Shown here: one piece after another, positions 1-55,887 of the stretch
How positions within the stretch are numbered: the first letter of the stretch is position 1
Layout of the letters: the number at the start of each line of letters is the position of its first letter
IMG/VR virus record: IMGVR_UViG_3300032360_000008
Location: 1-55,887 of that record
Direction: 5' to 3' (one strand)
Source of the DNA: a virus
Length of the DNA stretch: 55,887 nucleotides
Position numbers and translations under genes: made by a program
Notes under the pieces: model-generated
The model's input: only the letters and a program-made list of their open reading frames with translations
Database searches by the model: none
What the model was told of the DNA's origin: nothing

Positions 1-63
1 ATATAGGTGGGCGTAAAAAAAATTAAAAAAAATAATATATTTGTTTTTATATAAATCTATCTA

Positions 64-162
64 TTAGCCTGAAGGACAGGCACTCCAAGAGCAACTCATA
101 CAAGTGTGACAGCCACCGGAATTAACTACCATTCCGCCATCTTTACATTGTGGACATTCCAT
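64..162 (-). CDS. Zinc-ribbon miniprotein, 32 aa
   Basis: A 32-residue protein with five of its six cysteines in the order CPxC, GGCHTC, SC, C. The pattern GCxTC-xx-C-SWSxC closely resembles the C-terminal zinc-binding tail of class II ribonucleotide reductases, but here it stands alone. A TATA-like CCAATATAAG on the plus strand lies about 27 bp before the start, as for the other leaderless genes. Function unknown; zinc binding is inferred from the cysteine spacing. Confidence 0.6.
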   Translation of the reverse strand: MECPQCKDGGMVVNSGGCHTCMSCSWSACPSG

Positions 163-413
163 AATATAATAATATCAAAATAACCCAATATAAGTTTTAC
201 ACAAGGACTTTGACAAAAATTAACTTTATAACCAATTCTTTTAAACTCTCAATAAGACCTTAAGAGAGTCAGAGGATTCATGCGTGTTGGAGGATATAAA
301 CTCTTTAACACAATTCCCCTCTTGGTTGAGATACATCAAGAGGGATATATAATATATGGAAAGGACTATATAGGGGGATATATTTTATATCATATAATAT
401 AAAAAATAGGATA
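163..413. other. Intergenic region with two hairpins
   Basis: No gene was found here. Two inverted repeats are visible: a 6 bp stem ACTCTC/GAGAGT at 245-250 and 264-269, and an 8 bp stem CCCTCTTG/CAAGAGGG at 317-324 and 337-344 with a 12-nt loop. Neither is followed by a clear T tract. They could be part of a small RNA or the 3' end of a minus transcript; function unknown. Confidence 0.4.
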
Positions 414-509
414 TTAACTAAAACATTCGTTAATACCACAGGTAGGACATTGTTTGCATAAATCGACTAGAGTGTCGCATTGAATACATGGTTCTGTCTC
501 CGCAGACAT
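414..509 (-). CDS. Cysteine-rich miniprotein, 31 aa
   Basis: A 31-residue protein with motifs CIQC, C, CPTC and C, which is enough ligands for one zinc ion. A TATA box (TATATAAA on the plus strand, 532-539) lies 26 bp before the ATG, supporting a leaderless start. It is one of a family-like set of tiny cysteine-rich proteins in this genome. Function not recognised. Confidence 0.55.
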   Translation of the reverse strand: MSAETEPCIQCDTLVDLCKQCPTCGINECFS

Positions 510-609
510 AATTAATATATAGTGCTTATCATATATAAATTTTCAGGTGTGTGTAAAATACGCCAATTCCTCCAAAACAGGCAGGATTAATCTTGTGGCT
601 CTCACGCCA

Positions 610-804
610 CTATATCAAACCTTCGTTATCTTCTTTACCTTCTTCACTTTGTTCCTTTTGCCATTCTATTTCAGACTTGTGCATTACTTCTAGTTTTCTT
701 CGTAATATTACATCTCCTTCACTCATTTTTTTACTCCCAAAATAATCACTCATAATACTTAGCATACGAGCCAAGTCCTTTGCACCAATTTCAACATACG
801 ACAT
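610..804 (-). CDS. Hypothetical protein, 64 aa
   Basis: A small soluble, charged, mostly helical protein with an acidic C-terminal tail. The ATG at 804 is supported by a TATA box (TATATAAA, 826-833) centred about 26 bp upstream. No family recognised. It follows the minus-strand genes 842-1512 but has its own promoter. Confidence 0.6.
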   Translation of the reverse strand: MSYVEIGAKDLARMLSIMSDYFGSKKMSEGDVILRRKLEVMHKSEIEWQKEQSEEGKEDNEGLI

Positions 805-841
805 ATTTTTGGTTTGAATTTATAGTATATAAACTAAATTG

Positions 842-1093
842 TCAATCTGACGACTGTTTCTTTTTTCTTGGTTTCTTTGCAATTTTTTTGATCTTTGCTA
901 ATGTTCCATTACTAGTAGGTATATCTATGCCTACATCTTCTAATTGGGGTGAGGCATTATACTCAGAAATTACCTGATTAAAGTCGCCTGACTCAATGAT
1001 TAGTTTAATTGAACGTGAGTCTAATGTTATATAAGGACATTGATCTAACAACCTTTGCAAACCATCTTCCAATATTGTATTTCTTGATCCCAT
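842..1093 (-). CDS. Hypothetical protein, 83 aa
   Basis: The first two thirds look globular; the C-terminus is strongly basic (KIKKIAKKPRKKK), which suggests nucleic acid binding. It begins 8 bp after the stop of the zinc-ribbon gene at 1101-1277, so it is probably the last gene of the minus operon that starts at 1512. No family recognised. Confidence 0.6.
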   Translation of the reverse strand: MGSRNTILEDGLQRLLDQCPYITLDSRSIKLIIESGDFNQVISEYNASPQLEDVGIDIPTSNGTLAKIKKIAKKPRKKKQSSD

Positions 1094-1100
1094 ATATAAA

Positions 1101-1277
1101 CTAAATAATAGTATTATTTAACTTTTTTTGTCTTTGATATAGTCTAGATTCATCTCTATGATTAGTAACCCTGCACTCGTCACAATATTTTCTGGTCATT
1201 TGACCTCGTAATGATTTGTTAAAATCACCATATTTAAACCCTTTTTTACACCTGATACAATATTTTTTTATTTTCAT
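1101..1277 (-). CDS. Zinc-ribbon protein, 58 aa
   Basis: Two CxxC knuckles are visible: CIRC near residues 7-10 and CDEC near 32-35, in a lysine- and arginine-rich chain. This resembles a small treble-clef or HNH-associated zinc ribbon. Its start overlaps the end of the upstream gene by 4 nt (ATGA), which indicates translational coupling. Role unknown; nucleic acid binding is plausible. Confidence 0.6.
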   Translation of the reverse strand: MKIKKYCIRCKKGFKYGDFNKSLRGQMTRKYCDECRVTNHRDESRLYQRQKKLNNTII

Positions 1278-1429
1278 TTCTTTTTAGTTCCTATACAATT
1301 CCATCCCAATTTACAGTTGGCACATAACAAAACTATATCTAAAAAATATACATCTGGGTATGCCTCATCTTCTCTTTCAGAAGACTCACCATGTTCTGTG
1401 GGAGAACCACACGAAGGACAATAGTTCAT
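1274..1429 (-). CDS. Zinc-ribbon protein, 51 aa
   Basis: The N-terminus has CPSC (residues 4-7) and the C-terminal part has CANC (36-39) plus a further C at 45, a typical two-knuckle zinc ribbon. It is joined by 4-nt ATGA overlaps to both neighbouring genes (1101-1277 and 1426-1512). No specific family recognised. Confidence 0.6.
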   Translation of the reverse strand: MNYCPSCGSPTEHGESSEREDEAYPDVYFLDIVLLCANCKLGWNCIGTKKK

Positions 1430-1512
1430 AATTCAATATCACAATCTTTGCATTTTAAATTTCCAAAGTGGTTATCTGCACTACACTTTGGACAGGTTAA
1501 TCGTTTAGTCAT
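1426..1512 (-). CDS. Zinc-ribbon miniprotein, 28 aa
   Basis: A 28-residue protein consisting of little more than CPKC and CKDC separated by 13 residues, a minimal rubredoxin-knuckle zinc ribbon. It is the first gene of a minus operon (1512 to 842) linked by ATGA overlaps. It is divergent from the plus-strand gene at 1553. Confidence 0.55.
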   Translation of the reverse strand: MTKRLTCPKCSADNHFGNLKCKDCDIEL

Positions 1513-1522
1513 ATTCTGATAA

Positions 1523-1530
1523 GTTTAAAT
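1523..1530 (+). promoter_or_regulatory. TATA box TTTAAATA
   Basis: TTTAAATA centred about 26 bp before the ATG at 1553. This is the spacing seen throughout the window and makes 1553 a better start than the in-frame ATG at 1547. Confidence 0.5.
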
Positions 1531-1552
1531 ATCTGCCTACATATTAATGTTT

Positions 1553-1690
1553 ATGGAAGAACTTAAAGATCCACACGAAGATCAATGGAACAGATTGTAT
1601 GAATTAAATATTAATCTATCTAAGTCAAAAGAGGATATTTATGATAGACGAGCAAGATCGATTAAATCACTCCTAGACAAGTATTGCTAA
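1553..1690 (+). CDS. Hypothetical protein, 45 aa
   Basis: A short helical, charged protein ending in YC. The start at 1553 is chosen from TATA spacing; ATG 1547 would add two residues. No family recognised. It lies between the divergent zinc-ribbon operon and the coiled-coil membrane protein that follows. Confidence 0.5.
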   Translation: MEELKDPHEDQWNRLYELNINLSKSKEDIYDRRARSIKSLLDKYC

Positions 1691-1723
1691 ATTTAAATAC
1701 ATAGATACATTTATTAAGGTACA

Positions 1724-2002
1724 TTGATTTCAAATGACGAGTTTTACCGTAATATGACTGAACAAATTAATAATATATATCATAATATGAATAAATTACA
1801 TAATGAAACTATGAATGATATAGAATCTTTAAAAGAAGACGTAAATAAATTAAAATCTTCATATAATCAACATATTGCAGTTGGAGATGCACTTAAAGAA
1901 GCAAAAAATAAAAATAAAATATCACAAAAACAAAAAATTGCTATTATTTTTGGTATAGTTCCGATAATGATAACAATATATACATTATTTATAAGTCGTT
2001 AA
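1724..2002 (+). CDS. Coiled-coil protein with C-terminal membrane anchor, 92 aa
   Basis: Residues 10-55 are heptad-rich and asparagine-rich (coiled coil), and residues 70-89 form one hydrophobic segment near the C-terminus, so the protein is probably tail-anchored in the membrane. The start is TTG: a TATA box ATTTAAATA at 1691-1699 lies about 28 bp upstream. The architecture resembles the XhlA-type proteins that accompany phage holins, so a lysis or membrane role is possible, but there is no sequence match to claim that. Its end overlaps the convergent gene at 1989 by 14 bp. Confidence 0.6.
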   Translation: MISNDEFYRNMTEQINNIYHNMNKLHNETMNDIESLKEDVNKLKSSYNQHIAVGDALKEAKNKNKISQKQKIAIIFGIVPIMITIYTLFISR

Positions 2003-2258
2003 TAATCCATCCACTCAAAGCCCAAAACAGTTGTTCTACAAACCATTCCTCTTGTTCAAAATTTGATATTAAACTTAACCCACATATAGATAATGCCTGA
2101 TGCACACTTTCTTCAACAGATGTACTTACTATATCTATCTCACTAATATGATGATGTAATGTTACCCATGTCTGTTTTGATTCTTCATAGCATACTCCTT
2201 TTTCATCAGAATCTTCCCGATTTATAAATCTAAAATTCTGCGGTTTCCATTTCCTCAT
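1989..2258 (-). CDS. Hypothetical protein, 89 aa
   Basis: A soluble, acidic protein of mixed composition with tryptophan-rich ends. The ATG is supported by an upstream TATA-like CTTTAAATT about 27 bp before it. It faces the palindrome cluster at 2306-2512, so it may be regulated from there together with the gene at 2556. No family recognised. Confidence 0.55.
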   Translation of the reverse strand: MRKWKPQNFRFINREDSDEKGVCYEESKQTWVTLHHHISEIDIVSTSVEESVHQALSICGLSLISNFEQEEWFVEQLFWALSGWIINDL

Positions 2259-2305
2259 AAAACATAAAGGATTTACAATAATTTAAAGATTATAAAATAA
2301 CATAC

Positions 2306-2512
2306 TATGATCATGATCATACTATACTTATATACTATGAGCCTAAAAGTATGATCATATAAGCATACAAAGTATGATCATATACTCATATTTTAAAAAA
2401 TTTATAGAATCAAGTCCTATTTTCTTTCTTTTGATAGCAATTCGTCTAATATAAGTCTTATGTACATACTATGTTCTTTTTTTTGTAAAGTATGATCATG
2501 ATCATGATCATA
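2306..2512. repeat. Cluster of ATGATCAT palindromes (operator or origin)
   Basis: Four perfect palindromes built on TATGATCATA: 2306-2321 (16 bp), 2350-2359, 2373-2382 and 2491-2512 (22 bp). Related TACTATG elements lie at 2304, 2334 and 2467. The longest palindrome abuts the promoter of the gene at 2556. Such a cluster usually means cooperative binding of a dimeric regulator or replication initiator. Which one cannot be told from sequence. Confidence 0.6.
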
Positions 2513-2525
2513 GTAGGGTTAAATG

Positions 2526-2533
2526 TTTATATC
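2526..2533 (+). promoter_or_regulatory. TATA box deciding the start at 2556
   Basis: TTTATATC lies 13 bp after the 22 bp palindrome and is centred 26 bp before the ATG at 2556. The first in-frame ATG at 2523 lies before this box and would be untranscribed if the box is used. Confidence 0.5.
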
Positions 2534-2555
2534 AAAGTTTATGTTATTGTTTTTA

Positions 2556-2909
2556 ATGGTAATTATAAACCCCAAAATTAAAAAACAGTTGAAAGATTTA
2601 GGTAAGATACCTTATAATAAAATTAAAAATCAATCCTGTGTAATTGTAGATATGCCAATAGGTCAAATGAAATCACATGATTTGGGTAGGGCATTATATG
2701 TTGTAACAAACGCATTTACTGAACTAACACATAAGCAACAAATTATAGTTAAGGTAATTAAACAATCTCAAGAAGATATTAAAAACGCTATTGAAGATGA
2801 TTCATTGACAAAAGAAGAATTAATAAATAAAATTAAGGAGATTGCTCTCGATCCTCATGTTGATGAAAAACGTTCTTTAGAAGACGATTCTTCTCAGGAA
2901 AAGGAATAG
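2556..2909 (+). CDS. Hypothetical protein, 117 aa, possible regulator
   Basis: A mixed alpha/beta protein with a charged, helical C-terminal half (residues 70-117). The longest frame starts at 2523, but the TATA box at 2526-2533 points to the ATG at 2556, which also removes an odd hydrophobic extension. It sits immediately downstream of the palindrome cluster, so it may be autoregulated. No helix-turn-helix or known family is obvious. Its 3' end overlaps the convergent gene at 2833-3048 by 77 bp. Confidence 0.6.
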   Translation: MVIINPKIKKQLKDLGKIPYNKIKNQSCVIVDMPIGQMKSHDLGRALYVVTNAFTELTHKQQIIVKVIKQSQEDIKNAIEDDSLTKEELINKIKEIALDPHVDEKRSLEDDSSQEKE

Positions 2910-3048
2910 TAACACCTTTCTTTGCTATATAATAAGTGCCTTTCATATTTCGTTTTCCATGATATTCCCCAATAGCAAAATTGTAATCACAATCAAATTT
3001 GTCTACAATTACACCATCAGATATTGTATAAACCGTAGCAGTTGCCAT
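2833..3048 (-). CDS. Hypothetical protein, 71 aa
   Basis: The N-terminal 50 residues look like a small beta protein. The last 20 residues are encoded antisense to the end of the 2556 gene. A TTTAATATT-like box lies about 26 bp upstream of the ATG, between this gene and the divergent radA. Moderately likely to be real; no family recognised. Confidence 0.45.
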   Translation of the reverse strand: MATATVYTISDGVIVDKFDCDYNFAIGEYHGKRNMKGTYYIAKKGVTIPFPEKNRLLKNVFHQHEDREQSP

Positions 3049-3081
3049 AAAGTTATATAGTATTTCAAATATTAAAGGGTT

Positions 3082-4101
3082 GTGGATATTATAAAGTTAA
3101 AAGGTATAGGGGAGGTTCAGAGAAAAAAAATGGAAAAAAATGGTATCACAACAGTAGAGCAATTATTCGTTATTCCTCCACCTAAAGTTGCAGAAATGTT
3201 AGGAATGGATAATAACTCTGCTATGGAATTATTTAAAAAGGCTAGAGAAAAATATGATGATTCCCCCGTGTTTCAATCAGGTCTAGATGCTAAAAAAGAA
3301 GATGATTCATTGGAAAAAATTTCAACTGGAACAAAAGCATTGGACAAACTGTTTACAGGTGGAATAGAGTGTAGTGCAACAACTGAAATATATGGAGAGT
3401 TCGGGTGTGGTAAAACACAGTTCTGTCACACTATGGCAGTAAGAGTTCAACTACCAAGAGACAAAGGTGGGCTTGAGGGAAAATGTGTTTGGATAGATTC
3501 AGAAGGAACATTTGAGCCAACAAGAATAGAAAGTATTTCAGAATCTTTAGACTTGGATAGTGAGAAAACACTTGAAAATATAATTAGAGCAAAAGCATAT
3601 AATTCAGCAGATCAATATTTAATTTTACAGGAACTTGAAAGGTTATTAGTTGAAGACAAAGAAATAAAACTAATTGTAATCGATAGTGCAACAGGTTTAT
3701 TCAGACAGGACTTTAGCGGTAGAGCCATGCTATCTGAAAGACAAAAATATCTAGATGAGTTTTTGACTATGGCTTCCAATATGGCTAACTTTCACAATAT
3801 AGCAATTATATGGACTAACCAAGTAATGATTAATCCCGGAGTTTTCTACGGAGATCCTGTAACAGCAATCGGGGGAACTGTTCTTGCACACAAGTCCACA
3901 TACAGAGTATATTTCAAAAAATCAGGTGCATACCGTATGGGTAAAATGGTAGACAGTCCTAAACACGGTCAAATTGAAGTAATGTTTGGCTTAAGTGAGG
4001 CAGGTGTAGTTGATCAAGAGGTTGCAGAGGAACTAGAAAAGAAACGTAAGGCAGATAAGGCAAAAGCAAAGAAAGAAGCAACAAAAGAAACAGTTATATA
4101 A
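3082..4101 (+). CDS. radA: RadA recombinase
   Basis: RecA/Rad51-family ATPase that forms filaments on single-stranded DNA for strand exchange. The N-terminus has a helix-hairpin-helix DNA-binding region (KGIGEVQRKKMEKNG, residues 6-20). Walker A is GEFGCGKT near residues 105-112. Walker B is LIVIDSA near 197-203, and the loop 2 region with an invariant-like GG lies at 255-270. Length (339 aa) matches archaeal RadA rather than the shorter RadB. The start is GTG: a TATATAG box about 26 bp upstream fits leaderless initiation. The C-terminus ends in a lysine/alanine-rich tail. It probably serves recombination-dependent replication or repair of the viral genome together with PolB and the PrimPol-MCM protein. 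It is transcribed alone, ahead of the virion genes. Confidence 0.95.
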   Translation: MDIIKLKGIGEVQRKKMEKNGITTVEQLFVIPPPKVAEMLGMDNNSAMELFKKAREKYDDSPVFQSGLDAKKEDDSLEKISTGTKALDKLFTGGIECSATTEIYGEFGCGKTQFCHTMAVRVQLPRDKGGLEGKCVWIDSEGTFEPTRIESISESLDLDSEKTLENIIRAKAYNSADQYLILQELERLLVEDKEIKLIVIDSATGLFRQDFSGRAMLSERQKYLDEFLTMASNMANFHNIAIIWTNQVMINPGVFYGDPVTAIGGTVLAHKSTYRVYFKKSGAYRMGKMVDSPKHGQIEVMFGLSEAGVVDQEVAEELEKKRKADKAKAKKEATKETVI

Positions 4102-4122
4102 GCAAAACTTGAGCATTTAAAT

Positions 4123-4233
4123 ATGAAATGTGAAGTTTGTAAAAAAGGCGACCTAATTCATACCGATTATGCCTATGATGGTGTAGATTTATTGGTATGT
4201 AGTAACGAAGAATGTGGCGAAGAATACGTTTAA
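4123..4233 (+). CDS. Zinc-ribbon miniprotein, 36 aa
   Basis: CEVC at residues 3-6 and CSNEEC at 26-31 form a compact zinc ribbon. A TATATAAG box at 4094-4101, overlapping the end of radA, is centred about 26 bp before the ATG. Function unknown. Confidence 0.55.
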   Translation: MKCEVCKKGDLIHTDYAYDGVDLLVCSNEECGEEYV

Positions 4234-4268
4234 AATCTTTAAATAGTATTGACACGCTTTGGTAGAAT

Positions 4269-6140
4269 ATGGGGTTCTTTGGCAAGATTAGGGATAATAT
4301 AGATCCAAGAAACTACCGTGTGGTAGAGAAAGATGACTATCAACGTGTTACTCAAGATCATTATGACATGAGAAAAGCCATAAATGATGAGTATTTACAC
4401 TCAAATTCTAGGGCTAGTACACCATATCCGTTCCTAGATACTCCTGATGGCAGTAAAATTCCAATGTGGCGTATGTCACCAAATAGAATGTATGAATTAG
4501 CAGATTATGTAGGTGATTTAAGGGCAGTAATTGAGACAATTCAAAGGGAGATGTTTAGAAATGGTTTGGAAGTAAAACCACGTTTTGAACACAAATGTCT
4601 TGTTTGTTTAAAGGAATATGAACAAAAACCACTAAAAGACTATGTTCCAATTAGTGATTTAGGCAATAAAGATAAAAAAGAAAAGTTACAATGTAGTGCT
4701 TGTGGTAACAATAATCCTCGTAAATGGTCAAAACCAGATCCAAAAAATAGACAGGTATTACAAACACTTTTGGATAAAAGAGTAAATAACAACCAGCAAT
4801 CTCTTAAAATTGTTGCAAGACAAGCTGAAAGAGATTTGGATATTATAGATGGTTGTTACATTTTAGTGTCAAGACAATGGAAATTAAAGACATTTGCAAA
4901 TCCTGATCCTGAAACAGGTGCAACAAAAAAGGCACTTTCTAGCATAACTGAAAGTAAAATAGATGAAATTATTAGAATACATCCTATACAATGCAGTATA
5001 ATCGCAAGTGATGAAGCAGTTTTGGGAGTCGGTGCTGATGGAAAACCACGATATATATGCCCACAATATGAACATAGAGATGCTGTATTAGAAGTTCCAG
5101 TATGTCCTAAATGTGGTTGTGAGTGTTTTAACGCATTTTTAGAAACAAACAGCGTTCCTTATGGTATTCCACTTAGTAGTCCTAAAAAGATGTATTATGC
5201 ACAAAAAGAAATTGTATGGATTCCGGGCAAATTTTACCCAGATGTATTATATGGTAACTCACCAATTCAATCAGTATGGAAAAAAGTTCTATCACTTATG
5301 TTCCAAGATGAATATATGTGGAAATACTTTGACAAAGACAGACCACCAAAATCATTACTTGTAATGGGAAGTAGAAATGCTGAATCCGTACAATCCTTCA
5401 TGGAAAAACAAAGACAAGGTGCTAGACAAGATCCATATATGCCTAGACCAATTCTTCTTAATACGGAAAACGTAGGTCAATCACTTCAGTATATAGACCT
5501 TACTCCAAACTTTAAAGAGTTAGAATTAAGTGATCTTAGAAAAGAATTAAGACAAATTATATCTACTGTATATGGTGTTCAACCTTTGTTCTATGGTGAA
5601 CAGGCTAAAGCAGGTTTGGGTAACGAGGCACTTCAAGTAACTCTTACAAACAGAACTATCAAGTGGTTTCAAAGATTTTTGAATGAAAATTTCTTTAATG
5701 AGATTACTGATATAATGGAAATATATGATTGGAAAATTGAATTGGTAACTAGTGAAGAAATTGACGAACTCAGAGAGGAACAGGTTAGAGGTCAAAAGAT
5801 TGATAACACAGTTAAATTATATGGAATGGGCTTTGATGTAGCATTTGACGGTGAGAACAATATACTCATTTCACAATTCCCAAACCCTGAAAAACAACAA
5901 GCCATGATGGGTGGAGGTGTAGGTCAAAACGAGGGAGCAGGAAATAATGATAAAACAAAATCATCTGCACCAAAAGCAGAAGGAGAAGCACAGAAATTTG
6001 ACGGAGAACCAAAGATTGCAAGACCAAGTGATAAAGGTGGAACTGGCGATGGTAGCCCTGCTAGTGGAACGGGAACAACATTGAGTAACAAAGGTATGAA
6101 TAAAAAACAATGGGATAAGTTCTTAAAATCTTTAGATTAA
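4269..6140 (+). CDS. Portal protein with zinc-ribbon insertions
   Basis: At 623 aa this is the expected size for a tailed-virus portal, the dodecameric ring through which TerL pumps DNA. The central and C-terminal region (residues 330-500) shows the portal pattern: a conserved tyrosine/tryptophan stretch, a PRPILLN strand, and a helical stem followed by YGVQPLFYGE. Two cysteine clusters are unusual. The first is CLVC/CSAC (residues about 110-140); the second is C/CPKCGCEC (about 260-285). They look like one or two zinc-stabilised insertions. The last 80 residues are low-complexity, rich in Gly, Lys and Ser. A TTTAAATA box at 4237-4244 precedes the ATG by 28 bp. It is the first gene of the head module. 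Confidence 0.88.
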   Translation: MGFFGKIRDNIDPRNYRVVEKDDYQRVTQDHYDMRKAINDEYLHSNSRASTPYPFLDTPDGSKIPMWRMSPNRMYELADYVGDLRAVIETIQREMFRNGLEVKPRFEHKCLVCLKEYEQKPLKDYVPISDLGNKDKKEKLQCSACGNNNPRKWSKPDPKNRQVLQTLLDKRVNNNQQSLKIVARQAERDLDIIDGCYILVSRQWKLKTFANPDPETGATKKALSSITESKIDEIIRIHPIQCSIIASDEAVLGVGADGKPRYICPQYEHRDAVLEVPVCPKCGCECFNAFLETNSVPYGIPLSSPKKMYYAQKEIVWIPGKFYPDVLYGNSPIQSVWKKVLSLMFQDEYMWKYFDKDRPPKSLLVMGSRNAESVQSFMEKQRQGARQDPYMPRPILLNTENVGQSLQYIDLTPNFKELELSDLRKELRQIISTVYGVQPLFYGEQAKAGLGNEALQVTLTNRTIKWFQRFLNENFFNEITDIMEIYDWKIELVTSEEIDELREEQVRGQKIDNTVKLYGMGFDVAFDGENNILISQFPNPEKQQAMMGGGVGQNEGAGNNDKTKSSAPKAEGEAQKFDGEPKIARPSDKGGTGDGSPASGTGTTLSNKGMNKKQWDKFLKSLD

Positions 6141-6141
6141 A

Positions 6142-6291
6142 ATGCAATCTGATATTGAATTAACTGAATCTGTTATAAAATATATATCAAATATGCCCTA
6201 TGCAACTGCTTATGATATAGTAAAACACTTTGAAACTCTTGGTGTACCACCTGAGAAAGTCTTATATATTTTAAAGGAATTAAATAATTAA
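6142..6291 (+). CDS. Small winged-helix-like protein, 49 aa
   Basis: 49 residues with the helix pattern of half a winged helix (VIKYISNMPYATAYDIVKHF, then a second helix). It starts 1 bp after the portal stop and ends 1 bp before the next gene, so it is in the same operon. DNA binding is an inference; function unknown. Confidence 0.55.
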   Translation: MQSDIELTESVIKYISNMPYATAYDIVKHFETLGVPPEKVLYILKELNN

Positions 6292-6292
6292 A

Positions 6293-6832
6293 ATGGGAGA
6301 TTCAGATAAACGATTTGGTTGGACAGAAGATGGACTAGATGCAAAAGATAGAATCCAAAAAAATGATTTAAAAGAACGTGCAGGTAAAGAAAATCAACAC
6401 ACAAGAAATCTAAGACAAAGAGTTCAATCAGATGAACATACCAAAATTAATAATTATAGTGAGGGTTACTGTTATGGTTGTAGTAAAGTAGACAAAGTTA
6501 TATCTACTCTGATATATATGTGTGGGGAATGTATGGAAAAACGTGGAACAGAGGGGTTAATGTGTTTAGTTACAAAGAAACATAACTATGAATTATGTGA
6601 TATACACGCAGGATGGGAACTTGATGATGTGTGGCAGATCAACTGTTCAATGTGTGACTCTTGTATGAAAAGATTACATAAAGTTCACAATGCTTATAGA
6701 AAATCAGGCGGTAGAAAAAATTCTCCTGATGAAATTATGAAAAGAAAATATTATGCAAGAAATCCCGGAGAAGAAATTGGTAGTGGTATAACTAGAGATC
6801 AAACAAGTGATCAATCATTTAGATTGGGCTAA
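6293..6832 (+). CDS. Cysteine-rich zinc-binding protein, 179 aa
   Basis: Residues 58-130 carry CYGC, CGEC, C, CDIH and CSMCDSC motifs spaced as in multi-zinc treble-clef or RING-like domains. The N- and C-terminal thirds are charged and probably disordered. It lies directly after portal in a head operon, so it may be a virion or assembly factor, but the family was not recognised. Its stop overlaps the convergent minus gene at 6815 by 18 bp. Confidence 0.65.
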   Translation: MGDSDKRFGWTEDGLDAKDRIQKNDLKERAGKENQHTRNLRQRVQSDEHTKINNYSEGYCYGCSKVDKVISTLIYMCGECMEKRGTEGLMCLVTKKHNYELCDIHAGWELDDVWQINCSMCDSCMKRLHKVHNAYRKSGGRKNSPDEIMKRKYYARNPGEEIGSGITRDQTSDQSFRLG

Positions 6833-7381
6833 TTCTTTTTCTTTTTTGTCTATTTGTAATTCTAATTCTGCTATTTTTGACAGTTGTTCAGCAGTTGATG
6901 GCTCATCAAATCCTTCTTCCCAATGGAACTTAATCTTTTGTATGTTATAATCTATAATTAAATGTATTGTATTATCTCCAAAATCATAATACCATTCTCC
7001 CATTAATGACATTTTTTTTGCAGGTAGTTCTGATCCATAATATATACATTTTTTAGCAAATATGGGTTTAGACCACGGTAATATTGAATTTCTTACTTCA
7101 ACTCTTTTATCTTTTGGGTTGTAATAAAAATTAGTTCTTGATACATGATTTGGTTCTTTTGTGAATCTGGTGGTGTTTGTAGTGCCTACTCCGGGGTGTA
7201 TATGTACATATCGTTTTTGTAAATTAACATTATCTTGCATATATTCCATATCAGTATAGAACCAAAATGAACGATTTTCGGGTATATCTATTGATTTAAC
7301 CTCTAATCTACTATTAATTGATCCTGAAAAAGGGTTTCTTTTATTAAAAGTATATACATTATCATACACAAAAAAGTCCAC
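6815..7381 (-). CDS. Hypothetical protein, 188 aa, divergent in the head module
   Basis: A soluble protein with many aromatic beta strands and a C-terminal coiled coil (ELELQIDKKEKELAQ). The open frame extends to 7678, but that extension lies antisense to the membrane protein at 7431-7673. A palindromic TATA box (7401-7409) points to the GTG at 7381, giving 188 aa. It is the only minus-strand gene inside the morphogenesis block and shares its promoter with the 2-TM protein. Function not recognised; a lysogeny-like or host-modifying role is only a guess. Confidence 0.6.
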   Translation of the reverse strand: MDFFVYDNVYTFNKRNPFSGSINSRLEVKSIDIPENRSFWFYTDMEYMQDNVNLQKRYVHIHPGVGTTNTTRFTKEPNHVSRTNFYYNPKDKRVEVRNSILPWSKPIFAKKCIYYGSELPAKKMSLMGEWYYDFGDNTIHLIIDYNIQKIKFHWEEGFDEPSTAEQLSKIAELELQIDKKEKELAQSK

Positions 7382-7400
7382 ATATATCTTAAACAACACC

Positions 7401-7409
7401 TTTATATAA
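7401..7409. promoter_or_regulatory. Shared palindromic TATA box (divergent promoter)
   Basis: TTTATATAA is nearly self-complementary. It lies 26 bp before the plus-strand ATG at 7431 and about 24 bp before the minus-strand GTG at 7381, so one TATA element appears to serve both directions. Confidence 0.45.
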
Positions 7410-7430
7410 TCGTTTCTTTGCCATTTTATT

Positions 7431-7673
7431 ATGTCAATGTTTAAAAGACAAGATGTTGCAATCACAGTAGTTGCACTTTCATTGTTCTCAGCAATACTAT
7501 TTGTTGGGTGGGGAGCAGTAAAAGGACTATTATTTGATTCAACAGTACAAATGTCATCAGAACAATATGGAGCAATCTTTACCTTTGTATTTGGTATTTT
7601 GATTGGTTCAGCACTCACATACTTAGGTATTCGTGCAGGGCAAAACGGTTCTACGACCATATCACAGTCATAG
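7431..7673 (+). CDS. Two-TM small membrane protein (holin-like)
   Basis: 80 residues with two hydrophobic segments (about 10-34 and 46-66) separated by a short polar loop, with a polar tail. Size and topology match phage holins and also virion membrane proteins; sequence alone cannot separate these. Leaderless ATG 26 bp after the TATA box at 7401. It lies between the portal and protease genes. Confidence 0.6.
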   Translation: MSMFKRQDVAITVVALSLFSAILFVGWGAVKGLLFDSTVQMSSEQYGAIFTFVFGILIGSALTYLGIRAGQNGSTTISQS

Positions 7674-7715
7674 ACCAACCCAATTTTTATATACTATAAC
7701 TCATTTTTCATATAT

Positions 7716-9032
7716 ATGACAGAGTTTATAGAATTTCCTAATTTTGTAACAAAAGGATTAACTGTTGATACAGGAGATCAACGCAGAATATTCAAAGGTC
7801 ATATTACTGCTGAAATCATAGATAGACAACAAGAGTTCATTTTTGTCAAAGAAGTTATGAAAATTATGGAGGCATTTATGGAAGTAAATCCAGTTATATC
7901 AGATTATCATAGTAATAGAATGGTTGGAAAGGTATTAAGTTATGAAAAATCAGAATACAAAGGTGTTGCAACCGTATTAATCACAGGGGAAGTTTATAAA
8001 AAAGACGGTATTACATTATATGATAAAGTTTGGGATAAGGTTGTAAAAGGTGAATATTCAGGATTATCTATGGGTGGTGCAAGTAAAGAAAGAGAGCCAA
8101 TTCAAAAAGATGGTAAAATGGCATTAGAATTAAGAAAATTAGAGTTATATGAAATTGCATTATGTGATACACCAGCAAACCCATTTGCAGTAATTGAATC
8201 TGTAAATAAATTTGCAAAATCACATGGATTAACTTCTATGGTTAAGGAATTTAATGGTAGAGAACAGATAAGATGTACTACTTTAGGTTGTAAATTTGAA
8301 AAATTTGATGTAGAAACATTTATGGATAAAGCAGATGGAACAAACATTAACACGGATATAGATTTAGATAACCATCAATACAAGTGTGATGGCGGTGAAC
8401 AATGTGATATATGTGGATTATCAAAGGCAGAACACAACTACAAGGAATTTGATAAACCAGAAGAAGTGGAAAAATTGGATAGTAAATCCATAGTAAACAG
8501 GTCTGCTGAAACAAGAGCAGAGAATGTTGGGGAAGCAACAGGTAGTCCAAAAGAAACAAATGATTTAGTTAATTCAATTCCAAAAGTACCAACTGCACAA
8601 GTAAAACATATACCATTACAAAGACTTAACAAAGATCATATTCCAAGTGTGAATGAAGATGTAGAATTTGATGCAAGAAACAAACAAGATAAAATTAACG
8701 GTAAAGAAATTACAAAAGATCAACCAATAGGTGATATAAATGCCAAAGGTGAGTTTCCTTTAAGACCAAGAACAAAACCAAACACCATGACAGATTCTAA
8801 CGGTAATGTAAACAAGTTTACAGCACCAACTTCATTAGCAGGAGCAAAAAAACAGTCAAAAGTAGAGGGTAATATGACACATGAAACAAGTGAAAGACGA
8901 ATAAAAGACCTTACTAAAATAGAAAACCCTGTTGATTTAATATTGAAATTTGGGATTAGTAATGTTAAAGAGGCATTAGAAGAAGCAGAAACCCTACAAT
9001 ATTTAAAAACATTACATAAAAAATACCAATAA
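7716..9032 (+). CDS. Prohead protease (XkdF/S78-2-like) with C-terminal extension
   Basis: The first 175 residues match the pattern of prohead serine proteases. A histidine lies in SDYHSNRMVGKV (about residue 69), the nucleophile region is YSGLSMGG (about 113-120), and the typical end strand is LYEIALCDTPANPF (about 145-158). These enzymes cleave scaffold and capsid proteins during head maturation. The rest (180-438) is an unusual extension with a cysteine cluster (CTTLGC, then C, CDIC, H near residues 190-245) followed by low-complexity linkers and a helical C-terminus; it may be a fused scaffold-like segment. TTTATATA at 7686-7693 precedes the ATG by 26 bp. Protease, acidic protein and capsid protein are in the usual gene order. 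Confidence 0.85.
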   Translation: MTEFIEFPNFVTKGLTVDTGDQRRIFKGHITAEIIDRQQEFIFVKEVMKIMEAFMEVNPVISDYHSNRMVGKVLSYEKSEYKGVATVLITGEVYKKDGITLYDKVWDKVVKGEYSGLSMGGASKEREPIQKDGKMALELRKLELYEIALCDTPANPFAVIESVNKFAKSHGLTSMVKEFNGREQIRCTTLGCKFEKFDVETFMDKADGTNINTDIDLDNHQYKCDGGEQCDICGLSKAEHNYKEFDKPEEVEKLDSKSIVNRSAETRAENVGEATGSPKETNDLVNSIPKVPTAQVKHIPLQRLNKDHIPSVNEDVEFDARNKQDKINGKEITKDQPIGDINAKGEFPLRPRTKPNTMTDSNGNVNKFTAPTSLAGAKKQSKVEGNMTHETSERRIKDLTKIENPVDLILKFGISNVKEALEEAETLQYLKTLHKKYQ

Positions 9033-9102
9033 TATATTTATAATTCTTTATAATTTTAACAATTATATTTATATACTATAAAAGAAGCAATTATATTACA
9101 AC

Positions 9103-9756
9103 ATGACTACAGAATTAGAAACAACAGAACAAGTTTCTGAAGTTAAAAAATCAGAAGACACTTCAGTCACATCTATTCTTGCACAATTAGTTAAAGCACA
9201 AGAATCTAGAATCGACTCTTTCGAGAAACGATTTGATGGTCTTGAAACTTTGATTAAAGAGCAGAATAAAAATCCAGTTGATCAAGGTGTAGAGGATGAT
9301 ACTCAAGCTCCGGCTGTATCAAGTCCTAACGATGTCGGTGATCCTGACAAATTAGGAAATACCTATGCACCATCTCCAAAAGATCAAGCTTCTATTGTTC
9401 CACCTCAAAAAGGTGAATCACCAAAAAGCGATGCTCCTAGTCTAACTATGGGTAAAGCAGATGATGAGGACAAAAAAGAAGAAGATAAAAAGGCAGATGT
9501 TGAGAAAACAGATGAAGATGAGAAAGAAGATGTTAAAAAATCTGATAGTTCTGAATACGAAATTGTAAAAACAGTCAGACCACTTTTGAAATCAAGAGGG
9601 GAAGAAGAAACAACTATACCAACAGGATACCAAATCCTTAAAGCTATCTCTAGCGGTTGGAATGGTCAAACTTCAAGTGCAGAAGATGCACTAGTTATAG
9701 CATATAACAAACTAGAATCAGGAGAGTTCGGTAACGGACTTCCGGGAGACTACTAA
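9103..9756 (+). CDS. Scaffold-like acidic coiled-coil protein
   Basis: 217 aa, strongly acidic. It has a predicted coiled coil at residues 20-55 (ILAQLVKAQESRIDSFEKRF), a Pro/Ser/Lys-rich linker and a long Asp/Glu/Lys stretch (120-155). Its position between the protease and the major capsid protein and its composition suit a head scaffolding protein, or a linker or decoration protein. A TTTATATA box lies about 31 bp upstream. Confidence 0.65.
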   Translation: MTTELETTEQVSEVKKSEDTSVTSILAQLVKAQESRIDSFEKRFDGLETLIKEQNKNPVDQGVEDDTQAPAVSSPNDVGDPDKLGNTYAPSPKDQASIVPPQKGESPKSDAPSLTMGKADDEDKKEEDKKADVEKTDEDEKEDVKKSDSSEYEIVKTVRPLLKSRGEEETTIPTGYQILKAISSGWNGQTSSAEDALVIAYNKLESGEFGNGLPGDY

Positions 9757-9757
9757 A

Positions 9758-11005
9758 ATGTCTACCTATCTAGGACTACGTTCTATTGATGAACTAGTTA
9801 ATTATACCTATAACAGAACTCCTGATGAGATTTTAAAAGCAGGTTTCAGTACAACCGATCCCGGTGCAGGTGGCAACTATAACCCACTATTCGGTGCTAT
9901 GGCATGGGCTAACTTCAATATGGAGGCAAATATCTTTGCAGCTCTACCAAAGTACGTCTGGGATTTCTCTGGATGGCGTATCTTCAAATCCAAAGCTCCA
10001 AATCTTACAACTGCCGCAGGTGCAAGAGATGGACTAGGTGGAACTATTGAAGGTGGTGCTATTGCTCCGGCAATTAAACCAGCAGTCCAAGAAATTACTG
10101 TCAAACCAAAGACTCTACAATATGTATTCGAAGCTTCTGAGTTATTGGAACAATTAGTAGACAATTCTAGAGATGATAACTATGGTAGCCTCGCACAACA
10201 AAGAGTCTATGCAAGTGATCAATTCAAAGAAAGAGTCAATCTAATGCTTACTGCAATTCCTACTGACGTAGCTGCAACTAATGCACTAGAAAGATTAAAT
10301 CTTGAATCTTTAGATGTTATTGTTAGTTCATACGCTGAACAACAATTTGAGGCACATTCAGTCTTAACCGACCTTTATAACCCGTGGAAGGGTGCTAATG
10401 GTGCAGGTGTAGACAGAAATGCCTCCGCAGCTACTTGGGATTCAACTGTGAAATCACCTTCAGGTACTATCGGTACAGCAGACGTTTTAACGGATGCAGT
10501 ATTAAGAGATACACTTGCAGATATAAGAATCGCAGCTGGAAAAGAGCCAACTGTAATGATTGGTGGACAGGACACATACTCCGAAGTTCAATCAATCTAC
10601 ATGAACGCTTACCGTATCCAAAACACAGCAGACTTGAGAACAGAATTTAGTGTTGGCGTAAATGGTGTAGATACCTTTACTGGCACAGGTGCAGGATTAC
10701 ATATATCCACGATATATGGACTTCCATTCATTCCTTCAAAGGATACCACCCAATCAGCAGAGGGATCAGTAGATGACTTGTTCATCTTAAACACTAGTGC
10801 AGATAAAAATGCTCCAAATAAGCCATTGTTAGGTATGCAAGTGCTTAAACCAATCGTTTATTATGAAGCAGGAAAGAGACAACAAGGTTATCCATTCATT
10901 AACGAAGCCTTTACAGACAGAGCTTTGTACAATATGTTAGGAGAAACAACCTGTAGAAACTTTAAAGCACAAGCCAAGATTAGAGATATTGCTTCAGGAA
11001 TCTAG
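9758..11005 (+). CDS. Major capsid protein (HK97-like)
   Basis: 415 aa, the usual size for an HK97-fold capsid subunit. It lies directly after the protease and scaffold-like genes. The coding sequence uses noticeably more GC-rich, regular codons than its neighbours, as expected for a highly expressed protein. The middle section (residues 95-150) has the long helix preceded by a beta stretch typical of the spine helix region. The gene is followed by a strong terminator-like hairpin. Identification rests on context, length and composition rather than a specific motif. Confidence 0.82.
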   Translation: MSTYLGLRSIDELVNYTYNRTPDEILKAGFSTTDPGAGGNYNPLFGAMAWANFNMEANIFAALPKYVWDFSGWRIFKSKAPNLTTAAGARDGLGGTIEGGAIAPAIKPAVQEITVKPKTLQYVFEASELLEQLVDNSRDDNYGSLAQQRVYASDQFKERVNLMLTAIPTDVAATNALERLNLESLDVIVSSYAEQQFEAHSVLTDLYNPWKGANGAGVDRNASAATWDSTVKSPSGTIGTADVLTDAVLRDTLADIRIAAGKEPTVMIGGQDTYSEVQSIYMNAYRIQNTADLRTEFSVGVNGVDTFTGTGAGLHISTIYGLPFIPSKDTTQSAEGSVDDLFILNTSADKNAPNKPLLGMQVLKPIVYYEAGKRQQGYPFINEAFTDRALYNMLGETTCRNFKAQAKIRDIASGI

Positions 11006-11037
11006 GAAAACTAGAACTTTTTTTTATTTTTTTATTT
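11001..11037 (+). terminator. Intrinsic-type terminator after the capsid gene
   Basis: A 5 bp stem TCTAG/CTAGA (11001-11005 and 11011-11015), overlapping the capsid stop codon, is followed within 2 bp by a long T-rich tract (11018-11037). T-rich tracts terminate archaeal RNA polymerase. Confidence 0.65.
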
Positions 11038-11092
11038 AATTTTAAAAAATTTTCTATATGGAATAAGAATTATATATCTATATATAATAATA

Positions 11093-11100
11093 TTTATATA
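11093..11100 (+). promoter_or_regulatory. TATA box deciding the start at 11125
   Basis: TTTATATA centred 28 bp before ATG 11125. The longer frame would begin with GTG at 11116, only 19 bp from the box. Confidence 0.5.
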
Positions 11101-11124
11101 TTACGAATATCAAAAGTGGTTAAT

Positions 11125-11484
11125 ATGGCAGTAACTATTACTACAAACGCCAAATATTCGCACTTAAATGCGGATAGATCCCATACCATTAAACCGGGTG
11201 GAGTTGGTGTAGAAAAAGAGATGGTTTGTGATATTGCAATTACTGGAACAGGAAGTTTTGCAACAGGATTAGCAACTTGTGATTTTACACAAGTAGGCTT
11301 TAGACAAGTTTATTCATGTATTATTGAACAAACTAGTGACTTTGCATTGAATACCTATCAGTTCGTAGAGGCAACTGCTTCAGATGCCGCTACAGCAAAA
11401 ATCAATGGTAGAGTAAGAACTACTAGTGCAAATGTAGCTGCAAATACTACTTGTACAATGACCGTCATTATTCGTGGTGTATAA
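11125..11484 (+). CDS. Small beta-rich virion protein, 119 aa
   Basis: Almost entirely Thr, Ala, Ser and Val with alternating hydrophobic residues, ending in strands TTCTMTVIIRGV; a beta-sandwich structural protein is likely. It stands alone behind the capsid terminator with its own TATA box, which suggests high-level late expression. A capsid decoration protein is the best guess. Confidence 0.65.
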   Translation: MAVTITTNAKYSHLNADRSHTIKPGGVGVEKEMVCDIAITGTGSFATGLATCDFTQVGFRQVYSCIIEQTSDFALNTYQFVEATASDAATAKINGRVRTTSANVAANTTCTMTVIIRGV

Positions 11485-11523
11485 GAGAAACCTTATATAT
11501 CATACTTTTTTATACTTTACATA

Positions 11524-11775
11524 ATGGCAAGAAATGCTCGTAAATTAGTAACTGCAACAGGTGCAATAGTATCTAGATCAGGCAAAATAAAATCAATTAT
11601 CCCTGCAACAACTGGAACAGGAAGTATTATATTATATAATGGAACTTCTGCATCTGATCCAGAAATATATAGACTTGTAGCAGGAACAGGTGTTCATGCA
11701 GATTTAGAACTAGGATTTAAAAAACTATATGGTGCTGTTACTGGAACATTAAGTCTAAATATCATATACGAATAA
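11524..11775 (+). CDS. Small beta-rich virion protein, 83 aa
   Basis: 83 residues of short strands and Gly/Thr turns (TGTGSIILYNGTSASD is typical of phage spike or decoration subunits). Own TTATATATC box about 28 bp upstream. Together with the 11125 gene it probably decorates the capsid; not recognised more precisely. Confidence 0.6.
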   Translation: MARNARKLVTATGAIVSRSGKIKSIIPATTGTGSIILYNGTSASDPEIYRLVAGTGVHADLELGFKKLYGAVTGTLSLNIIYE

Positions 11776-11804
11776 TTTAAATAAGATTAACTCAAGGCTT
11801 ATAT

Positions 11805-12473
11805 ATGGTTAGATCACCAACTTATTGTACTGTTAGTAATGTTGCAGATTGGATAAGAATTGCAATTAACCCCAATACTGATCCAACTTCTTCAATGGTA
11901 GAAGAAAATATAATGGATAACGAGGACAGAATTGACAGATTAACAGGTCATACATGGCTTGAAAATAAACAGGTAACAGAAGAATTTAGTGTAAACAAGT
12001 TATATGATTGGGGTAGAGGTATGCCTTTGTTCCCAAGAAAAAGAAATCTTAGGTCATTTGATTCTACAAAAGGGGATAAATTTGAGATTTGGGATGGAGG
12101 TCAATGGGCAGATCAAACACCAGAAAGTAACGGTGAAAATGAAGATCAAATTATATATTTCCAAGAAATTAAGGGTATCATATATTTGAGAGGATACCTG
12201 TTCACAATACTTAGAACTAACAGATTTAGAATAACTTATAGATATGGTGGAGATAATGAGGGAATTAAAGACGTTGCAGAGCCAATACCAAGAGACATTC
12301 AAAAAGCCTGTAAACTAATGACTTGTATTGACCTATTAGGAACTGATTTCCAAATGTCACAAATTGCTTATGGTGGGGAAGGTAACATTGATAAACAGAA
12401 AGTAATGGATAGATGGCAAACTGAAATTGATCAAATAATATGGAGCAGAAGCGAAATAACTTCTACATGGTGA
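11805..12473 (+). CDS. Head-tail connector (adaptor) protein
   Basis: 222 aa. The N-terminal helical part resembles gp6/gp15-like adaptors (VADWIRIAI... then a helical pair with DRIDRLTGHTW), followed by a beta insertion and a C-terminal helix. The gene order capsid, adaptor, neck, tail terminator, tail tube is standard for siphoviruses. TTTAAATA about 27 bp upstream of the ATG. Confidence 0.7.
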   Translation: MVRSPTYCTVSNVADWIRIAINPNTDPTSSMVEENIMDNEDRIDRLTGHTWLENKQVTEEFSVNKLYDWGRGMPLFPRKRNLRSFDSTKGDKFEIWDGGQWADQTPESNGENEDQIIYFQEIKGIIYLRGYLFTILRTNRFRITYRYGGDNEGIKDVAEPIPRDIQKACKLMTCIDLLGTDFQMSQIAYGGEGNIDKQKVMDRWQTEIDQIIWSRSEITSTW

Positions 12474-12474
12474 T

Positions 12475-13137
12475 ATGTCAGCAGTAACTACATCAACTGT
12501 TAGTACAACAGAAAATCAGTATGAGAGATTTCGTATGCAGAAAGATATAGGTGTAGAATTAATTAAAAATATTAAAAAAGTATTAAGAAATGAAGATATT
12601 AATTTTACAGATGATCTGTCAAATTCATTTGAACTTGTAATGATGACTTCTGCTACTGAAGCCAATGTTGGAACTACATCTGTTGCAACTAGTAACCCAT
12701 ACGCAAATTTAGTTGATAAAGGTATGAGAGCAGGGAAATGGGTTAATTATGATGCACTATATGATTGGGTAAGCACTAAATTATGGGCTAGAACAGGTTT
12801 AGATGAAAAATATTTTGCAGATGTAACATGGAAAATAATGAGAAAAATAAAAAATGAAGGTATAGATCCTACTCATTTTGCTAAAAAAGCAATTAAAATG
12901 GTTATTGGAAAACATGGAGTTGCAGGTACTAAAAGAAATTATAAAAGTAAAAGTAAAAATAAATCAGGAAAATATATGAAAAAATTAAAAAAGTTTGCCA
13001 AAAATGTTAAAAAAACAATCAAAAAAATGAAAAGAGTAATTAAAAAAATAGTTAAAATAAGAAAAATAAATAAAGGTTTGAAGCAAATTAATAAATATGG
13101 GGTAAGAACATTAAACACATTGGAGAAGTATAAATGA
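12475..13137 (+). CDS. HK97 gp10-like neck protein with lysine-rich tail
   Basis: 220 aa. Residues 20-150 fit the gp10-like tail-completion/neck family: an amphipathic start helix, a strand, and then NPYANLVDKGMRAGKW, the equivalent of the YAxxVExGT motif of that family. Residues 155-205 are extremely lysine-rich, which is unusual for the family and may contact DNA in the head-tail channel. Starts 1 bp after the adaptor stop and overlaps the next gene by 4 nt. Confidence 0.7.
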   Translation: MSAVTTSTVSTTENQYERFRMQKDIGVELIKNIKKVLRNEDINFTDDLSNSFELVMMTSATEANVGTTSVATSNPYANLVDKGMRAGKWVNYDALYDWVSTKLWARTGLDEKYFADVTWKIMRKIKNEGIDPTHFAKKAIKMVIGKHGVAGTKRNYKSKSKNKSGKYMKKLKKFAKNVKKTIKKMKRVIKKIVKIRKINKGLKQINKYGVRTLNTLEKYK

Positions 13138-13598
13138 CAGATGGAATGGCAGGGCTACCATTTGCAAATGACATTATAGATCACTTAAAAAGTAATTGGA
13201 CAAGTTCAGGTGGTAAAGCACCAATATTTACTACAAAATGGAAAAAGAAAGCAGTAGGTGTAGGCAGTAGAGTATATGATGAAGTAATTGTTGAACTTGA
13301 TACAGAAGATCCTAAAATATTCAGTATGATCACAAACACAGGTTCAGATGGAAAATTTAACTATGATTGGTTGCATGATATATCAATTACCTTAGATATT
13401 TATTCAAGTGTAAGTGAGGCTAGGGTACTACAATTAGTAGATGAAATTCTTAAAATATTAAAAAATAACGTTGTGACTACAATAAATAACCGTGAATATA
13501 TACAGATTTTGCCGGGAAATGTTGTTTCATTAAATGAAGAATTTAGAAATATATTCAGGTATAATATAGATGTAGATGCTATGAGATTTAACCCATAG
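13134..13598 (+). CDS. Tail terminator / completion protein
   Basis: 154 aa with the alpha-beta pattern of lambda gpU-like tail terminators: an N-terminal helix, strands around WLHDISITLDIYS, a long helix (EARVLQLVDEILKILKNN), then closing strands. It overlaps the neck gene by 4 nt and precedes the tail tube gene. Confidence 0.7.
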   Translation: MTDGMAGLPFANDIIDHLKSNWTSSGGKAPIFTTKWKKKAVGVGSRVYDEVIVELDTEDPKIFSMITNTGSDGKFNYDWLHDISITLDIYSSVSEARVLQLVDEILKILKNNVVTTINNREYIQILPGNVVSLNEEFRNIFRYNIDVDAMRFNP

Positions 13599-13633
13599 AG
13601 AATATTTAAATATGTTGGTTATGGTGTATTTAT

Positions 13634-14605
13634 ATGGTAACCGCCTCTAGTGCTTCTAGTTCTTATGCAGATTATGGTTATGAATCAACTTTTGGTGGGG
13701 GGGTTTCAGGTAATGGTATAAAATTTGGTAAAGAAGTTAAAGTTACAGGTTTAGAATTTAAAAACAATCAAATACCATTAGGTCAATTATATTCACCAGA
13801 AATAGAATCTTTTGCTTATGGTAGAAATGATGGTAAATGCTCAGTTGATTATGTAGTAAGTAACCCGTGGTTCTTTCAATCAATTTTAGGTGTATCTGTA
13901 CCAACAAATGCAGGTGGTGTATATTCACACACATGGAACTCTAATCCAACTACAACCCCAACAATGAGAGATATAAAATCTATGGCATTAAAACTTGGAT
14001 TTAAAGTAAATACAGATTATAAAAGAACAGCAGTAGGTGTTGTTTGTCCTTCTTTATCTTTAAAAATGTCATTAAATGAAACAGTTAAAGCAACCCAAGA
14101 ATTAGTTTGGGGTGAAGAAACAGTAAATCAAGTATTTGCAGCTCCAACAGGAGTTGAAATGGCAGGTGCAATTCCATATACATTTGTTCATGCTTCTATT
14201 ACAAATCCACTTACAGGTAATACACTTGCTTCAGTTCAATCATTTGACTTGAATATTAATTCAAATGCAGAATTAATTTATGGAATGGGTTCTAAATTAA
14301 GTGTAGATGCTTATAGAAAAATTTTAGAACTTACTGGAAAAATATCAATAGTTTTATACGATTCTGACTTTTTAGAATCAGTTTATAATAGAGCAGAAGC
14401 TGCAAATGATTTAGTAGTTACAATTTCAAATGGGGGATCTGGAACTGCTTTAAGAAGTATTGTTATGACTTTTACAGGTTGTAGTTTCTCATCACATGAT
14501 AGTGCAGGAGTTGAACCCGGAGAATTACTTTTAGAAAATCTTGATTTCCAATGTAAACACGTTACAGTTGTAGCAAAGAACACTACAACAGTTATTCCAC
14601 CTTAA
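13634..14605 (+). CDS. Major tail tube protein
   Basis: 323 aa, Gly/Ser/Thr-rich, long alternating strands, located between the tail terminator and the tail chaperone genes, where siphoviruses keep the tail tube subunit. A probable immunoglobulin-like segment lies toward the C-terminus (residues 225-310). TTTAAATA at 13605-13612 precedes the ATG by 25 bp, so it is separately transcribed and probably abundant. Confidence 0.78.
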   Translation: MVTASSASSSYADYGYESTFGGGVSGNGIKFGKEVKVTGLEFKNNQIPLGQLYSPEIESFAYGRNDGKCSVDYVVSNPWFFQSILGVSVPTNAGGVYSHTWNSNPTTTPTMRDIKSMALKLGFKVNTDYKRTAVGVVCPSLSLKMSLNETVKATQELVWGEETVNQVFAAPTGVEMAGAIPYTFVHASITNPLTGNTLASVQSFDLNINSNAELIYGMGSKLSVDAYRKILELTGKISIVLYDSDFLESVYNRAEAANDLVVTISNGGSGTALRSIVMTFTGCSFSSHDSAGVEPGELLLENLDFQCKHVTVVAKNTTTVIPP

Positions 14606-14652
14606 ATAAGATTCAAGAAAGCCTTATATACATATAATAAATATATGAGTAT

Positions 14653-15003
14653 ATGTCAGAAGATTTATCCACAGTTGATTTTGATTGTAAAGTTAATGGC
14701 AAAGATGCAACTTTAAAAATTAAGACAGATTTAACTTGGGGAGAAACTCAAGACCTTTTAACAAGATCAGTAACAGTATCAGAAGCAGGTACAAAGGATT
14801 TTCAATTTAATACATTTTGTGACGTTTTATTAACAAAAACTATAGTTTCAGGTTTGCCATTTCCAGCTACTAATTTGGTAAAAATGAAGAACTTACCAAT
14901 GAGTGAAGTAAGTATAATCTTAGGAGAGATTATGCGTATTATCCCTTTAGAGAGTTATTTCAACAATCTGGGAATGAGTCAGGAAATAATCCCCAAAACA
15001 TAA
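14653..15003 (+). CDS. Tail assembly chaperone, short form (gpG-like)
   Basis: 116 aa acidic helical protein between tail tube and tape measure, the standard place for the chaperone that coats the tape measure during tail assembly. The stop at 15001 gives the short product. A TTATATA box lies 26 bp before the ATG. A slippery heptamer at 14943-14949 allows a longer fusion product. Confidence 0.78.
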   Translation: MSEDLSTVDFDCKVNGKDATLKIKTDLTWGETQDLLTRSVTVSEAGTKDFQFNTFCDVLLTKTIVSGLPFPATNLVKMKNLPMSEVSIILGEIMRIIPLESYFNNLGMSQEIIPKT

Positions 15004-15149
15004 GTTCTAAGATTTACGGTTATTGTGCGTTGGTATTTGGGTGGGATAAGTTTCAGGTAGATAAACTACCTGCAAAATACGTTATGGATACAATATTTAT
15101 AAGTATGCAAATGATGAAAGACGTTATGAGTGGTGTCAGATTGAGATGA
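14653..15149 (+). CDS. Tail assembly chaperone, frameshifted long form (gpGT-like)
   Basis: A -1 shift at CCCTTTA (14943-14949) joins 99 residues of the short form to 66 residues read in the -1 frame (14949-15146; stop TGA 15147-15149), giving 165 aa. The added part begins with a Gln/Ser/Gly/Asn-rich linker and continues into a clean domain (SSKIYGYCALVFGWDKF, then helices). Its stop overlaps the tape-measure ATG in ATGA. This mirrors lambda G/GT, where both forms are needed in a fixed ratio. The added frame has no other start codon in a suitable place, which supports frameshifting over a separate gene. Confidence 0.75.
14943..14949 (+). other. Programmed -1 frameshift site CCCTTTA
   Basis: In the zero frame the bases read C-CCT-TTA, a perfect X-XXY-YYZ heptamer (CCC, TTT, A). 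A second C-rich run, CCCCAAAA at 14991-14998, does not fit the rule. Confidence 0.7.
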
Positions 15150-16210
15150 GTAGCAATACATATACATTAAAAATAGACATAGATGACAGTAAAATTAGAG
15201 AATTAGAGAAACGCCTAATGGCAATTATGGGGGGTAAAACTGCTGGTTTATCAGGATTAGCAGGTGCAGCTGAAGGAAAAGGAGATAAAAGTGCATTAAT
15301 TAATAATATTAAAAAACTTGGTATTATTGCTATTGGGGTAGGAAGTCTTGTAGCATTAGTTTCAAAATTAACGGGAATGATAGTAGACTCATCTCCAATG
15401 TTAAAAGGTATGTTAAAATTATTAAACTATTCAGTAATGTTGATATTAAGACCTATTGGTGACTTCTTTGGATTTTTCCTAAGACCTATTGTTATATATT
15501 TTTTGAGAAGTGTTGCATTACCATTTTATAAACAAATGCGACCTGTAATGCAAAGACTTGGTACTGTTTTAGGTGTGGACTTTATGAAAAGACAAAGTGA
15601 AATAGATTCAGTAGGTGGCAAAAAAGGTTGGGAAGAAGGATTTAACCATGAAGAAGGAATGAAAAATTTAGAACAAACATTATTACAATGGGGATCATTA
15701 TTTTCAATTTTTGAAGAAGGTGAAACTCAATATCAATCAACTAAAGATGCAATAGCAGCTTTCAAAGGTGCATTTACTGCAATAAATGGAATTACATTCC
15801 CAACTATTGATCTTTCAGGTATTCAAACTAAAATAGATAATACATTAACAGGTATTACATCAGTATTTAGTTTAACAGGTATTCAAACTAAGATAGATAC
15901 AACTATAGCTGCAATCACAGATTTTGATTTTAGTAAAATATTTACTGAATTGGAAACAAAGTTTAAAAAAATATTTGATGATTTATGGAATTTAATAACT
16001 AGCATACTTCCGTGGGTAAATGCAGAAGAATCAACATCAACACAAACACCACAAACACCACTTCCACCTTATGTAGGTTCATTAGACCATGTATTTAGTA
16101 ATGGAAATAATGGAAATAATAATAATCAAGCAGAAGAAGATCCAATTACAGCGTTTGGAAATTGGATTCAAGGCGGTATTAATGAACATCTAAAAGGTTG
16201 GCTAGGATAA
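15146..16210 (+). CDS. Tape measure protein (short)
   Basis: 354 aa following the G/GT chaperone pair. Residues 55-135 contain a cluster of hydrophobic segments typical of tape measure proteins; the C-terminal third is a Gln/Thr/Asn/Pro-rich linker. It has an internal duplication (two GIQTKID... stretches near residues 228 and 248). The protein is short for the family, so by the usual length rule the tail should be short, about 50 nm. Start overlaps the GT stop. Confidence 0.75.
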   Translation: MSSNTYTLKIDIDDSKIRELEKRLMAIMGGKTAGLSGLAGAAEGKGDKSALINNIKKLGIIAIGVGSLVALVSKLTGMIVDSSPMLKGMLKLLNYSVMLILRPIGDFFGFFLRPIVIYFLRSVALPFYKQMRPVMQRLGTVLGVDFMKRQSEIDSVGGKKGWEEGFNHEEGMKNLEQTLLQWGSLFSIFEEGETQYQSTKDAIAAFKGAFTAINGITFPTIDLSGIQTKIDNTLTGITSVFSLTGIQTKIDTTIAAITDFDFSKIFTELETKFKKIFDDLWNLITSILPWVNAEESTSTQTPQTPLPPYVGSLDHVFSNGNNGNNNNQAEEDPITAFGNWIQGGINEHLKGWLG

Positions 16211-16213
16211 GAT

Positions 16214-17047
16214 ATGGGTACTATAATTTTTAATAAATATTATGAAGATAGTAGTAAAGATGTAGAATGGACATATACATTACCTAATTTTAAAAGTATA
16301 ACTTATGATATGAACACACCTGTATCTCCAATGCCAATGCCTGAAGAAGATGCATCTGAAAATATTCTTGTAAAAATTGAGGGTAACAGTTCAGCATTAA
16401 CTATTAACTGGACAATAAAAGATATGGGAACTATAAAAACTGTAAAAAATACAGATAAACCAACAACTTTAGTACCAAATCCAACTCCTACTGATTATGC
16501 AGCTTCCTCTACAATTAGGGATCAAATTTTTTGGTTTAGAGATACATTTAGAGCTTCAAAAGTATCATCTGCATTTGAATTAATAATTAGGCTTGATGAG
16601 GCAGATGCAAGTAAAGATATAATATTTCTAGGTACATTTTCAGGATTTAATTTTAACATGATGTCACCTAATTTACTTACATTTAACGCAACAGCAAAAT
16701 TTATGGAAGGCTCAGTAGCCTCATTATATGAAGTTGATACTTCTTCTGCACCAAGAAACTTGACATTGACTAGCCCTCAATCAGGAAGAATAGATGCTTC
16801 TTGGACATCTCCAAGTGATCCGGGAGCTTCTTCGATCAGCGATTATAAAATATATTATAGAAAATGGAACTCAGGACAAGGATGGTCTAGTACAAGCGTT
16901 GGTAGTTCTACAACAACAAAAAATGATATATCAGGTTCAACTAATTTACCAACAGGTACTTATGAGGTGTATGTTGAAGCATTTACTACTGGATTAGGAC
17001 TTGGTAGATCATCATTTACTGAACATATAAACGTAGTTGGTCTTTAA
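16214..17047 (+). CDS. Distal tail-like protein with C-terminal fibronectin III domain
   Basis: 277 aa. Residues 1-170 form a beta-rich domain like distal tail proteins that cap the tail tube. Residues 178-275 form a recognisable fibronectin type III domain (SAPRNLTLTSPQSGRIDASW, DYKIYYRKW, YEVYVEAFT). Position after the tape measure agrees with Dit. The FN3 domain may contact the host surface. Confidence 0.7.
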   Translation: MGTIIFNKYYEDSSKDVEWTYTLPNFKSITYDMNTPVSPMPMPEEDASENILVKIEGNSSALTINWTIKDMGTIKTVKNTDKPTTLVPNPTPTDYAASSTIRDQIFWFRDTFRASKVSSAFELIIRLDEADASKDIIFLGTFSGFNFNMMSPNLLTFNATAKFMEGSVASLYEVDTSSAPRNLTLTSPQSGRIDASWTSPSDPGASSISDYKIYYRKWNSGQGWSSTSVGSSTTTKNDISGSTNLPTGTYEVYVEAFTTGLGLGRSSFTEHINVVGL

Positions 17048-17049
17048 TA

Positions 17050-18885
17050 ATGCCTTTAGCTAAATGTATTGTAACTGAAACGGGTTCTGGTAGTGGAGTA
17101 CACACTTATTATCCTTTATCTGCAATAATGAAACAACAGGGAACTAAAAAACCAGATACGTTGGAAGTAATTTTACCAATACAAAATGAAGTGGATGAAA
17201 ATTATGAAATATCATATATACAAGATGTAGTAAATACTGAATATTTATCAGCAGTATATCCAATGCAATTATCATGTTTAGATGAGGGGGGATATAATCA
17301 AGATCCAACTGATCCCGCAGATTCTAGATTTGTCAAAGTGGGAGTAGATAAATTCAAAGGACAGTATGCACTTCAGTTTACCGCAGATTCTCAGGGAGTA
17401 CAAGTTCCAAGTGCAAAAACAAATAAAATAGATATTTCAAAACAATTTGATATTAATATATGGTTTACACCAGAGGCAACACAACTTCAAGATGGTAGTG
17501 ACGAGCCTATTTTATGGTCATTTCGTAGTTCAACTGTAGGACTTGATATAGGAATATCAGGAACTAATGGTACTAATTCATCATGGAGAGTATTTTTGAG
17601 GGTAGATAATGGTAGTATAACAAGTGGTTACACAGGAAGTAGTGAACTCATAATGAATACATTATCAAATCCAACAAGAATAATGCCATGTCATATAAGA
17701 GTTAAACGAGGTTCAGATAATTTATTAAAAGCATTTGTCAACGGTGTGGAAGATATATCTCAAAGTGTTACACAAGATTTACAACCATCTAGTACCGCTA
17801 TGGTATTTGGTGATACGGAAACTTCAACATCTGATGAATATAAAGGACTAATACATGAAATAAAAGTTTACTGTGGTTCTACTTTGTCAGATGTAGATGC
17901 AACTAGAATAAGAATAACAAAGCCAATAGTTCAATATATGAAATTTAATGGTAAAATTGTTAAAATTACTGACAAGTTAGCTGCTAAAAGGGTTATATCT
18001 GAAAGTAATTCATATAATCTAACAAAGGCAAAATTGGGTACTTCCTATAGTGGAACATTAACTTCCCATGCCTTATCATCAGTATCATTTAAAACAATAG
18101 CACAATCTGCAATTAATAATTCAAGTGTTACTAGTGGAACATTTACTGTTAGAAATGTAGACAATTTTGTATCTGTTCCAACTTCAACTGCATTACAAGG
18201 AAACATATATGAAATTGGTTCAGTTGTTGAGTTTTTGCAGATTTTATTATTGTTTAGTGAATGTGTTATGTATTATACACCTAGAAAAAATGTAATTATA
18301 GAAACAAATGCAGGTCATAATACGGGATACACAAGTTCAGATTATTTTGTGTTTGATCAAAATTCAACAACAAATCCTTACAATATAACTACTAGTGAAG
18401 TAGATGACTCAAAAGTAATTAATGAGGTAATTACTGTGGGAAGAAGTAATGTAACGGATAAAAGAAATTTTACTCCTACTGATGGAATAAGAAGAACATT
18501 AAGAAAAGTGGTAAAACAACTTGATAATGCAATAGATTTAACAGATTTAGGATACAAACTTCTTACAGAATTTGGTGGTTTGGGTGGTTCATCTGCCAAA
18601 TTAGGCAAAGCAAAACAAAAATTTGTAATAAAATCATCTGCACCAATTCATAATCTTAGGTTTAATCACAAAGTAACTGTTAAACGTAAGAATGGTAATA
18701 ACTCTAATGTAACAGGTGTAACTGATAAAGATTTAGATGAACAGTTCATTGTAACTCAAGTTAAATGGAACTATCCAAGTGGTACTACTACAATAAATGT
18801 AGGAGAATATGATATTGATTTCTATGAGGATATGGTAAAAATAGGAAGATCATCAGATAATCTTACTGATGCTAATCTGAATTAA
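17050..18885 (+). CDS. Baseplate hub-like tail protein with LamG/ConA-like insertion
   Basis: 611 aa. Residues about 80-285 look like a laminin-G/concanavalin-like lectin fold (DINIWFTPEA, HIRVKRGSDNLLKAFVNG, GLIHEIKVY), inserted between N- and C-terminal parts that resemble tail-associated hub proteins (end region INVGEYDIDFYEDMVKI). In siphoviruses the gene after Dit encodes the tail-associated Tal/hub protein. The lectin-like insert suggests glycan binding by the tail tip. It starts 2 bp after the preceding stop. Confidence 0.65.
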   Translation: MPLAKCIVTETGSGSGVHTYYPLSAIMKQQGTKKPDTLEVILPIQNEVDENYEISYIQDVVNTEYLSAVYPMQLSCLDEGGYNQDPTDPADSRFVKVGVDKFKGQYALQFTADSQGVQVPSAKTNKIDISKQFDINIWFTPEATQLQDGSDEPILWSFRSSTVGLDIGISGTNGTNSSWRVFLRVDNGSITSGYTGSSELIMNTLSNPTRIMPCHIRVKRGSDNLLKAFVNGVEDISQSVTQDLQPSSTAMVFGDTETSTSDEYKGLIHEIKVYCGSTLSDVDATRIRITKPIVQYMKFNGKIVKITDKLAAKRVISESNSYNLTKAKLGTSYSGTLTSHALSSVSFKTIAQSAINNSSVTSGTFTVRNVDNFVSVPTSTALQGNIYEIGSVVEFLQILLLFSECVMYYTPRKNVIIETNAGHNTGYTSSDYFVFDQNSTTNPYNITTSEVDDSKVINEVITVGRSNVTDKRNFTPTDGIRRTLRKVVKQLDNAIDLTDLGYKLLTEFGGLGGSSAKLGKAKQKFVIKSSAPIHNLRFNHKVTVKRKNGNNSNVTGVTDKDLDEQFIVTQVKWNYPSGTTTINVGEYDIDFYEDMVKIGRSSDNLTDANLN

Positions 18886-19027
18886 TTTTTAGTAATTGGT
18901 TTCTAAATTTTGCCCATTCAATCATATTAGGAACTCTAAGGTTTTCTTCTATTTTTGCTAGTAATTCATTTGTTTTAATTAGATTTTCATTTACTTCATC
19001 TAGTTTATCTTCTATAATTCTAAACAT
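18872..19027 (-). CDS. Small coiled-coil protein, 51 aa
   Basis: 51 residues, first half a coiled coil (IIEDKLDEVNENLIKTNELL). The frame is open to 19126, but the TATA-like TTATTTATT at about 19050-19058 on the minus strand fits the ATG at 19027. Overlaps the end of the hub gene by 14 bp. Function unknown. Confidence 0.5.
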   Translation of the reverse strand: MFRIIEDKLDEVNENLIKTNELLAKIEENLRVPNMIEWAKFRNQLLKINSD

Positions 19028-19060
19028 ATAAATATACCATTCACTTCTAATAAATAAATG
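19025..19060. promoter_or_regulatory. Overlapping divergent promoters
   Basis: TATAAATA (19027-19034) lies 27 bp before the plus-strand ATG 19058, and TTATTTATT on the minus strand (about 19050-19058) lies 26 bp before the minus ATG 19027. Each TATA box overlaps the start of the other gene, so the two genes probably exclude each other's transcription. Confidence 0.4.
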
Positions 19061-19783
19061 TTTATTAATATAAAACATAAAATTAATAGACCATTTGTGG
19101 AAACAGCACATACGGAAGAAGGTCATTTTTATAAAACAGAATCGGGGAAAACTTATCCAAGTATAACAACAGTATTAAAAGTATTAGACACTAAAGAATG
19201 GTATCCGTTTTGGGTGGCTAAAGTTGCAAGAGATGAGGGTATAAATGAAGCACAAGCAGAAATAAGGTGCAAGGAAATTGGGGGTAACAGTATGGAAATG
19301 GGAAACATAGTTCACAAACTTGCAGAAGAATATCTAAGTAATACAACTGTTAATGAATCAAGTTCCAAGATAGAAGAATTAGATCCAATGGATTTGTTTG
19401 TACCATTGTCAGAACACTTAACGGAACACGTTGATAATGTTCATGGATTGGAAATTCCATTGTATAGTGATGATTTAGAACTTGCTGGAACAGCAGATTG
19501 TATAGCAGAATATGATGGTAAACTAAGCATAATTGATTTTAAAAATAGTAGAAAACCAAAGACAAAATCACAATGTAAAAGTAAAAATTATTTCATTCAA
19601 CTATGTGCATACGGTAAGATGTGGGAGTTCTGCACAGGTCAAAAAATAGAACAGGGAGTTATATTGGTTATATCATGGGATGGAGTGGTTAAACCGTTTA
19701 AAATAAACCTATCTGATTATGAAGCAGACCTTTACAAGAAACTTGTATTAGTGGAACAAAAACAAGCCTTAAATAGTAATTAA
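19058..19783 (+). CDS. PD-(D/E)XK nuclease (RecB/Cas4-like)
   Basis: 241 aa. Motifs of RecB-family nucleases are in order: an N-terminal SITTVLK, then GNIVHKLAEEYL (about 84-95), the metal-binding LAGTADCIAEYDGKLSIIDFK (D around 149, D-F-K around 161-163), and a C-terminal YFIQLCAYGKMW (Q/Y motif, about 176). Such enzymes act as exonucleases or in DNA end processing and recombination. It stands just before the packaging genes. Confidence 0.8.
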   Translation: MFINIKHKINRPFVETAHTEEGHFYKTESGKTYPSITTVLKVLDTKEWYPFWVAKVARDEGINEAQAEIRCKEIGGNSMEMGNIVHKLAEEYLSNTTVNESSSKIEELDPMDLFVPLSEHLTEHVDNVHGLEIPLYSDDLELAGTADCIAEYDGKLSIIDFKNSRKPKTKSQCKSKNYFIQLCAYGKMWEFCTGQKIEQGVILVISWDGVVKPFKINLSDYEADLYKKLVLVEQKQALNSN

Positions 19784-19795
19784 AAAAGTATATAT

Positions 19796-20317
19796 ATGGT
19801 CAAACTAATCGAGAAAAAAGATGATATAACGGGGGAAAAAGAGTTGGTTATTGACAAAAGAACACTACCAAAAAAAGTACCTGCTAATGTTAAAAACTTA
19901 AACTATGCTAGAAACCTGCCACCAGAGTGCAACGGGTGTCAGTTTAGACCACAAGAGTTAGGCGGTAACGGTATATGTCGAAAATTTGAAGCAGATTCAT
20001 TATGTGTAATTAGAAAAGATATTGCTAAACTAATTGATAGTACAGGGGGTAGAACACTTGATCTAATGGAAGCAGAGTTTCATAACAATTTTGAAAAACT
20101 TGTGTTCTTTGAAAATATGGAAGATCAAAATAGTGAACTTAATCCTGAAGTTACCAAGCGTATAAACTCACTTACAAATTTGGGTAAGGTAATTAATGAG
20201 ATTAAAACAAAAAGAGAAACAGTAGAAATAACACAAACAGAAACATTAAGTGACAACCAAAAGCATGAGATAGCCAAGACAGTCAAACTAAGTAGGGAAC
20301 TACTAGATGAGTCTTAG
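19796..20317 (+). CDS. Candidate small terminase subunit, cysteine-containing
   Basis: 173 aa with a CNGCQF...C...C zinc-like cluster at residues 42-64 and helical C-terminal half. It overlaps the large terminase gene by 11 bp, the place where the DNA-recognition subunit is often found, but no helix-turn-helix is obvious. The call is from position only. TTAAATAG about 25 bp upstream. Confidence 0.4.
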   Translation: MVKLIEKKDDITGEKELVIDKRTLPKKVPANVKNLNYARNLPPECNGCQFRPQELGGNGICRKFEADSLCVIRKDIAKLIDSTGGRTLDLMEAEFHNNFEKLVFFENMEDQNSELNPEVTKRINSLTNLGKVINEIKTKRETVEITQTETLSDNQKHEIAKTVKLSRELLDES

Positions 20318-21794
20318 AAAGTTACCCCCCGTAGAGTACATAAAAGATCCCGTAGAGTATGCAAAGATCCTTGTAAAGTCATTTAAAAACTGTTCATACT
20401 TTGTAGATAAATTTTTAGGCTTTGATGTGTTTGAATATAACAAAGCATTTTTAGATTGTTATGACAGATTCATTGTATATAGAACGGGTAGACAGGTGGG
20501 TAAATCAACCAATGCAGGACTCAAGGCAATACACTTTGCATATTTTGCACCACTATTTGCAAGTAACATAGACACGGGGGTAGCAAATGTTGTAATCGCT
20601 TCACTATCAAAAGATCAAGCACACTTAATTTTATCCAAGATTAGTGATTTTCTTCACATGAGTCCTACACTTAGTAAAAAAATAACAAGAGAAATTAAAA
20701 CAGAAATTACACTTGAATGGTATGACGGAACTGGAAAGACCAATTTCATTGTAAGACCGATAGGTGATACAGGGGATTCACTCAGAGGATTTACAGTACA
20801 CTATGCAATACTGGATGAGGCAGCTTATATTCCTCAAGTAGTCTTTGATGCCTTTTTGCCTAGTACGGTTACAACAAAACCACACATACTTTTAACAAGT
20901 ACACCAAAAGGAAAGTCAGGACAGTTTTTTAAATCATGTATGGACTCTCACACATTATATGAACATGGTAAGCCCAAAGCAATAGAAGGACACCAAGACA
21001 AACAAAAGTATCCGTGGACACAATTTCATGTAACCACATTTGATAACCCACTTGCCGCTAGTGATCCACAGGTTCTTAAACTTATTAAAGGCACTACAAA
21101 AGCTGCTGAAAGACAGGAGATATATGGGGAATTTCTTGACGGTGGAAATAGTCTTATACCTTATAACTTATTACAAGAATCTCTTACTCCTATTGAAAGA
21201 CCAAAGTTTGAATATTATGATGCAGGAGTTGATACAAGTGGTAAAGGTGCAGATGAAACTGTAATCACTATTGCGGGAGTAAGAGAGGGTGTAATGTACC
21301 CTGTAGAAATATATACTGAACTAACAACAGAACAACCTAAACTTGCTAGAAAGATTTCAGAATATAACAGGATATATGGATTAAGAAGAATATATATTGA
21401 TGAAACTGGAATGGGTGACACGTTAATGGACTTGTGCAGGGAGGTAGATCCTGATATGACTTTATATGGAATCAATTTTAAATCTGATAAAACTAACTTA
21501 TATATCAATTTAGAACGATTATTTGAAGAATTAAACCCAAAAGGTTCGGGAAGATTGATTAATATTTCATTATTGGAAGACTATAGCAGGGATAAACTAG
21601 TGGAACAGTTGTCATATATGTATTGGGATCATGGTAAATTCAAGGATCAACAACCAAAAGTCCGTAGTGAACACGCTGATGACTACAGCGACAGCATGGC
21701 GTTAGTAGCGTTTGGTCAACAAAAGGTTGATTTTATAAGGGATATACCTGATCTTTGGAGTCCTGAAAGCACAGGAGAATACATAGGTTGGTAG
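20307..21794 (+). CDS. terL: Terminase large subunit
   Basis: 495 aa DNA-packaging motor. ATPase domain: Walker A GRQVGKST near residues 59-66, Walker B with catalytic acid AILDEAAY near 167-174, and coupling motif TSTPKGKSG near 196. RNase H-like nuclease domain: DAGVDTSGKGADETVI (first acid near 308), YIDETGMGD (near 364), and the final DDYSDSMAL (near 457). All catalytic acids appear present. It works with the portal to fill heads and cuts the concatemer. Confidence 0.95.
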   Translation: MSLRKLPPVEYIKDPVEYAKILVKSFKNCSYFVDKFLGFDVFEYNKAFLDCYDRFIVYRTGRQVGKSTNAGLKAIHFAYFAPLFASNIDTGVANVVIASLSKDQAHLILSKISDFLHMSPTLSKKITREIKTEITLEWYDGTGKTNFIVRPIGDTGDSLRGFTVHYAILDEAAYIPQVVFDAFLPSTVTTKPHILLTSTPKGKSGQFFKSCMDSHTLYEHGKPKAIEGHQDKQKYPWTQFHVTTFDNPLAASDPQVLKLIKGTTKAAERQEIYGEFLDGGNSLIPYNLLQESLTPIERPKFEYYDAGVDTSGKGADETVITIAGVREGVMYPVEIYTELTTEQPKLARKISEYNRIYGLRRIYIDETGMGDTLMDLCREVDPDMTLYGINFKSDKTNLYINLERLFEELNPKGSGRLINISLLEDYSRDKLVEQLSYMYWDHGKFKDQQPKVRSEHADDYSDSMALVAFGQQKVDFIRDIPDLWSPESTGEYIGW

Positions 21795-21833
21795 AATCTA
21801 TAACTTTAAATACTTACTATATATAATTTAAAT

Positions 21834-22505
21834 ATGCCATCTAAACCATCCAAAGTAGATACAGATAAAGATGCTGAAGATTGGATAACAGTAGGCGGTA
21901 AGAAAATGCGTGTAGATGCAGGAGAAGATAAAGAAGATTTAACTAGATCTCCTATGCCTAGTGTAAGAGGCGAAAAACAATCTAATACAAAAGAAGCACA
22001 AAAAGTATATAAAAAGAGACTTGAACTAATAAAGTCAATATTTAAAACAAGAGATGAAGTAGTTTTTGCAGAATATAACAAGTCAGGCGTTGTAGCAGGA
22101 TTAAATGGAGATAAACTGAATATAATGTCAGAAGGCAGAATATATCCAGTTCACAAAAATAATGTATTTAAAAAATCAGAACTTTTAGGTGATAGACATT
22201 GGGATACAATGACCAATGTAAGCAGAGTACAAATTTTAAAATCTTTTAACTTACCAACATTTTATAACAAACAAAATTGGGGAAATATTTCTATGGAAAT
22301 ACGAGAAGCATTATTAAAAAACGCAAGTCCAGCTGGTACAACCACAAGTGATGCTGGTATTCATAACCCAATATATAATCCAATAAATGAAGAAAAGTCA
22401 GTTTCAAATACAATAGATGATGAGATTAAAAGACAAGAAAATTCTCCCAATCACGAAGAATATGAAAATGGGAAAGATGGCAAAAAAGATAAATCTGTAG
22501 ATTGA
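21834..22505 (+). CDS. Hypothetical protein, 223 aa
   Basis: Charged, disordered N-terminus (1-50), a folded centre (55-170, with an SH3-like VVFAEYNKSGVVAGLNGDKL segment), and a low-complexity Asn/Glu/Lys-rich C-terminus. TTTAAATA at 21806-21813 gives a 25 bp spacing to the ATG. No family recognised; a structural or head-associated role is possible from position. Confidence 0.6.
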   Translation: MPSKPSKVDTDKDAEDWITVGGKKMRVDAGEDKEDLTRSPMPSVRGEKQSNTKEAQKVYKKRLELIKSIFKTRDEVVFAEYNKSGVVAGLNGDKLNIMSEGRIYPVHKNNVFKKSELLGDRHWDTMTNVSRVQILKSFNLPTFYNKQNWGNISMEIREALLKNASPAGTTTSDAGIHNPIYNPINEEKSVSNTIDDEIKRQENSPNHEEYENGKDGKKDKSVD

Positions 22506-22509
22506 TAAA

Positions 22510-22689
22510 ATGAAAAGGCGTGAAAAAGTATTACGTTGTAAATGCCCATGTAATAGAGAACTGCCTTCAAGATATAAAGGAAGACAAAAAATATTTTATG
22601 ACTCACCCGTATGCAGAAAAATTTGGCATAGTTTTACAGAGGAAGAACAACAAGCACGTTTAAAAGAAATGGAAGGATCAACTTCATAA
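22510..22689 (+). CDS. Zinc-binding miniprotein, 59 aa
   Basis: Arg/Lys-rich with CKCPC near residues 10-14 and C near 35, followed by a helix. The pattern (basic, CxCxxC, then KIFYDSPVC) resembles small zinc ribbons that bind nucleic acid. It starts 4 bp after the previous stop. Confidence 0.55.
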   Translation: MKRREKVLRCKCPCNRELPSRYKGRQKIFYDSPVCRKIWHSFTEEEQQARLKEMEGSTS

Positions 22690-22699
22690 AAAAAAGGAG

Positions 22700-22909
22700 T
22701 TATCCTTTAGTTGCGTATGTACTTTTTGGTTCACAATTAACTGCGTGGTTGACTTCATATTCTTTTAATATTCTTTCAAGAACAACCTGATCACTTTCAT
22801 AACCTTTTCTTTTAATGTCAGGTTGTGCATATTTACGCAATCTCAATTTTTGTGATTTTAGTATGCTAATAGGAGTTGTTACTCTATTAGGATTTGCTGG
22901 TCGTGCCAT
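22700..22909 (-). CDS. Ribbon-helix-helix-like DNA-binding protein, 69 aa
   Basis: The N-terminus MARPANPNRVTTPISI is a strand-like segment preceded by a basic stretch, followed by two helices (residues 17-27 and 35-52), as in small RHH repressors. The frame extends to 22957, but a TATATATGT box 27 bp upstream supports the ATG at 22909. Divergent from the gene at 23000, which it may control. Confidence 0.55.
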   Translation of the reverse strand: MARPANPNRVTTPISILKSQKLRLRKYAQPDIKRKGYESDQVVLERILKEYEVNHAVNCEPKSTYATKG

Positions 22910-22969
22910 ATTAAATATTATAATATCATTACATATATAAGTCTTTGGAAAAATCAACTATAACAAAGG

Positions 22970-22987
22970 TTTATATTATAGATTAAT
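22970..22987 (+). promoter_or_regulatory. Promoter TTTATATTATAGATTAA (copy 1)
   Basis: The same 17-18 bp sequence recurs at 23380-23397. The TATA part TTTATATT is centred 26 bp before ATG 23000. The minus-strand RHH-like gene lies just upstream, so both copies could be operators for that regulator. Confidence 0.5.
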
Positions 22988-22999
22988 AATAATACCTTT

Positions 23000-23347
23000 A
23001 TGTCGGATTTCAACAAATTTGGACAAAAATCAGGAGATTCCATAAATCTATCTGAAATCGGTGATAAAGTATTCACCATAACCGCAGTTGAGGACTCACC
23101 ATACACAAAAGATGGCGAAGAAACTCCGGGAGTAAAGATTTCAACATCTGAAAAATGGGAAAAGGAAGATGGTACAAAAGTATCTAAAATCCATACAACC
23201 AGAAGGGCAATAGTTAGTAAGCTCGTAGATGAAGATTTAAGGAAAGCACTTGCAAACGGTGAAACGTTTAAAGTGAAATGTCCTACGGAAAAGGTCAAAG
23301 CCAAAAAAGGTGGTATGCCCTATTTCGATCTCGTAGCTGCTGAATAG
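23000..23347 (+). CDS. Hypothetical protein, 115 aa
   Basis: A compact beta-rich protein: GDKVFTITAVEDSPYTKDGE, VKISTSEKW, FKVKCPTEKVKAKKGGMPYF. The strand pattern with a conserved-looking lysine/glycine turn is compatible with an OB fold, so a single-stranded DNA-binding role is conceivable and would complete the replication set. No firm family match; low certainty on function. Confidence 0.6.
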   Translation: MSDFNKFGQKSGDSINLSEIGDKVFTITAVEDSPYTKDGEETPGVKISTSEKWEKEDGTKVSKIHTTRRAIVSKLVDEDLRKALANGETFKVKCPTEKVKAKKGGMPYFDLVAAE

Positions 23348-23379
23348 GCACTACACCCCTTCTTTTTTATTTCCATACG

Positions 23380-23397
23380 TTTATATTATAGATTAAC
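23380..23397 (+). promoter_or_regulatory. Promoter TTTATATTATAGATTAA (copy 2)
   Basis: Repeat of the promoter at 22970-22987. The TATA centre at about 23384 lies 25 bp before the ATG at 23409 and only 16 bp before the first ATG at 23400, so 23409 is preferred as the start. Confidence 0.5.
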
Positions 23398-23408
23398 AAA
23401 TGTATCAC

Positions 23409-23828
23409 ATGACCAATGAAGTAATGGTTGACACAATGAAAAGTCTGAAAACACAATGGGGATTTCTCAAAGATGAGAGCAAAGCCAAAATTGATAGAAG
23501 ACAAGCCTGTAAGCGAATCATAGAACTATCAGAAGAAGCAAAAAAACTTGATCCTAAATTTGAGATGATTAATATGAACAATACTCAGTATGCAGATTTT
23601 GTACCTACTACATATAAAGTACAAAGTAATGTAAATTGGGGAGAAGAAGTTGATCCTACTAAAGCAGAACAAACTGCACTAGACAAACTAAAAAGGTTGG
23701 AATCAATAGCAGTTCAAGAAATCAAAAAGAAATTACCTAATGAATCAGATGACTCACAAAAATTTGGAATGATTGTATCTGCTTATACAGATAAACTTAT
23801 AAGAATATACACATTCCAAAATTCTTAA
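23409..23828 (+). CDS. Hypothetical protein, 139 aa
   Basis: Soluble, mostly helical, with many Lys, Asp and Asn residues. An internal pattern TYKVQSNVNWGEEVDP separates two helical halves. Start at the second ATG chosen from promoter spacing (the first, 23400, adds MYH). Expressed from the same promoter type as the 23000 gene. No family recognised. Confidence 0.6.
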   Translation: MTNEVMVDTMKSLKTQWGFLKDESKAKIDRRQACKRIIELSEEAKKLDPKFEMINMNNTQYADFVPTTYKVQSNVNWGEEVDPTKAEQTALDKLKRLESIAVQEIKKKLPNESDDSQKFGMIVSAYTDKLIRIYTFQNS

Positions 23829-23873
23829 TTTTTCCTAAAGTTTATATTCAACTAATTATTGTAATAATAGATA

Positions 23874-24767
23874 ATGATAAGTAAAAAAATTACAATTAAC
23901 CTAGAAAAAAAAGATGATATATTTCACTTAGAACCTTTGTCGGATATTCATGTTGGACACATGGGGTTTAACAAAGAACTATATAAAAAAAGAGTAAGAG
24001 CAATTACCAATAGTGACAACAGATACACTTTATTTTTGGGAGATCAGTTTGATGCAATTACCACATACGATAAAAGATTTAATCCTGACATGAGTTTAAT
24101 TCACGATGTAGACAATCAAAGAGAACTATGGCAAAAACTTTCAAACCCATTACTAAAAGAACATATATCAAGATTAACAGAATATCAAGGTGAAGAAGAA
24201 GTTTGGGATGAACAAGCAAGAAAATCAGTTTATGAACCAAAGAAGATGTGGAAAGTTAAAAAAGGAATGAATGAAAAAGTTTGGGGGTTGCTACATGGAA
24301 ATCACGAATACCATATAAGAGAAGCAACAAGAGCATATTTAGAAAATACAATGTGTACTCCTAACGGACTTACATTTTTGGGAAGTCGAGCAGTTATAGG
24401 ATTAGAAGTAAAACATAACGGTAAGGTATTAAAACAATGGTTAATTTCTGCAATACATGGAAGTGGTGGTGGTAAACCAGAACCACAAATGGAAAAACAG
24501 CGTAGAAATCATTACATGGATGTATTCATTTCTGGTCACTTGCATCAAAAAAGATACACACCAACAGGTGCAGTAGGGTTTGATTTCAAGAAAGGACTTG
24601 CAACAAAGATAGGAGTTCATTCTATAAATGCGGGAACTTTTTGTGATGGATTAATAGAAGGAAAAGATGGATATATGGACAGAAAAGCAGAAGCAGAACA
24701 TACCATGTTAGGAACTGCAACCTTAACATTCAACGCAGAACAGGATAAAATAACAGGTCACGTTTAG
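23874..24767 (+). CDS. Calcineurin-like metallophosphoesterase
   Basis: 297 aa with the full set of metal-binding motifs: SDIHVGH (about 22-28), GDQFD (about 56-60), GNHEYH (about 142-147), IHGSGGG (about 193), and GHLHQKR (about 221-227). These enzymes hydrolyse phosphodiesters or phosphomonoesters using two metal ions; substrates range from DNA ends (Mre11/SbcD-like) to signalling nucleotides. There is no Mre11-type capping domain, so the substrate is open. TTTATATT lies 29 bp before the ATG. The following wHTH gene is 1 bp away. Confidence 0.88.
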   Translation: MISKKITINLEKKDDIFHLEPLSDIHVGHMGFNKELYKKRVRAITNSDNRYTLFLGDQFDAITTYDKRFNPDMSLIHDVDNQRELWQKLSNPLLKEHISRLTEYQGEEEVWDEQARKSVYEPKKMWKVKKGMNEKVWGLLHGNHEYHIREATRAYLENTMCTPNGLTFLGSRAVIGLEVKHNGKVLKQWLISAIHGSGGGKPEPQMEKQRRNHYMDVFISGHLHQKRYTPTGAVGFDFKKGLATKIGVHSINAGTFCDGLIEGKDGYMDRKAEAEHTMLGTATLTFNAEQDKITGHV

Positions 24768-24768
24768 T

Positions 24769-24996
24769 TTGGGTGAAATAATTAAAAATGAACCAAGAGT
24801 AATTAACGATTTTAATGTAAGAGGTAAGGAAACTCCATTAACGAATAAAATAAGGCAGTTTGTTATAGAAAACCCCAACTGCACAGTAGCCGATATATGC
24901 AAGAGTATGAATTGGAAAGACGATGCCGCTGTCAGAAAATCAATCAGAAAAATGGTTGAAGGGCATAAAATAATACAAAGATTTAATATAACGTAA
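24769..24996 (+). CDS. Winged-helix DNA-binding protein, 75 aa
   Basis: Residues 22-70 have the three-helix plus wing order of a wHTH: LTNKIRQFVIENP, TVADICKSMNWKDDAAVRKSI, then MVEGHKIIQRFNIT. The start is TTG, 1 bp after the phosphoesterase stop, so it is co-transcribed. Probably a viral transcription regulator. Confidence 0.65.
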   Translation: MGEIIKNEPRVINDFNVRGKETPLTNKIRQFVIENPNCTVADICKSMNWKDDAAVRKSIRKMVEGHKIIQRFNIT

Positions 24997-25012
24997 TATT
25001 ATATAAAATATA

Positions 25013-25186
25013 ATGAAATTTCCTCAAAATGCCTCTAAACAGGCACTAATTTGGTTTAATAGATCCTTTGTATATTTCCATTTGTGTAGAAATACGGGTA
25101 ATTTTTGTAATGAATTTAACTGGATAAAAAGGGAATTAGGTTTGATGAATCGACTAAAACTCACTCCTAAGCAGGATAATATTTAA
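25013..25186 (+). CDS. Hypothetical protein, 57 aa
   Basis: A short protein rich in aromatic and basic residues. A TTTAATATA box about 26 bp upstream supports the ATG. The stop codon is inside the TTTAAATA box (25182-25189) of the next gene. No family recognised. Confidence 0.5.
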   Translation: MKFPQNASKQALIWFNRSFVYFHLCRNTGNFCNEFNWIKRELGLMNRLKLTPKQDNI

Positions 25187-25211
25187 ATACTAATAAATAG
25201 TTAGACTTAAC

Positions 25212-25730
25212 ATGGCAATAGCAGCTTCTGATATTAAACTTAGAATTTCTGGTTCAAGTGCTTCAGCAACAGATCCAAACGGTTCTTATGGCGGTGCTAT
25301 GAGTACAGTTTCAGGTGGTATTATTACTACTAATGTTCTTAATAACGACATGGATGATATTACTTCAGCAGAAGCCTCATCTGGTATTACTATATATCAC
25401 AACTATTATTACAAAAATGAACACGCAACACTCACATATATTTCTCCTAAATTTTACATTGACACACAAACTAACTCTGGTGATACCAGCGTTGCTATGG
25501 CTCTAGTTACAGAAGCTAAAAACGTTGCAACTACCAGACTAACAAATGAAGAAACAGTACCCGCTACTGTAACATTTACAACCCCTGCAAATTATGCAGG
25601 TGGACTTGCAATCGGTAGTTTAGATGCAGGTGATTATAGAGGAATTTGGGTAAAATATATTGTCGGTTCAAGTGCTTCAGCAGTATTAGATGCTTACACA
25701 TTAGGAATACAAGGGGATAGTAACCCATAG
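25212..25730 (+). CDS. Beta-rich virion protein, probably tail-associated
   Basis: 172 aa, Ser/Thr/Ala/Gly-rich with repeated short strands. The C-terminal YRGIWVKYIVGSSASA pattern is typical of phage tail or decoration proteins. It opens the adhesion module and has its own TATA box 26 bp upstream. Confidence 0.55.
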   Translation: MAIAASDIKLRISGSSASATDPNGSYGGAMSTVSGGIITTNVLNNDMDDITSAEASSGITIYHNYYYKNEHATLTYISPKFYIDTQTNSGDTSVAMALVTEAKNVATTRLTNEETVPATVTFTTPANYAGGLAIGSLDAGDYRGIWVKYIVGSSASAVLDAYTLGIQGDSNP

Positions 25731-25732
25731 TC

Positions 25733-26095
25733 ATGCCTTCTTTTACTAAAGATACTTCAAAAGATGTACTTAAAAAACAAGCAGAAGAAGATGTTGCTAG
25801 AATTAAAAAGACAACACAATATGATGGCGATGGTAGATCATATACATGGAATGACTCTATAGGATTTTTTGAAAGTGAAGCAGATGATGCAGGTAAAAAA
25901 TGGGTTAAAGGAATTGACTCAAGCGTTCCGGGATATTGGTTTACTTGCCCAGAGATAGTGGGTTCAAATAGCAAGGGATACGACATTGTGTGTGCAACAC
26001 CACATTTCGTTTTCATATATCAAGATGGTGAGAAACTGACTTGCAGAAAATGTAATAAAGAAAGCACCATAAAACTCGTATTACCAAAGGAGTGA
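25733..26095 (+). CDS. Protein with C-terminal zinc-like motif, 120 aa
   Basis: Residues 1-60 are charged and helical. Residues 68-115 contain C, C and CRKCNKES, consistent with one zinc ion holding a small beta domain. It starts 2 bp after the 25730 stop. Role unknown; possibly a tail fibre accessory. Confidence 0.55.
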   Translation: MPSFTKDTSKDVLKKQAEEDVARIKKTTQYDGDGRSYTWNDSIGFFESEADDAGKKWVKGIDSSVPGYWFTCPEIVGSNSKGYDIVCATPHFVFIYQDGEKLTCRKCNKESTIKLVLPKE

Positions 26096-26123
26096 TATAT
26101 ATGACCTGCGGGGGTAATTATTA

Positions 26124-27464
26124 ATGACTGATCTAACAGCACTAACAGAAATTACAGCACCAACAACAGATGATCTAGTTTACGTTGTAGATGATCCTAC
26201 AAGTGCAAAGAATCCTAGAAAGTGTAGTATTGCAAACTTGGTAGATGCAAGAACAAAAACTTTAACAAATACAACAATAGATGCTGACGGAACAGGTAAC
26301 TCTATTACTAACATTGAAAACGCAGATATAAAATCAAGTGCAGGTATTGTATATTCTAAATTATCATTAACAGGTTCAGTTGTAGATGGCGATCTTGCAG
26401 GTTCTATTTCAAATGGAAAATTAGCAACAGATCCATTAAGTTATGCAAACATGACAGCACCTTCAGCATCTGTAGCATTTAACTCACAAAAATTAACAGG
26501 TTTAGCAGCTGGTGTAGCCTCTACAGATGCAGCTACCAAAGGTCAAGTAGATGTAGCAAGTGCAGGACTAGATGCAAAGGATGCCTGTAGAGTAGCAACA
26601 ACTGCAAACATTACATTAAGTGGGGAACAATCCATTGATGGCATTACAACCACAACAGATAGAGTTTTAGTTAAAAATCAATCAACAGGATCACAAAATG
26701 GTATATATGTTTCAGCAAGTGGATCATGGGCAAGATCAACTGATGCAGATGCAGATTCAGAAGTAACATCAGGTTTGTACACATTTATCACAGAAGGTAC
26801 AGCAAATGGAAGTCAAGGATTTGTATTAACAACTGATGATCCAATTACAGTAGGAAGTACAGCATTAGTATTTTCACAATTCTCAGGAGTTGGGGATCTT
26901 GTTGGTGGAACAGGAATAGATAAAACAGGTAATACAATAGCAATAGATGCTACAGTAGCAACATTAGCAGGAACTCAATCATTATCAAATAAATCACTTG
27001 TAGCACCAGCATTGGGAACACCTGCAAGTGGAGTAGCCACTAATATAACAGGATTAGTAGCAACAACAGGACTCACAGCAACAGGAACTAAAGATGCAAC
27101 CACATTCCTTAGAGGTGATGATACTTGGGCAGTTGTAGATGCAAGTCCATTAACTACAAAGGGTGACGTTTACACTTATGATACAGGCAATCAAAGACTA
27201 GCAGTTGGAGCAGATGGCTTAGTTCTAAAGGCAGATAGTTCCACAGCAACAGGATTAGTTTGGGGTTCTGGTGGCGGGGGAGCAACTATTGTTCACACAT
27301 TCACAAATACAACTAATACATCTTACGCAGGTACAGCTAGTTCATTTGGTTCAGTAGGAGTAGGAGACAGGGATATTTACATTAAAAAGATTGATGCTAA
27401 CAACGAGGGTGTATTCACTAAAATATGGAAGAACGGTGTAGCCGTTGAGGTTCAAATTGCATGA
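26124..27464 (+). CDS. Tail fibre protein
   Basis: 446 aa with a familiar phage-fibre signature: AATKGQVD, then GLDAKDACRVATTANITLSG, DRVLVKNQSTGSQNGIYV, and later repeats ending in GLVWG. The rest is Thr/Ala/Gly-rich triple-helix-like sequence. The C-terminus overlaps the next gene by 4 nt. It likely trimerises and forms the stem that carries the following receptor-binding proteins. Confidence 0.8.
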   Translation: MTDLTALTEITAPTTDDLVYVVDDPTSAKNPRKCSIANLVDARTKTLTNTTIDADGTGNSITNIENADIKSSAGIVYSKLSLTGSVVDGDLAGSISNGKLATDPLSYANMTAPSASVAFNSQKLTGLAAGVASTDAATKGQVDVASAGLDAKDACRVATTANITLSGEQSIDGITTTTDRVLVKNQSTGSQNGIYVSASGSWARSTDADADSEVTSGLYTFITEGTANGSQGFVLTTDDPITVGSTALVFSQFSGVGDLVGGTGIDKTGNTIAIDATVATLAGTQSLSNKSLVAPALGTPASGVATNITGLVATTGLTATGTKDATTFLRGDDTWAVVDASPLTTKGDVYTYDTGNQRLAVGADGLVLKADSSTATGLVWGSGGGGATIVHTFTNTTNTSYAGTASSFGSVGVGDRDIYIKKIDANNEGVFTKIWKNGVAVEVQIA

Positions 27465-28525
27465 CCATATCTTATCACTCTGGTGAGAGGATTCAAGGAA
27501 CTAGTACAGATTTCGCACCTATTCCAGCTATTTCAGGTGGTTGGAAGGAAGTAGGAAGAACTACACTTGGAAGTGCAAGTAGTACAATAACAGTTTCAAT
27601 TTCATCTCCCAAACAATACTATATGGTGTTGTGTCCAATAAAAGCAGATGCATCAGGTGGAACAGATTCTAATTGGAGATTCAACGGAGATACTAGTACC
27701 AATTATGCTTGGAGTTTTTACTATCAAGGTCAGACAAATGATTACGGTACAGGAAGCCAAACCAAGATATACGATAATGGTTCAGGGGGTAGCAGGTTTC
27801 AATTTGCAGTAATGTATATTGCCAACACATCTGGAAAAAGAAAACTTACGATTACAAAAAATGCAATCAACTGGACATCTGGAACAACTGGAGAAGTAGG
27901 TAGAAAGAACATATACGGAAAATGGGATAACGCAAATGATGCAATAAATTCTATTCAACTTTATTTTTCAGACGGTGGAGCTCAATCAGGAGATGAGGTA
28001 GTCGTACTTGGCTGGGATGAAGACGATACTCATACAGATAACTTTTGGGAGGAATTAGCAAGTGTTACAGCAACAGGTTCAACTACTTCATTTAATTCTG
28101 GAACATTCACAGCAAAGAAATACTTATGGGTTCAAGGATATTTTACAAGCTCAGGTGCTTTTACTCCACAAATTAGAGTTGGTAATAATACCATAGATTC
28201 TAGTGGTAATTATGTAGGTAGGAGAAGTTATGATGGTGGTTCAGATGTTCTTACAACACAACAAACTGAAATTACTTTAGACGGAGTAGGACAATCTACA
28301 CCTGTTTTCTTTAATGGGTTTATTGTAAATAGAGCTTCAGATGAGAAACTAGCTATATTTAATTGTGTTAAACAAAATACAGCAGGAGCAGGTAATGCAC
28401 CACACAGAAGGGAAACTGTTTTTAAATGGGTAGACACAACTAATCAGATTAATATTATTGAATTTCTAGCATCAACAGGTAATATTGGTTCTACTGGAAC
28501 AATGAAAATATGGGGGCATGACTAA
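27461..28525 (+). CDS. Receptor-binding protein, duplicated domain (paralogue A)
   Basis: 354 aa with two tandem copies of a beta-rich domain of about 150-170 residues. Each contains strands like QYYMVLCP, an R-F-N-G-D/N-N-T segment, an IANTSGKRKL or VNRASDEKL strand, and a final W. Between the copies is WDEDDTHTDNFWEELAS, which recurs in the paralogue at 33552. The ends overlap neighbours by 4 and 1 nt. Probably a tail-tip adhesin. Confidence 0.65.
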   Translation: MTISYHSGERIQGTSTDFAPIPAISGGWKEVGRTTLGSASSTITVSISSPKQYYMVLCPIKADASGGTDSNWRFNGDTSTNYAWSFYYQGQTNDYGTGSQTKIYDNGSGGSRFQFAVMYIANTSGKRKLTITKNAINWTSGTTGEVGRKNIYGKWDNANDAINSIQLYFSDGGAQSGDEVVVLGWDEDDTHTDNFWEELASVTATGSTTSFNSGTFTAKKYLWVQGYFTSSGAFTPQIRVGNNTIDSSGNYVGRRSYDGGSDVLTTQQTEITLDGVGQSTPVFFNGFIVNRASDEKLAIFNCVKQNTAGAGNAPHRRETVFKWVDTTNQINIIEFLASTGNIGSTGTMKIWGHD

Positions 28526-30012
28526 TGGTCTGGGGAAAGGCAGGTAGTACAACCTTGACAGCAGGTGGAAATGCCATGACGGTTTCATCATTACCAAACA
28601 GCGTTTTTGGTATGGCACTTGGTAAACATACAGCAGGGGGAACTGATATCAAACTAAACGGAGATACTGATTCAAACTATGCAGTAAGACGTAATGTAAA
28701 TGGTTCAAGTTCGGAAAACTACAACACAAATGTCTCAGATGCATACATTACAGACTCAAGAGGTTATCCTCACTTTAATGTCACATATCTCTGTAATATT
28801 TCAGGTGAAGAAAAACTATGGATTAATCATAATGTACATGAAAGTTCAGGTGGAGCAAGTGTAGCAACAACAAGAGAGGAGGCTGTGGGAAAATGGACAG
28901 GAACAGGTGTAGTAACTTCATTTGAATATCATAATTGGGCTGGTAGCACTTATGCTTCTGGAGATAATGTTTCAGTATTAGGTGATGGTGTAACTCCAGC
29001 AGAAGCAATACCATTTGGTTCAGCAGTAAGTGACGTACCAGATTACACCAGAGCCGAGATAACAGATACTAGGAGGATGTATACTAAATACCCAGAAGGA
29101 TGGTTTGTACTTGGTACTGTATATGTTCCACCACCACCAAAAAGAGGTATATGGGGTGGAGGTTATACTTCAGCATGGGGTAGTTCAAACGCTATGTATT
29201 ATGTTACCATATCCACAACAGCAAACGCAACTGACTTTGGAGATTTAACCGTAGCAAGACCAAGTTGTGCAGGAGTTGGTTCTGATACAAGAGGGTGTTT
29301 CGCAGGTGGTGAGAGTTATTCAGATGTTATAGATTATATCACTATACAAACAACAGGTAACGCAACTGATTTCGGAAACTTGTCAGTTGGTAGACAGGAA
29401 CTAGCAGGAACTTCAGATTCAACCAGAGGGTTATTCATGGGTGGTAATGCTAGTGGAACAAGTAATGATAATGTTATAGACTATATTACAATGGCAACAA
29501 CTGGAAATGCTACAAACTTTGGTGATACAACAACAACACCAAGATATAATTCAGGAGCTTGTGCTAGTTCAACAAGAGCAATTCTTTTTGGAGGACAAGC
29601 TGCTAGCCCTGTTGATATTATTGACTATGTAACTATACAAACTACAGGAAATGCCACAGATTTCGGAAACTTGTCAGTTGGAAGGATGCAAGGAGGAGCA
29701 GTTTCAGATGCAACCAGAGGAGTGTATATGGGTGGATTTAATGCAGCAGTTGCTATGGTGAATACTATTGATTATGTAACTATCTCCACTACAGGTAACG
29801 CAACGGACTTTGGAGATTTATCATCAGCATCAGGAAGTATGTCTGCCACAGGTGATTCTACTAGAGGAGTATTTGGTTCTCATAGGGATAATGTTGGATT
29901 TACAGCAGCTATGGGTTATATCACTATCGCTACAACAGGTAACGCAACATCTTTTGGAGATGCATCTACTACTACTGCATATAATGGAGCATTAAGTGAT
30001 TATGTCAAATAA
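28525..30012 (+). CDS. Adhesin: receptor domain plus kelch-like repeats
   Basis: 495 aa. Residues 1-165 are a further copy of the domain found at 27461 and 33552 (MVWGKAGSTTL..., ending VLGDG). Residues 205-495 are about six kelch-like repeats of about 48 residues, each with a GG(Y/E/N) turn, an IDYITI strand and GNATDFG. Six such blades could close a beta-propeller. The same repeat type ends the 30057 protein. Function: surface recognition, inferred. Confidence 0.7.
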   Translation: MVWGKAGSTTLTAGGNAMTVSSLPNSVFGMALGKHTAGGTDIKLNGDTDSNYAVRRNVNGSSSENYNTNVSDAYITDSRGYPHFNVTYLCNISGEEKLWINHNVHESSGGASVATTREEAVGKWTGTGVVTSFEYHNWAGSTYASGDNVSVLGDGVTPAEAIPFGSAVSDVPDYTRAEITDTRRMYTKYPEGWFVLGTVYVPPPPKRGIWGGGYTSAWGSSNAMYYVTISTTANATDFGDLTVARPSCAGVGSDTRGCFAGGESYSDVIDYITIQTTGNATDFGNLSVGRQELAGTSDSTRGLFMGGNASGTSNDNVIDYITMATTGNATNFGDTTTTPRYNSGACASSTRAILFGGQAASPVDIIDYVTIQTTGNATDFGNLSVGRMQGGAVSDATRGVYMGGFNAAVAMVNTIDYVTISTTGNATDFGDLSSASGSMSATGDSTRGVFGSHRDNVGFTAAMGYITIATTGNATSFGDASTTTAYNGALSDYVK

Positions 30013-30056
30013 CATTATAACTTTATTAAATAATATGTGGGGAAATATATAGAGAT

Positions 30057-32516
30057 ATGACCATCAAATATTTAGATTCAAAGAGGATTAGTGGATTAAT
30101 TGGTACTGCAAGTTTACAAGAATCATTTGGCACAGGTAGCTCAGGTAGTGGCAATACTGAATTTAATACACCAAGAGGTGTTGCTGTTGACTCTAGTGGT
30201 AATGTACACGTTATAGATACATATAATCATAGAGTTCAAAAGTTTAACTCAGCAGGAACATATCAATCTACAATAGGAACAGGTAACTCAGGTACAGGTA
30301 ACACCGAACTTAATTATCCAAGTGGAATTGCTGTTGATTCAAGTGGTAACGTGTATGTTGCAGACACTAACAACCATAGAGTTCAAAAGTTTAACTCATC
30401 AGGAACATATCAATCAACTCTTGGTACAGGAAGTGCAGGAAGTGGCAATACTGAACTTAATAATCCAGAAGGGGTATCTGTTGATTCAAGTGGTAACATA
30501 TATGTTGCAGATTCAGAGAATGATAGAGTTCAAAAGTTTAACTCAGCAGGAACTTATCAATCTACATTCGGAACAGGAAGTGAAGGAACAGGTAATACAC
30601 AATTCAATTACCCAAGTGGAGTAGATACTGACTCTAGTGGTAATGTGTATGTTGCAGATAAAAATAATCACAGAGTTCAAAAGTTTAATTCTAGTGGAAC
30701 ACACTTACAAACATTTGGAACTAATGGAAGTGCAGGAAGTTCTAATTCTCAATTCAATTACCCATTTGGAGTTGTTGTTGATTCTAGTGGAGAGGTATAT
30801 GTTGCAGATAAAAATAACCACAGAGTACAAAGATTTGACTCTAGTGGAACATACTTACAAACATACGGAACAGGTAGCTCAGGCAGTTCTGACTCTCAAT
30901 TTTCTAGTCCACATGGGGTAGATGTTGACTCTAGTAGTAATGTATATGTTGCAGATACGAATAATCATAGAATACAAAAGTTTAATGCTTCTGATACTAA
31001 ACCAACTGACGTACAAGACAACTCCATCTTTGTAGAAACTGATACTGCTAAGAGATATTGGTTTAGTCCACAAACAGGAACAACAGAAGCAGTTTACACA
31101 TACACAACAACACCATCAACTTCAAACAAACTTACAGGAACACCAACAGGATATTCTGCTGATGCGTGTGGTGTAGAATTAGTATCAACAGCAAATAATG
31201 GTAAATATATCAAAGTAGGGAAATGGCAATTAAAAAGAGTTGGAACACTTGGTTCTAGTGCTTACATGAAAGTTGAGGATTCAGCAGGAGTTCTCAAGGG
31301 AACAAGTGCAGGAGTTACAGCTTCAACCATAGGAACATCATTTGAGTGGGTAACATTCACACTTCCTACTGCTGTTTCATTGGCAAATGGGGATAGAGTT
31401 TACATTGAATATCTTGGAACAGACACATCAGGAGATTATTTGGCTATTGGAGAGAAACACCCTAGTACAACACCAACTGGATTTGAATTTACAGTTTATA
31501 ATGTTCGAGATATTAATGGTAATAACCCATCAGGTGCTTGGACAGATGATGGATTGCCAACTGCACTTGTTCCTGTTGCTGTATTTGATTCAGTACCAGC
31601 TACTATTACATTACCTGCTACTTGGACTAGAGGATATTTTGATGCTAGAGGAGTATTTTGTGGTGGATATAATGGTTCTAATGTAGATGTAATTGATTAT
31701 ATTACAATATCAACTTTAGGTAATGCTACTGACTTTGGGGATATGTCAGTAAGTAGGAGATCATTAGGTTCAGTTGCAAATGATACTAGAGGTGTATTTT
31801 GTGGTGGATATGATACAGGTTATTCTAACGTTATGGATTATATCACAATAGCCACCACATCAAATTCTGTAGACTTTGGAAATAGTACAACATCATATCG
31901 TTCTGGTGTTGTTGGTGCAGGTAGTGATACTAGAGGTTTGTTTGCAGGTGGAGAAAGTCCTAAAGTAAATATAATAGATTATATTACTATCGCAACTTTG
32001 GGTAACGCTACAGACTTTGGTAACTTGACAGTTGCAAGAAAAGGTGGTGGAGCAACTAGCGATAAAACTAAAGCTGTATTTTTGGGTGGAGAAAGTGGAG
32101 AAACTACTATGGACTATGTAACTATTGCAACACTAGCTAATGCTGTAAGCTTTGGAACTATGTCAGCAGGTTCTTATGGAGGACATTGTGGAACTATATC
32201 AAATGGAACTAGAGGTGTATTTGCAATAGGTGGAAGTACTGCATCAGGTGGTTATAATAATACTATAATATATATTACTATTGCAACACCAGCTAATGCT
32301 ACCGACTTTGGAGATTTGACACAAGGAAGGGCAGATGGTGGTCAAGCTGGAGATTCTACTAGAGGTGTATTTGGAGGTGGTAAAACTTCTAGTGGTTCAT
32401 CTAATGTTGCTACAACAATAGATTATATCACAATAGCAACTTTAGGTAACGCAACTGACTTTGGAGATTTGACAGCAGCTAGAAATTCAACAACAGGATT
32501 GAGTGACGGTCAATGA
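30057..32516 (+). CDS. Adhesin: six NHL repeats plus six kelch-like repeats
   Basis: 819 aa. Residues 25-320 hold six NHL repeats of about 47 residues (VDSSGNVYVADTNNHRVQKF), enough for a six-bladed propeller. A linker domain (330-530) contains TYTTTPSTSNKLTGTPTGY and a carbohydrate-binding-like strand set. Residues 535-819 repeat GVFCGGY...VIDYITI...GNATDFG about six times, as in the 28525 protein. Two propellers in one tail protein is striking. Overlaps the next gene by 4 nt. Confidence 0.75.
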   Translation: MTIKYLDSKRISGLIGTASLQESFGTGSSGSGNTEFNTPRGVAVDSSGNVHVIDTYNHRVQKFNSAGTYQSTIGTGNSGTGNTELNYPSGIAVDSSGNVYVADTNNHRVQKFNSSGTYQSTLGTGSAGSGNTELNNPEGVSVDSSGNIYVADSENDRVQKFNSAGTYQSTFGTGSEGTGNTQFNYPSGVDTDSSGNVYVADKNNHRVQKFNSSGTHLQTFGTNGSAGSSNSQFNYPFGVVVDSSGEVYVADKNNHRVQRFDSSGTYLQTYGTGSSGSSDSQFSSPHGVDVDSSSNVYVADTNNHRIQKFNASDTKPTDVQDNSIFVETDTAKRYWFSPQTGTTEAVYTYTTTPSTSNKLTGTPTGYSADACGVELVSTANNGKYIKVGKWQLKRVGTLGSSAYMKVEDSAGVLKGTSAGVTASTIGTSFEWVTFTLPTAVSLANGDRVYIEYLGTDTSGDYLAIGEKHPSTTPTGFEFTVYNVRDINGNNPSGAWTDDGLPTALVPVAVFDSVPATITLPATWTRGYFDARGVFCGGYNGSNVDVIDYITISTLGNATDFGDMSVSRRSLGSVANDTRGVFCGGYDTGYSNVMDYITIATTSNSVDFGNSTTSYRSGVVGAGSDTRGLFAGGESPKVNIIDYITIATLGNATDFGNLTVARKGGGATSDKTKAVFLGGESGETTMDYVTIATLANAVSFGTMSAGSYGGHCGTISNGTRGVFAIGGSTASGGYNNTIIYITIATPANATDFGDLTQGRADGGQAGDSTRGVFGGGKTSSGSSNVATTIDYITIATLGNATDFGDLTAARNSTTGLSDGQ

Positions 32517-33304
32517 CAGATATAGAAATATTCAATCAGGTAACAGAGATTGCTACACTTGATAAAAAACAAATTGCAAAGATTAAAGCAAGACTTCCAG
32601 AGTATAAGAGGGGTAGTAGTATAATTGGTCACTCTACATCACAATCCAGTTACTCCCTACAAACTATGCAGATGATTAGTGACTCACCATTATCCAGAAT
32701 GAAACAATGTCTTGCACAGATAGATAAAAAGTATAAAGCCATACAAGAGGCATACTATAAAATTGAAAAGAAAAAACTAACTGTAGAGAGATTATCCAAA
32801 TTAACTGATAAACATTCTAGACTAACCGTTGATGAATATTCCTCACAAATTGAATCTATCACAATATCCATGAACACATCACTTAGGGAAATAGGTATGT
32901 TCCAAGATATGTATGATTCCATAAAAAAGAATAACAACATACCAGACAACTGGAATGAGAAAGACTTTGAGAAACAAGAGATTGCAAACATGGTTCGTTC
33001 ATCATTTCGTATAGCAATACAAGACCTATCAGCAGGTGGAAGGGTATCAAAAGCTGCTGTAGAATATTGGGAGCAACTTGGAATACACCCACAATTAGCA
33101 GAGACAAGAACAAGGTCATATCTAGTATTAATACAGGAAAAAATTAATAGCTCAGCAAAGGTAACTATAAGAGATATGTATCAATTCCTAGATGAAATGG
33201 CAGATGAGTTTAAAGATTCACACCAAGATGCTCTATCCAGAATAGGACTAGATGAGTTAGGAAGTGAAGGATTTATGGCAAAAGGAGTAACGAAGCCACA
33301 ATGA
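32513..33304 (+). CDS. Hypothetical coiled-coil protein in adhesion module, 263 aa
   Basis: Helical throughout, with a coiled coil around residues 60-115 and a basic N-terminal region. No signal peptide or membrane segment. Linked by 4-nt overlaps to both neighbours, so it is made together with the adhesins; a chaperone or assembly factor for the fibres is a reasonable guess. Family not recognised. Confidence 0.55.
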   Translation: MTDIEIFNQVTEIATLDKKQIAKIKARLPEYKRGSSIIGHSTSQSSYSLQTMQMISDSPLSRMKQCLAQIDKKYKAIQEAYYKIEKKKLTVERLSKLTDKHSRLTVDEYSSQIESITISMNTSLREIGMFQDMYDSIKKNNNIPDNWNEKDFEKQEIANMVRSSFRIAIQDLSAGGRVSKAAVEYWEQLGIHPQLAETRTRSYLVLIQEKINSSAKVTIRDMYQFLDEMADEFKDSHQDALSRIGLDELGSEGFMAKGVTKPQ

Positions 33305-33558
33305 GCCAAGAATACTATGACCACTTAAACGAGGGGGAGAAATACTCATGTGACAAGTGCCAAGTAGTAAACCTATCTGCTATAGAATATGACTCATATA
33401 TCGTCAATCATTATCACTACTGTGAGCCATGTTGGAACTATGTTCATCTTAAAAAGGGAACTTGTGATTCATGTGGTAGTACCATGACCAACAGGAACGA
33501 GTACGCTAGTATCTTTATAACTTGTGGATGTGGAAAAGAGGTAGAGTTAAAATGGTAG
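33301..33558 (+). CDS. Zinc-finger protein, 85 aa
   Basis: CDKC (17-20), C..C around the HYHYCEPC stretch, CDSC (about 55-58) and CGCG near the C-terminus, giving at least two zinc sites. It overlaps the upstream gene by 4 nt and the downstream adhesin by 7 nt. Function unknown. Confidence 0.6.
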   Translation: MSQEYYDHLNEGEKYSCDKCQVVNLSAIEYDSYIVNHYHYCEPCWNYVHLKKGTCDSCGSTMTNRNEYASIFITCGCGKEVELKW

Positions 33559-34670
33559 ATTGGCTAGCTGGTAATAGGGTAAGAGGAACAAGTACTGAAC
33601 GTACCACATCTACAGGATTCAATACTGGAGCTCCATATACAGGAACAGGTGGCTGGAAAGAATACAGTAGACATACATTAGGAAGCAACACAGCACCAAT
33701 TACAGTTTCCAGCATACCTGATAAGAGATATTATATGGTGTTAAAATCATGGTCAGGAAACACAGGGCTTTATGAGAGATTTAACAATGATAGTGGCAGT
33801 AATTATTCGGGAAGGCGTTCTCAAAATGGTGGAAGTTTATGGAATTCAACATCAGAAACAGGTATGCCTTGGGGTAATTCTGGATATGTATCTGGAGATA
33901 ATTTTTCAGTTGAATATATTGCAAATCTTGCAGGAGAGCCAAAACCTGTTATTCGTGATTGGGTTATACAAGAAGGTGGAACAGGTAATAATTCACCATC
34001 AAGAGTAAAGGTTGTAAACAAATATGATGATGGCAGTACAAATCCAGTAATAAATAGAATGGATATGACAGTTGGAAGTGGTTCATTAAATTCAGGTTCT
34101 GAGATGGTCGTGCTTTATTGGGATGAAGACGATACGCATACTGATAATTTCTGGGAGGAATTGGCAAGTGTAGAATTATCAAGTGCAAACGATTTAATTG
34201 ATTCAGGAACATTCACAGCAAAGAAATATTTGTGGATTCAGATTTATAATTCTGCAAAACCTAGTGGTGGAAATAGTTATGTTTACTATAACAATGTTAC
34301 AACAGGTCAAGAACACGCAGGTAGAAGCAATACCAATGGTAAAAATCCTGCAACAAATAGTGCAGGTTCTGACTATCAATTAACAGGTAGTAATGGTTCA
34401 ATCATTAACCATGATATATCTGGAAGTGGTTCAGTAACAGGATTATATACAAATATGTTTGTGATTAACACAACATCAAAGGAAAAATTCTCAATAGTAT
34501 ATTCTGCTTCGGGGTGGACAACTAGTCAATCTGTTGCACCTGCAAGATTTGAATGTGTCAATAAATGGACTAACACATCTGACCAAATAACTAGCGTTCA
34601 ATGTGGATCAGTAGGCACATCTAACTATATGGGAGCAGATTCATTCATCAAAGTGTGGGGTTCTGACTAA
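33552..34670 (+). CDS. Receptor-binding protein, duplicated domain (paralogue B)
   Basis: 372 aa, paralogue of the 27461 protein: same two-domain layout, and the joining segment WDEDDTHTDNFWEELAS and SGTFTAKKYLW are identical or nearly so, including at DNA level. The frame extends upstream to 33522, but ATG 33552 aligns with the start of paralogue A. Duplication followed by divergence of the loops is the likely history. Confidence 0.7.
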   Translation: MVDWLAGNRVRGTSTERTTSTGFNTGAPYTGTGGWKEYSRHTLGSNTAPITVSSIPDKRYYMVLKSWSGNTGLYERFNNDSGSNYSGRRSQNGGSLWNSTSETGMPWGNSGYVSGDNFSVEYIANLAGEPKPVIRDWVIQEGGTGNNSPSRVKVVNKYDDGSTNPVINRMDMTVGSGSLNSGSEMVVLYWDEDDTHTDNFWEELASVELSSANDLIDSGTFTAKKYLWIQIYNSAKPSGGNSYVYYNNVTTGQEHAGRSNTNGKNPATNSAGSDYQLTGSNGSIINHDISGSGSVTGLYTNMFVINTTSKEKFSIVYSASGWTTSQSVAPARFECVNKWTNTSDQITSVQCGSVGTSNYMGADSFIKVWGSD

Positions 34671-35254
34671 TGCCTTGGGGAAAATTAGGAAGTACAACAT
34701 TGGGAAGTGCTGGTGATGATTGTGATATTACATCATTTACTGCAAGTAAGTTTGATTTTTTTATGTTTCATAAGATATTGTCAGGTAGTAATGCCGAGTC
34801 AACTTGTACATTAAATGATAATGGTTATCCTGTATATTCTAGGGAAGGTTCAGATAACTTTGGTACTGACTTTACATCAAGTGGTTCAAATTGGAACTTG
34901 CAAAGATTGGACACAGGAGATGAATTTATGGTTGTATATTTGTGTTCACCTACAGGTGATACTAAACTAGGTATTCATGCAAACTGTTCAGTTAAACCAA
35001 TAACACACGCACCTGAAATAAAACAACAGGCTCTAAAATTTACCCCAAGTCCAGATGTAACTGTTACACGAATTGACTTCCATAATTCCAATGCTAGTGG
35101 AGATTATGATACAGGAACAAATGTATCAGCATTAGGTTCAGAAGGACAAACACCATCATCTGCAAAAATACAAGACGGACTAATCTTTGAGGAGACTGAC
35201 ACTAACAAGCATTATATTTATACTGCTTCAACTGACACATGGACAGAGTTGTGA
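34670..35254 (+). CDS. Receptor-binding protein, single-domain paralogue
   Basis: 194 aa: one copy of the domain seen at the start of the 28525 protein (MPWGKLGSTTLGS, VVYLCSPTGDTKL), followed by a tail-fibre type end IQDGLIFEETDTNKHYIY. Its stop is 6 bp before the LKH-repeat gene and its start overlaps paralogue B by 1 nt. Confidence 0.65.
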   Translation: MPWGKLGSTTLGSAGDDCDITSFTASKFDFFMFHKILSGSNAESTCTLNDNGYPVYSREGSDNFGTDFTSSGSNWNLQRLDTGDEFMVVYLCSPTGDTKLGIHANCSVKPITHAPEIKQQALKFTPSPDVTVTRIDFHNSNASGDYDTGTNVSALGSEGQTPSSAKIQDGLIFEETDTNKHYIYTASTDTWTEL

Positions 35255-35260
35255 CCTTAA

Positions 35261-37009
35261 ATGGTTCAAAATTATTTAACTATAGAAGATAATTCTACAC
35301 AATTAACAATAGAAGATAACACTACAGGTCTATATATCAATGATACAATAATTAAAGAGTTAATATTCAAGCACGGTGTTATTGGCTCTGTTATTAATCA
35401 AAATGTATTAAAACACAATATAAATTTGCTTGTTGCTAAAGCAATAGAATATCTTACAATAGAAGATAATTTAACCCAATTAACAATAGAGGACAATGCA
35501 ACTGGATTGACAGTAAGAAACAATGGGGATACGTTAAAACACAATATAAATTCAAGTGCAGAAAAATTAGATGTATTAAAACACAACTTGAGAAGTGCAA
35601 TTACTAATGAAAATATATTAAAACATAACTTAATTGAAAAGATAATCAACACGGTATTGGCAAAACATAATATTGATACAAATGTGGTAAAGCCAAATAT
35701 ATTAAAGCACAATATAAGAGCAGAAATAGTAAAGCCAAATATATTAAAACACAATATAAGAGCAGAAATAGTAAACCTAGATATATTGAAACATCAGGTT
35801 ATAGCAAAGGTAATTGTTTCTGATATATTAAAACATCAGGTCATAGAGGCTATCATAAAAGATATTGGTCTAAAGCATAACATTAGAAAGTTTATGAGAG
35901 TTAGTAAGACATTAAAACACTACAACTATGGTGTAGCAGTAAAGTTTAATATTTTGAAACACAATTTAGTTCAAAAGATTATTCCTATAACAAGTTTCAA
36001 GCACAATATACGAACCCTTGTTGCTAAAACTATTGAATATCTTACGATAGAAGACAACTCTACCAGATTGACAATAGAGGATAACACCACAGGAATAGAA
36101 ATAAGCAACAATGCAGACACATTAAAGCACAATATAAGAGGTGCAATAGTAAAACCAAATATATTAAAACACAACTTGAGAAGTGCAACTGTAAACAATA
36201 TTATATTAAAACACACTATAATAGAAAAGATAATCAACTCTGCCATATTAAAACACCAGATCATAGAGGGTATAATTAACTCCAATATATTGAAGCACGA
36301 TATACGAGCCAAGATCATAAACTCAATCATATTAAAACACAGCATGGGTGGAATGGTTATTGTCAGCAGTATATTAAAACATCAGGTTATAGAGGCAATT
36401 ACCAAATCCACAGTAGCCAAACACAACTTGAGAAAGTTTATCGCTGTGAACACAATATTCAAACATTGGTTGTACAACGGTGTAATCAAAGATGTAATTT
36501 TGAAACATAATCTTGGGGGTAAGGTTGTTGTAGATTATATATTGAAACACGACATAAGAGGAATACTCGTAAGTAACCATATATTAAGCCACAACATAAA
36601 CAAGTTTACTTCTAACTTTACAGTTGCTAAACACAACATCAACTTTGGTCTTACTAACAATATAATATTGAAACATAGTGTTATAGCACCATCAAGGGCT
36701 TTCCATATATTGAAGCACGATATACGAGGAATCCTTGTAAATGTAACATCACTTAAACACAATATAAGAGGCACACTTGTAAATACACTTGTACTCAAAC
36801 ATAACATAGTAGGTTCAATTATAAACAACGCTGTATTAAAACACGGTATTACAAGTGCAATATCTATTGCTAAAATACTCAAGCACAATGTAGGTGAAAA
36901 GTTTGCCATGTTGATTCAGAAACGAACTCTAAAACTAAACGATGCAACAAAGTCAATAAACCTTAATAGTGACGAGGGCGATTCAACAAGTGAGGGAAAT
37001 AATACATGA
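35261..37009 (+). CDS. LKH 14-residue repeat protein, 582 aa
   Basis: Residues 30-555 consist of 33 imperfect copies of a 14-residue unit, consensus ILKHNIRxxIVxxN; 32 copies carry KH and one has SH. Three related segments YLTIEDNSTQLTIEDNTTG (near residues 5, 64 and 268) interrupt the array and mark a larger internal duplication. There is no signal peptide, cysteine or obvious catalytic motif. The regular alternation of hydrophobic residues would suit a beta-solenoid, with the histidine on one face. The C-terminus is Asp/Ser/Glu-rich. It is between an adhesin and a BppU-like gene, so it is probably an elongated virion fibre. Not recognised as a known family. Confidence 0.7.
   Translation: MVQNYLTIEDNSTQLTIEDNTTGLYINDTIIKELIFKHGVIGSVINQNVLKHNINLLVAKAIEYLTIEDNLTQLTIEDNATGLTVRNNGDTLKHNINSSAEKLDVLKHNLRSAITNENILKHNLIEKIINTVLAKHNIDTNVVKPNILKHNIRAEIVKPNILKHNIRAEIVNLDILKHQVIAKVIVSDILKHQVIEAIIKDIGLKHNIRKFMRVSKTLKHYNYGVAVKFNILKHNLVQKIIPITSFKHNIRTLVAKTIEYLTIEDNSTRLTIEDNTTGIEISNNADTLKHNIRGAIVKPNILKHNLRSATVNNIILKHTIIEKIINSAILKHQIIEGIINSNILKHDIRAKIINSIILKHSMGGMVIVSSILKHQVIEAITKSTVAKHNLRKFIAVNTIFKHWLYNGVIKDVILKHNLGGKVVVDYILKHDIRGILVSNHILSHNINKFTSNFTVAKHNINFGLTNNIILKHSVIAPSRAFHILKHDIRGILVNVTSLKHNIRGTLVNTLVLKHNIVGSIINNAVLKHGITSAISIAKILKHNVGEKFAMLIQKRTLKLNDATKSINLNSDEGDSTSEGNNT
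35687..35770 (+). repeat. Near-perfect 42-bp tandem repeat inside the LKH gene
   Basis: Two adjacent 42-bp units (35687-35728 and 35729-35770) are almost identical and encode VKPNILKHNIRAEI twice. This shows that the array grows by 42-bp duplication in frame. Confidence 0.75.
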
Positions 37010-37365
37010 GTACAAGAAGACAAGATTTCGGGGTAACCTTTACGGTAAACGTAGGAACTACAAAGTCACTACAACTCACTATATTAGATCCTGATACAGG
37101 TCTTGCAAAGGATCTTTCTAGTACAACATTATATGCTTCTTCAACGGTAAAAATATACAAGCCTGATGGAACACAGATAGGTGCTACAATAAATGCAACC
37201 TTTAGTGACAGGGCAAACGGTATCATGTTGTTTACAATTTCAGGAAGTAGTCAAGGAACATTAGCAAATGCAGGTAACTGGATTGGGGAAATTGAATTTG
37301 TTAATAACGCAGGAGCAACAATAGACCAACAACAATTTGGTATAGACATCAAACAAAGTTTCTAA
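37006..37365 (+). CDS. BppU-like N-terminal domain protein, 119 aa
   Basis: The sequence pattern (GTTKSLQLTILDPDTGLAKDLS, VKIYKPDGTQIG, GIMLFTISGSSQGTLANAGN) matches the beta-sandwich found at the N-terminus of phage baseplate upper proteins. Usually that domain anchors a receptor-binding part; here it stands alone. Overlaps the LKH gene by 4 nt. Confidence 0.65.
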   Translation: MSTRRQDFGVTFTVNVGTTKSLQLTILDPDTGLAKDLSSTTLYASSTVKIYKPDGTQIGATINATFSDRANGIMLFTISGSSQGTLANAGNWIGEIEFVNNAGATIDQQQFGIDIKQSF

Positions 37366-37397
37366 ACACTTATATTATCATTTATTTATTATTTAAT

Positions 37398-37706
37398 ATG
37401 TCAGATATTTCTACACGGGAACACAAGCACATACAAATGACAAAGGCAACATTCCATTCTGAAACCTTAGCACCAATTAAAACAAATGGAATAGCAGGTA
37501 AGCCAAGATTCTCTGTAGAGCCTTTGATATATATCGCTGGTGTCGGTTGGGAGATTGTTGATCCTATGGCAAGTGGCAACGAGTTTATGATAGCATTTTA
37601 TAACTATGTAAGAATTAAGGAACTAATGGGGTATGAGCATACAGGTCATACTTCTGCTGAGATAAAAACAACATTGGAAAATATGTGGGGAGAAAAGATT
37701 GAATGA
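37398..37706 (+). CDS. Hypothetical protein, 102 aa
   Basis: Soluble protein without recognised motifs; a short hydrophobic stretch (IYIAGVGWEIV) is too short for a membrane segment. A CTTATATTA box about 26 bp upstream starts a new operon that continues through the methyltransferases to the primase-helicase. Confidence 0.6.
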   Translation: MSDISTREHKHIQMTKATFHSETLAPIKTNGIAGKPRFSVEPLIYIAGVGWEIVDPMASGNEFMIAFYNYVRIKELMGYEHTGHTSAEIKTTLENMWGEKIE

Positions 37707-38385
37707 AATAATATTAGGAGATTGTCTTGAAAAGATCAAAGATATACCTGATAACTCTATAGATTTAATCATTACAAGTCCTCCTTACGATAACATTGAG
37801 GGTGCAGGGTATGCCATGAAAGGTAAAGATATTTTATTTCTTAAATTATATTCTGATTTTTTAGACAGATTCTTTAATGAAATTTATAGAGTGTTAAAAC
37901 CAACAGGACAATTTTATTTTAATATAAAATCTGGTACTTCTAAAAAAACTTTAATTACACCTCATTGGATTGAAAGACTTGAGTCATTTCAGAAATTCAA
38001 ATTTAAATCATATATAATTTGGAAATATAGTGGTTCGTTTGATTCTACAAAAGCAAGATTTCATTTAGATTATGAAATCATATATCATTTATCAAAGACA
38101 GATGATATTACAATTTATTATGAAGATGGAGAACATGATCCTTTAACTTCTGTATGGAATATTCCACATAATATATCAAAAGATCAAAGAGTACACCCTA
38201 CACAAATGCCTGAATCACTTGCAGAAAAAATGATCAAAAGAGGATCAAAAGAGGGAGATGTAGTATTAGATCCGTTTGCTGGTAGTGGAACTTCATTAGT
38301 TGTAGCAAAAAGACTAGGAAGAAAATATATAGGAATTGAAATTAACCCAACACATTATGAAGGAATTAAGGAACGATTGAATTGA
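37699..38385 (+). CDS. DNA methyltransferase (N4-cytosine/N6-adenine, beta class)
   Basis: 228 aa. Catalytic motif TSPPYDN (about 27-33) comes first and the SAM-binding DPFAGSGT (about 188-195) last, the beta-class order. It shares the opening GDCLEKIK...IDLIITSPPY with the methyltransferase at 39873, so the two are paralogues. The start is TTG, overlapping the previous gene by 8 bp. No restriction endonuclease is fused or adjacent; protection from host restriction or marking of viral DNA is likely. Confidence 0.88.
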   Translation: MNEIILGDCLEKIKDIPDNSIDLIITSPPYDNIEGAGYAMKGKDILFLKLYSDFLDRFFNEIYRVLKPTGQFYFNIKSGTSKKTLITPHWIERLESFQKFKFKSYIIWKYSGSFDSTKARFHLDYEIIYHLSKTDDITIYYEDGEHDPLTSVWNIPHNISKDQRVHPTQMPESLAEKMIKRGSKEGDVVLDPFAGSGTSLVVAKRLGRKYIGIEINPTHYEGIKERLN

Positions 38386-38798
38386 GTAATTTTATAACTA
38401 AGGACAGCGGGGAAAGAAGACAATTCAATACGGGAGCTCAAAGAGATGTTGTTACTGACAAGGGCAGATATGATCTTATATCGCCCATAATGATTGACAG
38501 ATTGGCAAAGTTACTGCAACGTGGTGCAGAAAAATATAACGACAGGAATTGGGAAAAAGGTATGCCATTATCTGTATATATGGATTCGGGGATGAGACAT
38601 TTGTACAAGTTCCTAGAAGGACACAGAGATGAGGATCACTTAATTGCAGCTATTTGGAACTTACAGGCTTTACTTCACATAGAAGAAATGGTAAATAGAG
38701 GGGTATTACCAAAAGACTTATTAGATTTACCAAATTATATCAAACCATGTTCACATTCAAAAACACAAAATATGAAAGAAAAGGATGGATTTTGGTAA
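38382..38798 (+). CDS. MazG-like dNTP pyrophosphohydrolase (DUF5664)
   Basis: 138 aa. Residues 27-110 match the dATP/dGTP diphosphohydrolase-like family: YDLISPIMIDRLAKLLQRGA, EKYNDRNWEKG, MDSGMRHLYKFLEGHRDED, HLIAAIWNLQALL, with acidic metal ligands in the helices. These enzymes hydrolyse nucleoside triphosphates and alter the nucleotide pool during infection. TTG start overlapping the methyltransferase stop by 4 nt. Confidence 0.8.
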   Translation: MSNFITKDSGERRQFNTGAQRDVVTDKGRYDLISPIMIDRLAKLLQRGAEKYNDRNWEKGMPLSVYMDSGMRHLYKFLEGHRDEDHLIAAIWNLQALLHIEEMVNRGVLPKDLLDLPNYIKPCSHSKTQNMKEKDGFW

Positions 38799-38813
38799 AA
38801 GTAGGTGATGATA

Positions 38814-38939
38814 TTGGGTGTTAAATGTAAATATTGTGGATGGAAACCAGAAGAATCTAGTTTCTACTCAACAAGAGAAGATTTTAAAAAAGTTAGCTAC
38901 CATATAAACAAATGTAAAAAAGAATATGAATCAGACTAA
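38814..38939 (+). CDS. Zinc-finger miniprotein, 41 aa
   Basis: CKYC at residues 4-7 and HINKC at about 29-33, a CCHC-type finger. The preferred start is TTG 38814, preceded by AGGTGAT, a good ribosome site; GTG or ATG a few codons upstream are alternatives. Overlaps the next gene by 14 bp. Confidence 0.5.
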   Translation: MGVKCKYCGWKPEESSFYSTREDFKKVSYHINKCKKEYESD

Positions 38940-39201
38940 GAAACATTCTTTGTTAGAATCCATACAGACAGCTGCAATCGCAGCTCCTACTGCTATATTA
39001 ATTCACAAGGCTACACTTATGATAGCAGGTAATAATGCACTAAACAACAACCAAGACCTGTTTGTAACATTGTCATGGGTGTTGTTCTTTCTGCATGGAA
39101 TAATGTGGAAATATATAATTAGAAGAATACATGATCACTATGGATCAAGATTAGATCCTAGAAACATTTATAATACCATAAGGGGTTTAAAATTGAAATG
39201 A
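38926..39201 (+). CDS. Two-TM membrane protein, 91 aa
   Basis: Hydrophobic segments at residues 15-33 and 46-66, followed by a basic C-terminal tail (RRIHDHYGSR). Size and topology resemble small phage membrane proteins of unknown role. Overlaps the nuclease gene by 4 nt. Confidence 0.6.
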   Translation: MNQTKKHSLLESIQTAAIAAPTAILIHKATLMIAGNNALNNNQDLFVTLSWVLFFLHGIMWKYIIRRIHDHYGSRLDPRNIYNTIRGLKLK

Positions 39202-39623
39202 GTAAGGCAAAAAATAATCAGGCAAAGTCATTCTTTTCATACAAAAATGATGATGTAGAACTTGTAGATATTGGTCAGTTCCTTCGTGAAACCACAAAAT
39301 ACAGAGTGGAACGTGAGTGGTATGTATTGTTTAATAAAATAACGGGGGAATATGTTGGGTATCAGGAAACATTTAACGGTAATATAAAATACAAACCTAG
39401 AAATCCTGATCTCATACTAATAGATAAGAAAACAAAAAAGATTATACTAATAGTTGAAATTGATGGTGGGGTGCATGACAAAAAGTTTGCTGATACAGAA
39501 CAGCGTAATGAAGAATATTTCTTGGCAGGTTTGCCATTACTAGCAATTAACAAGTTGGAAATAGAAACTACTATATTTGACTTGGTAGATAAGAAGGTAA
39601 GGGAATATTTAGATGACAATTAA
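39198..39623 (+). CDS. PD-(D/E)XK-type nuclease (DUF559/VSR-like)
   Basis: 141 aa. The core NPDLILIDKKTKKIILIVEIDGGVHD (D near 74, E-x-D near 92-94), followed by QRNEEYFLAGLPLLAI, matches the VSR-like DUF559 endonuclease core. It lies between two DNA methyltransferase genes, so it might cut DNA lacking the viral modification or process branched DNA. Confidence 0.7.
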   Translation: MSKAKNNQAKSFFSYKNDDVELVDIGQFLRETTKYRVEREWYVLFNKITGEYVGYQETFNGNIKYKPRNPDLILIDKKTKKIILIVEIDGGVHDKKFADTEQRNEEYFLAGLPLLAINKLEIETTIFDLVDKKVREYLDDN

Positions 39624-39882
39624 TCTGTATGTAAACAATGGATATAAGGAATATTTAGATCAACTTAAAGTTATTTCAGAAGCAAATAACAAACCATTAT
39701 CAACAGAAATTTGCAAGGCGGTCAAACAATATATACAGAACCTAAATGATGAAAAGGATCTTGTGGCAGAAGATGAGGAATGGAATGAGTTTATTAAAAG
39801 TGCAACTAAAGAACAACTCTATGAAATGAGTAGGGTTATATGTGGGTTGAATGATAGGATAATTCGTAAAGTATGTCAATAA
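39613..39882 (+). CDS. Hypothetical protein, 89 aa, RHH-like N-terminus
   Basis: The first 40 residues (MTINLYVNNGYKEYLDQL, then NKPLSTEICKAVKQYI) fit a strand plus two helices as in ribbon-helix-helix proteins; the rest is acidic and helical. Overlaps both neighbours by about 10 nt. Possible regulator of the methyltransferase-helicase operon. Confidence 0.5.
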   Translation: MTINLYVNNGYKEYLDQLKVISEANNKPLSTEICKAVKQYIQNLNDEKDLVAEDEEWNEFIKSATKEQLYEMSRVICGLNDRIIRKVCQ

Positions 39883-40646
39883 TTAATGGGGATTGTTTAG
39901 AGGAAATGAAAAAACTTTCAGATGAAAATATAGATATTATTATAACAAGTCCACCTTATGAAAAATTAAGAGCATATAACGGATATTCGTTTGACTTTGA
40001 GGGAGTAGCAAAAGAGATTTTTAGAATTATGAAAAAAGGTGGTGTGGTTATATGGGTTGTGTCAGATAGTGTGATAAAAGGAAAAATAAACGGAACAACT
40101 GAATCAGGTATTTCATTCCAACAGGCTTTATATTTTAAAGAATTAGGTTTTAACATACATGACACAATGATATATTCTAAGAAAGGATCATCATTACCTG
40201 ATCCAACTAGATATTTTCAAAAGTTTGAATATATGTTTGTTTTAAGTAAAGGAAAACCTAAGACAATAAATCTAATAAAAGATAGAAAAAATAAAAGTGT
40301 AGGAAAACCTAAGACAACTCATAGTAGAGATGAAAATACTAATAAAATAAATTACTATAATACATATATTACAAAAGAATATGGATTAAGATATAACATT
40401 TGGAATATTAATGAGGGATATATGTTGTCAACTAAAGATAAAATAGCATTTGAACACCCTGCAATATTTCCTGAATCATTGGTAAGAGATCATTTATTAT
40501 CATGGTCTAATGAGGGGGATATGGTATTAGATCCGTTTGCTGGAAGTGGAACTACATTGAAGATAGCAAAAGAATTAAATAGAGAATATATAGGTATAGA
40601 GATAAGTTCTCAATATTGTGATATAATTAAGGAGAGATTAAAATGA
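39873..40646 (+). CDS. DNA methyltransferase (beta class), paralogue of 37699
   Basis: 257 aa with TSPPYEK near residues 28-34 and DPFAGSGTT near 218-226. Compared with the 37699 enzyme it has a longer middle (target recognition) part, so the two should recognise different sequences. Overlaps the primase-helicase gene by 4 nt. Confidence 0.88.
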   Translation: MSIINGDCLEEMKKLSDENIDIIITSPPYEKLRAYNGYSFDFEGVAKEIFRIMKKGGVVIWVVSDSVIKGKINGTTESGISFQQALYFKELGFNIHDTMIYSKKGSSLPDPTRYFQKFEYMFVLSKGKPKTINLIKDRKNKSVGKPKTTHSRDENTNKINYYNTYITKEYGLRYNIWNINEGYMLSTKDKIAFEHPAIFPESLVRDHLLSWSNEGDMVLDPFAGSGTTLKIAKELNREYIGIEISSQYCDIIKERLK

Positions 40647-43075
40647 ACATAGATAAACTAAAAGAAATGGGATTCAATCTCATTCCACTTAAACCAAAGT
40701 CCAAAGAGCCTATTGGTGGTCTTAATTGGAAGCAGTTCCAAGAGGACAAATACACGGGTAGTTACCCTGATAGTTGTAATGTAGGAGTTATATGTGGTCG
40801 TTCAAGTGGTAATGTTTTTGTTGTTGACTTGGATGATACAACATTATATGACGATTACCCAGAGGAAATAAAGAATACATTTACAGTTAAAACAGGTAAG
40901 GGTTATCATATATATTATCACTTTCATGGATTCCCACCACCAAATAAAAAACTAGATGATAAAAGGGGAAGACACATTGATATAAAGTCACAAGGGGGAT
41001 ATGTACTTGCACCAACAAGTGTACACCCAAATGGCAGTATATACACAGCAATAAATGAATCACCAATTATGGACATAAGCATACAGAAACTAAAAGAACA
41101 CCTATCAAAGATGGGATTCAATGTTGAAACCAAGCCTGTAGAGGAAATAGAGGGGGGTATATCAGAAGGTGGTAGAAACGATGCTACTTTCAAGTACGCC
41201 TGTTATCTTATAAGAGATAAGGGATTATTTGGGGAAGCATTAAAGTTAGAGATAGACAACTTAAACCAAAAACATACCCCACCATTACCAGAGTCAGAAT
41301 TAAGTTTAATTATATCACAAGCAGAAAAAGCAGAACATAAAAACATGACAAAGCACATAGTAGATGCAAGGTCAGTTGTTGAGAAACTTTCAAATGCTCC
41401 ACTTAAACTAACAATGCAGGATATAACACCTACCTATGAGAACAAACCAATAGAGTTTGATTGTATGATCACAGCAGTAGGAGAACGTATGACTTATACG
41501 GTTTCAGCAGATTGTAGTTGTGCATTATGTGGTGCTTCCAAGAAAGTATTTTGTGATGACTTGCATATATTACAAATACCATATTGTATGAATGATAAAA
41601 GAGCATACGATATAGATGAGAGTACAAAGATTACAGCATATATACAGCAAATGAGAATACAAGAGTTCCTAGAAACTGCTAGAAATGCCACACCAATAGA
41701 GTTTGATGCAGAGATTACTGATGAAGATGTGGGGGAAGCATTTATTGGAGATAGAAAAACAGTAGTAGCAAGATTCCGTTCAATACCAAAACCAAAGAGT
41801 GCATATAATGATATTGTATTTCAGATAAATCACATGAAAGACTTGGAACAAAAAGAGGGTTGTATGCCTAGTCAGCAGGAGATAGACAAGTGGAGTAAAA
41901 TCAATATATTTGAGAGAGTAACTGCCTCTATTGCACCTGATATATACATTAACCCTAAAATAATAGAGTCATTAATCCTATGGGCTTGTGGTGGTAATAG
42001 TCTTAATGGTAAGCGTGACCTTATCCATTGTGGTATATTGGGAGATGCTCAATTAGGCAAGTCAGATCTATTACTAAAGATGTATAAATTATTGCCCGGT
42101 TCAGGATATACGGTTGGTAGAAATACTTCTGGTGCAGGATTAACTATTGCTATGGTAAAATTATATAATGGCACAATGATTCCAAAAGCAGGATTCTTCC
42201 CACAACACACAGGACACCCATGTATCATAGATGAGATAGACAAAATGAAAAAGGAAGATCACAATTCATGTCTTGAAGTTATGGAGCAACAAACAACCTC
42301 ACAGGCTAAGGCAGGTACAGGTGGTGGTCTTACATTACCTACAAAGTGTCCGTTACTCATAGCAGGTAATCCAAAGAACGGTAAGTTTAACCCAAAATAC
42401 CCACTTGTTATGGACAACTTTGACATGGAAACACCGTTTGTATCTCGATTTGATATTTTATGGCTTCTAGTTGATGAAAATGATCCTGAAAGTGACAAAC
42501 TAATTAGAAAATTTATCAGAAGTTATCAAAGTAGAAAGCAAGATTATATGACAGTTGAGGAATTACAGCGATACTTTGAATATATACGTTCACTTGATGC
42601 AACAGTTCCAGATGAACTAATGGATAGAATAGATGAGTTACATACAAAAATGCGACCACTAAATGTTGACAGCGGTGTTCCTATTGGTTGGAGACAATAT
42701 CATGGGTTATATCGACTACTCACAGCAAGTGCCAAAGCAAATTTGCGTAGTGTAGTTTGTGATGAGGACTTTGAAATTGTTGAGAATATAATAAAAGAAT
42801 CCTACAAGAGTATGAGTATGAACTTGGAAACAGGCAAGAGTAGCGATACTCACAAGAAAACAAGAGATACAAAGAAAGAAACTATTCTATTAACTTGGGG
42901 AGAATGTATGGATGAGTCAATAGATAACACCGTAGACAAGAAAGAGTTCATAGATGCCCTAGCAAAGAAAGATGGATTTAATGCACTTGATGCTCCAATG
43001 GTATTTTCAAAAATGTTAGATAATGGGGATCTTATATATGATAATGATTTAGAAAGGTACAAGAAGGTAAGATAA
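40643..43075 (+). CDS. PrimPol-MCM fusion: primase-polymerase and replicative helicase
   Basis: 810 aa. Residues 1-155 resemble an archaeo-eukaryotic PrimPol domain: GVICGRSSGNVFVVDLDD (acids near 59-61), then GYHIYYHFHG and HIDIKSQGGYVLAPTSVH (near 111-128). Residues 170-235 resemble a PriCT helical linker. Residues 250-400 form an OB-like domain with a C4-type cluster (CSCALCG ... C ... C, near 291-325). Residues 410-700 are an MCM AAA+ motor: Walker A GDAQLGKSDLL near 468, Walker B CIIDEIDK near 528, sensor LIAGNPK near 572, arginine finger SRFDILW near 601. Residues 730-810 look like a small winged helix. One polypeptide could thus unwind and prime the origin. Fusions of this kind are known from a few prophages and plasmids, but are uncommon. 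Confidence 0.9.
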   Translation: MNIDKLKEMGFNLIPLKPKSKEPIGGLNWKQFQEDKYTGSYPDSCNVGVICGRSSGNVFVVDLDDTTLYDDYPEEIKNTFTVKTGKGYHIYYHFHGFPPPNKKLDDKRGRHIDIKSQGGYVLAPTSVHPNGSIYTAINESPIMDISIQKLKEHLSKMGFNVETKPVEEIEGGISEGGRNDATFKYACYLIRDKGLFGEALKLEIDNLNQKHTPPLPESELSLIISQAEKAEHKNMTKHIVDARSVVEKLSNAPLKLTMQDITPTYENKPIEFDCMITAVGERMTYTVSADCSCALCGASKKVFCDDLHILQIPYCMNDKRAYDIDESTKITAYIQQMRIQEFLETARNATPIEFDAEITDEDVGEAFIGDRKTVVARFRSIPKPKSAYNDIVFQINHMKDLEQKEGCMPSQQEIDKWSKINIFERVTASIAPDIYINPKIIESLILWACGGNSLNGKRDLIHCGILGDAQLGKSDLLLKMYKLLPGSGYTVGRNTSGAGLTIAMVKLYNGTMIPKAGFFPQHTGHPCIIDEIDKMKKEDHNSCLEVMEQQTTSQAKAGTGGGLTLPTKCPLLIAGNPKNGKFNPKYPLVMDNFDMETPFVSRFDILWLLVDENDPESDKLIRKFIRSYQSRKQDYMTVEELQRYFEYIRSLDATVPDELMDRIDELHTKMRPLNVDSGVPIGWRQYHGLYRLLTASAKANLRSVVCDEDFEIVENIIKESYKSMSMNLETGKSSDTHKKTRDTKKETILLTWGECMDESIDNTVDKKEFIDALAKKDGFNALDAPMVFSKMLDNGDLIYDNDLERYKKVR

Positions 43076-43371
43076 TGGGCAAACTTAGAGATTTAAGGGA
43101 ACGCAGGGAGCAAATGGAGTGGGATGACTCAGATAGAATAGGTATTGAAGAAGAAATAAACAAGATAGAACAATGGTGTATTGATAATAATAAAGGATTT
43201 GTTACTAAATTAACCACATGGACAAGTGGAAATATGGGGTATAATAAATTATATCCGTGGCATACGGGATATATAGAAGTCAAAGATACTTGGATGGTTG
43301 GTAGTTTAAATGGAAAAGGTCTAAATTATAACCAAGACAAGAGTATTCATTTTTGTGAAAATTGTTCTTAA
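43075..43371 (+). CDS. Hypothetical protein, 98 aa
   Basis: Charged helical N-terminus (1-35) and an aromatic C-terminal half ending in HFCENCS, a single CxxC. Overlaps the helicase gene by 1 nt, so co-translated. No family recognised. Confidence 0.5.
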   Translation: MGKLRDLRERREQMEWDDSDRIGIEEEINKIEQWCIDNNKGFVTKLTTWTSGNMGYNKLYPWHTGYIEVKDTWMVGSLNGKGLNYNQDKSIHFCENCS

Positions 43372-43402
43372 TATTTAAATAGATCATGTATATAAGGTTA
43401 TC

Positions 43403-43513
43403 GTGGAAGAATTAAAACAATTTAATAAAGTCATTAGAGCAGAAGATGCGATGGGTGCAGGTTGTTTAGATAAATGTAAATGCAAACCTCTAAATTTTGA
43501 CAAAGAGGACTAA
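43403..43513 (+). CDS. Cysteine-containing miniprotein, 36 aa
   Basis: 36 residues with a CLDKCKC cluster near the C-terminus. GTG start 25 bp after a TTTAAATA box (43374-43381). The stop overlaps the next gene by 1 nt (TAATG). Function unknown. Confidence 0.45.
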   Translation: MEELKQFNKVIRAEDAMGAGCLDKCKCKPLNFDKED

Positions 43514-44082
43514 TGATAATATTTAAAACCAAAAAGATTGACGAGAAAAAATATAGAGACATTATACAGCGTACAATTATATTAAATGGTCACGATGGAA
43601 CTCATTTATCGGGATATAACGCTTGGAAAAACTTTGATGAAACATGGTCATTATATATTATACCTGTAACAGAACAGGAAGAATATAAGAGATATTATGG
43701 TCATTTAAGAGTAGAGACTTCAGATGGTATTGCGTGGGGAGTAACAGGTCAAAAAGTGATATATATGTTCGTCAATGATTCAGCAAACTCATTCATTATA
43801 CGACAGAACATCATGCCACTTGCCCATGAATTATTACACGCTATATATCAAGATGCAGTTGGAACACAACATATAGTAAGGTTATATGATTCACCAGAAG
43901 GCAAAGCAGGAACAAGTGGTGCAAGAGCAACAGTTATTGTTCACGATAATTGGTATGGTTCAAAGGACACAATCAAGATATGGATTCGTTGGGGGTTAAT
44001 TTGGTTGCCAATAACTATACCATATATACCAATAAAGAAAGCAAAGGAAATTTACAATATAGATACATTACCATTGAGTTAG
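43513..44082 (+). CDS. HELLH zinc metallopeptidase-like protein
   Basis: 189 aa. AHELLHAIYQ near residues 107-116 is a perfect HExxH zinc-protease motif, in a helix as expected. A hydrophobic segment near 157-175 (WGLIWLPITIPYIPI) could attach to membrane. The third zinc ligand is not certain. It might act on host proteins or in lysis or entry. Its end overlaps the PolB gene by 15 bp, convergent. Confidence 0.65.
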   Translation: MIIFKTKKIDEKKYRDIIQRTIILNGHDGTHLSGYNAWKNFDETWSLYIIPVTEQEEYKRYYGHLRVETSDGIAWGVTGQKVIYMFVNDSANSFIIRQNIMPLAHELLHAIYQDAVGTQHIVRLYDSPEGKAGTSGARATVIVHDNWYGSKDTIKIWIRWGLIWLPITIPYIPIKKAKEIYNIDTLPLS

Positions 44083-46473
44083 AGTGGTCTGTTCCCCTCT
44101 GCCCATCAATATATCGATACTAATTTTCATCGGTTCACACACTTGACTCATCACACTTTCTAAACTTTCCATATATTTTACCTTGTCAATATCACTATGG
44201 GTTGCCATACTTAGTGGACATACTTTGGGATCTTTCCATGTTTTTACAAACTCTACATATTGTCCTTTCTGCACATCACCCAACTGTTCTCCCGCCTTTA
44301 CCGCCTGTGGTTTTGTCTTATATTCAGAAGGTTCTTTGGCAATCATTACTTTAAATGATAACTGATCAAGTGGTATAGTATCAAAGTTGTCTATTACAGT
44401 TTTTATAACATAACTAACTTCTTGTTTTACCTCGTAGAAATCAGACATACTCTCGATAGGCTTGATTTTCTCTAGTACATCATTAAACAATCGCTTCACA
44501 AAGGGGGGTGTATTTGACTTTTTACCACTCAAACCCTTAATGTCTAGACTACCATCTTTCTTGACACCAAAGTAATTCTTCTTTCTGTCACTTAAAACCA
44601 AATATTTATACTCTTTGTCGATCTCTAAATCTATAGAATAATGATTTTTACAAAAATCAATAAGATAATCAACCTGATCTGTGGTTGGCTTGTGGACAAA
44701 AACGGAATCAGTATCTCCATAAAGGACAGGAAGACTTATGGTTTTGGCAGTTTCTATCGTCTTTGAAATTATATCACGACCAACAGCAGTTACAGCTTCG
44801 GCAGTTGGCAGGAAATATAACGAGAACGTTTCAGCACCAATCACACCGTAACTTGCGTTTAAAAATACCTTAAGTGCTTGTGCAATAGTATTGTTTATAT
44901 CACGGTCTTTTTGTGTTTTACCTGTCTTACTTAACACCTTGAAATGATTTACTCTTAGTTCCTTTAGTGATCCAATCAATAGTGATGCCATACCAATCTT
45001 TTTTGTGCATGACCAATGTTTAGTATAAGGTATTATATTATTTTTACATTCTTCATGGCAACAGCATACTGTTTCGTATGATATATTTCGAGTTTTTATT
45101 ATACTTGGATATAGACTTGCAAAGTCAAGTACGGTAACATCAAAATGAATACCACTTACAGGTTCTAATACCTCTGCACCCTGATATTTCTTGCCTTTCA
45201 CACCCGCAGTAGTTGTTCCTTCAATTCTAGGAAAGTCTACACTTCGGGGTATTAGTTGGTTATTTATCCTATGCTCATTATAAAACATACTCTTAATCCA
45301 ATTAGATATACTAAGCCTTGATATATCGTCAATAGGCATATTACCCACCCTGCACAATATAACCAACAGATTCATTACCAAGTCGTTGTGATAATGTGAA
45401 AGTTCATAGGTCAATCTGCTATCGTTATAACAATATTTGCTCAGTAAATTCAATGATATATCAGCAAGACTACCCGTATATTCCACCTTCTTCTCTCCAA
45501 GCATGGCTTCACTCACATCATCTAGTTTATCTGTGATATACTTTGCACCAAAGGCATATATTTTGAGGGAACGATTTGAAAATACACTATACAAGTCAAT
45601 ATGAATACCATTATTCAAGGTAGCCTTTTCTTTCATCATTTTAAATGGGTTATACTCTAGTCCAAGTACGTTAGCCCTGTTACACAGGTAAGGCATATCA
45701 AATATATCACCGTTATATGTCAGTACAACAGGGTAAGAATCTATTACTTCAAATACCTGTTTTAACAGTTCTTTCTCATCATCAAACCATATAATTTCAT
45801 AATCTCTACCTATATCTTCCTCTCCCATAGCCACTTCTGGTCGCTTGAGGGTATATACTTGCTTTCTATCGTCAGAATGAAATGATACAGCAGTTACCCT
45901 TTGAAGTGCCTTGCTTGTATCAGGCATTGTATCTCCTACTTCCACCTCAATATCAAACGCAAGTCGTTTTATACTTGGTATATCTTGACCAAGCAGATTA
46001 GCCCACTTTGTAACTTGATCACTAAATAATTCAGTATCAACAACAGAATCCATATCTATATTTTTAAGATTAAACTTGTTCTCATTATATTTTAGAGATT
46101 TAATTTCGTTATTATTCACTTCATACCAAGTTCCAACGATATATTTATTATCATACAAGAAACTTTGGTAATATTTTATATCTCCTTCCCAACACTTGCC
46201 TGAATCTCTCAGTTCATATATTACACTTGGATTATCCACACTAACCTTTGACATTTCACGGGATTCATCCTTTACTATATCATATATATCGACATCCTGT
46301 ATATTGTTGATACCCATCATCCCCTGCAACTTTGTTGCTTCCTCTCTTTTTATATAACAGGATTGTTTATAGTCGGTATTCTCTACCATTATAATTTTGT
46401 TAGTTGTTGGTTCATAGAATTTTAATATAATTTTTCGTGCTTGAAACACACACGATAATAACATACATTTCAT
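44068..46473 (-). CDS. polB: DNA polymerase family B with proofreading
   Basis: 801 aa. Exonuclease motifs: LAFDIEVE (Exo I, near 173), LTYNGDIFDMPYL (Exo II, near 250), YCYNDSRLTYEL (Exo III, near 345). Polymerase motifs: VLDFASLYPSIIKTRN (A, near 455), ALKVFLNASYGVIG (B, near 535), VLYGDTDSVFV (C, near 585), and KKNYFGV (near 628). All catalytic acids are intact, so it should copy DNA with proofreading. There is no obvious terminal-protein (TPR) insertion, so RNA or PrimPol-made primers are expected. It ends a minus operon of four genes beginning at 47721; the ATG overlaps the upstream stop (TAATG). Confidence 0.95.
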   Translation of the reverse strand: MKCMLLSCVFQARKIILKFYEPTTNKIIMVENTDYKQSCYIKREEATKLQGMMGINNIQDVDIYDIVKDESREMSKVSVDNPSVIYELRDSGKCWEGDIKYYQSFLYDNKYIVGTWYEVNNNEIKSLKYNENKFNLKNIDMDSVVDTELFSDQVTKWANLLGQDIPSIKRLAFDIEVEVGDTMPDTSKALQRVTAVSFHSDDRKQVYTLKRPEVAMGEEDIGRDYEIIWFDDEKELLKQVFEVIDSYPVVLTYNGDIFDMPYLCNRANVLGLEYNPFKMMKEKATLNNGIHIDLYSVFSNRSLKIYAFGAKYITDKLDDVSEAMLGEKKVEYTGSLADISLNLLSKYCYNDSRLTYELSHYHNDLVMNLLVILCRVGNMPIDDISRLSISNWIKSMFYNEHRINNQLIPRSVDFPRIEGTTTAGVKGKKYQGAEVLEPVSGIHFDVTVLDFASLYPSIIKTRNISYETVCCCHEECKNNIIPYTKHWSCTKKIGMASLLIGSLKELRVNHFKVLSKTGKTQKDRDINNTIAQALKVFLNASYGVIGAETFSLYFLPTAEAVTAVGRDIISKTIETAKTISLPVLYGDTDSVFVHKPTTDQVDYLIDFCKNHYSIDLEIDKEYKYLVLSDRKKNYFGVKKDGSLDIKGLSGKKSNTPPFVKRLFNDVLEKIKPIESMSDFYEVKQEVSYVIKTVIDNFDTIPLDQLSFKVMIAKEPSEYKTKPQAVKAGEQLGDVQKGQYVEFVKTWKDPKVCPLSMATHSDIDKVKYMESLESVMSQVCEPMKISIDILMGRGEQTTLTQW

Positions 46474-46577
46474 TAATATTCAACTTCCTTGAATATTTTT
46501 CCACAAGTCAAACAATAAGCATGACTTTCTTTTATCCTTATTATATGAGAGGGATATTTATTTTCACATAATCTCAT
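46473..46577 (-). CDS. Zinc-finger miniprotein, 34 aa
   Basis: One C (residue 4), H residues (11 and 19), and CLTC at 22-25 form a possible CHHCC site. It bridges the adenine methyltransferase (4-nt ATGA overlap) and PolB (1-nt TAATG overlap), so it is translated with both. May be an accessory to the polymerase; unproven. Confidence 0.55.
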   Translation of the reverse strand: MRLCENKYPSHIIRIKESHAYCLTCGKIFKEVEY

Positions 46578-47155
46578 AGTTCATTTTCCTCAAATAAGTT
46601 AGAACAAAGTAACGTTCTAGCGTGTTTTCCAAATATAACCTTCTTATCACTAGAAACAACTTTACAATTCCATTTGGATTTAGTCAAACATTTTTTAATC
46701 TCATGTTCGTCTTTTGCACTACATATAATCCAATCCCCTTTCAAATCATCTACAACATCTAATAATTCTGAATAGTATTCCATTGGTTTTCTGTCACAAA
46801 AAGCGTTATGGTGTGAGTCATAACAGGTAAAACGCCACGGTGGATCTATTAAGAAAAATGTATCTTCACTATCCCATTTTTTAATACATTCCATATAATC
46901 TTCTTGTGTTACTATTATAGGAAATTCAGAAGTTTCAGAATATTCTGCATATTCATTTTTTAAATAATTAACTGCATATTCACTCATATCATTAAGTATT
47001 ATTTTGTCATGTCTAAGTTCAACAGTTCTTCCTAATCCTGCAAATGGTTCGACATATATTTTTGAAGTTGGTATATAATCATTAATTTTATCTGCTGTAT
47101 GTTTAAGTCCTGAATACCCACCAAACATTAACTTATTTCCCCATACAGAAGTCAT
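46574..47155 (-). CDS. Adenine-specific DNA methyltransferase (D12/Dam-like)
   Basis: 193 aa with motif I VEPFAGLGRT (near 33-42) and the catalytic DPPW (near 98-101) inside FFLIDPPWRF. An N-terminal GGYSGLKH matches the start of D12-class enzymes. Shorter than Dam (about 270 aa), so the target-recognition part is reduced. Overlaps both neighbours by 4 nt. Confidence 0.8.
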   Translation of the reverse strand: MTSVWGNKLMFGGYSGLKHTADKINDYIPTSKIYVEPFAGLGRTVELRHDKIILNDMSEYAVNYLKNEYAEYSETSEFPIIVTQEDYMECIKKWDSEDTFFLIDPPWRFTCYDSHHNAFCDRKPMEYYSELLDVVDDLKGDWIICSAKDEHEIKKCLTKSKWNCKVVSSDKKVIFGKHARTLLCSNLFEENEL

Positions 47156-47721
47156 AGTTCGTCACCCCATGAATCCCAACCCTCTGCAAACTCTCTTGCA
47201 AATAATTCAATTCTTGGAATATCTCCACATAGTTCTACTATTCTATCTCTTACTACATCAGGTTTTTTACTGTGTCTTTCAGGAACACTTTGTATAAGTT
47301 CAGGTTCATATATTGTTTCAACCACTTGTCTTACACCTGCTGACATTCGTTTTGGTTTACCCTTTGTTCCCAATATACAGATCTCACTATTTGCTCTAGT
47401 CCACCTGCCCATTCCCATAAATGGATTAAGATTGTTATAATATTTAACCCAATTAAATGCACAAGTCTTTGGTGTAAACCCCCATGCTTTCATTACTTCC
47501 ATACAAGTTCCGTCAATAAGTTTTGGAAAAGTTACCCACATAAACATTATACTATTCTCACTTGCAATACTTTCCACTTTAAGATCCTTTAACTCCTGTA
47601 ATGACATTACATTATATTTACATTCTGCTCCACGCTTACCTGCCAATGCCTTATCATTATATGTCCAAGCAGGATCACAATATATTATATCATATTTTTT
47701 AGTTGGAAAGTCCACGTTCAT
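47152..47721 (-). CDS. MT-A70 family adenine methyltransferase
   Basis: 189 aa. The catalytic motif is DPAW (near 16-19 in YDIIYCDPAWTYND) instead of the usual DPPW, which is tolerated in some members. The end IELFAREFAEGWDSWGDE is the characteristic C-terminal signature of phage MT-A70 DNA methyltransferases. A TATA-like CTATATAG lies 18 bp before the ATG at 47721 and 24 bp before a GTG at 47715; the latter would fit the general spacing better. First gene of the PolB operon. Confidence 0.82.
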   Translation of the reverse strand: MNVDFPTKKYDIIYCDPAWTYNDKALAGKRGAECKYNVMSLQELKDLKVESIASENSIMFMWVTFPKLIDGTCMEVMKAWGFTPKTCAFNWVKYYNNLNPFMGMGRWTRANSEICILGTKGKPKRMSAGVRQVVETIYEPELIQSVPERHSKKPDVVRDRIVELCGDIPRIELFAREFAEGWDSWGDEL

Positions 47722-47752
47722 CTACGTTGTTTGCCCTATATAGATGTTTTGG

Positions 47753-48100
47753 TTAGGTCTTTGTCATTTTTCTTGCGATTGACATTTTGTTATATATTTT
47801 GTCGCCAAACCTACAAAACTTTTCCAATGTAAAATGGTGGGTATTACACAAATACATAAATCGTTTGGGATTTGCTACTATCTTTGGATATAGTTCAGTA
47901 TAATATTCTAAAGTTCCTGCATCATTTTTTGGGTAGTTTTTATATATTATATCATTATTCTTTAGATACCACAAATGGTGAACGGTCATTCCACGTTTAG
48001 CAGTTATACAGTTACAAATCCAACAACGACCATTACCAAGTGCAACCTGACCACATTTTATTTTTATAATATTTATATCGTCTTTAATTGTCACTAACAC
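47753..48100 (-). CDS. HNH endonuclease-like protein, 115 aa
   Basis: CWICN (about 26-30), VHHLWYL (about 40-46) and YLCNTHH (about 83-89) reproduce the C-C/HH/N-H layout of HNH nucleases. Small and unfused, as in viral homing or packaging HNH proteins. Two GTG starts are possible, 48100 or 48094; the TATATAAAC box on the minus strand fits 48094 slightly better. Confidence 0.65.
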   Translation of the reverse strand: MLVTIKDDINIIKIKCGQVALGNGRCWICNCITAKRGMTVHHLWYLKNNDIIYKNYPKNDAGTLEYYTELYPKIVANPKRFMYLCNTHHFTLEKFCRFGDKIYNKMSIARKMTKT

Positions 48101-48131
48101 TTATATAATCAGTTTATATATAAGCATTTAC

Positions 48132-48353
48132 TTATATAGCACTTGAATCAAATTGTCCTCTTATATACTTGTTAAAGTATGCACCTTTTGACTTTGCCAT
48201 TTTAAATTGTGACCAAGTATCAGGATCTACTCCCTCACACTCATATACTTCGCTTCCACCACTCATATATATCTGCATACGCTGTGTTTCGCTGTCATAC
48301 TTTGCACCTTGAATCCAAGAACTTCCTGCAAAACTATCTGCTGTCATTCTCAA
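48132..48353 (-). CDS. KTSC-domain protein, 73 aa
   Basis: The sequence follows the KTSC pattern throughout: S-S-W-I/A-K-YD, MQIYMSGGSEVYECEGVD, W-x-x-F-x-x-A-x-S-x-G-x-YFN-x-x-I-RG. KTSC domains are found in phage and DNA-repair related proteins, with function not established. Last gene of the operon that starts at 49504. Confidence 0.75.
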   Translation of the reverse strand: MRMTADSFAGSSWIQGAKYDSETQRMQIYMSGGSEVYECEGVDPDTWSQFKMAKSKGAYFNKYIRGQFDSSAI

Positions 48354-48429
48354 TCTCTATACATTCCTCACATATATTTCTTCCCTCTATTGTAAGGTTT
48401 CCACATTTATTTTCACATTGAATTTCCAT
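48334..48429 (-). CDS. Zinc-ribbon miniprotein, 31 aa
   Basis: CENKC (5-9) and CEEC (20-23) in 31 residues. Overlaps the KTSC gene by 20 nt and the upstream gene by 1 nt. Confidence 0.5.
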   Translation of the reverse strand: MEIQCENKCGNLTIEGRNICEECIEIENDSR

Positions 48430-48590
48430 TATACTTCTTCTCCACAATTTCTACAAATAAATACTCTATTTTCTGATTCACCATCATATATCCAATCTTC
48501 ATCTGCTGGATAATTATGTGTACATGGCAATCTAGATAATATATCATTCACTACATTTTCTAACTTTGTAATTCTTTCTTCAATATACAT
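48429..48590 (-). CDS. Zinc-binding small protein, 53 aa
   Basis: A helical N-terminus (ERITKLENVVNDILSRL), then CTH and a C-terminal CRNCGEE. One zinc site is probable. TAATG overlaps on both sides. Confidence 0.5.
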   Translation of the reverse strand: MYIEERITKLENVVNDILSRLPCTHNYPADEDWIYDGESENRVFICRNCGEEV

Positions 48591-48790
48591 TATTTTAAAC
48601 TCTCCAATTCCTCGTCACTTGTTTCATTCTGTTCATAATTAACACCCCTGAAATATGAATGTATCTGTGCTGTATTTCTATCATACCATATATAACATAC
48701 AAGTGCAGTTAGAAATATACCAATAAACGGGATAAGTAATAGAAACATACTTAGACTAGGAACAAGGAATAATTTTCTTGCCTTAATCAA
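48590..48790 (-). CDS. Small membrane protein, 66 aa
   Basis: Hydrophobic residues 7-36 form one long or two short membrane segments; the remainder is polar and acidic. TTG start coupled to the upstream stop (TTGA). Function unknown. Confidence 0.55.
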   Translation of the reverse strand: MIKARKLFLVPSLSMFLLLIPFIGIFLTALVCYIWYDRNTAQIHSYFRGVNYEQNETSDEELESLK

Positions 48791-48915
48791 TATATTATAC
48801 TCCTGCTATAATAATGTCCTAAGTAATGACAATCCTTACATTGTTGTTTATCCCAACAATGACGACCACTACACCCACAGGATTTGTAAGTTCTTAAACA
48901 AGTCTTACACCTCAT
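48787..48915 (-). CDS. Zinc-rich miniprotein, 42 aa
   Basis: Seven cysteines and three histidines in 42 residues (CKTC, CGC, HC, CKDCH), enough for two zinc ions. ATGA overlap with the upstream gene. Confidence 0.5.
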   Translation of the reverse strand: MRCKTCLRTYKSCGCSGRHCWDKQQCKDCHYLGHYYSRSIIY

Positions 48916-49010
48916 TTTAAATTCTCTTTACTTATACACGTTATACAATTACATTTAATTTTATTTTCTTTACACCATGAATGTAATGTTAATTCTTTAA
49001 GCCATATCAT
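48912..49010 (-). CDS. Cysteine-containing miniprotein, 32 aa
   Basis: WC, then CNCITC near the C-terminus. A GGAG ribosome site lies 9 nt before the ATG. ATGA overlaps on both sides. Confidence 0.45.
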   Translation of the reverse strand: MIWLKELTLHSWCKENKIKCNCITCISKENLK

Positions 49011-49165
49011 TTCAAATTCTCCTTATCTTCATATATTTTTTCTACTATATCTTTAAACATATATTGAATATCTTCTTTAGTTGCACCCCTTGTTATGAAA
49101 TAATCAACAAAGTTTGTAAGAGTTATTGCCATTTTAAAATGATAATCATGGGGAATTTCTCTCAT
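49007..49165 (-). CDS. Hypothetical helical protein, 52 aa
   Basis: No cysteines; amphipathic helices around FKMAITLTNFVDYF and DIQYMFKDIVEKIY. GGAG-type ribosome site before the ATG; ATGA overlaps on both sides. No family recognised. Confidence 0.5.
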   Translation of the reverse strand: MREIPHDYHFKMAITLTNFVDYFITRGATKEDIQYMFKDIVEKIYEDKENLK

Positions 49166-49335
49166 TTTATTCTCCTTATTAGTTCAAAAGCGTGTGCATA
49201 TCCTTCGGCAAGTCCGTTATAATATGCGTTATCTTCCATACTTGTTGTTATACTTGAATCTTTTTCCGCTGTATCTCTAGCAGTTTTTAATATATCCTTT
49301 ATTACTTTCAAGTGTAATCGATCTTCTCTATTCAT
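49162..49335 (-). CDS. Hypothetical helical protein, 57 aa
   Basis: Mostly helical with a short GLAEGYAHAFELI helix at the C-terminus. Overlaps the first gene of the operon by 8 nt and the next by 4 nt. No family recognised. Confidence 0.5.
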   Translation of the reverse strand: MNREDRLHLKVIKDILKTARDTAEKDSSITTSMEDNAYYNGLAEGYAHAFELIRRIK

Positions 49336-49504
49336 ATTCTTCTCCGCAACTACATGGTATCATATCTAATATATCTAATAATACTTTACAAATTTCTTCA
49401 TTTTTTGGATCTTGTTTCAATTCTTCTATTATATGTTCAATTTCATTTTGTATATAATGTGAATCTTCATCTGATATAGAATTTTCATCTAATATATTAT
49501 TCAT
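49328..49504 (-). CDS. Acidic protein with C-terminal CSC, 58 aa
   Basis: A strongly acidic helical protein ending CSCGEEYE. It is the first gene of a nine-gene minus operon (49504 to 48132). The promoter box AATATAAA on the plus strand (49526-49533) is centred 25 bp upstream. Confidence 0.5.
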   Translation of the reverse strand: MNNILDENSISDEDSHYIQNEIEHIIEELKQDPKNEEICKVLLDILDMIPCSCGEEYE

Positions 49505-49538
49505 ATTATACTATACTCATTCCTTAATATAAATCTTT
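49505..49538 (-). promoter_or_regulatory. Early-type promoter (copy 1)
   Basis: Plus-strand AATATAAATCTTT (TATA plus upstream BRE-like part on the minus strand) and a TATACTATAC element next to the start are shared almost exactly with 52865-52898, and partly with 50784-50796. Confidence 0.55.
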
Positions 49539-49542
49539 TTTA

Positions 49543-49971
49543 TTACATTAATGTTGCAATATTATATCTACTATTACGATCCATTGATATATATGAACAT
49601 TTAGTACAAACTCTAAAATTTGTTCCTACATGAACTCCCCTTTTATAATAATTTAATCTAACCATAACCTCTCCACATTGACAAACTTTTTTCTTTTTAT
49701 ATTTAATAATTTTAGTAACAGGTGTTATACATATTCCACATAAATCACTTTCCCAACATTTTGCCTTGTTATATATATTGGTTCTAACTAGACCACATAC
49801 TTTACAACTTTGTATTTCTCTTTTTTTCAAATTCTTTACTTCTGTAATTCTATAATTTACTTTCCAACATTTAGAACACACGTTATATTTTTCCCAACAC
49901 ATTGAGTTTAACTTTCTACCTTGTGGTATTCCACACATTTTACATAAGTTATAAATTAATTTTTGTGACAT
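49543..49971 (-). CDS. Multi-zinc protein, 142 aa
   Basis: Nine CxxC-like pairs in sequence: CKMC, C, CSKC, CKVC, C, CGIC, CQC, CTKC. Probably three or four small zinc ribbons in tandem, connected by basic linkers. Nucleic acid or protein binding is likely; family not recognised. Last gene of the operon starting at 50762. Confidence 0.6.
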   Translation of the reverse strand: MSQKLIYNLCKMCGIPQGRKLNSMCWEKYNVCSKCWKVNYRITEVKNLKKREIQSCKVCGLVRTNIYNKAKCWESDLCGICITPVTKIIKYKKKKVCQCGEVMVRLNYYKRGVHVGTNFRVCTKCSYISMDRNSRYNIATLM

Positions 49972-50073
49972 TTACCTTCTTATACTATCACAAAGTCTGC
50001 ATATAAATCCTCTCATATAATAAAATCTCAAGTTACCTACAAATGTTTCTTTTTTACATTCAGAACAAATCAT
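49972..50073 (-). CDS. Zinc-ribbon miniprotein, 33 aa
   Basis: CSEC (3-6) and CRLC (24-27), a minimal zinc ribbon. ATGA overlap with the upstream gene and directly adjacent to the 49543 gene. Confidence 0.5.
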   Translation of the reverse strand: MICSECKKETFVGNLRFYYMRGFICRLCDSIRR

Positions 50074-50210
50074 TTTGATTCCATATATTTTTCAAAAGTC
50101 CAAGTTCCTTCAACCCATGCTTCTAATTTTTTGGGGTTTGATATAGTTTCCATTACAAAAATATATCGAGCATTATTAATTTTTGATTTGCATACAGGAC
50201 AATCTTTCAA
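50070..50210 (-). CDS. Small protein with one CPVC motif, 46 aa
   Basis: The N-terminus MKDCPVCKSK has a single knuckle; the rest is helical. TTG start with GGAG about 8 nt upstream, coupled by TTGA to the upstream stop. Confidence 0.5.
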   Translation of the reverse strand: MKDCPVCKSKINNARYIFVMETISNPKKLEAWVEGTWTFEKYMESK

Positions 50211-50395
50211 TTTTCTTCTCCGTACATACATTTGTTACACCAATCTTCAAGCGGTAAAACTGTATCACATTCATATATTCTTTGGTTACAACCATTACAT
50301 ATTTCATATTTACCGTTATCGTCTTTACCTGTTATAATTTCAGGCTCATATCGTGAAGCAATATATGAATCTATAAGATAATTTACGTCAGGCAT
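50207..50395 (-). CDS. Zinc-binding small protein, 62 aa
   Basis: CNGC near residues 33-36 and CNKC near 53-56 form a zinc ribbon after a helical N-terminus. TAATG coupling to the upstream gene. Confidence 0.55.
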   Translation of the reverse strand: MPDVNYLIDSYIASRYEPEIITGKDDNGKYEICNGCNQRIYECDTVLPLEDWCNKCMYGEEN

Positions 50396-50574
50396 TATTT
50401 CAAGTCCTCTTTTTTGTCACATTCCCAACAGAAAAAGTCAGAACCTATCATTACTTTTTTTCCACAATCACACCAAAGCTCATATTCAGGATAGTCGTCA
50501 TTTTTAAAATTCTCTATCTCTTTTTTTGTATATGGAATTTTTGCAAATTTTATTTGTTCTTGTACAGAAATCAA
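50395..50574 (-). CDS. Zinc-ribbon small protein, 59 aa
   Basis: CDCG near 34-37 and CWEC near 50-53 after an amphipathic N-terminal helix. TTG start coupled to the preceding stop. Confidence 0.55.
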   Translation of the reverse strand: MISVQEQIKFAKIPYTKKEIENFKNDDYPEYELWCDCGKKVMIGSDFFCWECDKKEDLK

Positions 50575-50762
50575 TCTAAATCATTCCTCATATCTTCATG
50601 GTTTGGATTAGCATTACATTCAGCACAACAACTTATACAATAATCTATCGATTGCATATCATTACCTATTCCATATTCGTGATCGCAAATTTCCTCGCTT
50701 CCACAATCGTCACAAAATATATCATAGTCGTTTTCTCTTGGGTTATTCATTCTAACTACCAT
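50571..50762 (-). CDS. Cysteine-rich protein, 63 aa
   Basis: CDDCG, C, CISCCAEC cover residues 17-50, a probable two-zinc domain. The frame opens at 50777, but a TATA box at 50784-50791 fits the ATG at 50762. First gene of a six-gene minus operon. Confidence 0.5.
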   Translation of the reverse strand: MVVRMNNPRENDYDIFCDDCGSEEICDHEYGIGNDMQSIDYCISCCAECNANPNHEDMRNDLD

Positions 50763-50810
50763 ATTAGTTAATACCAATACTTCAATATATATCTTTGTAA
50801 TAAAAAAAGA

Positions 50811-51095
50811 TTAAGCAGGGGTTATAATAACACCCTTTTTTAATCCTCTCAATTTCTTTTGTTTCCACTTGATTTCTTTTTCAAGTTCTGTTGCTTCTTT
50901 CTTTATTTCTTTGGGTAATATTTTGTTATAACACTTCATACAATATTCGTTATATTGCATACACCCATACGAATTATAATCTAGTTGTTCACGCATAAGT
51001 TGATCACCCGATTTTAATTCTACTCGGCATTGTCCACACCAAGTTCCCCAACGTCTTTTTCGGGCTTTAGATTTGTAAAAATGGGATATTGCCAT
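50811..51095 (-). CDS. Zinc-ribbon protein with coiled-coil tail, 94 aa
   Basis: A basic N-terminus (KSKARKRRWG), then CGQC and, after 24 residues, CMKC. The C-terminal 35 residues form a Lys/Glu coiled coil. ATG 51095 overlaps the preceding stop (TAATG); the upstream part of the frame to 51107 is not needed. Confidence 0.55.
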   Translation of the reverse strand: MAISHFYKSKARKRRWGTWCGQCRVELKSGDQLMREQLDYNSYGCMQYNEYCMKCYNKILPKEIKKEATELEKEIKWKQKKLRGLKKGVIITPA

Positions 51096-51208
51096 TATAA
51101 TCCACATTTCCTTAATTCTCGATCTACGGATTCTTTTTCTTCGTCTGCGATTGAATCAAAATATTCAGACAAGATTTCAAATCCTTTTTTGTAGTTTGGG
51201 TTTGTCAT
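51095..51208 (-). CDS. Hypothetical protein, 37 aa
   Basis: A short acidic helical protein (FEILSEYFDSIADEEKESVD). A TATATATA box lies 26 bp upstream, next to the large non-coding region. Confidence 0.45.
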   Translation of the reverse strand: MTNPNYKKGFEILSEYFDSIADEEKESVDRELRKCGL

Positions 51209-51274
51209 ACCTCTCTATACATTATTAATTATATATATTGTGCCAAGTACACCAAGATCACCAAGTAATTATAC

Positions 51275-51296
51275 TTAGTATAGTACACTATACTAA
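51275..51296. repeat. Inverted repeat TTAGTATAGT/ACTATACTAA
   Basis: Two perfect 10-bp arms separated by 2 bp, with a further half-site ACTATACTA at 51321-51329. The same core (TATACTATAC) occurs in the promoters near 49510 and 52870, so it may be an operator. Confidence 0.6.
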
Positions 51297-51324
51297 TATA
51301 AACACATATATTGAAGTTACACTA

Positions 51325-51541
51325 TACTATTGTTATCAAGCAGAAAGCAATAAGTCAAGTCATTCTTGATAGGTTTAACACACCGATAACCAAGTGCTAA
51401 AGTGTTAATGCTTGATAGTGGTCTTGGAACACAGCCCACTTAAATCGTGAGTGTTTCCAGACGGGTTTAGGTAATACCGTATTAAATATTATACCTAACT
51501 CATTCATACCCCTGAAATTTAAGGGATTTTTTTTCGGGGGT
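51325..51541 (+). ncRNA. Candidate structured RNA
   Basis: Plus-strand stretch starting about 27 bp after an AATATAAA box (51295-51302) and ending in a strong terminator. Possible stems: TATCAAG (51334-51340) with CTTGATA at either 51365-51371 or 51411-51417; CCAAG (51390-51394) with CTTGG (51423-51427); TGGAACAC (51425-51432) with GTGTTTCCA (51451-51459); TTAGGTAATA near 51467 with TATTATACCTAA near 51488. Competing pairings would permit switching. No known RNA family recognised. Confidence 0.35.
51508..51541 (+). terminator. Hairpin terminator with T run
   Basis: CCCT/AGGG (51510-51513 and 51522-51525) followed by eight T residues. Alternatively ACCCCTGAAA pairs with TTTCGGGGGT (51532-51541) with one G-T pair. 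Both structures only make sense for plus-strand transcription. Confidence 0.55.
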
Positions 51542-51717
51542 TATTATTATTTTAAATATACTATCAACCTCAGTTTTTTATCAAAATTTTTATCTGGGCT
51601 TCTGTAATTCACGGGGTATATCATATATTATATATCCTGCATATCTTCCATAGCAGGTGGTGACAAATTACTATATAAAGACACTATATAAACGCAGGAC
51701 AGGGAGGCAGGACAAAA

Positions 51718-51818
51718 AAAATTATATGATATATGATATATGAATCCCCCCCAGCAGGATGATCATCTCCATCATCAGGATGATGTTTCGCTGGATATAT
51801 AATATATCATATAATTTT
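51718..51818. repeat. Large inverted repeat (candidate origin hairpin)
   Basis: Perfect 17-bp arms (51718-51734 and 51802-51818), continued by an AT-rich imperfect stem. Inside are CCAGC/GCTGG (51751-51755 and 51790-51794) and a GATGAT/ATCATC hairpin. The element could extrude as a long cruciform. Confidence 0.65.
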
Positions 51819-51936
51819 ACCAACCACTACACTTCAGATTAAACTGTACGGAATAACCATACGGTTTTTAATACTTATATACTTCTATAAAATTTATATT
51901 AAAAATATGACTTGATAAAAAAAGAAAATTTTTTGG

Positions 51937-52161
51937 TTATACACCAAAAGTTTGAGAATCTTCGCCCTGCATTTTCTTTAACATTTTTGCACAAGCAAAA
52001 CCTAAAGTTTCTTTAAGTTCTGTTAATATAACTTTGGTTTCTCCCTTAGTTATACCAAATTCTTCTCCCGATTGATATAAAAGTTCGGTGGAATGTTCTT
52101 TAGGCACACTTGTTATAATTACCCCTGCAACAGCACAGAACATTTCTTTATTGGTGATCAT
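51937..52161 (-). CDS. Hypothetical protein, 74 aa
   Basis: Amphipathic helices (EEFGITKGETKVILTELKE). Two cysteines far apart, not a zinc motif. ATGA overlap with the upstream gene. No family recognised. Confidence 0.55.
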   Translation of the reverse strand: MITNKEMFCAVAGVIITSVPKEHSTELLYQSGEEFGITKGETKVILTELKETLGFACAKMLKKMQGEDSQTFGV

Positions 52162-52616
52162 TTAAATTCTCCACCATTTTTGTTTTCATACGACATATTA
52201 AAAGTTTTACCATACTTTAAAACTTTTTGGCATAGTTCTTTTGATTCTTCCCATTCTTCTTCACCGTCAGAACTTACTTTAATTCTATTACCAAAATATT
52301 TTTTGGCTATTATTAAAGCACAACATACAGCTATATCGTATTCTTTTCTTGCAGTTTTGCAAAAGTCAAAATATTCAATCTCTCCTGTATGTGATTTTTC
52401 CAATGGGTTTGTTCTATTCATTGTGAAAGTTTCGTGAGCTTCTTCACCTATACCATTAAAGATCATATTTTCACCATTTACATTAAACTTTTGGTTTGTT
52501 TCGTGATCTAATTTGTCTATAAAATGGGGTAAGATTTTGATAAAGTCATTAGCAAAACCTCTCCATAAAGTTACAGGAAATTCTTCGGTTATATTCCAAT
52601 AATGTGTATAACCCAA
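52158..52616 (-). CDS. MGYTHYW-type conserved protein, 152 aa
   Basis: It begins MGYTHYW and contains NPLEKSHTGEIEYFDFCKTARKEYD and the terminal ISSDGEEEWEES-like part. This is the pattern of a protein family of unknown function that is widespread in phages and some bacteria. The start is TTG at 52616, 5 bp from the preceding gene. Confidence 0.7.
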   Translation of the reverse strand: MGYTHYWNITEEFPVTLWRGFANDFIKILPHFIDKLDHETNQKFNVNGENMIFNGIGEEAHETFTMNRTNPLEKSHTGEIEYFDFCKTARKEYDIAVCCALIIAKKYFGNRIKVSSDGEEEWEESKELCQKVLKYGKTFNMSYENKNGGEFK

Positions 52617-52621
52617 TTATA

Positions 52622-52864
52622 TCACCCTAACTCCATGACTATTGGCAAAGCTAGATCAGTTTTGCTCAAATCTTCTCCTTTAAATATACTTCGGACTAAT
52701 ACTTGTTCCGTTCCGTTTGAGTGATATTTTTTATCACAATCTTGGCAATATAACCAACCCTCATACCAACTAAGGTCTTCAAGGGCAACAAATTTTTGAT
52801 CACTTACCTGCTTATTACATATATCACATAATAAACAATCTTTTGGGATTTCTATTCGTTCCAT
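52622..52864 (-). CDS. Zinc-finger protein, 80 aa
   Basis: CLLCDICNK near residues 10-18 and CQDCDKKYH near 40-48 form a LIM- or FYVE-like pair. First gene of a three-gene operon; the promoter AATATAAA at 52886-52893 is centred 25 bp upstream. Confidence 0.6.
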   Translation of the reverse strand: MERIEIPKDCLLCDICNKQVSDQKFVALEDLSWYEGWLYCQDCDKKYHSNGTEQVLVRSIFKGEDLSKTDLALPIVMELG

Positions 52865-52898
52865 GTTATACTATACACATACTTTAATATAAATCTTT
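52865..52898 (-). promoter_or_regulatory. Early-type promoter (copy 2)
   Basis: Almost identical to the region before the 49504 gene: TTATACTATAC next to the start and TTAATATAAATCTTT at the TATA position, with identical spacing. Confidence 0.55.
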
Positions 52899-52918
52899 AA
52901 AAAATAAAAATAAAAAAA

Positions 52919-53041
52919 TTATTCTCTTGTTTTTTGCCAACAACTTAAACAAATTTCAACGTTTTCTTTTCCACGCCTTACATATATAACGCCTTTTTCT
53001 GTTATGGTTTCGCCTTTACAATCTATACATATATTATTCAA
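52919..53041 (-). CDS. Zinc-ribbon miniprotein, 40 aa
   Basis: CIDC (5-8) and CLSC (31-34) around a basic beta hairpin. TTG start coupled by TTGA to the upstream stop. Last gene of the ten-gene operon that starts at 54868. Confidence 0.5.
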   Translation of the reverse strand: MNNICIDCKGETITEKGVIYVRRGKENVEICLSCWQKTRE

Positions 53042-53154
53042 AATCCAAATTCCTCTATTCTTTTTAATTCGTCTTTAAGTGTTTTTTCCATACATATTGG
53101 ACAACCACCCGCTACACCATTATGATATAATTTATGATATGAGCATTTATTCAT
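53038..53154 (-). CDS. Zinc-binding miniprotein, 38 aa
   Basis: C4, H7, H11 and CPIC (18-21) suggest one zinc ion. Overlaps the upstream gene by 8 nt. Confidence 0.5.
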   Translation of the reverse strand: MNKCSYHKLYHNGVAGGCPICMEKTLKDELKRIEEFGF

Positions 53155-53293
53155 ATATAGGATCTCCTTGTGTAGTATTTCTATGTTGAATTTGTGCTTT
53201 ACTATGCCATATATTATGCCTAGATATTCTTTTCATATAATCGGGATCAGCATTGTCAAAAGTCATAGTACATAAAGAGCATTTTTTAATCAT
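53147..53293 (-). CDS. C2H2-like zinc-finger protein, 48 aa
   Basis: CSLC (5-8) followed after 15-19 residues by RHNIWH gives a C2H2 pattern with an F in the hydrophobic core (MTFDNADPDYMKRI). Basic tail. Overlaps the upstream gene by 8 nt. Confidence 0.55.
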   Translation of the reverse strand: MIKKCSLCTMTFDNADPDYMKRISRHNIWHSKAQIQHRNTTQGDPIYE

Positions 53294-53438
53294 GGTTATT
53301 CCTCGTTTTAATTGCAAGTTCTGTTATATATTCATAACCGCTTGGGTTATCTGCTTCTCTCCAAATTGAAATATATATGGAATCTTTTTTAAAGTCCAAA
53401 TCTACAATTCTTTTTCCATATTGTACGGTTTTTTTCAT
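53286..53438 (-). CDS. Hypothetical protein, 50 aa
   Basis: Small beta protein (TVQYGKRIVDLDF, SIYISIWREA). ATGA-like overlap with the DUF4314-like gene. No family recognised. Confidence 0.5.
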   Translation of the reverse strand: MKKTVQYGKRIVDLDFKKDSIYISIWREADNPSGYEYITELAIKTRNNHD

Positions 53439-53686
53439 TGTATAACCTCATATTGATCGTCACATTCAGGCACGATAGCAAAGTTTGATCCATTGTCAAA
53501 CTTACACCAAATTTGAGTAAAGCCACCGTCAAAATTTACTTTATTTATATCATATACCGTTCCAATATACTCATTATTTATTAAGTCAGTATATGGATCG
53601 TTAGTTTTTACCAACTTTACACGATTTCCAATTTTTACATTCATATTATTATCATTACATTTAGGCAATATATATCTTTCATTCAT
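53435..53686 (-). CDS. DUF4314-like protein, 83 aa
   Basis: GNRVKLVKTNDPYTDL, IGTVYDI, IWCKFDNGSNFAIVP and YEVI reproduce the SH3/KOW-like barrel of the DUF4314 family, common in phages. The first 14 residues before MNVKIGN may be an extension. Confidence 0.65.
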   Translation of the reverse strand: MNERYILPKCNDNNMNVKIGNRVKLVKTNDPYTDLINNEYIGTVYDINKVNFDGGFTQIWCKFDNGSNFAIVPECDDQYEVIQ

Positions 53687-53879
53687 TTTGTAATACCTCT
53701 AATAATATTCTTTTTTGTGCGTTTAGTTGTCTTATATCGTCAATTAATATATTATGATCGTCATAATGACCAACTCGATCTTCACGTTCATAACACCAAG
53801 TATTATCAAGCATTTTTAATTCTTCTAATTTTTTTGATATATCTTGAATTAAAGACATTAATCTTAAAGCTGATAACAT
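53679..53879 (-). CDS. Helical protein, 66 aa
   Basis: Two coiled-coil-like helices (LIQDISKKLEELK and IDDIRQLNAQKRILLEVL). The frame starts at 53888, but ATG 53879 overlaps the preceding stop (TAATG), the usual coupling here. Confidence 0.5.
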   Translation of the reverse strand: MLSALRLMSLIQDISKKLEELKMLDNTWCYEREDRVGHYDDHNILIDDIRQLNAQKRILLEVLQNE

Positions 53880-54292
53880 TATATACAAAACTCCTGACTT
53901 AGTGTAAGTTTTTCTGTTCGACTTTTCATTTTAACTCCTCTAAATTGAGTTTCTGATATAATTATATCAGGTAAGTCTTTTTTTATTGCTTGAATCATTG
54001 GTAAGGGAATTAAAATTATATCAGGATTATTATTAGACATTAAAATTTTAACTATTTCTTCTTTTAATTCAGAACTTAAGCCAAAACTTAAAGAATTATT
54101 ATTAATTTCAATTCCTCGTATAATTTGTTTAGATATATGAGATATAAAATTAACTTTTAACCTTTCTGATCTTTCAGGATCACAAGCTTTTAAAGTTTCG
54201 CCTGTATTAAAATTAAATTCATGTGGGCTTGAAAAATTACCCACAATTAAACCATTTTTTAAAGTCGTTACAGGCATATTATATACGGTCAT
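53879..54292 (-). CDS. Hypothetical protein, 137 aa
   Basis: Alpha/beta protein with a hydrophobic strand NPDIILIPLPMIQ and a helix ELKEEIVKILMS. No motif recognised. Coupled on both sides. Confidence 0.55.
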   Translation of the reverse strand: MTVYNMPVTTLKNGLIVGNFSSPHEFNFNTGETLKACDPERSERLKVNFISHISKQIIRGIEINNNSLSFGLSSELKEEIVKILMSNNNPDIILIPLPMIQAIKKDLPDIIISETQFRGVKMKSRTEKLTLSQEFCI

Positions 54293-54345
54293 TTTATATC
54301 GTTTTCTCCTGTTACTTCTTTATCAAAGTCCAATATATTTTCCAT
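54289..54345 (-). CDS. Possible very small peptide, 18 aa
   Basis: A short frame from ATG 54345 to TGA overlapping the next ATG by 4 nt. A TTG five codons upstream would give 23 aa and would also overlap the preceding stop. Kept because the coupling matches the rest of the operon; may only serve coupling. Confidence 0.3.
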   Translation of the reverse strand: MENILDFDKEVTGENDIK

Positions 54346-54353
54346 ATCTGAAT

Positions 54354-54575
54354 TTAACAAAATATATCATTTTCCTTTATATATTCTTCAATATGCTTTT
54401 TTGCTTCTTTAAATGTTGGATCAGTTTGTTTTGTATAACCAAAACTAAAGCAATCTATACAAATTTTTTCCTCGTTAAAGTATTCTTGTTTATAAAATAC
54501 ATTAACGGTTTTTGATTCGTTCCATTCAAAAATATATGGATTATTATCAAAGTTAAAAAGAATATATGATTCCAT
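54354..54575 (-). CDS. Hypothetical protein, 73 aa
   Basis: Aromatic-rich beta N-terminus (MESYILFNFDNNPYIF) and a helical C-terminus. ATG 54575 overlaps the upstream stop (TAATG), so the extension to 54593 is unnecessary. No family recognised. Confidence 0.55.
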   Translation of the reverse strand: MESYILFNFDNNPYIFEWNESKTVNVFYKQEYFNEEKICIDCFSFGYTKQTDPTFKEAKKHIEEYIKENDIFC

Positions 54576-54868
54576 TATTTCAAATCCTCGCACATTTGTT
54601 TTTTAACTTCATTTTCTTTGTAGTCCAAATATTCAATAGTGTTTTGATATATCAATCTTAAAGTTGTATTTTGGAGTAAATGAATTTGATCCATAATTGG
54701 TATATCGGCATTTTGAACTAAATCGGTAAGGGCTACACTTAAGGATTTTATTTTTTGTAAGTCGGTTTCAACTTGTCCAACATTGTTTAAATCATGGTAA
54801 ACTTTGATCGCATATTCCATGCTTTTTTCTTCTTTATATGTTGGTCTATTTTCTTGACTTGTTGTCAT
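54575..54868 (-). CDS. Helical hypothetical protein, 97 aa
   Basis: Mostly helical; no cysteine pair. First gene of a ten-gene minus operon (to 52919). TATATAAA at 54891-54898 is centred 26 bp upstream, and the 11-bp repeat array lies just beyond. Confidence 0.55.
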   Translation of the reverse strand: MTTSQENRPTYKEEKSMEYAIKVYHDLNNVGQVETDLQKIKSLSVALTDLVQNADIPIMDQIHLLQNTTLRLIYQNTIEYLDYKENEVKKQMCEDLK

Positions 54869-54976
54869 ACATTATACCATACTAAAAAGATATATAAATA
54901 TATCTCGGATTTTGGATCTTTTTTAGGCGTAAATCTTTAAAAATTTCTTTATTCGAGTTTAGAAACATTTTTTATT

Positions 54977-55040
54977 AGATATACTTTAGATATACTTTAG
55001 ATATACTTTAGATATACTTTAGATATACTTTAGATATATT
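54977..55040. repeat. Five tandem 11-bp repeats AGATATACTTT
   Basis: Five exact copies (54977-55031) plus a partial sixth. The period of 11 bp is close to one helical turn. It lies between the end of the 55039 gene and the promoter of the 54868 operon. Confidence 0.75.
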
Positions 55041-55530
55041 ATATATTTTTTTCATTCAAATATTGAAAATATAAAAATGGTAATGGCAAATAATTATTTT
55101 TTATTCTTAATAATGCGATCATATTTTTTGGGATCTCTATTCCGTAATATTCAGATCCATAACGATCAGAATGTCCACTAGTATTAATTGATAAAGTAGG
55201 ATCTATTACTTCATTATTTTCATTAATTAAAAAGGCGTGTTCAATAGGGATCAAACTCATTGTATAACCTTCTATATATTTTAGATTTTCTTCTTTATAT
55301 ACTGCTTTATAGCAATTATCAAAACACCTTTTAATTTTTGTACGGTTTCTTTTTTGGACTTTAACAGATTCAGTTTTATTAATTATATGATATAATTTGG
55401 CATTTTGTTTAAACCATTTGTGATATTTTTTTGTGTTATCCATATATTTAGAAAGTTGATCAACATATTCTATTAATTCTGACTTTAACAAATCAGGTTT
55501 TGATATATCATATAATTTATTTTCTGACAT
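55039..55530 (-). CDS. Conserved phage-type protein, 163 aa
   Basis: Residues 75-145 show a pattern met in many phage proteins of unknown function: YIEGYTMSLIPIEHAFLINE, then VIDPTLSI and YYGIEIP. The N-terminal 70 residues are helical and basic. No catalytic assignment. It starts 1 bp from the stop of the next gene upstream. Confidence 0.6.
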   Translation of the reverse strand: MSENKLYDISKPDLLKSELIEYVDQLSKYMDNTKKYHKWFKQNAKLYHIINKTESVKVQKRNRTKIKRCFDNCYKAVYKEENLKYIEGYTMSLIPIEHAFLINENNEVIDPTLSINTSGHSDRYGSEYYGIEIPKNMIALLRIKNNYLPLPFLYFQYLNEKNI

Positions 55531-55531
55531 T

Positions 55532-55609
55532 TTAAAAATCCTCTAAAGTAAAATTTTCATATAATTTACTTTTTAAATTTGGTTTTTTACGACTTTGAAA
55601 TTTTAACAT
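55532..55609 (-). CDS. Possible basic peptide, 25 aa
   Basis: A 25-residue frame, basic in the first half (MLKFQSRKKPNLKSK). Coupled between the 55611 and 55039 genes; no motif. Confidence 0.35.
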   Translation of the reverse strand: MLKFQSRKKPNLKSKLYENFTLEDF

Positions 55610-55610
55610 T

Positions 55611-55887
55611 TTAAATCATTCCTAAAACTTTATTATAATTTTCTTCATTTTTATTTTCAATATATGAATCAAAAGCAAATGCAACTTTAATATTTTTCTT
55701 AACTGCTTTTGCTATTTTTGTTTTGAAAAAATTGTTAAACTCATATAATTTTTCATTTTCATTTTCTGATTCTGATTCTGATTCTGATTCTGATTCTGAT
55801 TCTGATTCTGATTCTGATTCTGATTCTGATTCTGATTCTGATTCTGATTCTGATTCTGATTCTGATTCTGATTCTGATTCTGATTCT
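55611..55887 (-). CDS. Ser-Glu repeat protein, incomplete at its start
   Basis: The gene continues past the window end. The visible part starts inside at least 20 Ser-Glu dipeptides, followed by ENENEKLYEF and a helical C-terminal domain (FKTKIAKAVKKNIKVAFAF). The acidic dipeptide tract could be a flexible spacer or phosphorylated linker. Confidence 0.6.
   Translation of the reverse strand, partial: ESESESESESESESESESESESESESESESESESESESESENENEKLYEFNNFFKTKIAKAVKKNIKVAFAFDSYIENKNEENYNKVLGMI
55764..55887. repeat. Hexanucleotide microsatellite TTCTGA
   Basis: About 20.7 uninterrupted copies of a 6-bp unit run to the end of the window. In frame on the minus strand it encodes Ser-Glu. A perfect repeat at a sequence end suggests assembly stopped here. 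Confidence 0.85.

Follow-up and report, generated by a model that had tools for sequence, protein, structure and literature searches.

The triple beta-spiral shafts of the adenovirus fibre and of reovirus sigma1 are homotrimers made of short repeats of about 15 residues with alternating hydrophobic positions, and shaft length follows the number of repeats. In the consensus of this fold, the repeat (positions a to o) carries hydrophobic residues at c, e, g, k and m, and proline or glycine at the turn position j (PMC3150272). Conserved histidines in elongated phage appendages are found in the iron-binding spikes and fibres of T4 (gp37), P2 (gpV) and the R-pyocin; in trimeric phage fibres, iron is bound through HxH motifs (PMC6116203). 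In haloarchaeal tailed viruses, adhesins encoded in hypervariable regions set host range (PMC8651126).

The window, that is, the whole stretch of 55,887 nucleotides that was analysed, is an IMG/VR virus record, and near fragments of it are common in IMG/VR. Its genes include a portal, a capsid-maturation protease and a terminase according to PHROG, and a Prim-Pol/MCM helicase and a family B polymerase according to Pfam. The nearest named relatives of the capsid protein belong to haloarchaeal tailed viruses (22-24% identity) and those of the helicase to archaeal tailed viruses; the window thus very probably comes from an archaeal tailed virus. The profile of the capsid protein had no match in any GTDB contig. 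A gene for a 582-aa protein made of 14-residue units with a conserved Lys-His pair (LKH protein) lies within a run of late structural genes, together with genes for an NHL propeller protein and for a protein whose matches are PHROGs of phage decoration and tail-fibre proteins. The features of this region are the following:

25212..25730, + strand: 172-aa protein of the same structural region, matched at 45-58% by proteins five to six genes from the repeat gene in G027, G028 and G029
34670..35254, + strand: upstream neighbour, 194 aa, synteny kept in G005 (30% identity)
35261..37009, + strand: LKH protein gene, 582 aa, open frame in table 11, orthologue in G005 at L110:8046-9620
35261..35362, + strand: N-terminal segment with the first LTIEDN pair, residues 1-34; the G005 orthologue begins with the similar LLTLEDGTSLLTLEDG
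35363..35446, + strand: units 1-2, residues 35-62, from [KS]H spacing
35447..35530, + strand: second LTIEDN insert, 28 residues (63-90), 14-residue register kept
35531..36034, + strand: units 3-14, residues 91-258, from [KS]H spacing
35687..35770, + strand: adjacent pair of 42-bp copies, 41/42 identical, recent tandem duplication
36035..36118, + strand: third LTIEDN insert, 28 residues (259-286)
36119..36916, + strand: units 15-33, residues 287-552, from [KS]H spacing
36917..37006, + strand: C-terminal tail, residues 553-582, containing KRTLKLNDATKSINL
37006..37365, + strand: downstream neighbour, small protein of 119 aa, slot marker (38-60% in G005, G030, G004 and G008)
37398..37706, + strand: next neighbour, 102 aa, conserved slot marker (55-80%)

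The original prediction of 33 units of 14 residues agrees exactly with our count: the 33 [KS]H sites of the LKH protein are spaced by 14 residues, save for two gaps of 42 which hold LTIEDN inserts. Histidine is present in 33 of 33 units and lysine in 32; a KH pair in 32 of 33 units had been predicted. When the protein is compared with itself at a lag of 14 residues, 178 identities are observed, while the maximum in 2,000 shuffled sequences was 72. The units were said to cover nearly the entire protein; they account for 462 of 582 residues (79%), and the remainder consists of the LTIEDN inserts and the two ends. By eye, the KRTLKLNDATKSINL tail is similar to the ends of the corresponding proteins of G005 (IRIKDTSKSIKF), G004 (ITLKDKNTDITM) and G030 (ISLKDSSKNINM).

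The adjacent copies at 35687-35728 and 35729-35770 differ by one base, and Tandem Repeats Finder (TRF) reports for the gene a period of 42 with 2.5 copies and 92% matches. The best long-range repeat of the protein has a lag of 196 residues, which is 14 × 14 (41/60 identical amino acids, 74% at the DNA level), and its similarity spans roughly residues 57-168 with respect to 253-364. The near-perfect 42-bp copies and the growth by tandem duplication that had been proposed are therefore confirmed, the first by the 41/42 identity and the second also by the duplication of a 196-residue block. The LTIEDN segments, three in the original prediction and said there to mark a larger duplication, are three pairs (residues 6/15, 65/74 and 261/270), and the larger duplication is confirmed for the second and third, which are related by the 196-residue lag. 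In the G005 orthologue, a 168-bp block is duplicated without any mismatch (168/168). The first and second bases of the Lys and His codons are almost invariant between units, and the third base differs in 42-44% of unit pairs; at the variable positions of the units, codons differ at all three bases. Since variation in the Lys and His codons is nearly confined to the third base, the KH pair is under purifying selection at the protein level, beyond what recent copying would preserve. The LKH gene is thus a repeat gene that grows in tandem and in which KH is selected.

Relatives of the LKH protein were found in six other IMG/VR virus records (G005, G027, G028, G029, G006 and G004). IMG/VR was scanned for three [LFIVM]KH units 42 bp apart and the matches were filtered by their translations, which left only G005 and three FKH-type proteins (G027, G028 and G029). 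A scan for RH units left two RHD-type proteins, one of 1162 aa and 69 units in G006 and one of 8 units in G004. The window's own record is apparently omitted from scans of this kind. The protein of G005 (a record of 63 kb) is a syntenic orthologue with 525 aa and 33 units, flanked by orthologues of 34670-35254 and of 37006-37365/37398-37706. Homologues with in-frame changes in repeat number, on whose existence the original prediction depended, were therefore found, and the unit numbers among the relatives are 8, 12, 33 and 69. The longest member, G006 (L098:8954-12442, 69 WN[IL]RHD units), also has a 779-aa open frame on the reverse strand across the repeat.

The 180 units of the seven proteins share the profile [LIF]2-[KR]3-H4-x-[ILV]6-xxx-[IV]10, with period 14 and a single register; in the relatives the units were gathered by their histidine, which is consequently present in 100% of them by construction. 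Unbroken His runs reach 56 units and misses within runs are rare, which indicates that the histidine is kept in the relatives as well. Because BLAST E-values between periodic proteins are inflated, comparisons by hhalign of three-unit blocks were set against 25 period-preserving permutations, each of which applied the same reordering of positions to all units. The alignments of LKH with FKH (98.6%, E 1e-15), LKH with RHD (75%, E 2.5e-5) and FKH with RHD (55%, E 1e-4) were all in register and above all 25 controls; in a BLOSUM permutation test of the family, the RHD type was only borderline (2-3 of 200). On these profile comparisons, we regard the LKH, FKH and RHD proteins as one small, undescribed family of 14-residue repeats.

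Profile searches of Pfam, PHROGs and PDB, as well as phmmer against PDB, gave no real match to the LKH unit, only spurious PHROG hits below threshold, in agreement with the earlier statement that no family with this unit is known. The weak PHROG and Pfam hits of the relatives look repeat-driven and differ between proteins; those in Pfam are mostly below the cut-off, with no stretch passing alone. No description of such a phage repeat was found among 5.4 million open-access papers, and a peptide scan with the 582-aa protein alone gave no matches. In a pattern scan of cellular genome contigs, the matches listed were tandem repeats of unrelated kinds, at odds with the LKH/FKH/RHD profile. A relation of the RHD protein to tape-measure proteins, raised by PHROG and tblastn hits, was discarded, as the W repeats in the tape-measure segment of Paenibacillus are spaced differently and lack KH or RH.

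With respect to the triple beta-spiral, hydrophobic positions c, g and k are matched by family positions 2 (97% ILVFM), 6 (99%) and 10 (83%). However, the period is exactly 14 in all runs instead of 15; the hydrophobic position e corresponds to position 4, which is histidine in all units, and m to position 12, where K, R or N take its place (K/R in 66%); and position 9, equivalent to the turn j, is glycine or proline in only 5% of units. No sequence match was found to any PDB chain.

Repeats of the same period occur on known virion proteins. Searching with the RHD protein by tblastn led to two of them: the 14-residue repeat extension of gp15 of Vibrio phage KVP40, and the C-terminal part of a tail-tip protein from an Aeromonas phage. 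The C-terminal extension of KVP40 gp15 (L424:823-2175), which is absent from T4 gp15, consists of about 13 degenerate W-N-x-R repeats of 14 residues, and gp15 relatives in other Vibrio phages diverge strongly in this extension. In Aeromonas phages vB_C4 and BUCT552 (L002, L003), the C-terminal 300 aa or so of the tail-tip protein are near-perfect 14-residue YNLRSSVQAELLAP repeats, whose copy number differs between the two phages. The two groups of repeats align with each other (hhalign 86%, E 5e-6), while LKH units reach a probability of only 0.1-0.3% against them; RHD units reach 1.5% against the Aeromonas repeats, in the same register and above 25/25 controls. The repeats of Schizotequatrovirus gp15 and of the Casjensviridae tail tips thus resemble the LKH protein in period, variable copy number and presence on virion proteins, and their W/Y-N-x-R motif faintly recalls WN[IL]RHD of G006. 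They differ in having no conserved KH and in being extensions of known structural proteins, whereas the LKH protein is free-standing. They serve here as an analogy.

AlphaFold2, run with three sequences, predicted the 206-aa protein of G027 as all beta (pLDDT 81.6, pTM 0.81). In this model, one strand runs along xPhiPhiKHxPhi, and the second strands are short. The model of the 582-aa window protein (pLDDT 49) was too poor to interpret. These runs were made on monomers, so that an intertwined oligomer is beyond their reach, and the method may over-favour regular beta structure in repeats. Of the regular stacked solenoid originally envisaged, what stands is a confident prediction of regular beta structure in the short relative only (pLDDT 82); for the 582-aa protein the prediction gives no such picture (pLDDT 49). 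Foldseek gave no match of the predicted structure in PDB and BFVD at E ≤ 0.001. A coiled coil, suggested by 14 being two heptads, was rejected on the hydrophobic positions (2, 6 and 10), the alternation at 2/4/6 and the beta model.

The place of the gene is subject to exchange. The terminases of G004, G030 and G008 are 56-83% identical to that of the window, and in these three viruses other repeat proteins, with about 20 aa per unit (INETIEI.., SVDESLQISEN..), occupy the stretch that precedes the 37006 and 37398 homologues. They are located directly before the 37006 homologue in G004 and G008, and with two to several genes in between in G030. By eye, an HxHD-like motif stands at the start of several slot proteins and of two FKH proteins, and a ..LKDxxKxI.. 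motif at the end of several slot proteins. Whole repeats are exchanged at this site, and since related viruses hold quite different repeats there while sharing end motifs, it looks like a swappable fibre or adhesin slot. This recalls the haloarchaeal Hafunaviridae, archaeal tailed viruses with hypervariable tail adhesins, in which a gene for a putative adhesin, located among the structural genes, is likewise exchangeable; those adhesins, however, are glycine-rich and T-even-like, and no sequence relation to the KH repeat was seen. At 28525-32516 of the window, two proteins have a repeated, propeller-like DYITIATxGNATDFGDL motif in common, and one of them is joined to an NHL propeller.

The tailed viruses G027, G028 and G029 gave no match to the terminase of the window and still share with it the repeat protein and the 172-aa protein encoded at 25212. 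The three have a common six-gene run ending in the repeat gene, placed beside capsid and connector genes in G027 and G028 and beside baseplate and fibre genes in G029, which resembles an exchangeable adhesion or fibre cassette.

The repeat proteins have a pI of 9.9-11.4, as compared to 4.4-7.7 for 24 other proteins of the window, and the K/R beside the histidine is as conserved as the histidine itself; together, these two features speak more for an electrostatic role than for the binding of metal, phosphate or glycans by a His ladder, which is speculative. The alternative proteins of the slot with repeats of about 20 aa are acidic or neutral (pI 4.4 and 6.4), so the slot as such does not call for a basic protein; acidic repeats in the same place would fit different receptors. 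From the gene context, we infer that the LKH protein is incorporated in the virion, and the reading we favour, as somewhat more probable than the others together, is a shaft or adhesin of beta repeats, variable in length, that an archaeal tailed virus carries on its virion. The adjustable-length virion fibre of the original prediction is upheld as far as the unit number varies among relatives and the surroundings fit a fibre or adhesin; its presence on the particle is argued from context. In such a shaft, each unit, x-[LIF]-[KR]-H-x-[ILV]-x-x-x-[IV]-x4, would form a main beta-strand over [LF]KHxI and a second short strand around [IV], and units would stack end to end. Their number changes by in-frame tandem duplication, and in the slot bounded by conserved genes whole repeat proteins are swapped for unrelated ones. 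The row of K/R-H pairs makes the protein strongly basic, and the likeliest contact of the shaft would be an acidic cell envelope, such as the Nitrosopumilaceae S-layer, or another acidic virion protein. A bolder version, which we hold quite unlikely, is that the unit is an unseen fold, an oligomeric beta shaft with a buried His row and an exposed Lys/Arg row, and that, as the archaeal branch, it belongs with the repeats of KVP40-type gp15 and of Aeromonas tail tips to a larger class of 14-residue repeats on virions, used by tailed viruses as exchangeable, length-adjustable rods.

Because the repeat gene of G027 and G028 lies between the capsid gene and the connector and tail genes, a head or neck decoration is, as far as position goes, as possible as a tail fibre. 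The protein would then form whiskers or capsid fibres, like the extended KVP40 gp15 (a T4-type tail completion protein located at the top of the tail, with its 14-residue repeat extension), and serve weak, non-specific attachment, which its strong positive charge would suit, or particle stabilisation, instead of being a receptor-binding tail fibre. In the window and in G005, however, the gene is grouped with those for propeller and fibre-like proteins and is distant from that of the capsid; the cassette of G029 adjoins baseplate and fibre genes, so that we judge this reading rather unlikely, with perhaps a minor share of the probability.

A metal-binding shaft, in which inward-facing histidines, perhaps stacked around a three-fold axis, bind metal ions in a row and thereby stiffen the fibre, much as in HxH iron sites, is not favoured and seems to us improbable. 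Histidine is the sole residue found in all aligned units, in a set anchored on it in which misses within runs are rare, and the alternation of positions 2, 4 and 6 (L/F, H, I) would put it, if a strand is formed, on the hydrophobic side. Nevertheless, known sites take two His per chain, whereas there is one per 14 residues here; HxH is absent from the window protein, from G005 and from the RHD proteins of G006 and G004, and was otherwise seen only in some of the other slot proteins, close to the N-terminus. Moreover, LKH units offer no fixed site with acidic residues or Cys as co-ligands, and the neighbouring K/R would repel cations. An intracellular or DNA-facing protein, whose basic repeat would bind packaged or host nucleic acid or anchor replication complexes, agrees with the high pI and the one K/R-H pair per unit, and is very improbable given the predicted beta strands, the hydrophobic alternation, the position among structural genes and the exchange with acidic repeats at the same site.

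As to what a basic shaft might contact, G029 (IMGVR 3300028610_002655) encodes at L233:1115-6007 a full-length homologue (1630 aa, E 0 to 8c8k) of the S-layer protein of Nitrosopumilus maritimus, which ties at least this virus to Nitrosopumilus-like hosts. Viral structural genes are found elsewhere on the contig, on both sides of this gene, which may be a virus-encoded S-layer, a captured gene or an assembly chimera. Through the genes shared with G029, the host of the window virus is probably Nitrosopumilaceae-like. The N. maritimus S-layer has been described as highly negatively charged (PMC11153153). If the hosts are marine ammonia-oxidising archaea, which wear a strongly acidic S-layer and whose viruses have few known attachment proteins, basic, length-variable shafts that move between virus groups would be concrete candidates for how such viruses bind. 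As the LKH unit has no solved relative, solving it could bring to light a new kind of fibrous beta motif, and the perfection of its repeats would make it attractive as a designable rod.

Three further observations concern the rest of the window. Four predicted DNA methyltransferase-like genes, recognised by sequence motifs only, surround the replication module (37699-40646 and 46574-47721). An 11-bp direct repeat, TTAGATATACT, is present in six perfect copies at 54975-55038 and is iteron-like. Finally, the record ends inside a perfect TTCTGA hexamer array of 20.7 copies (55764-55887), the minus strand of which reads (ES)n, and this end is probably an assembly stop.
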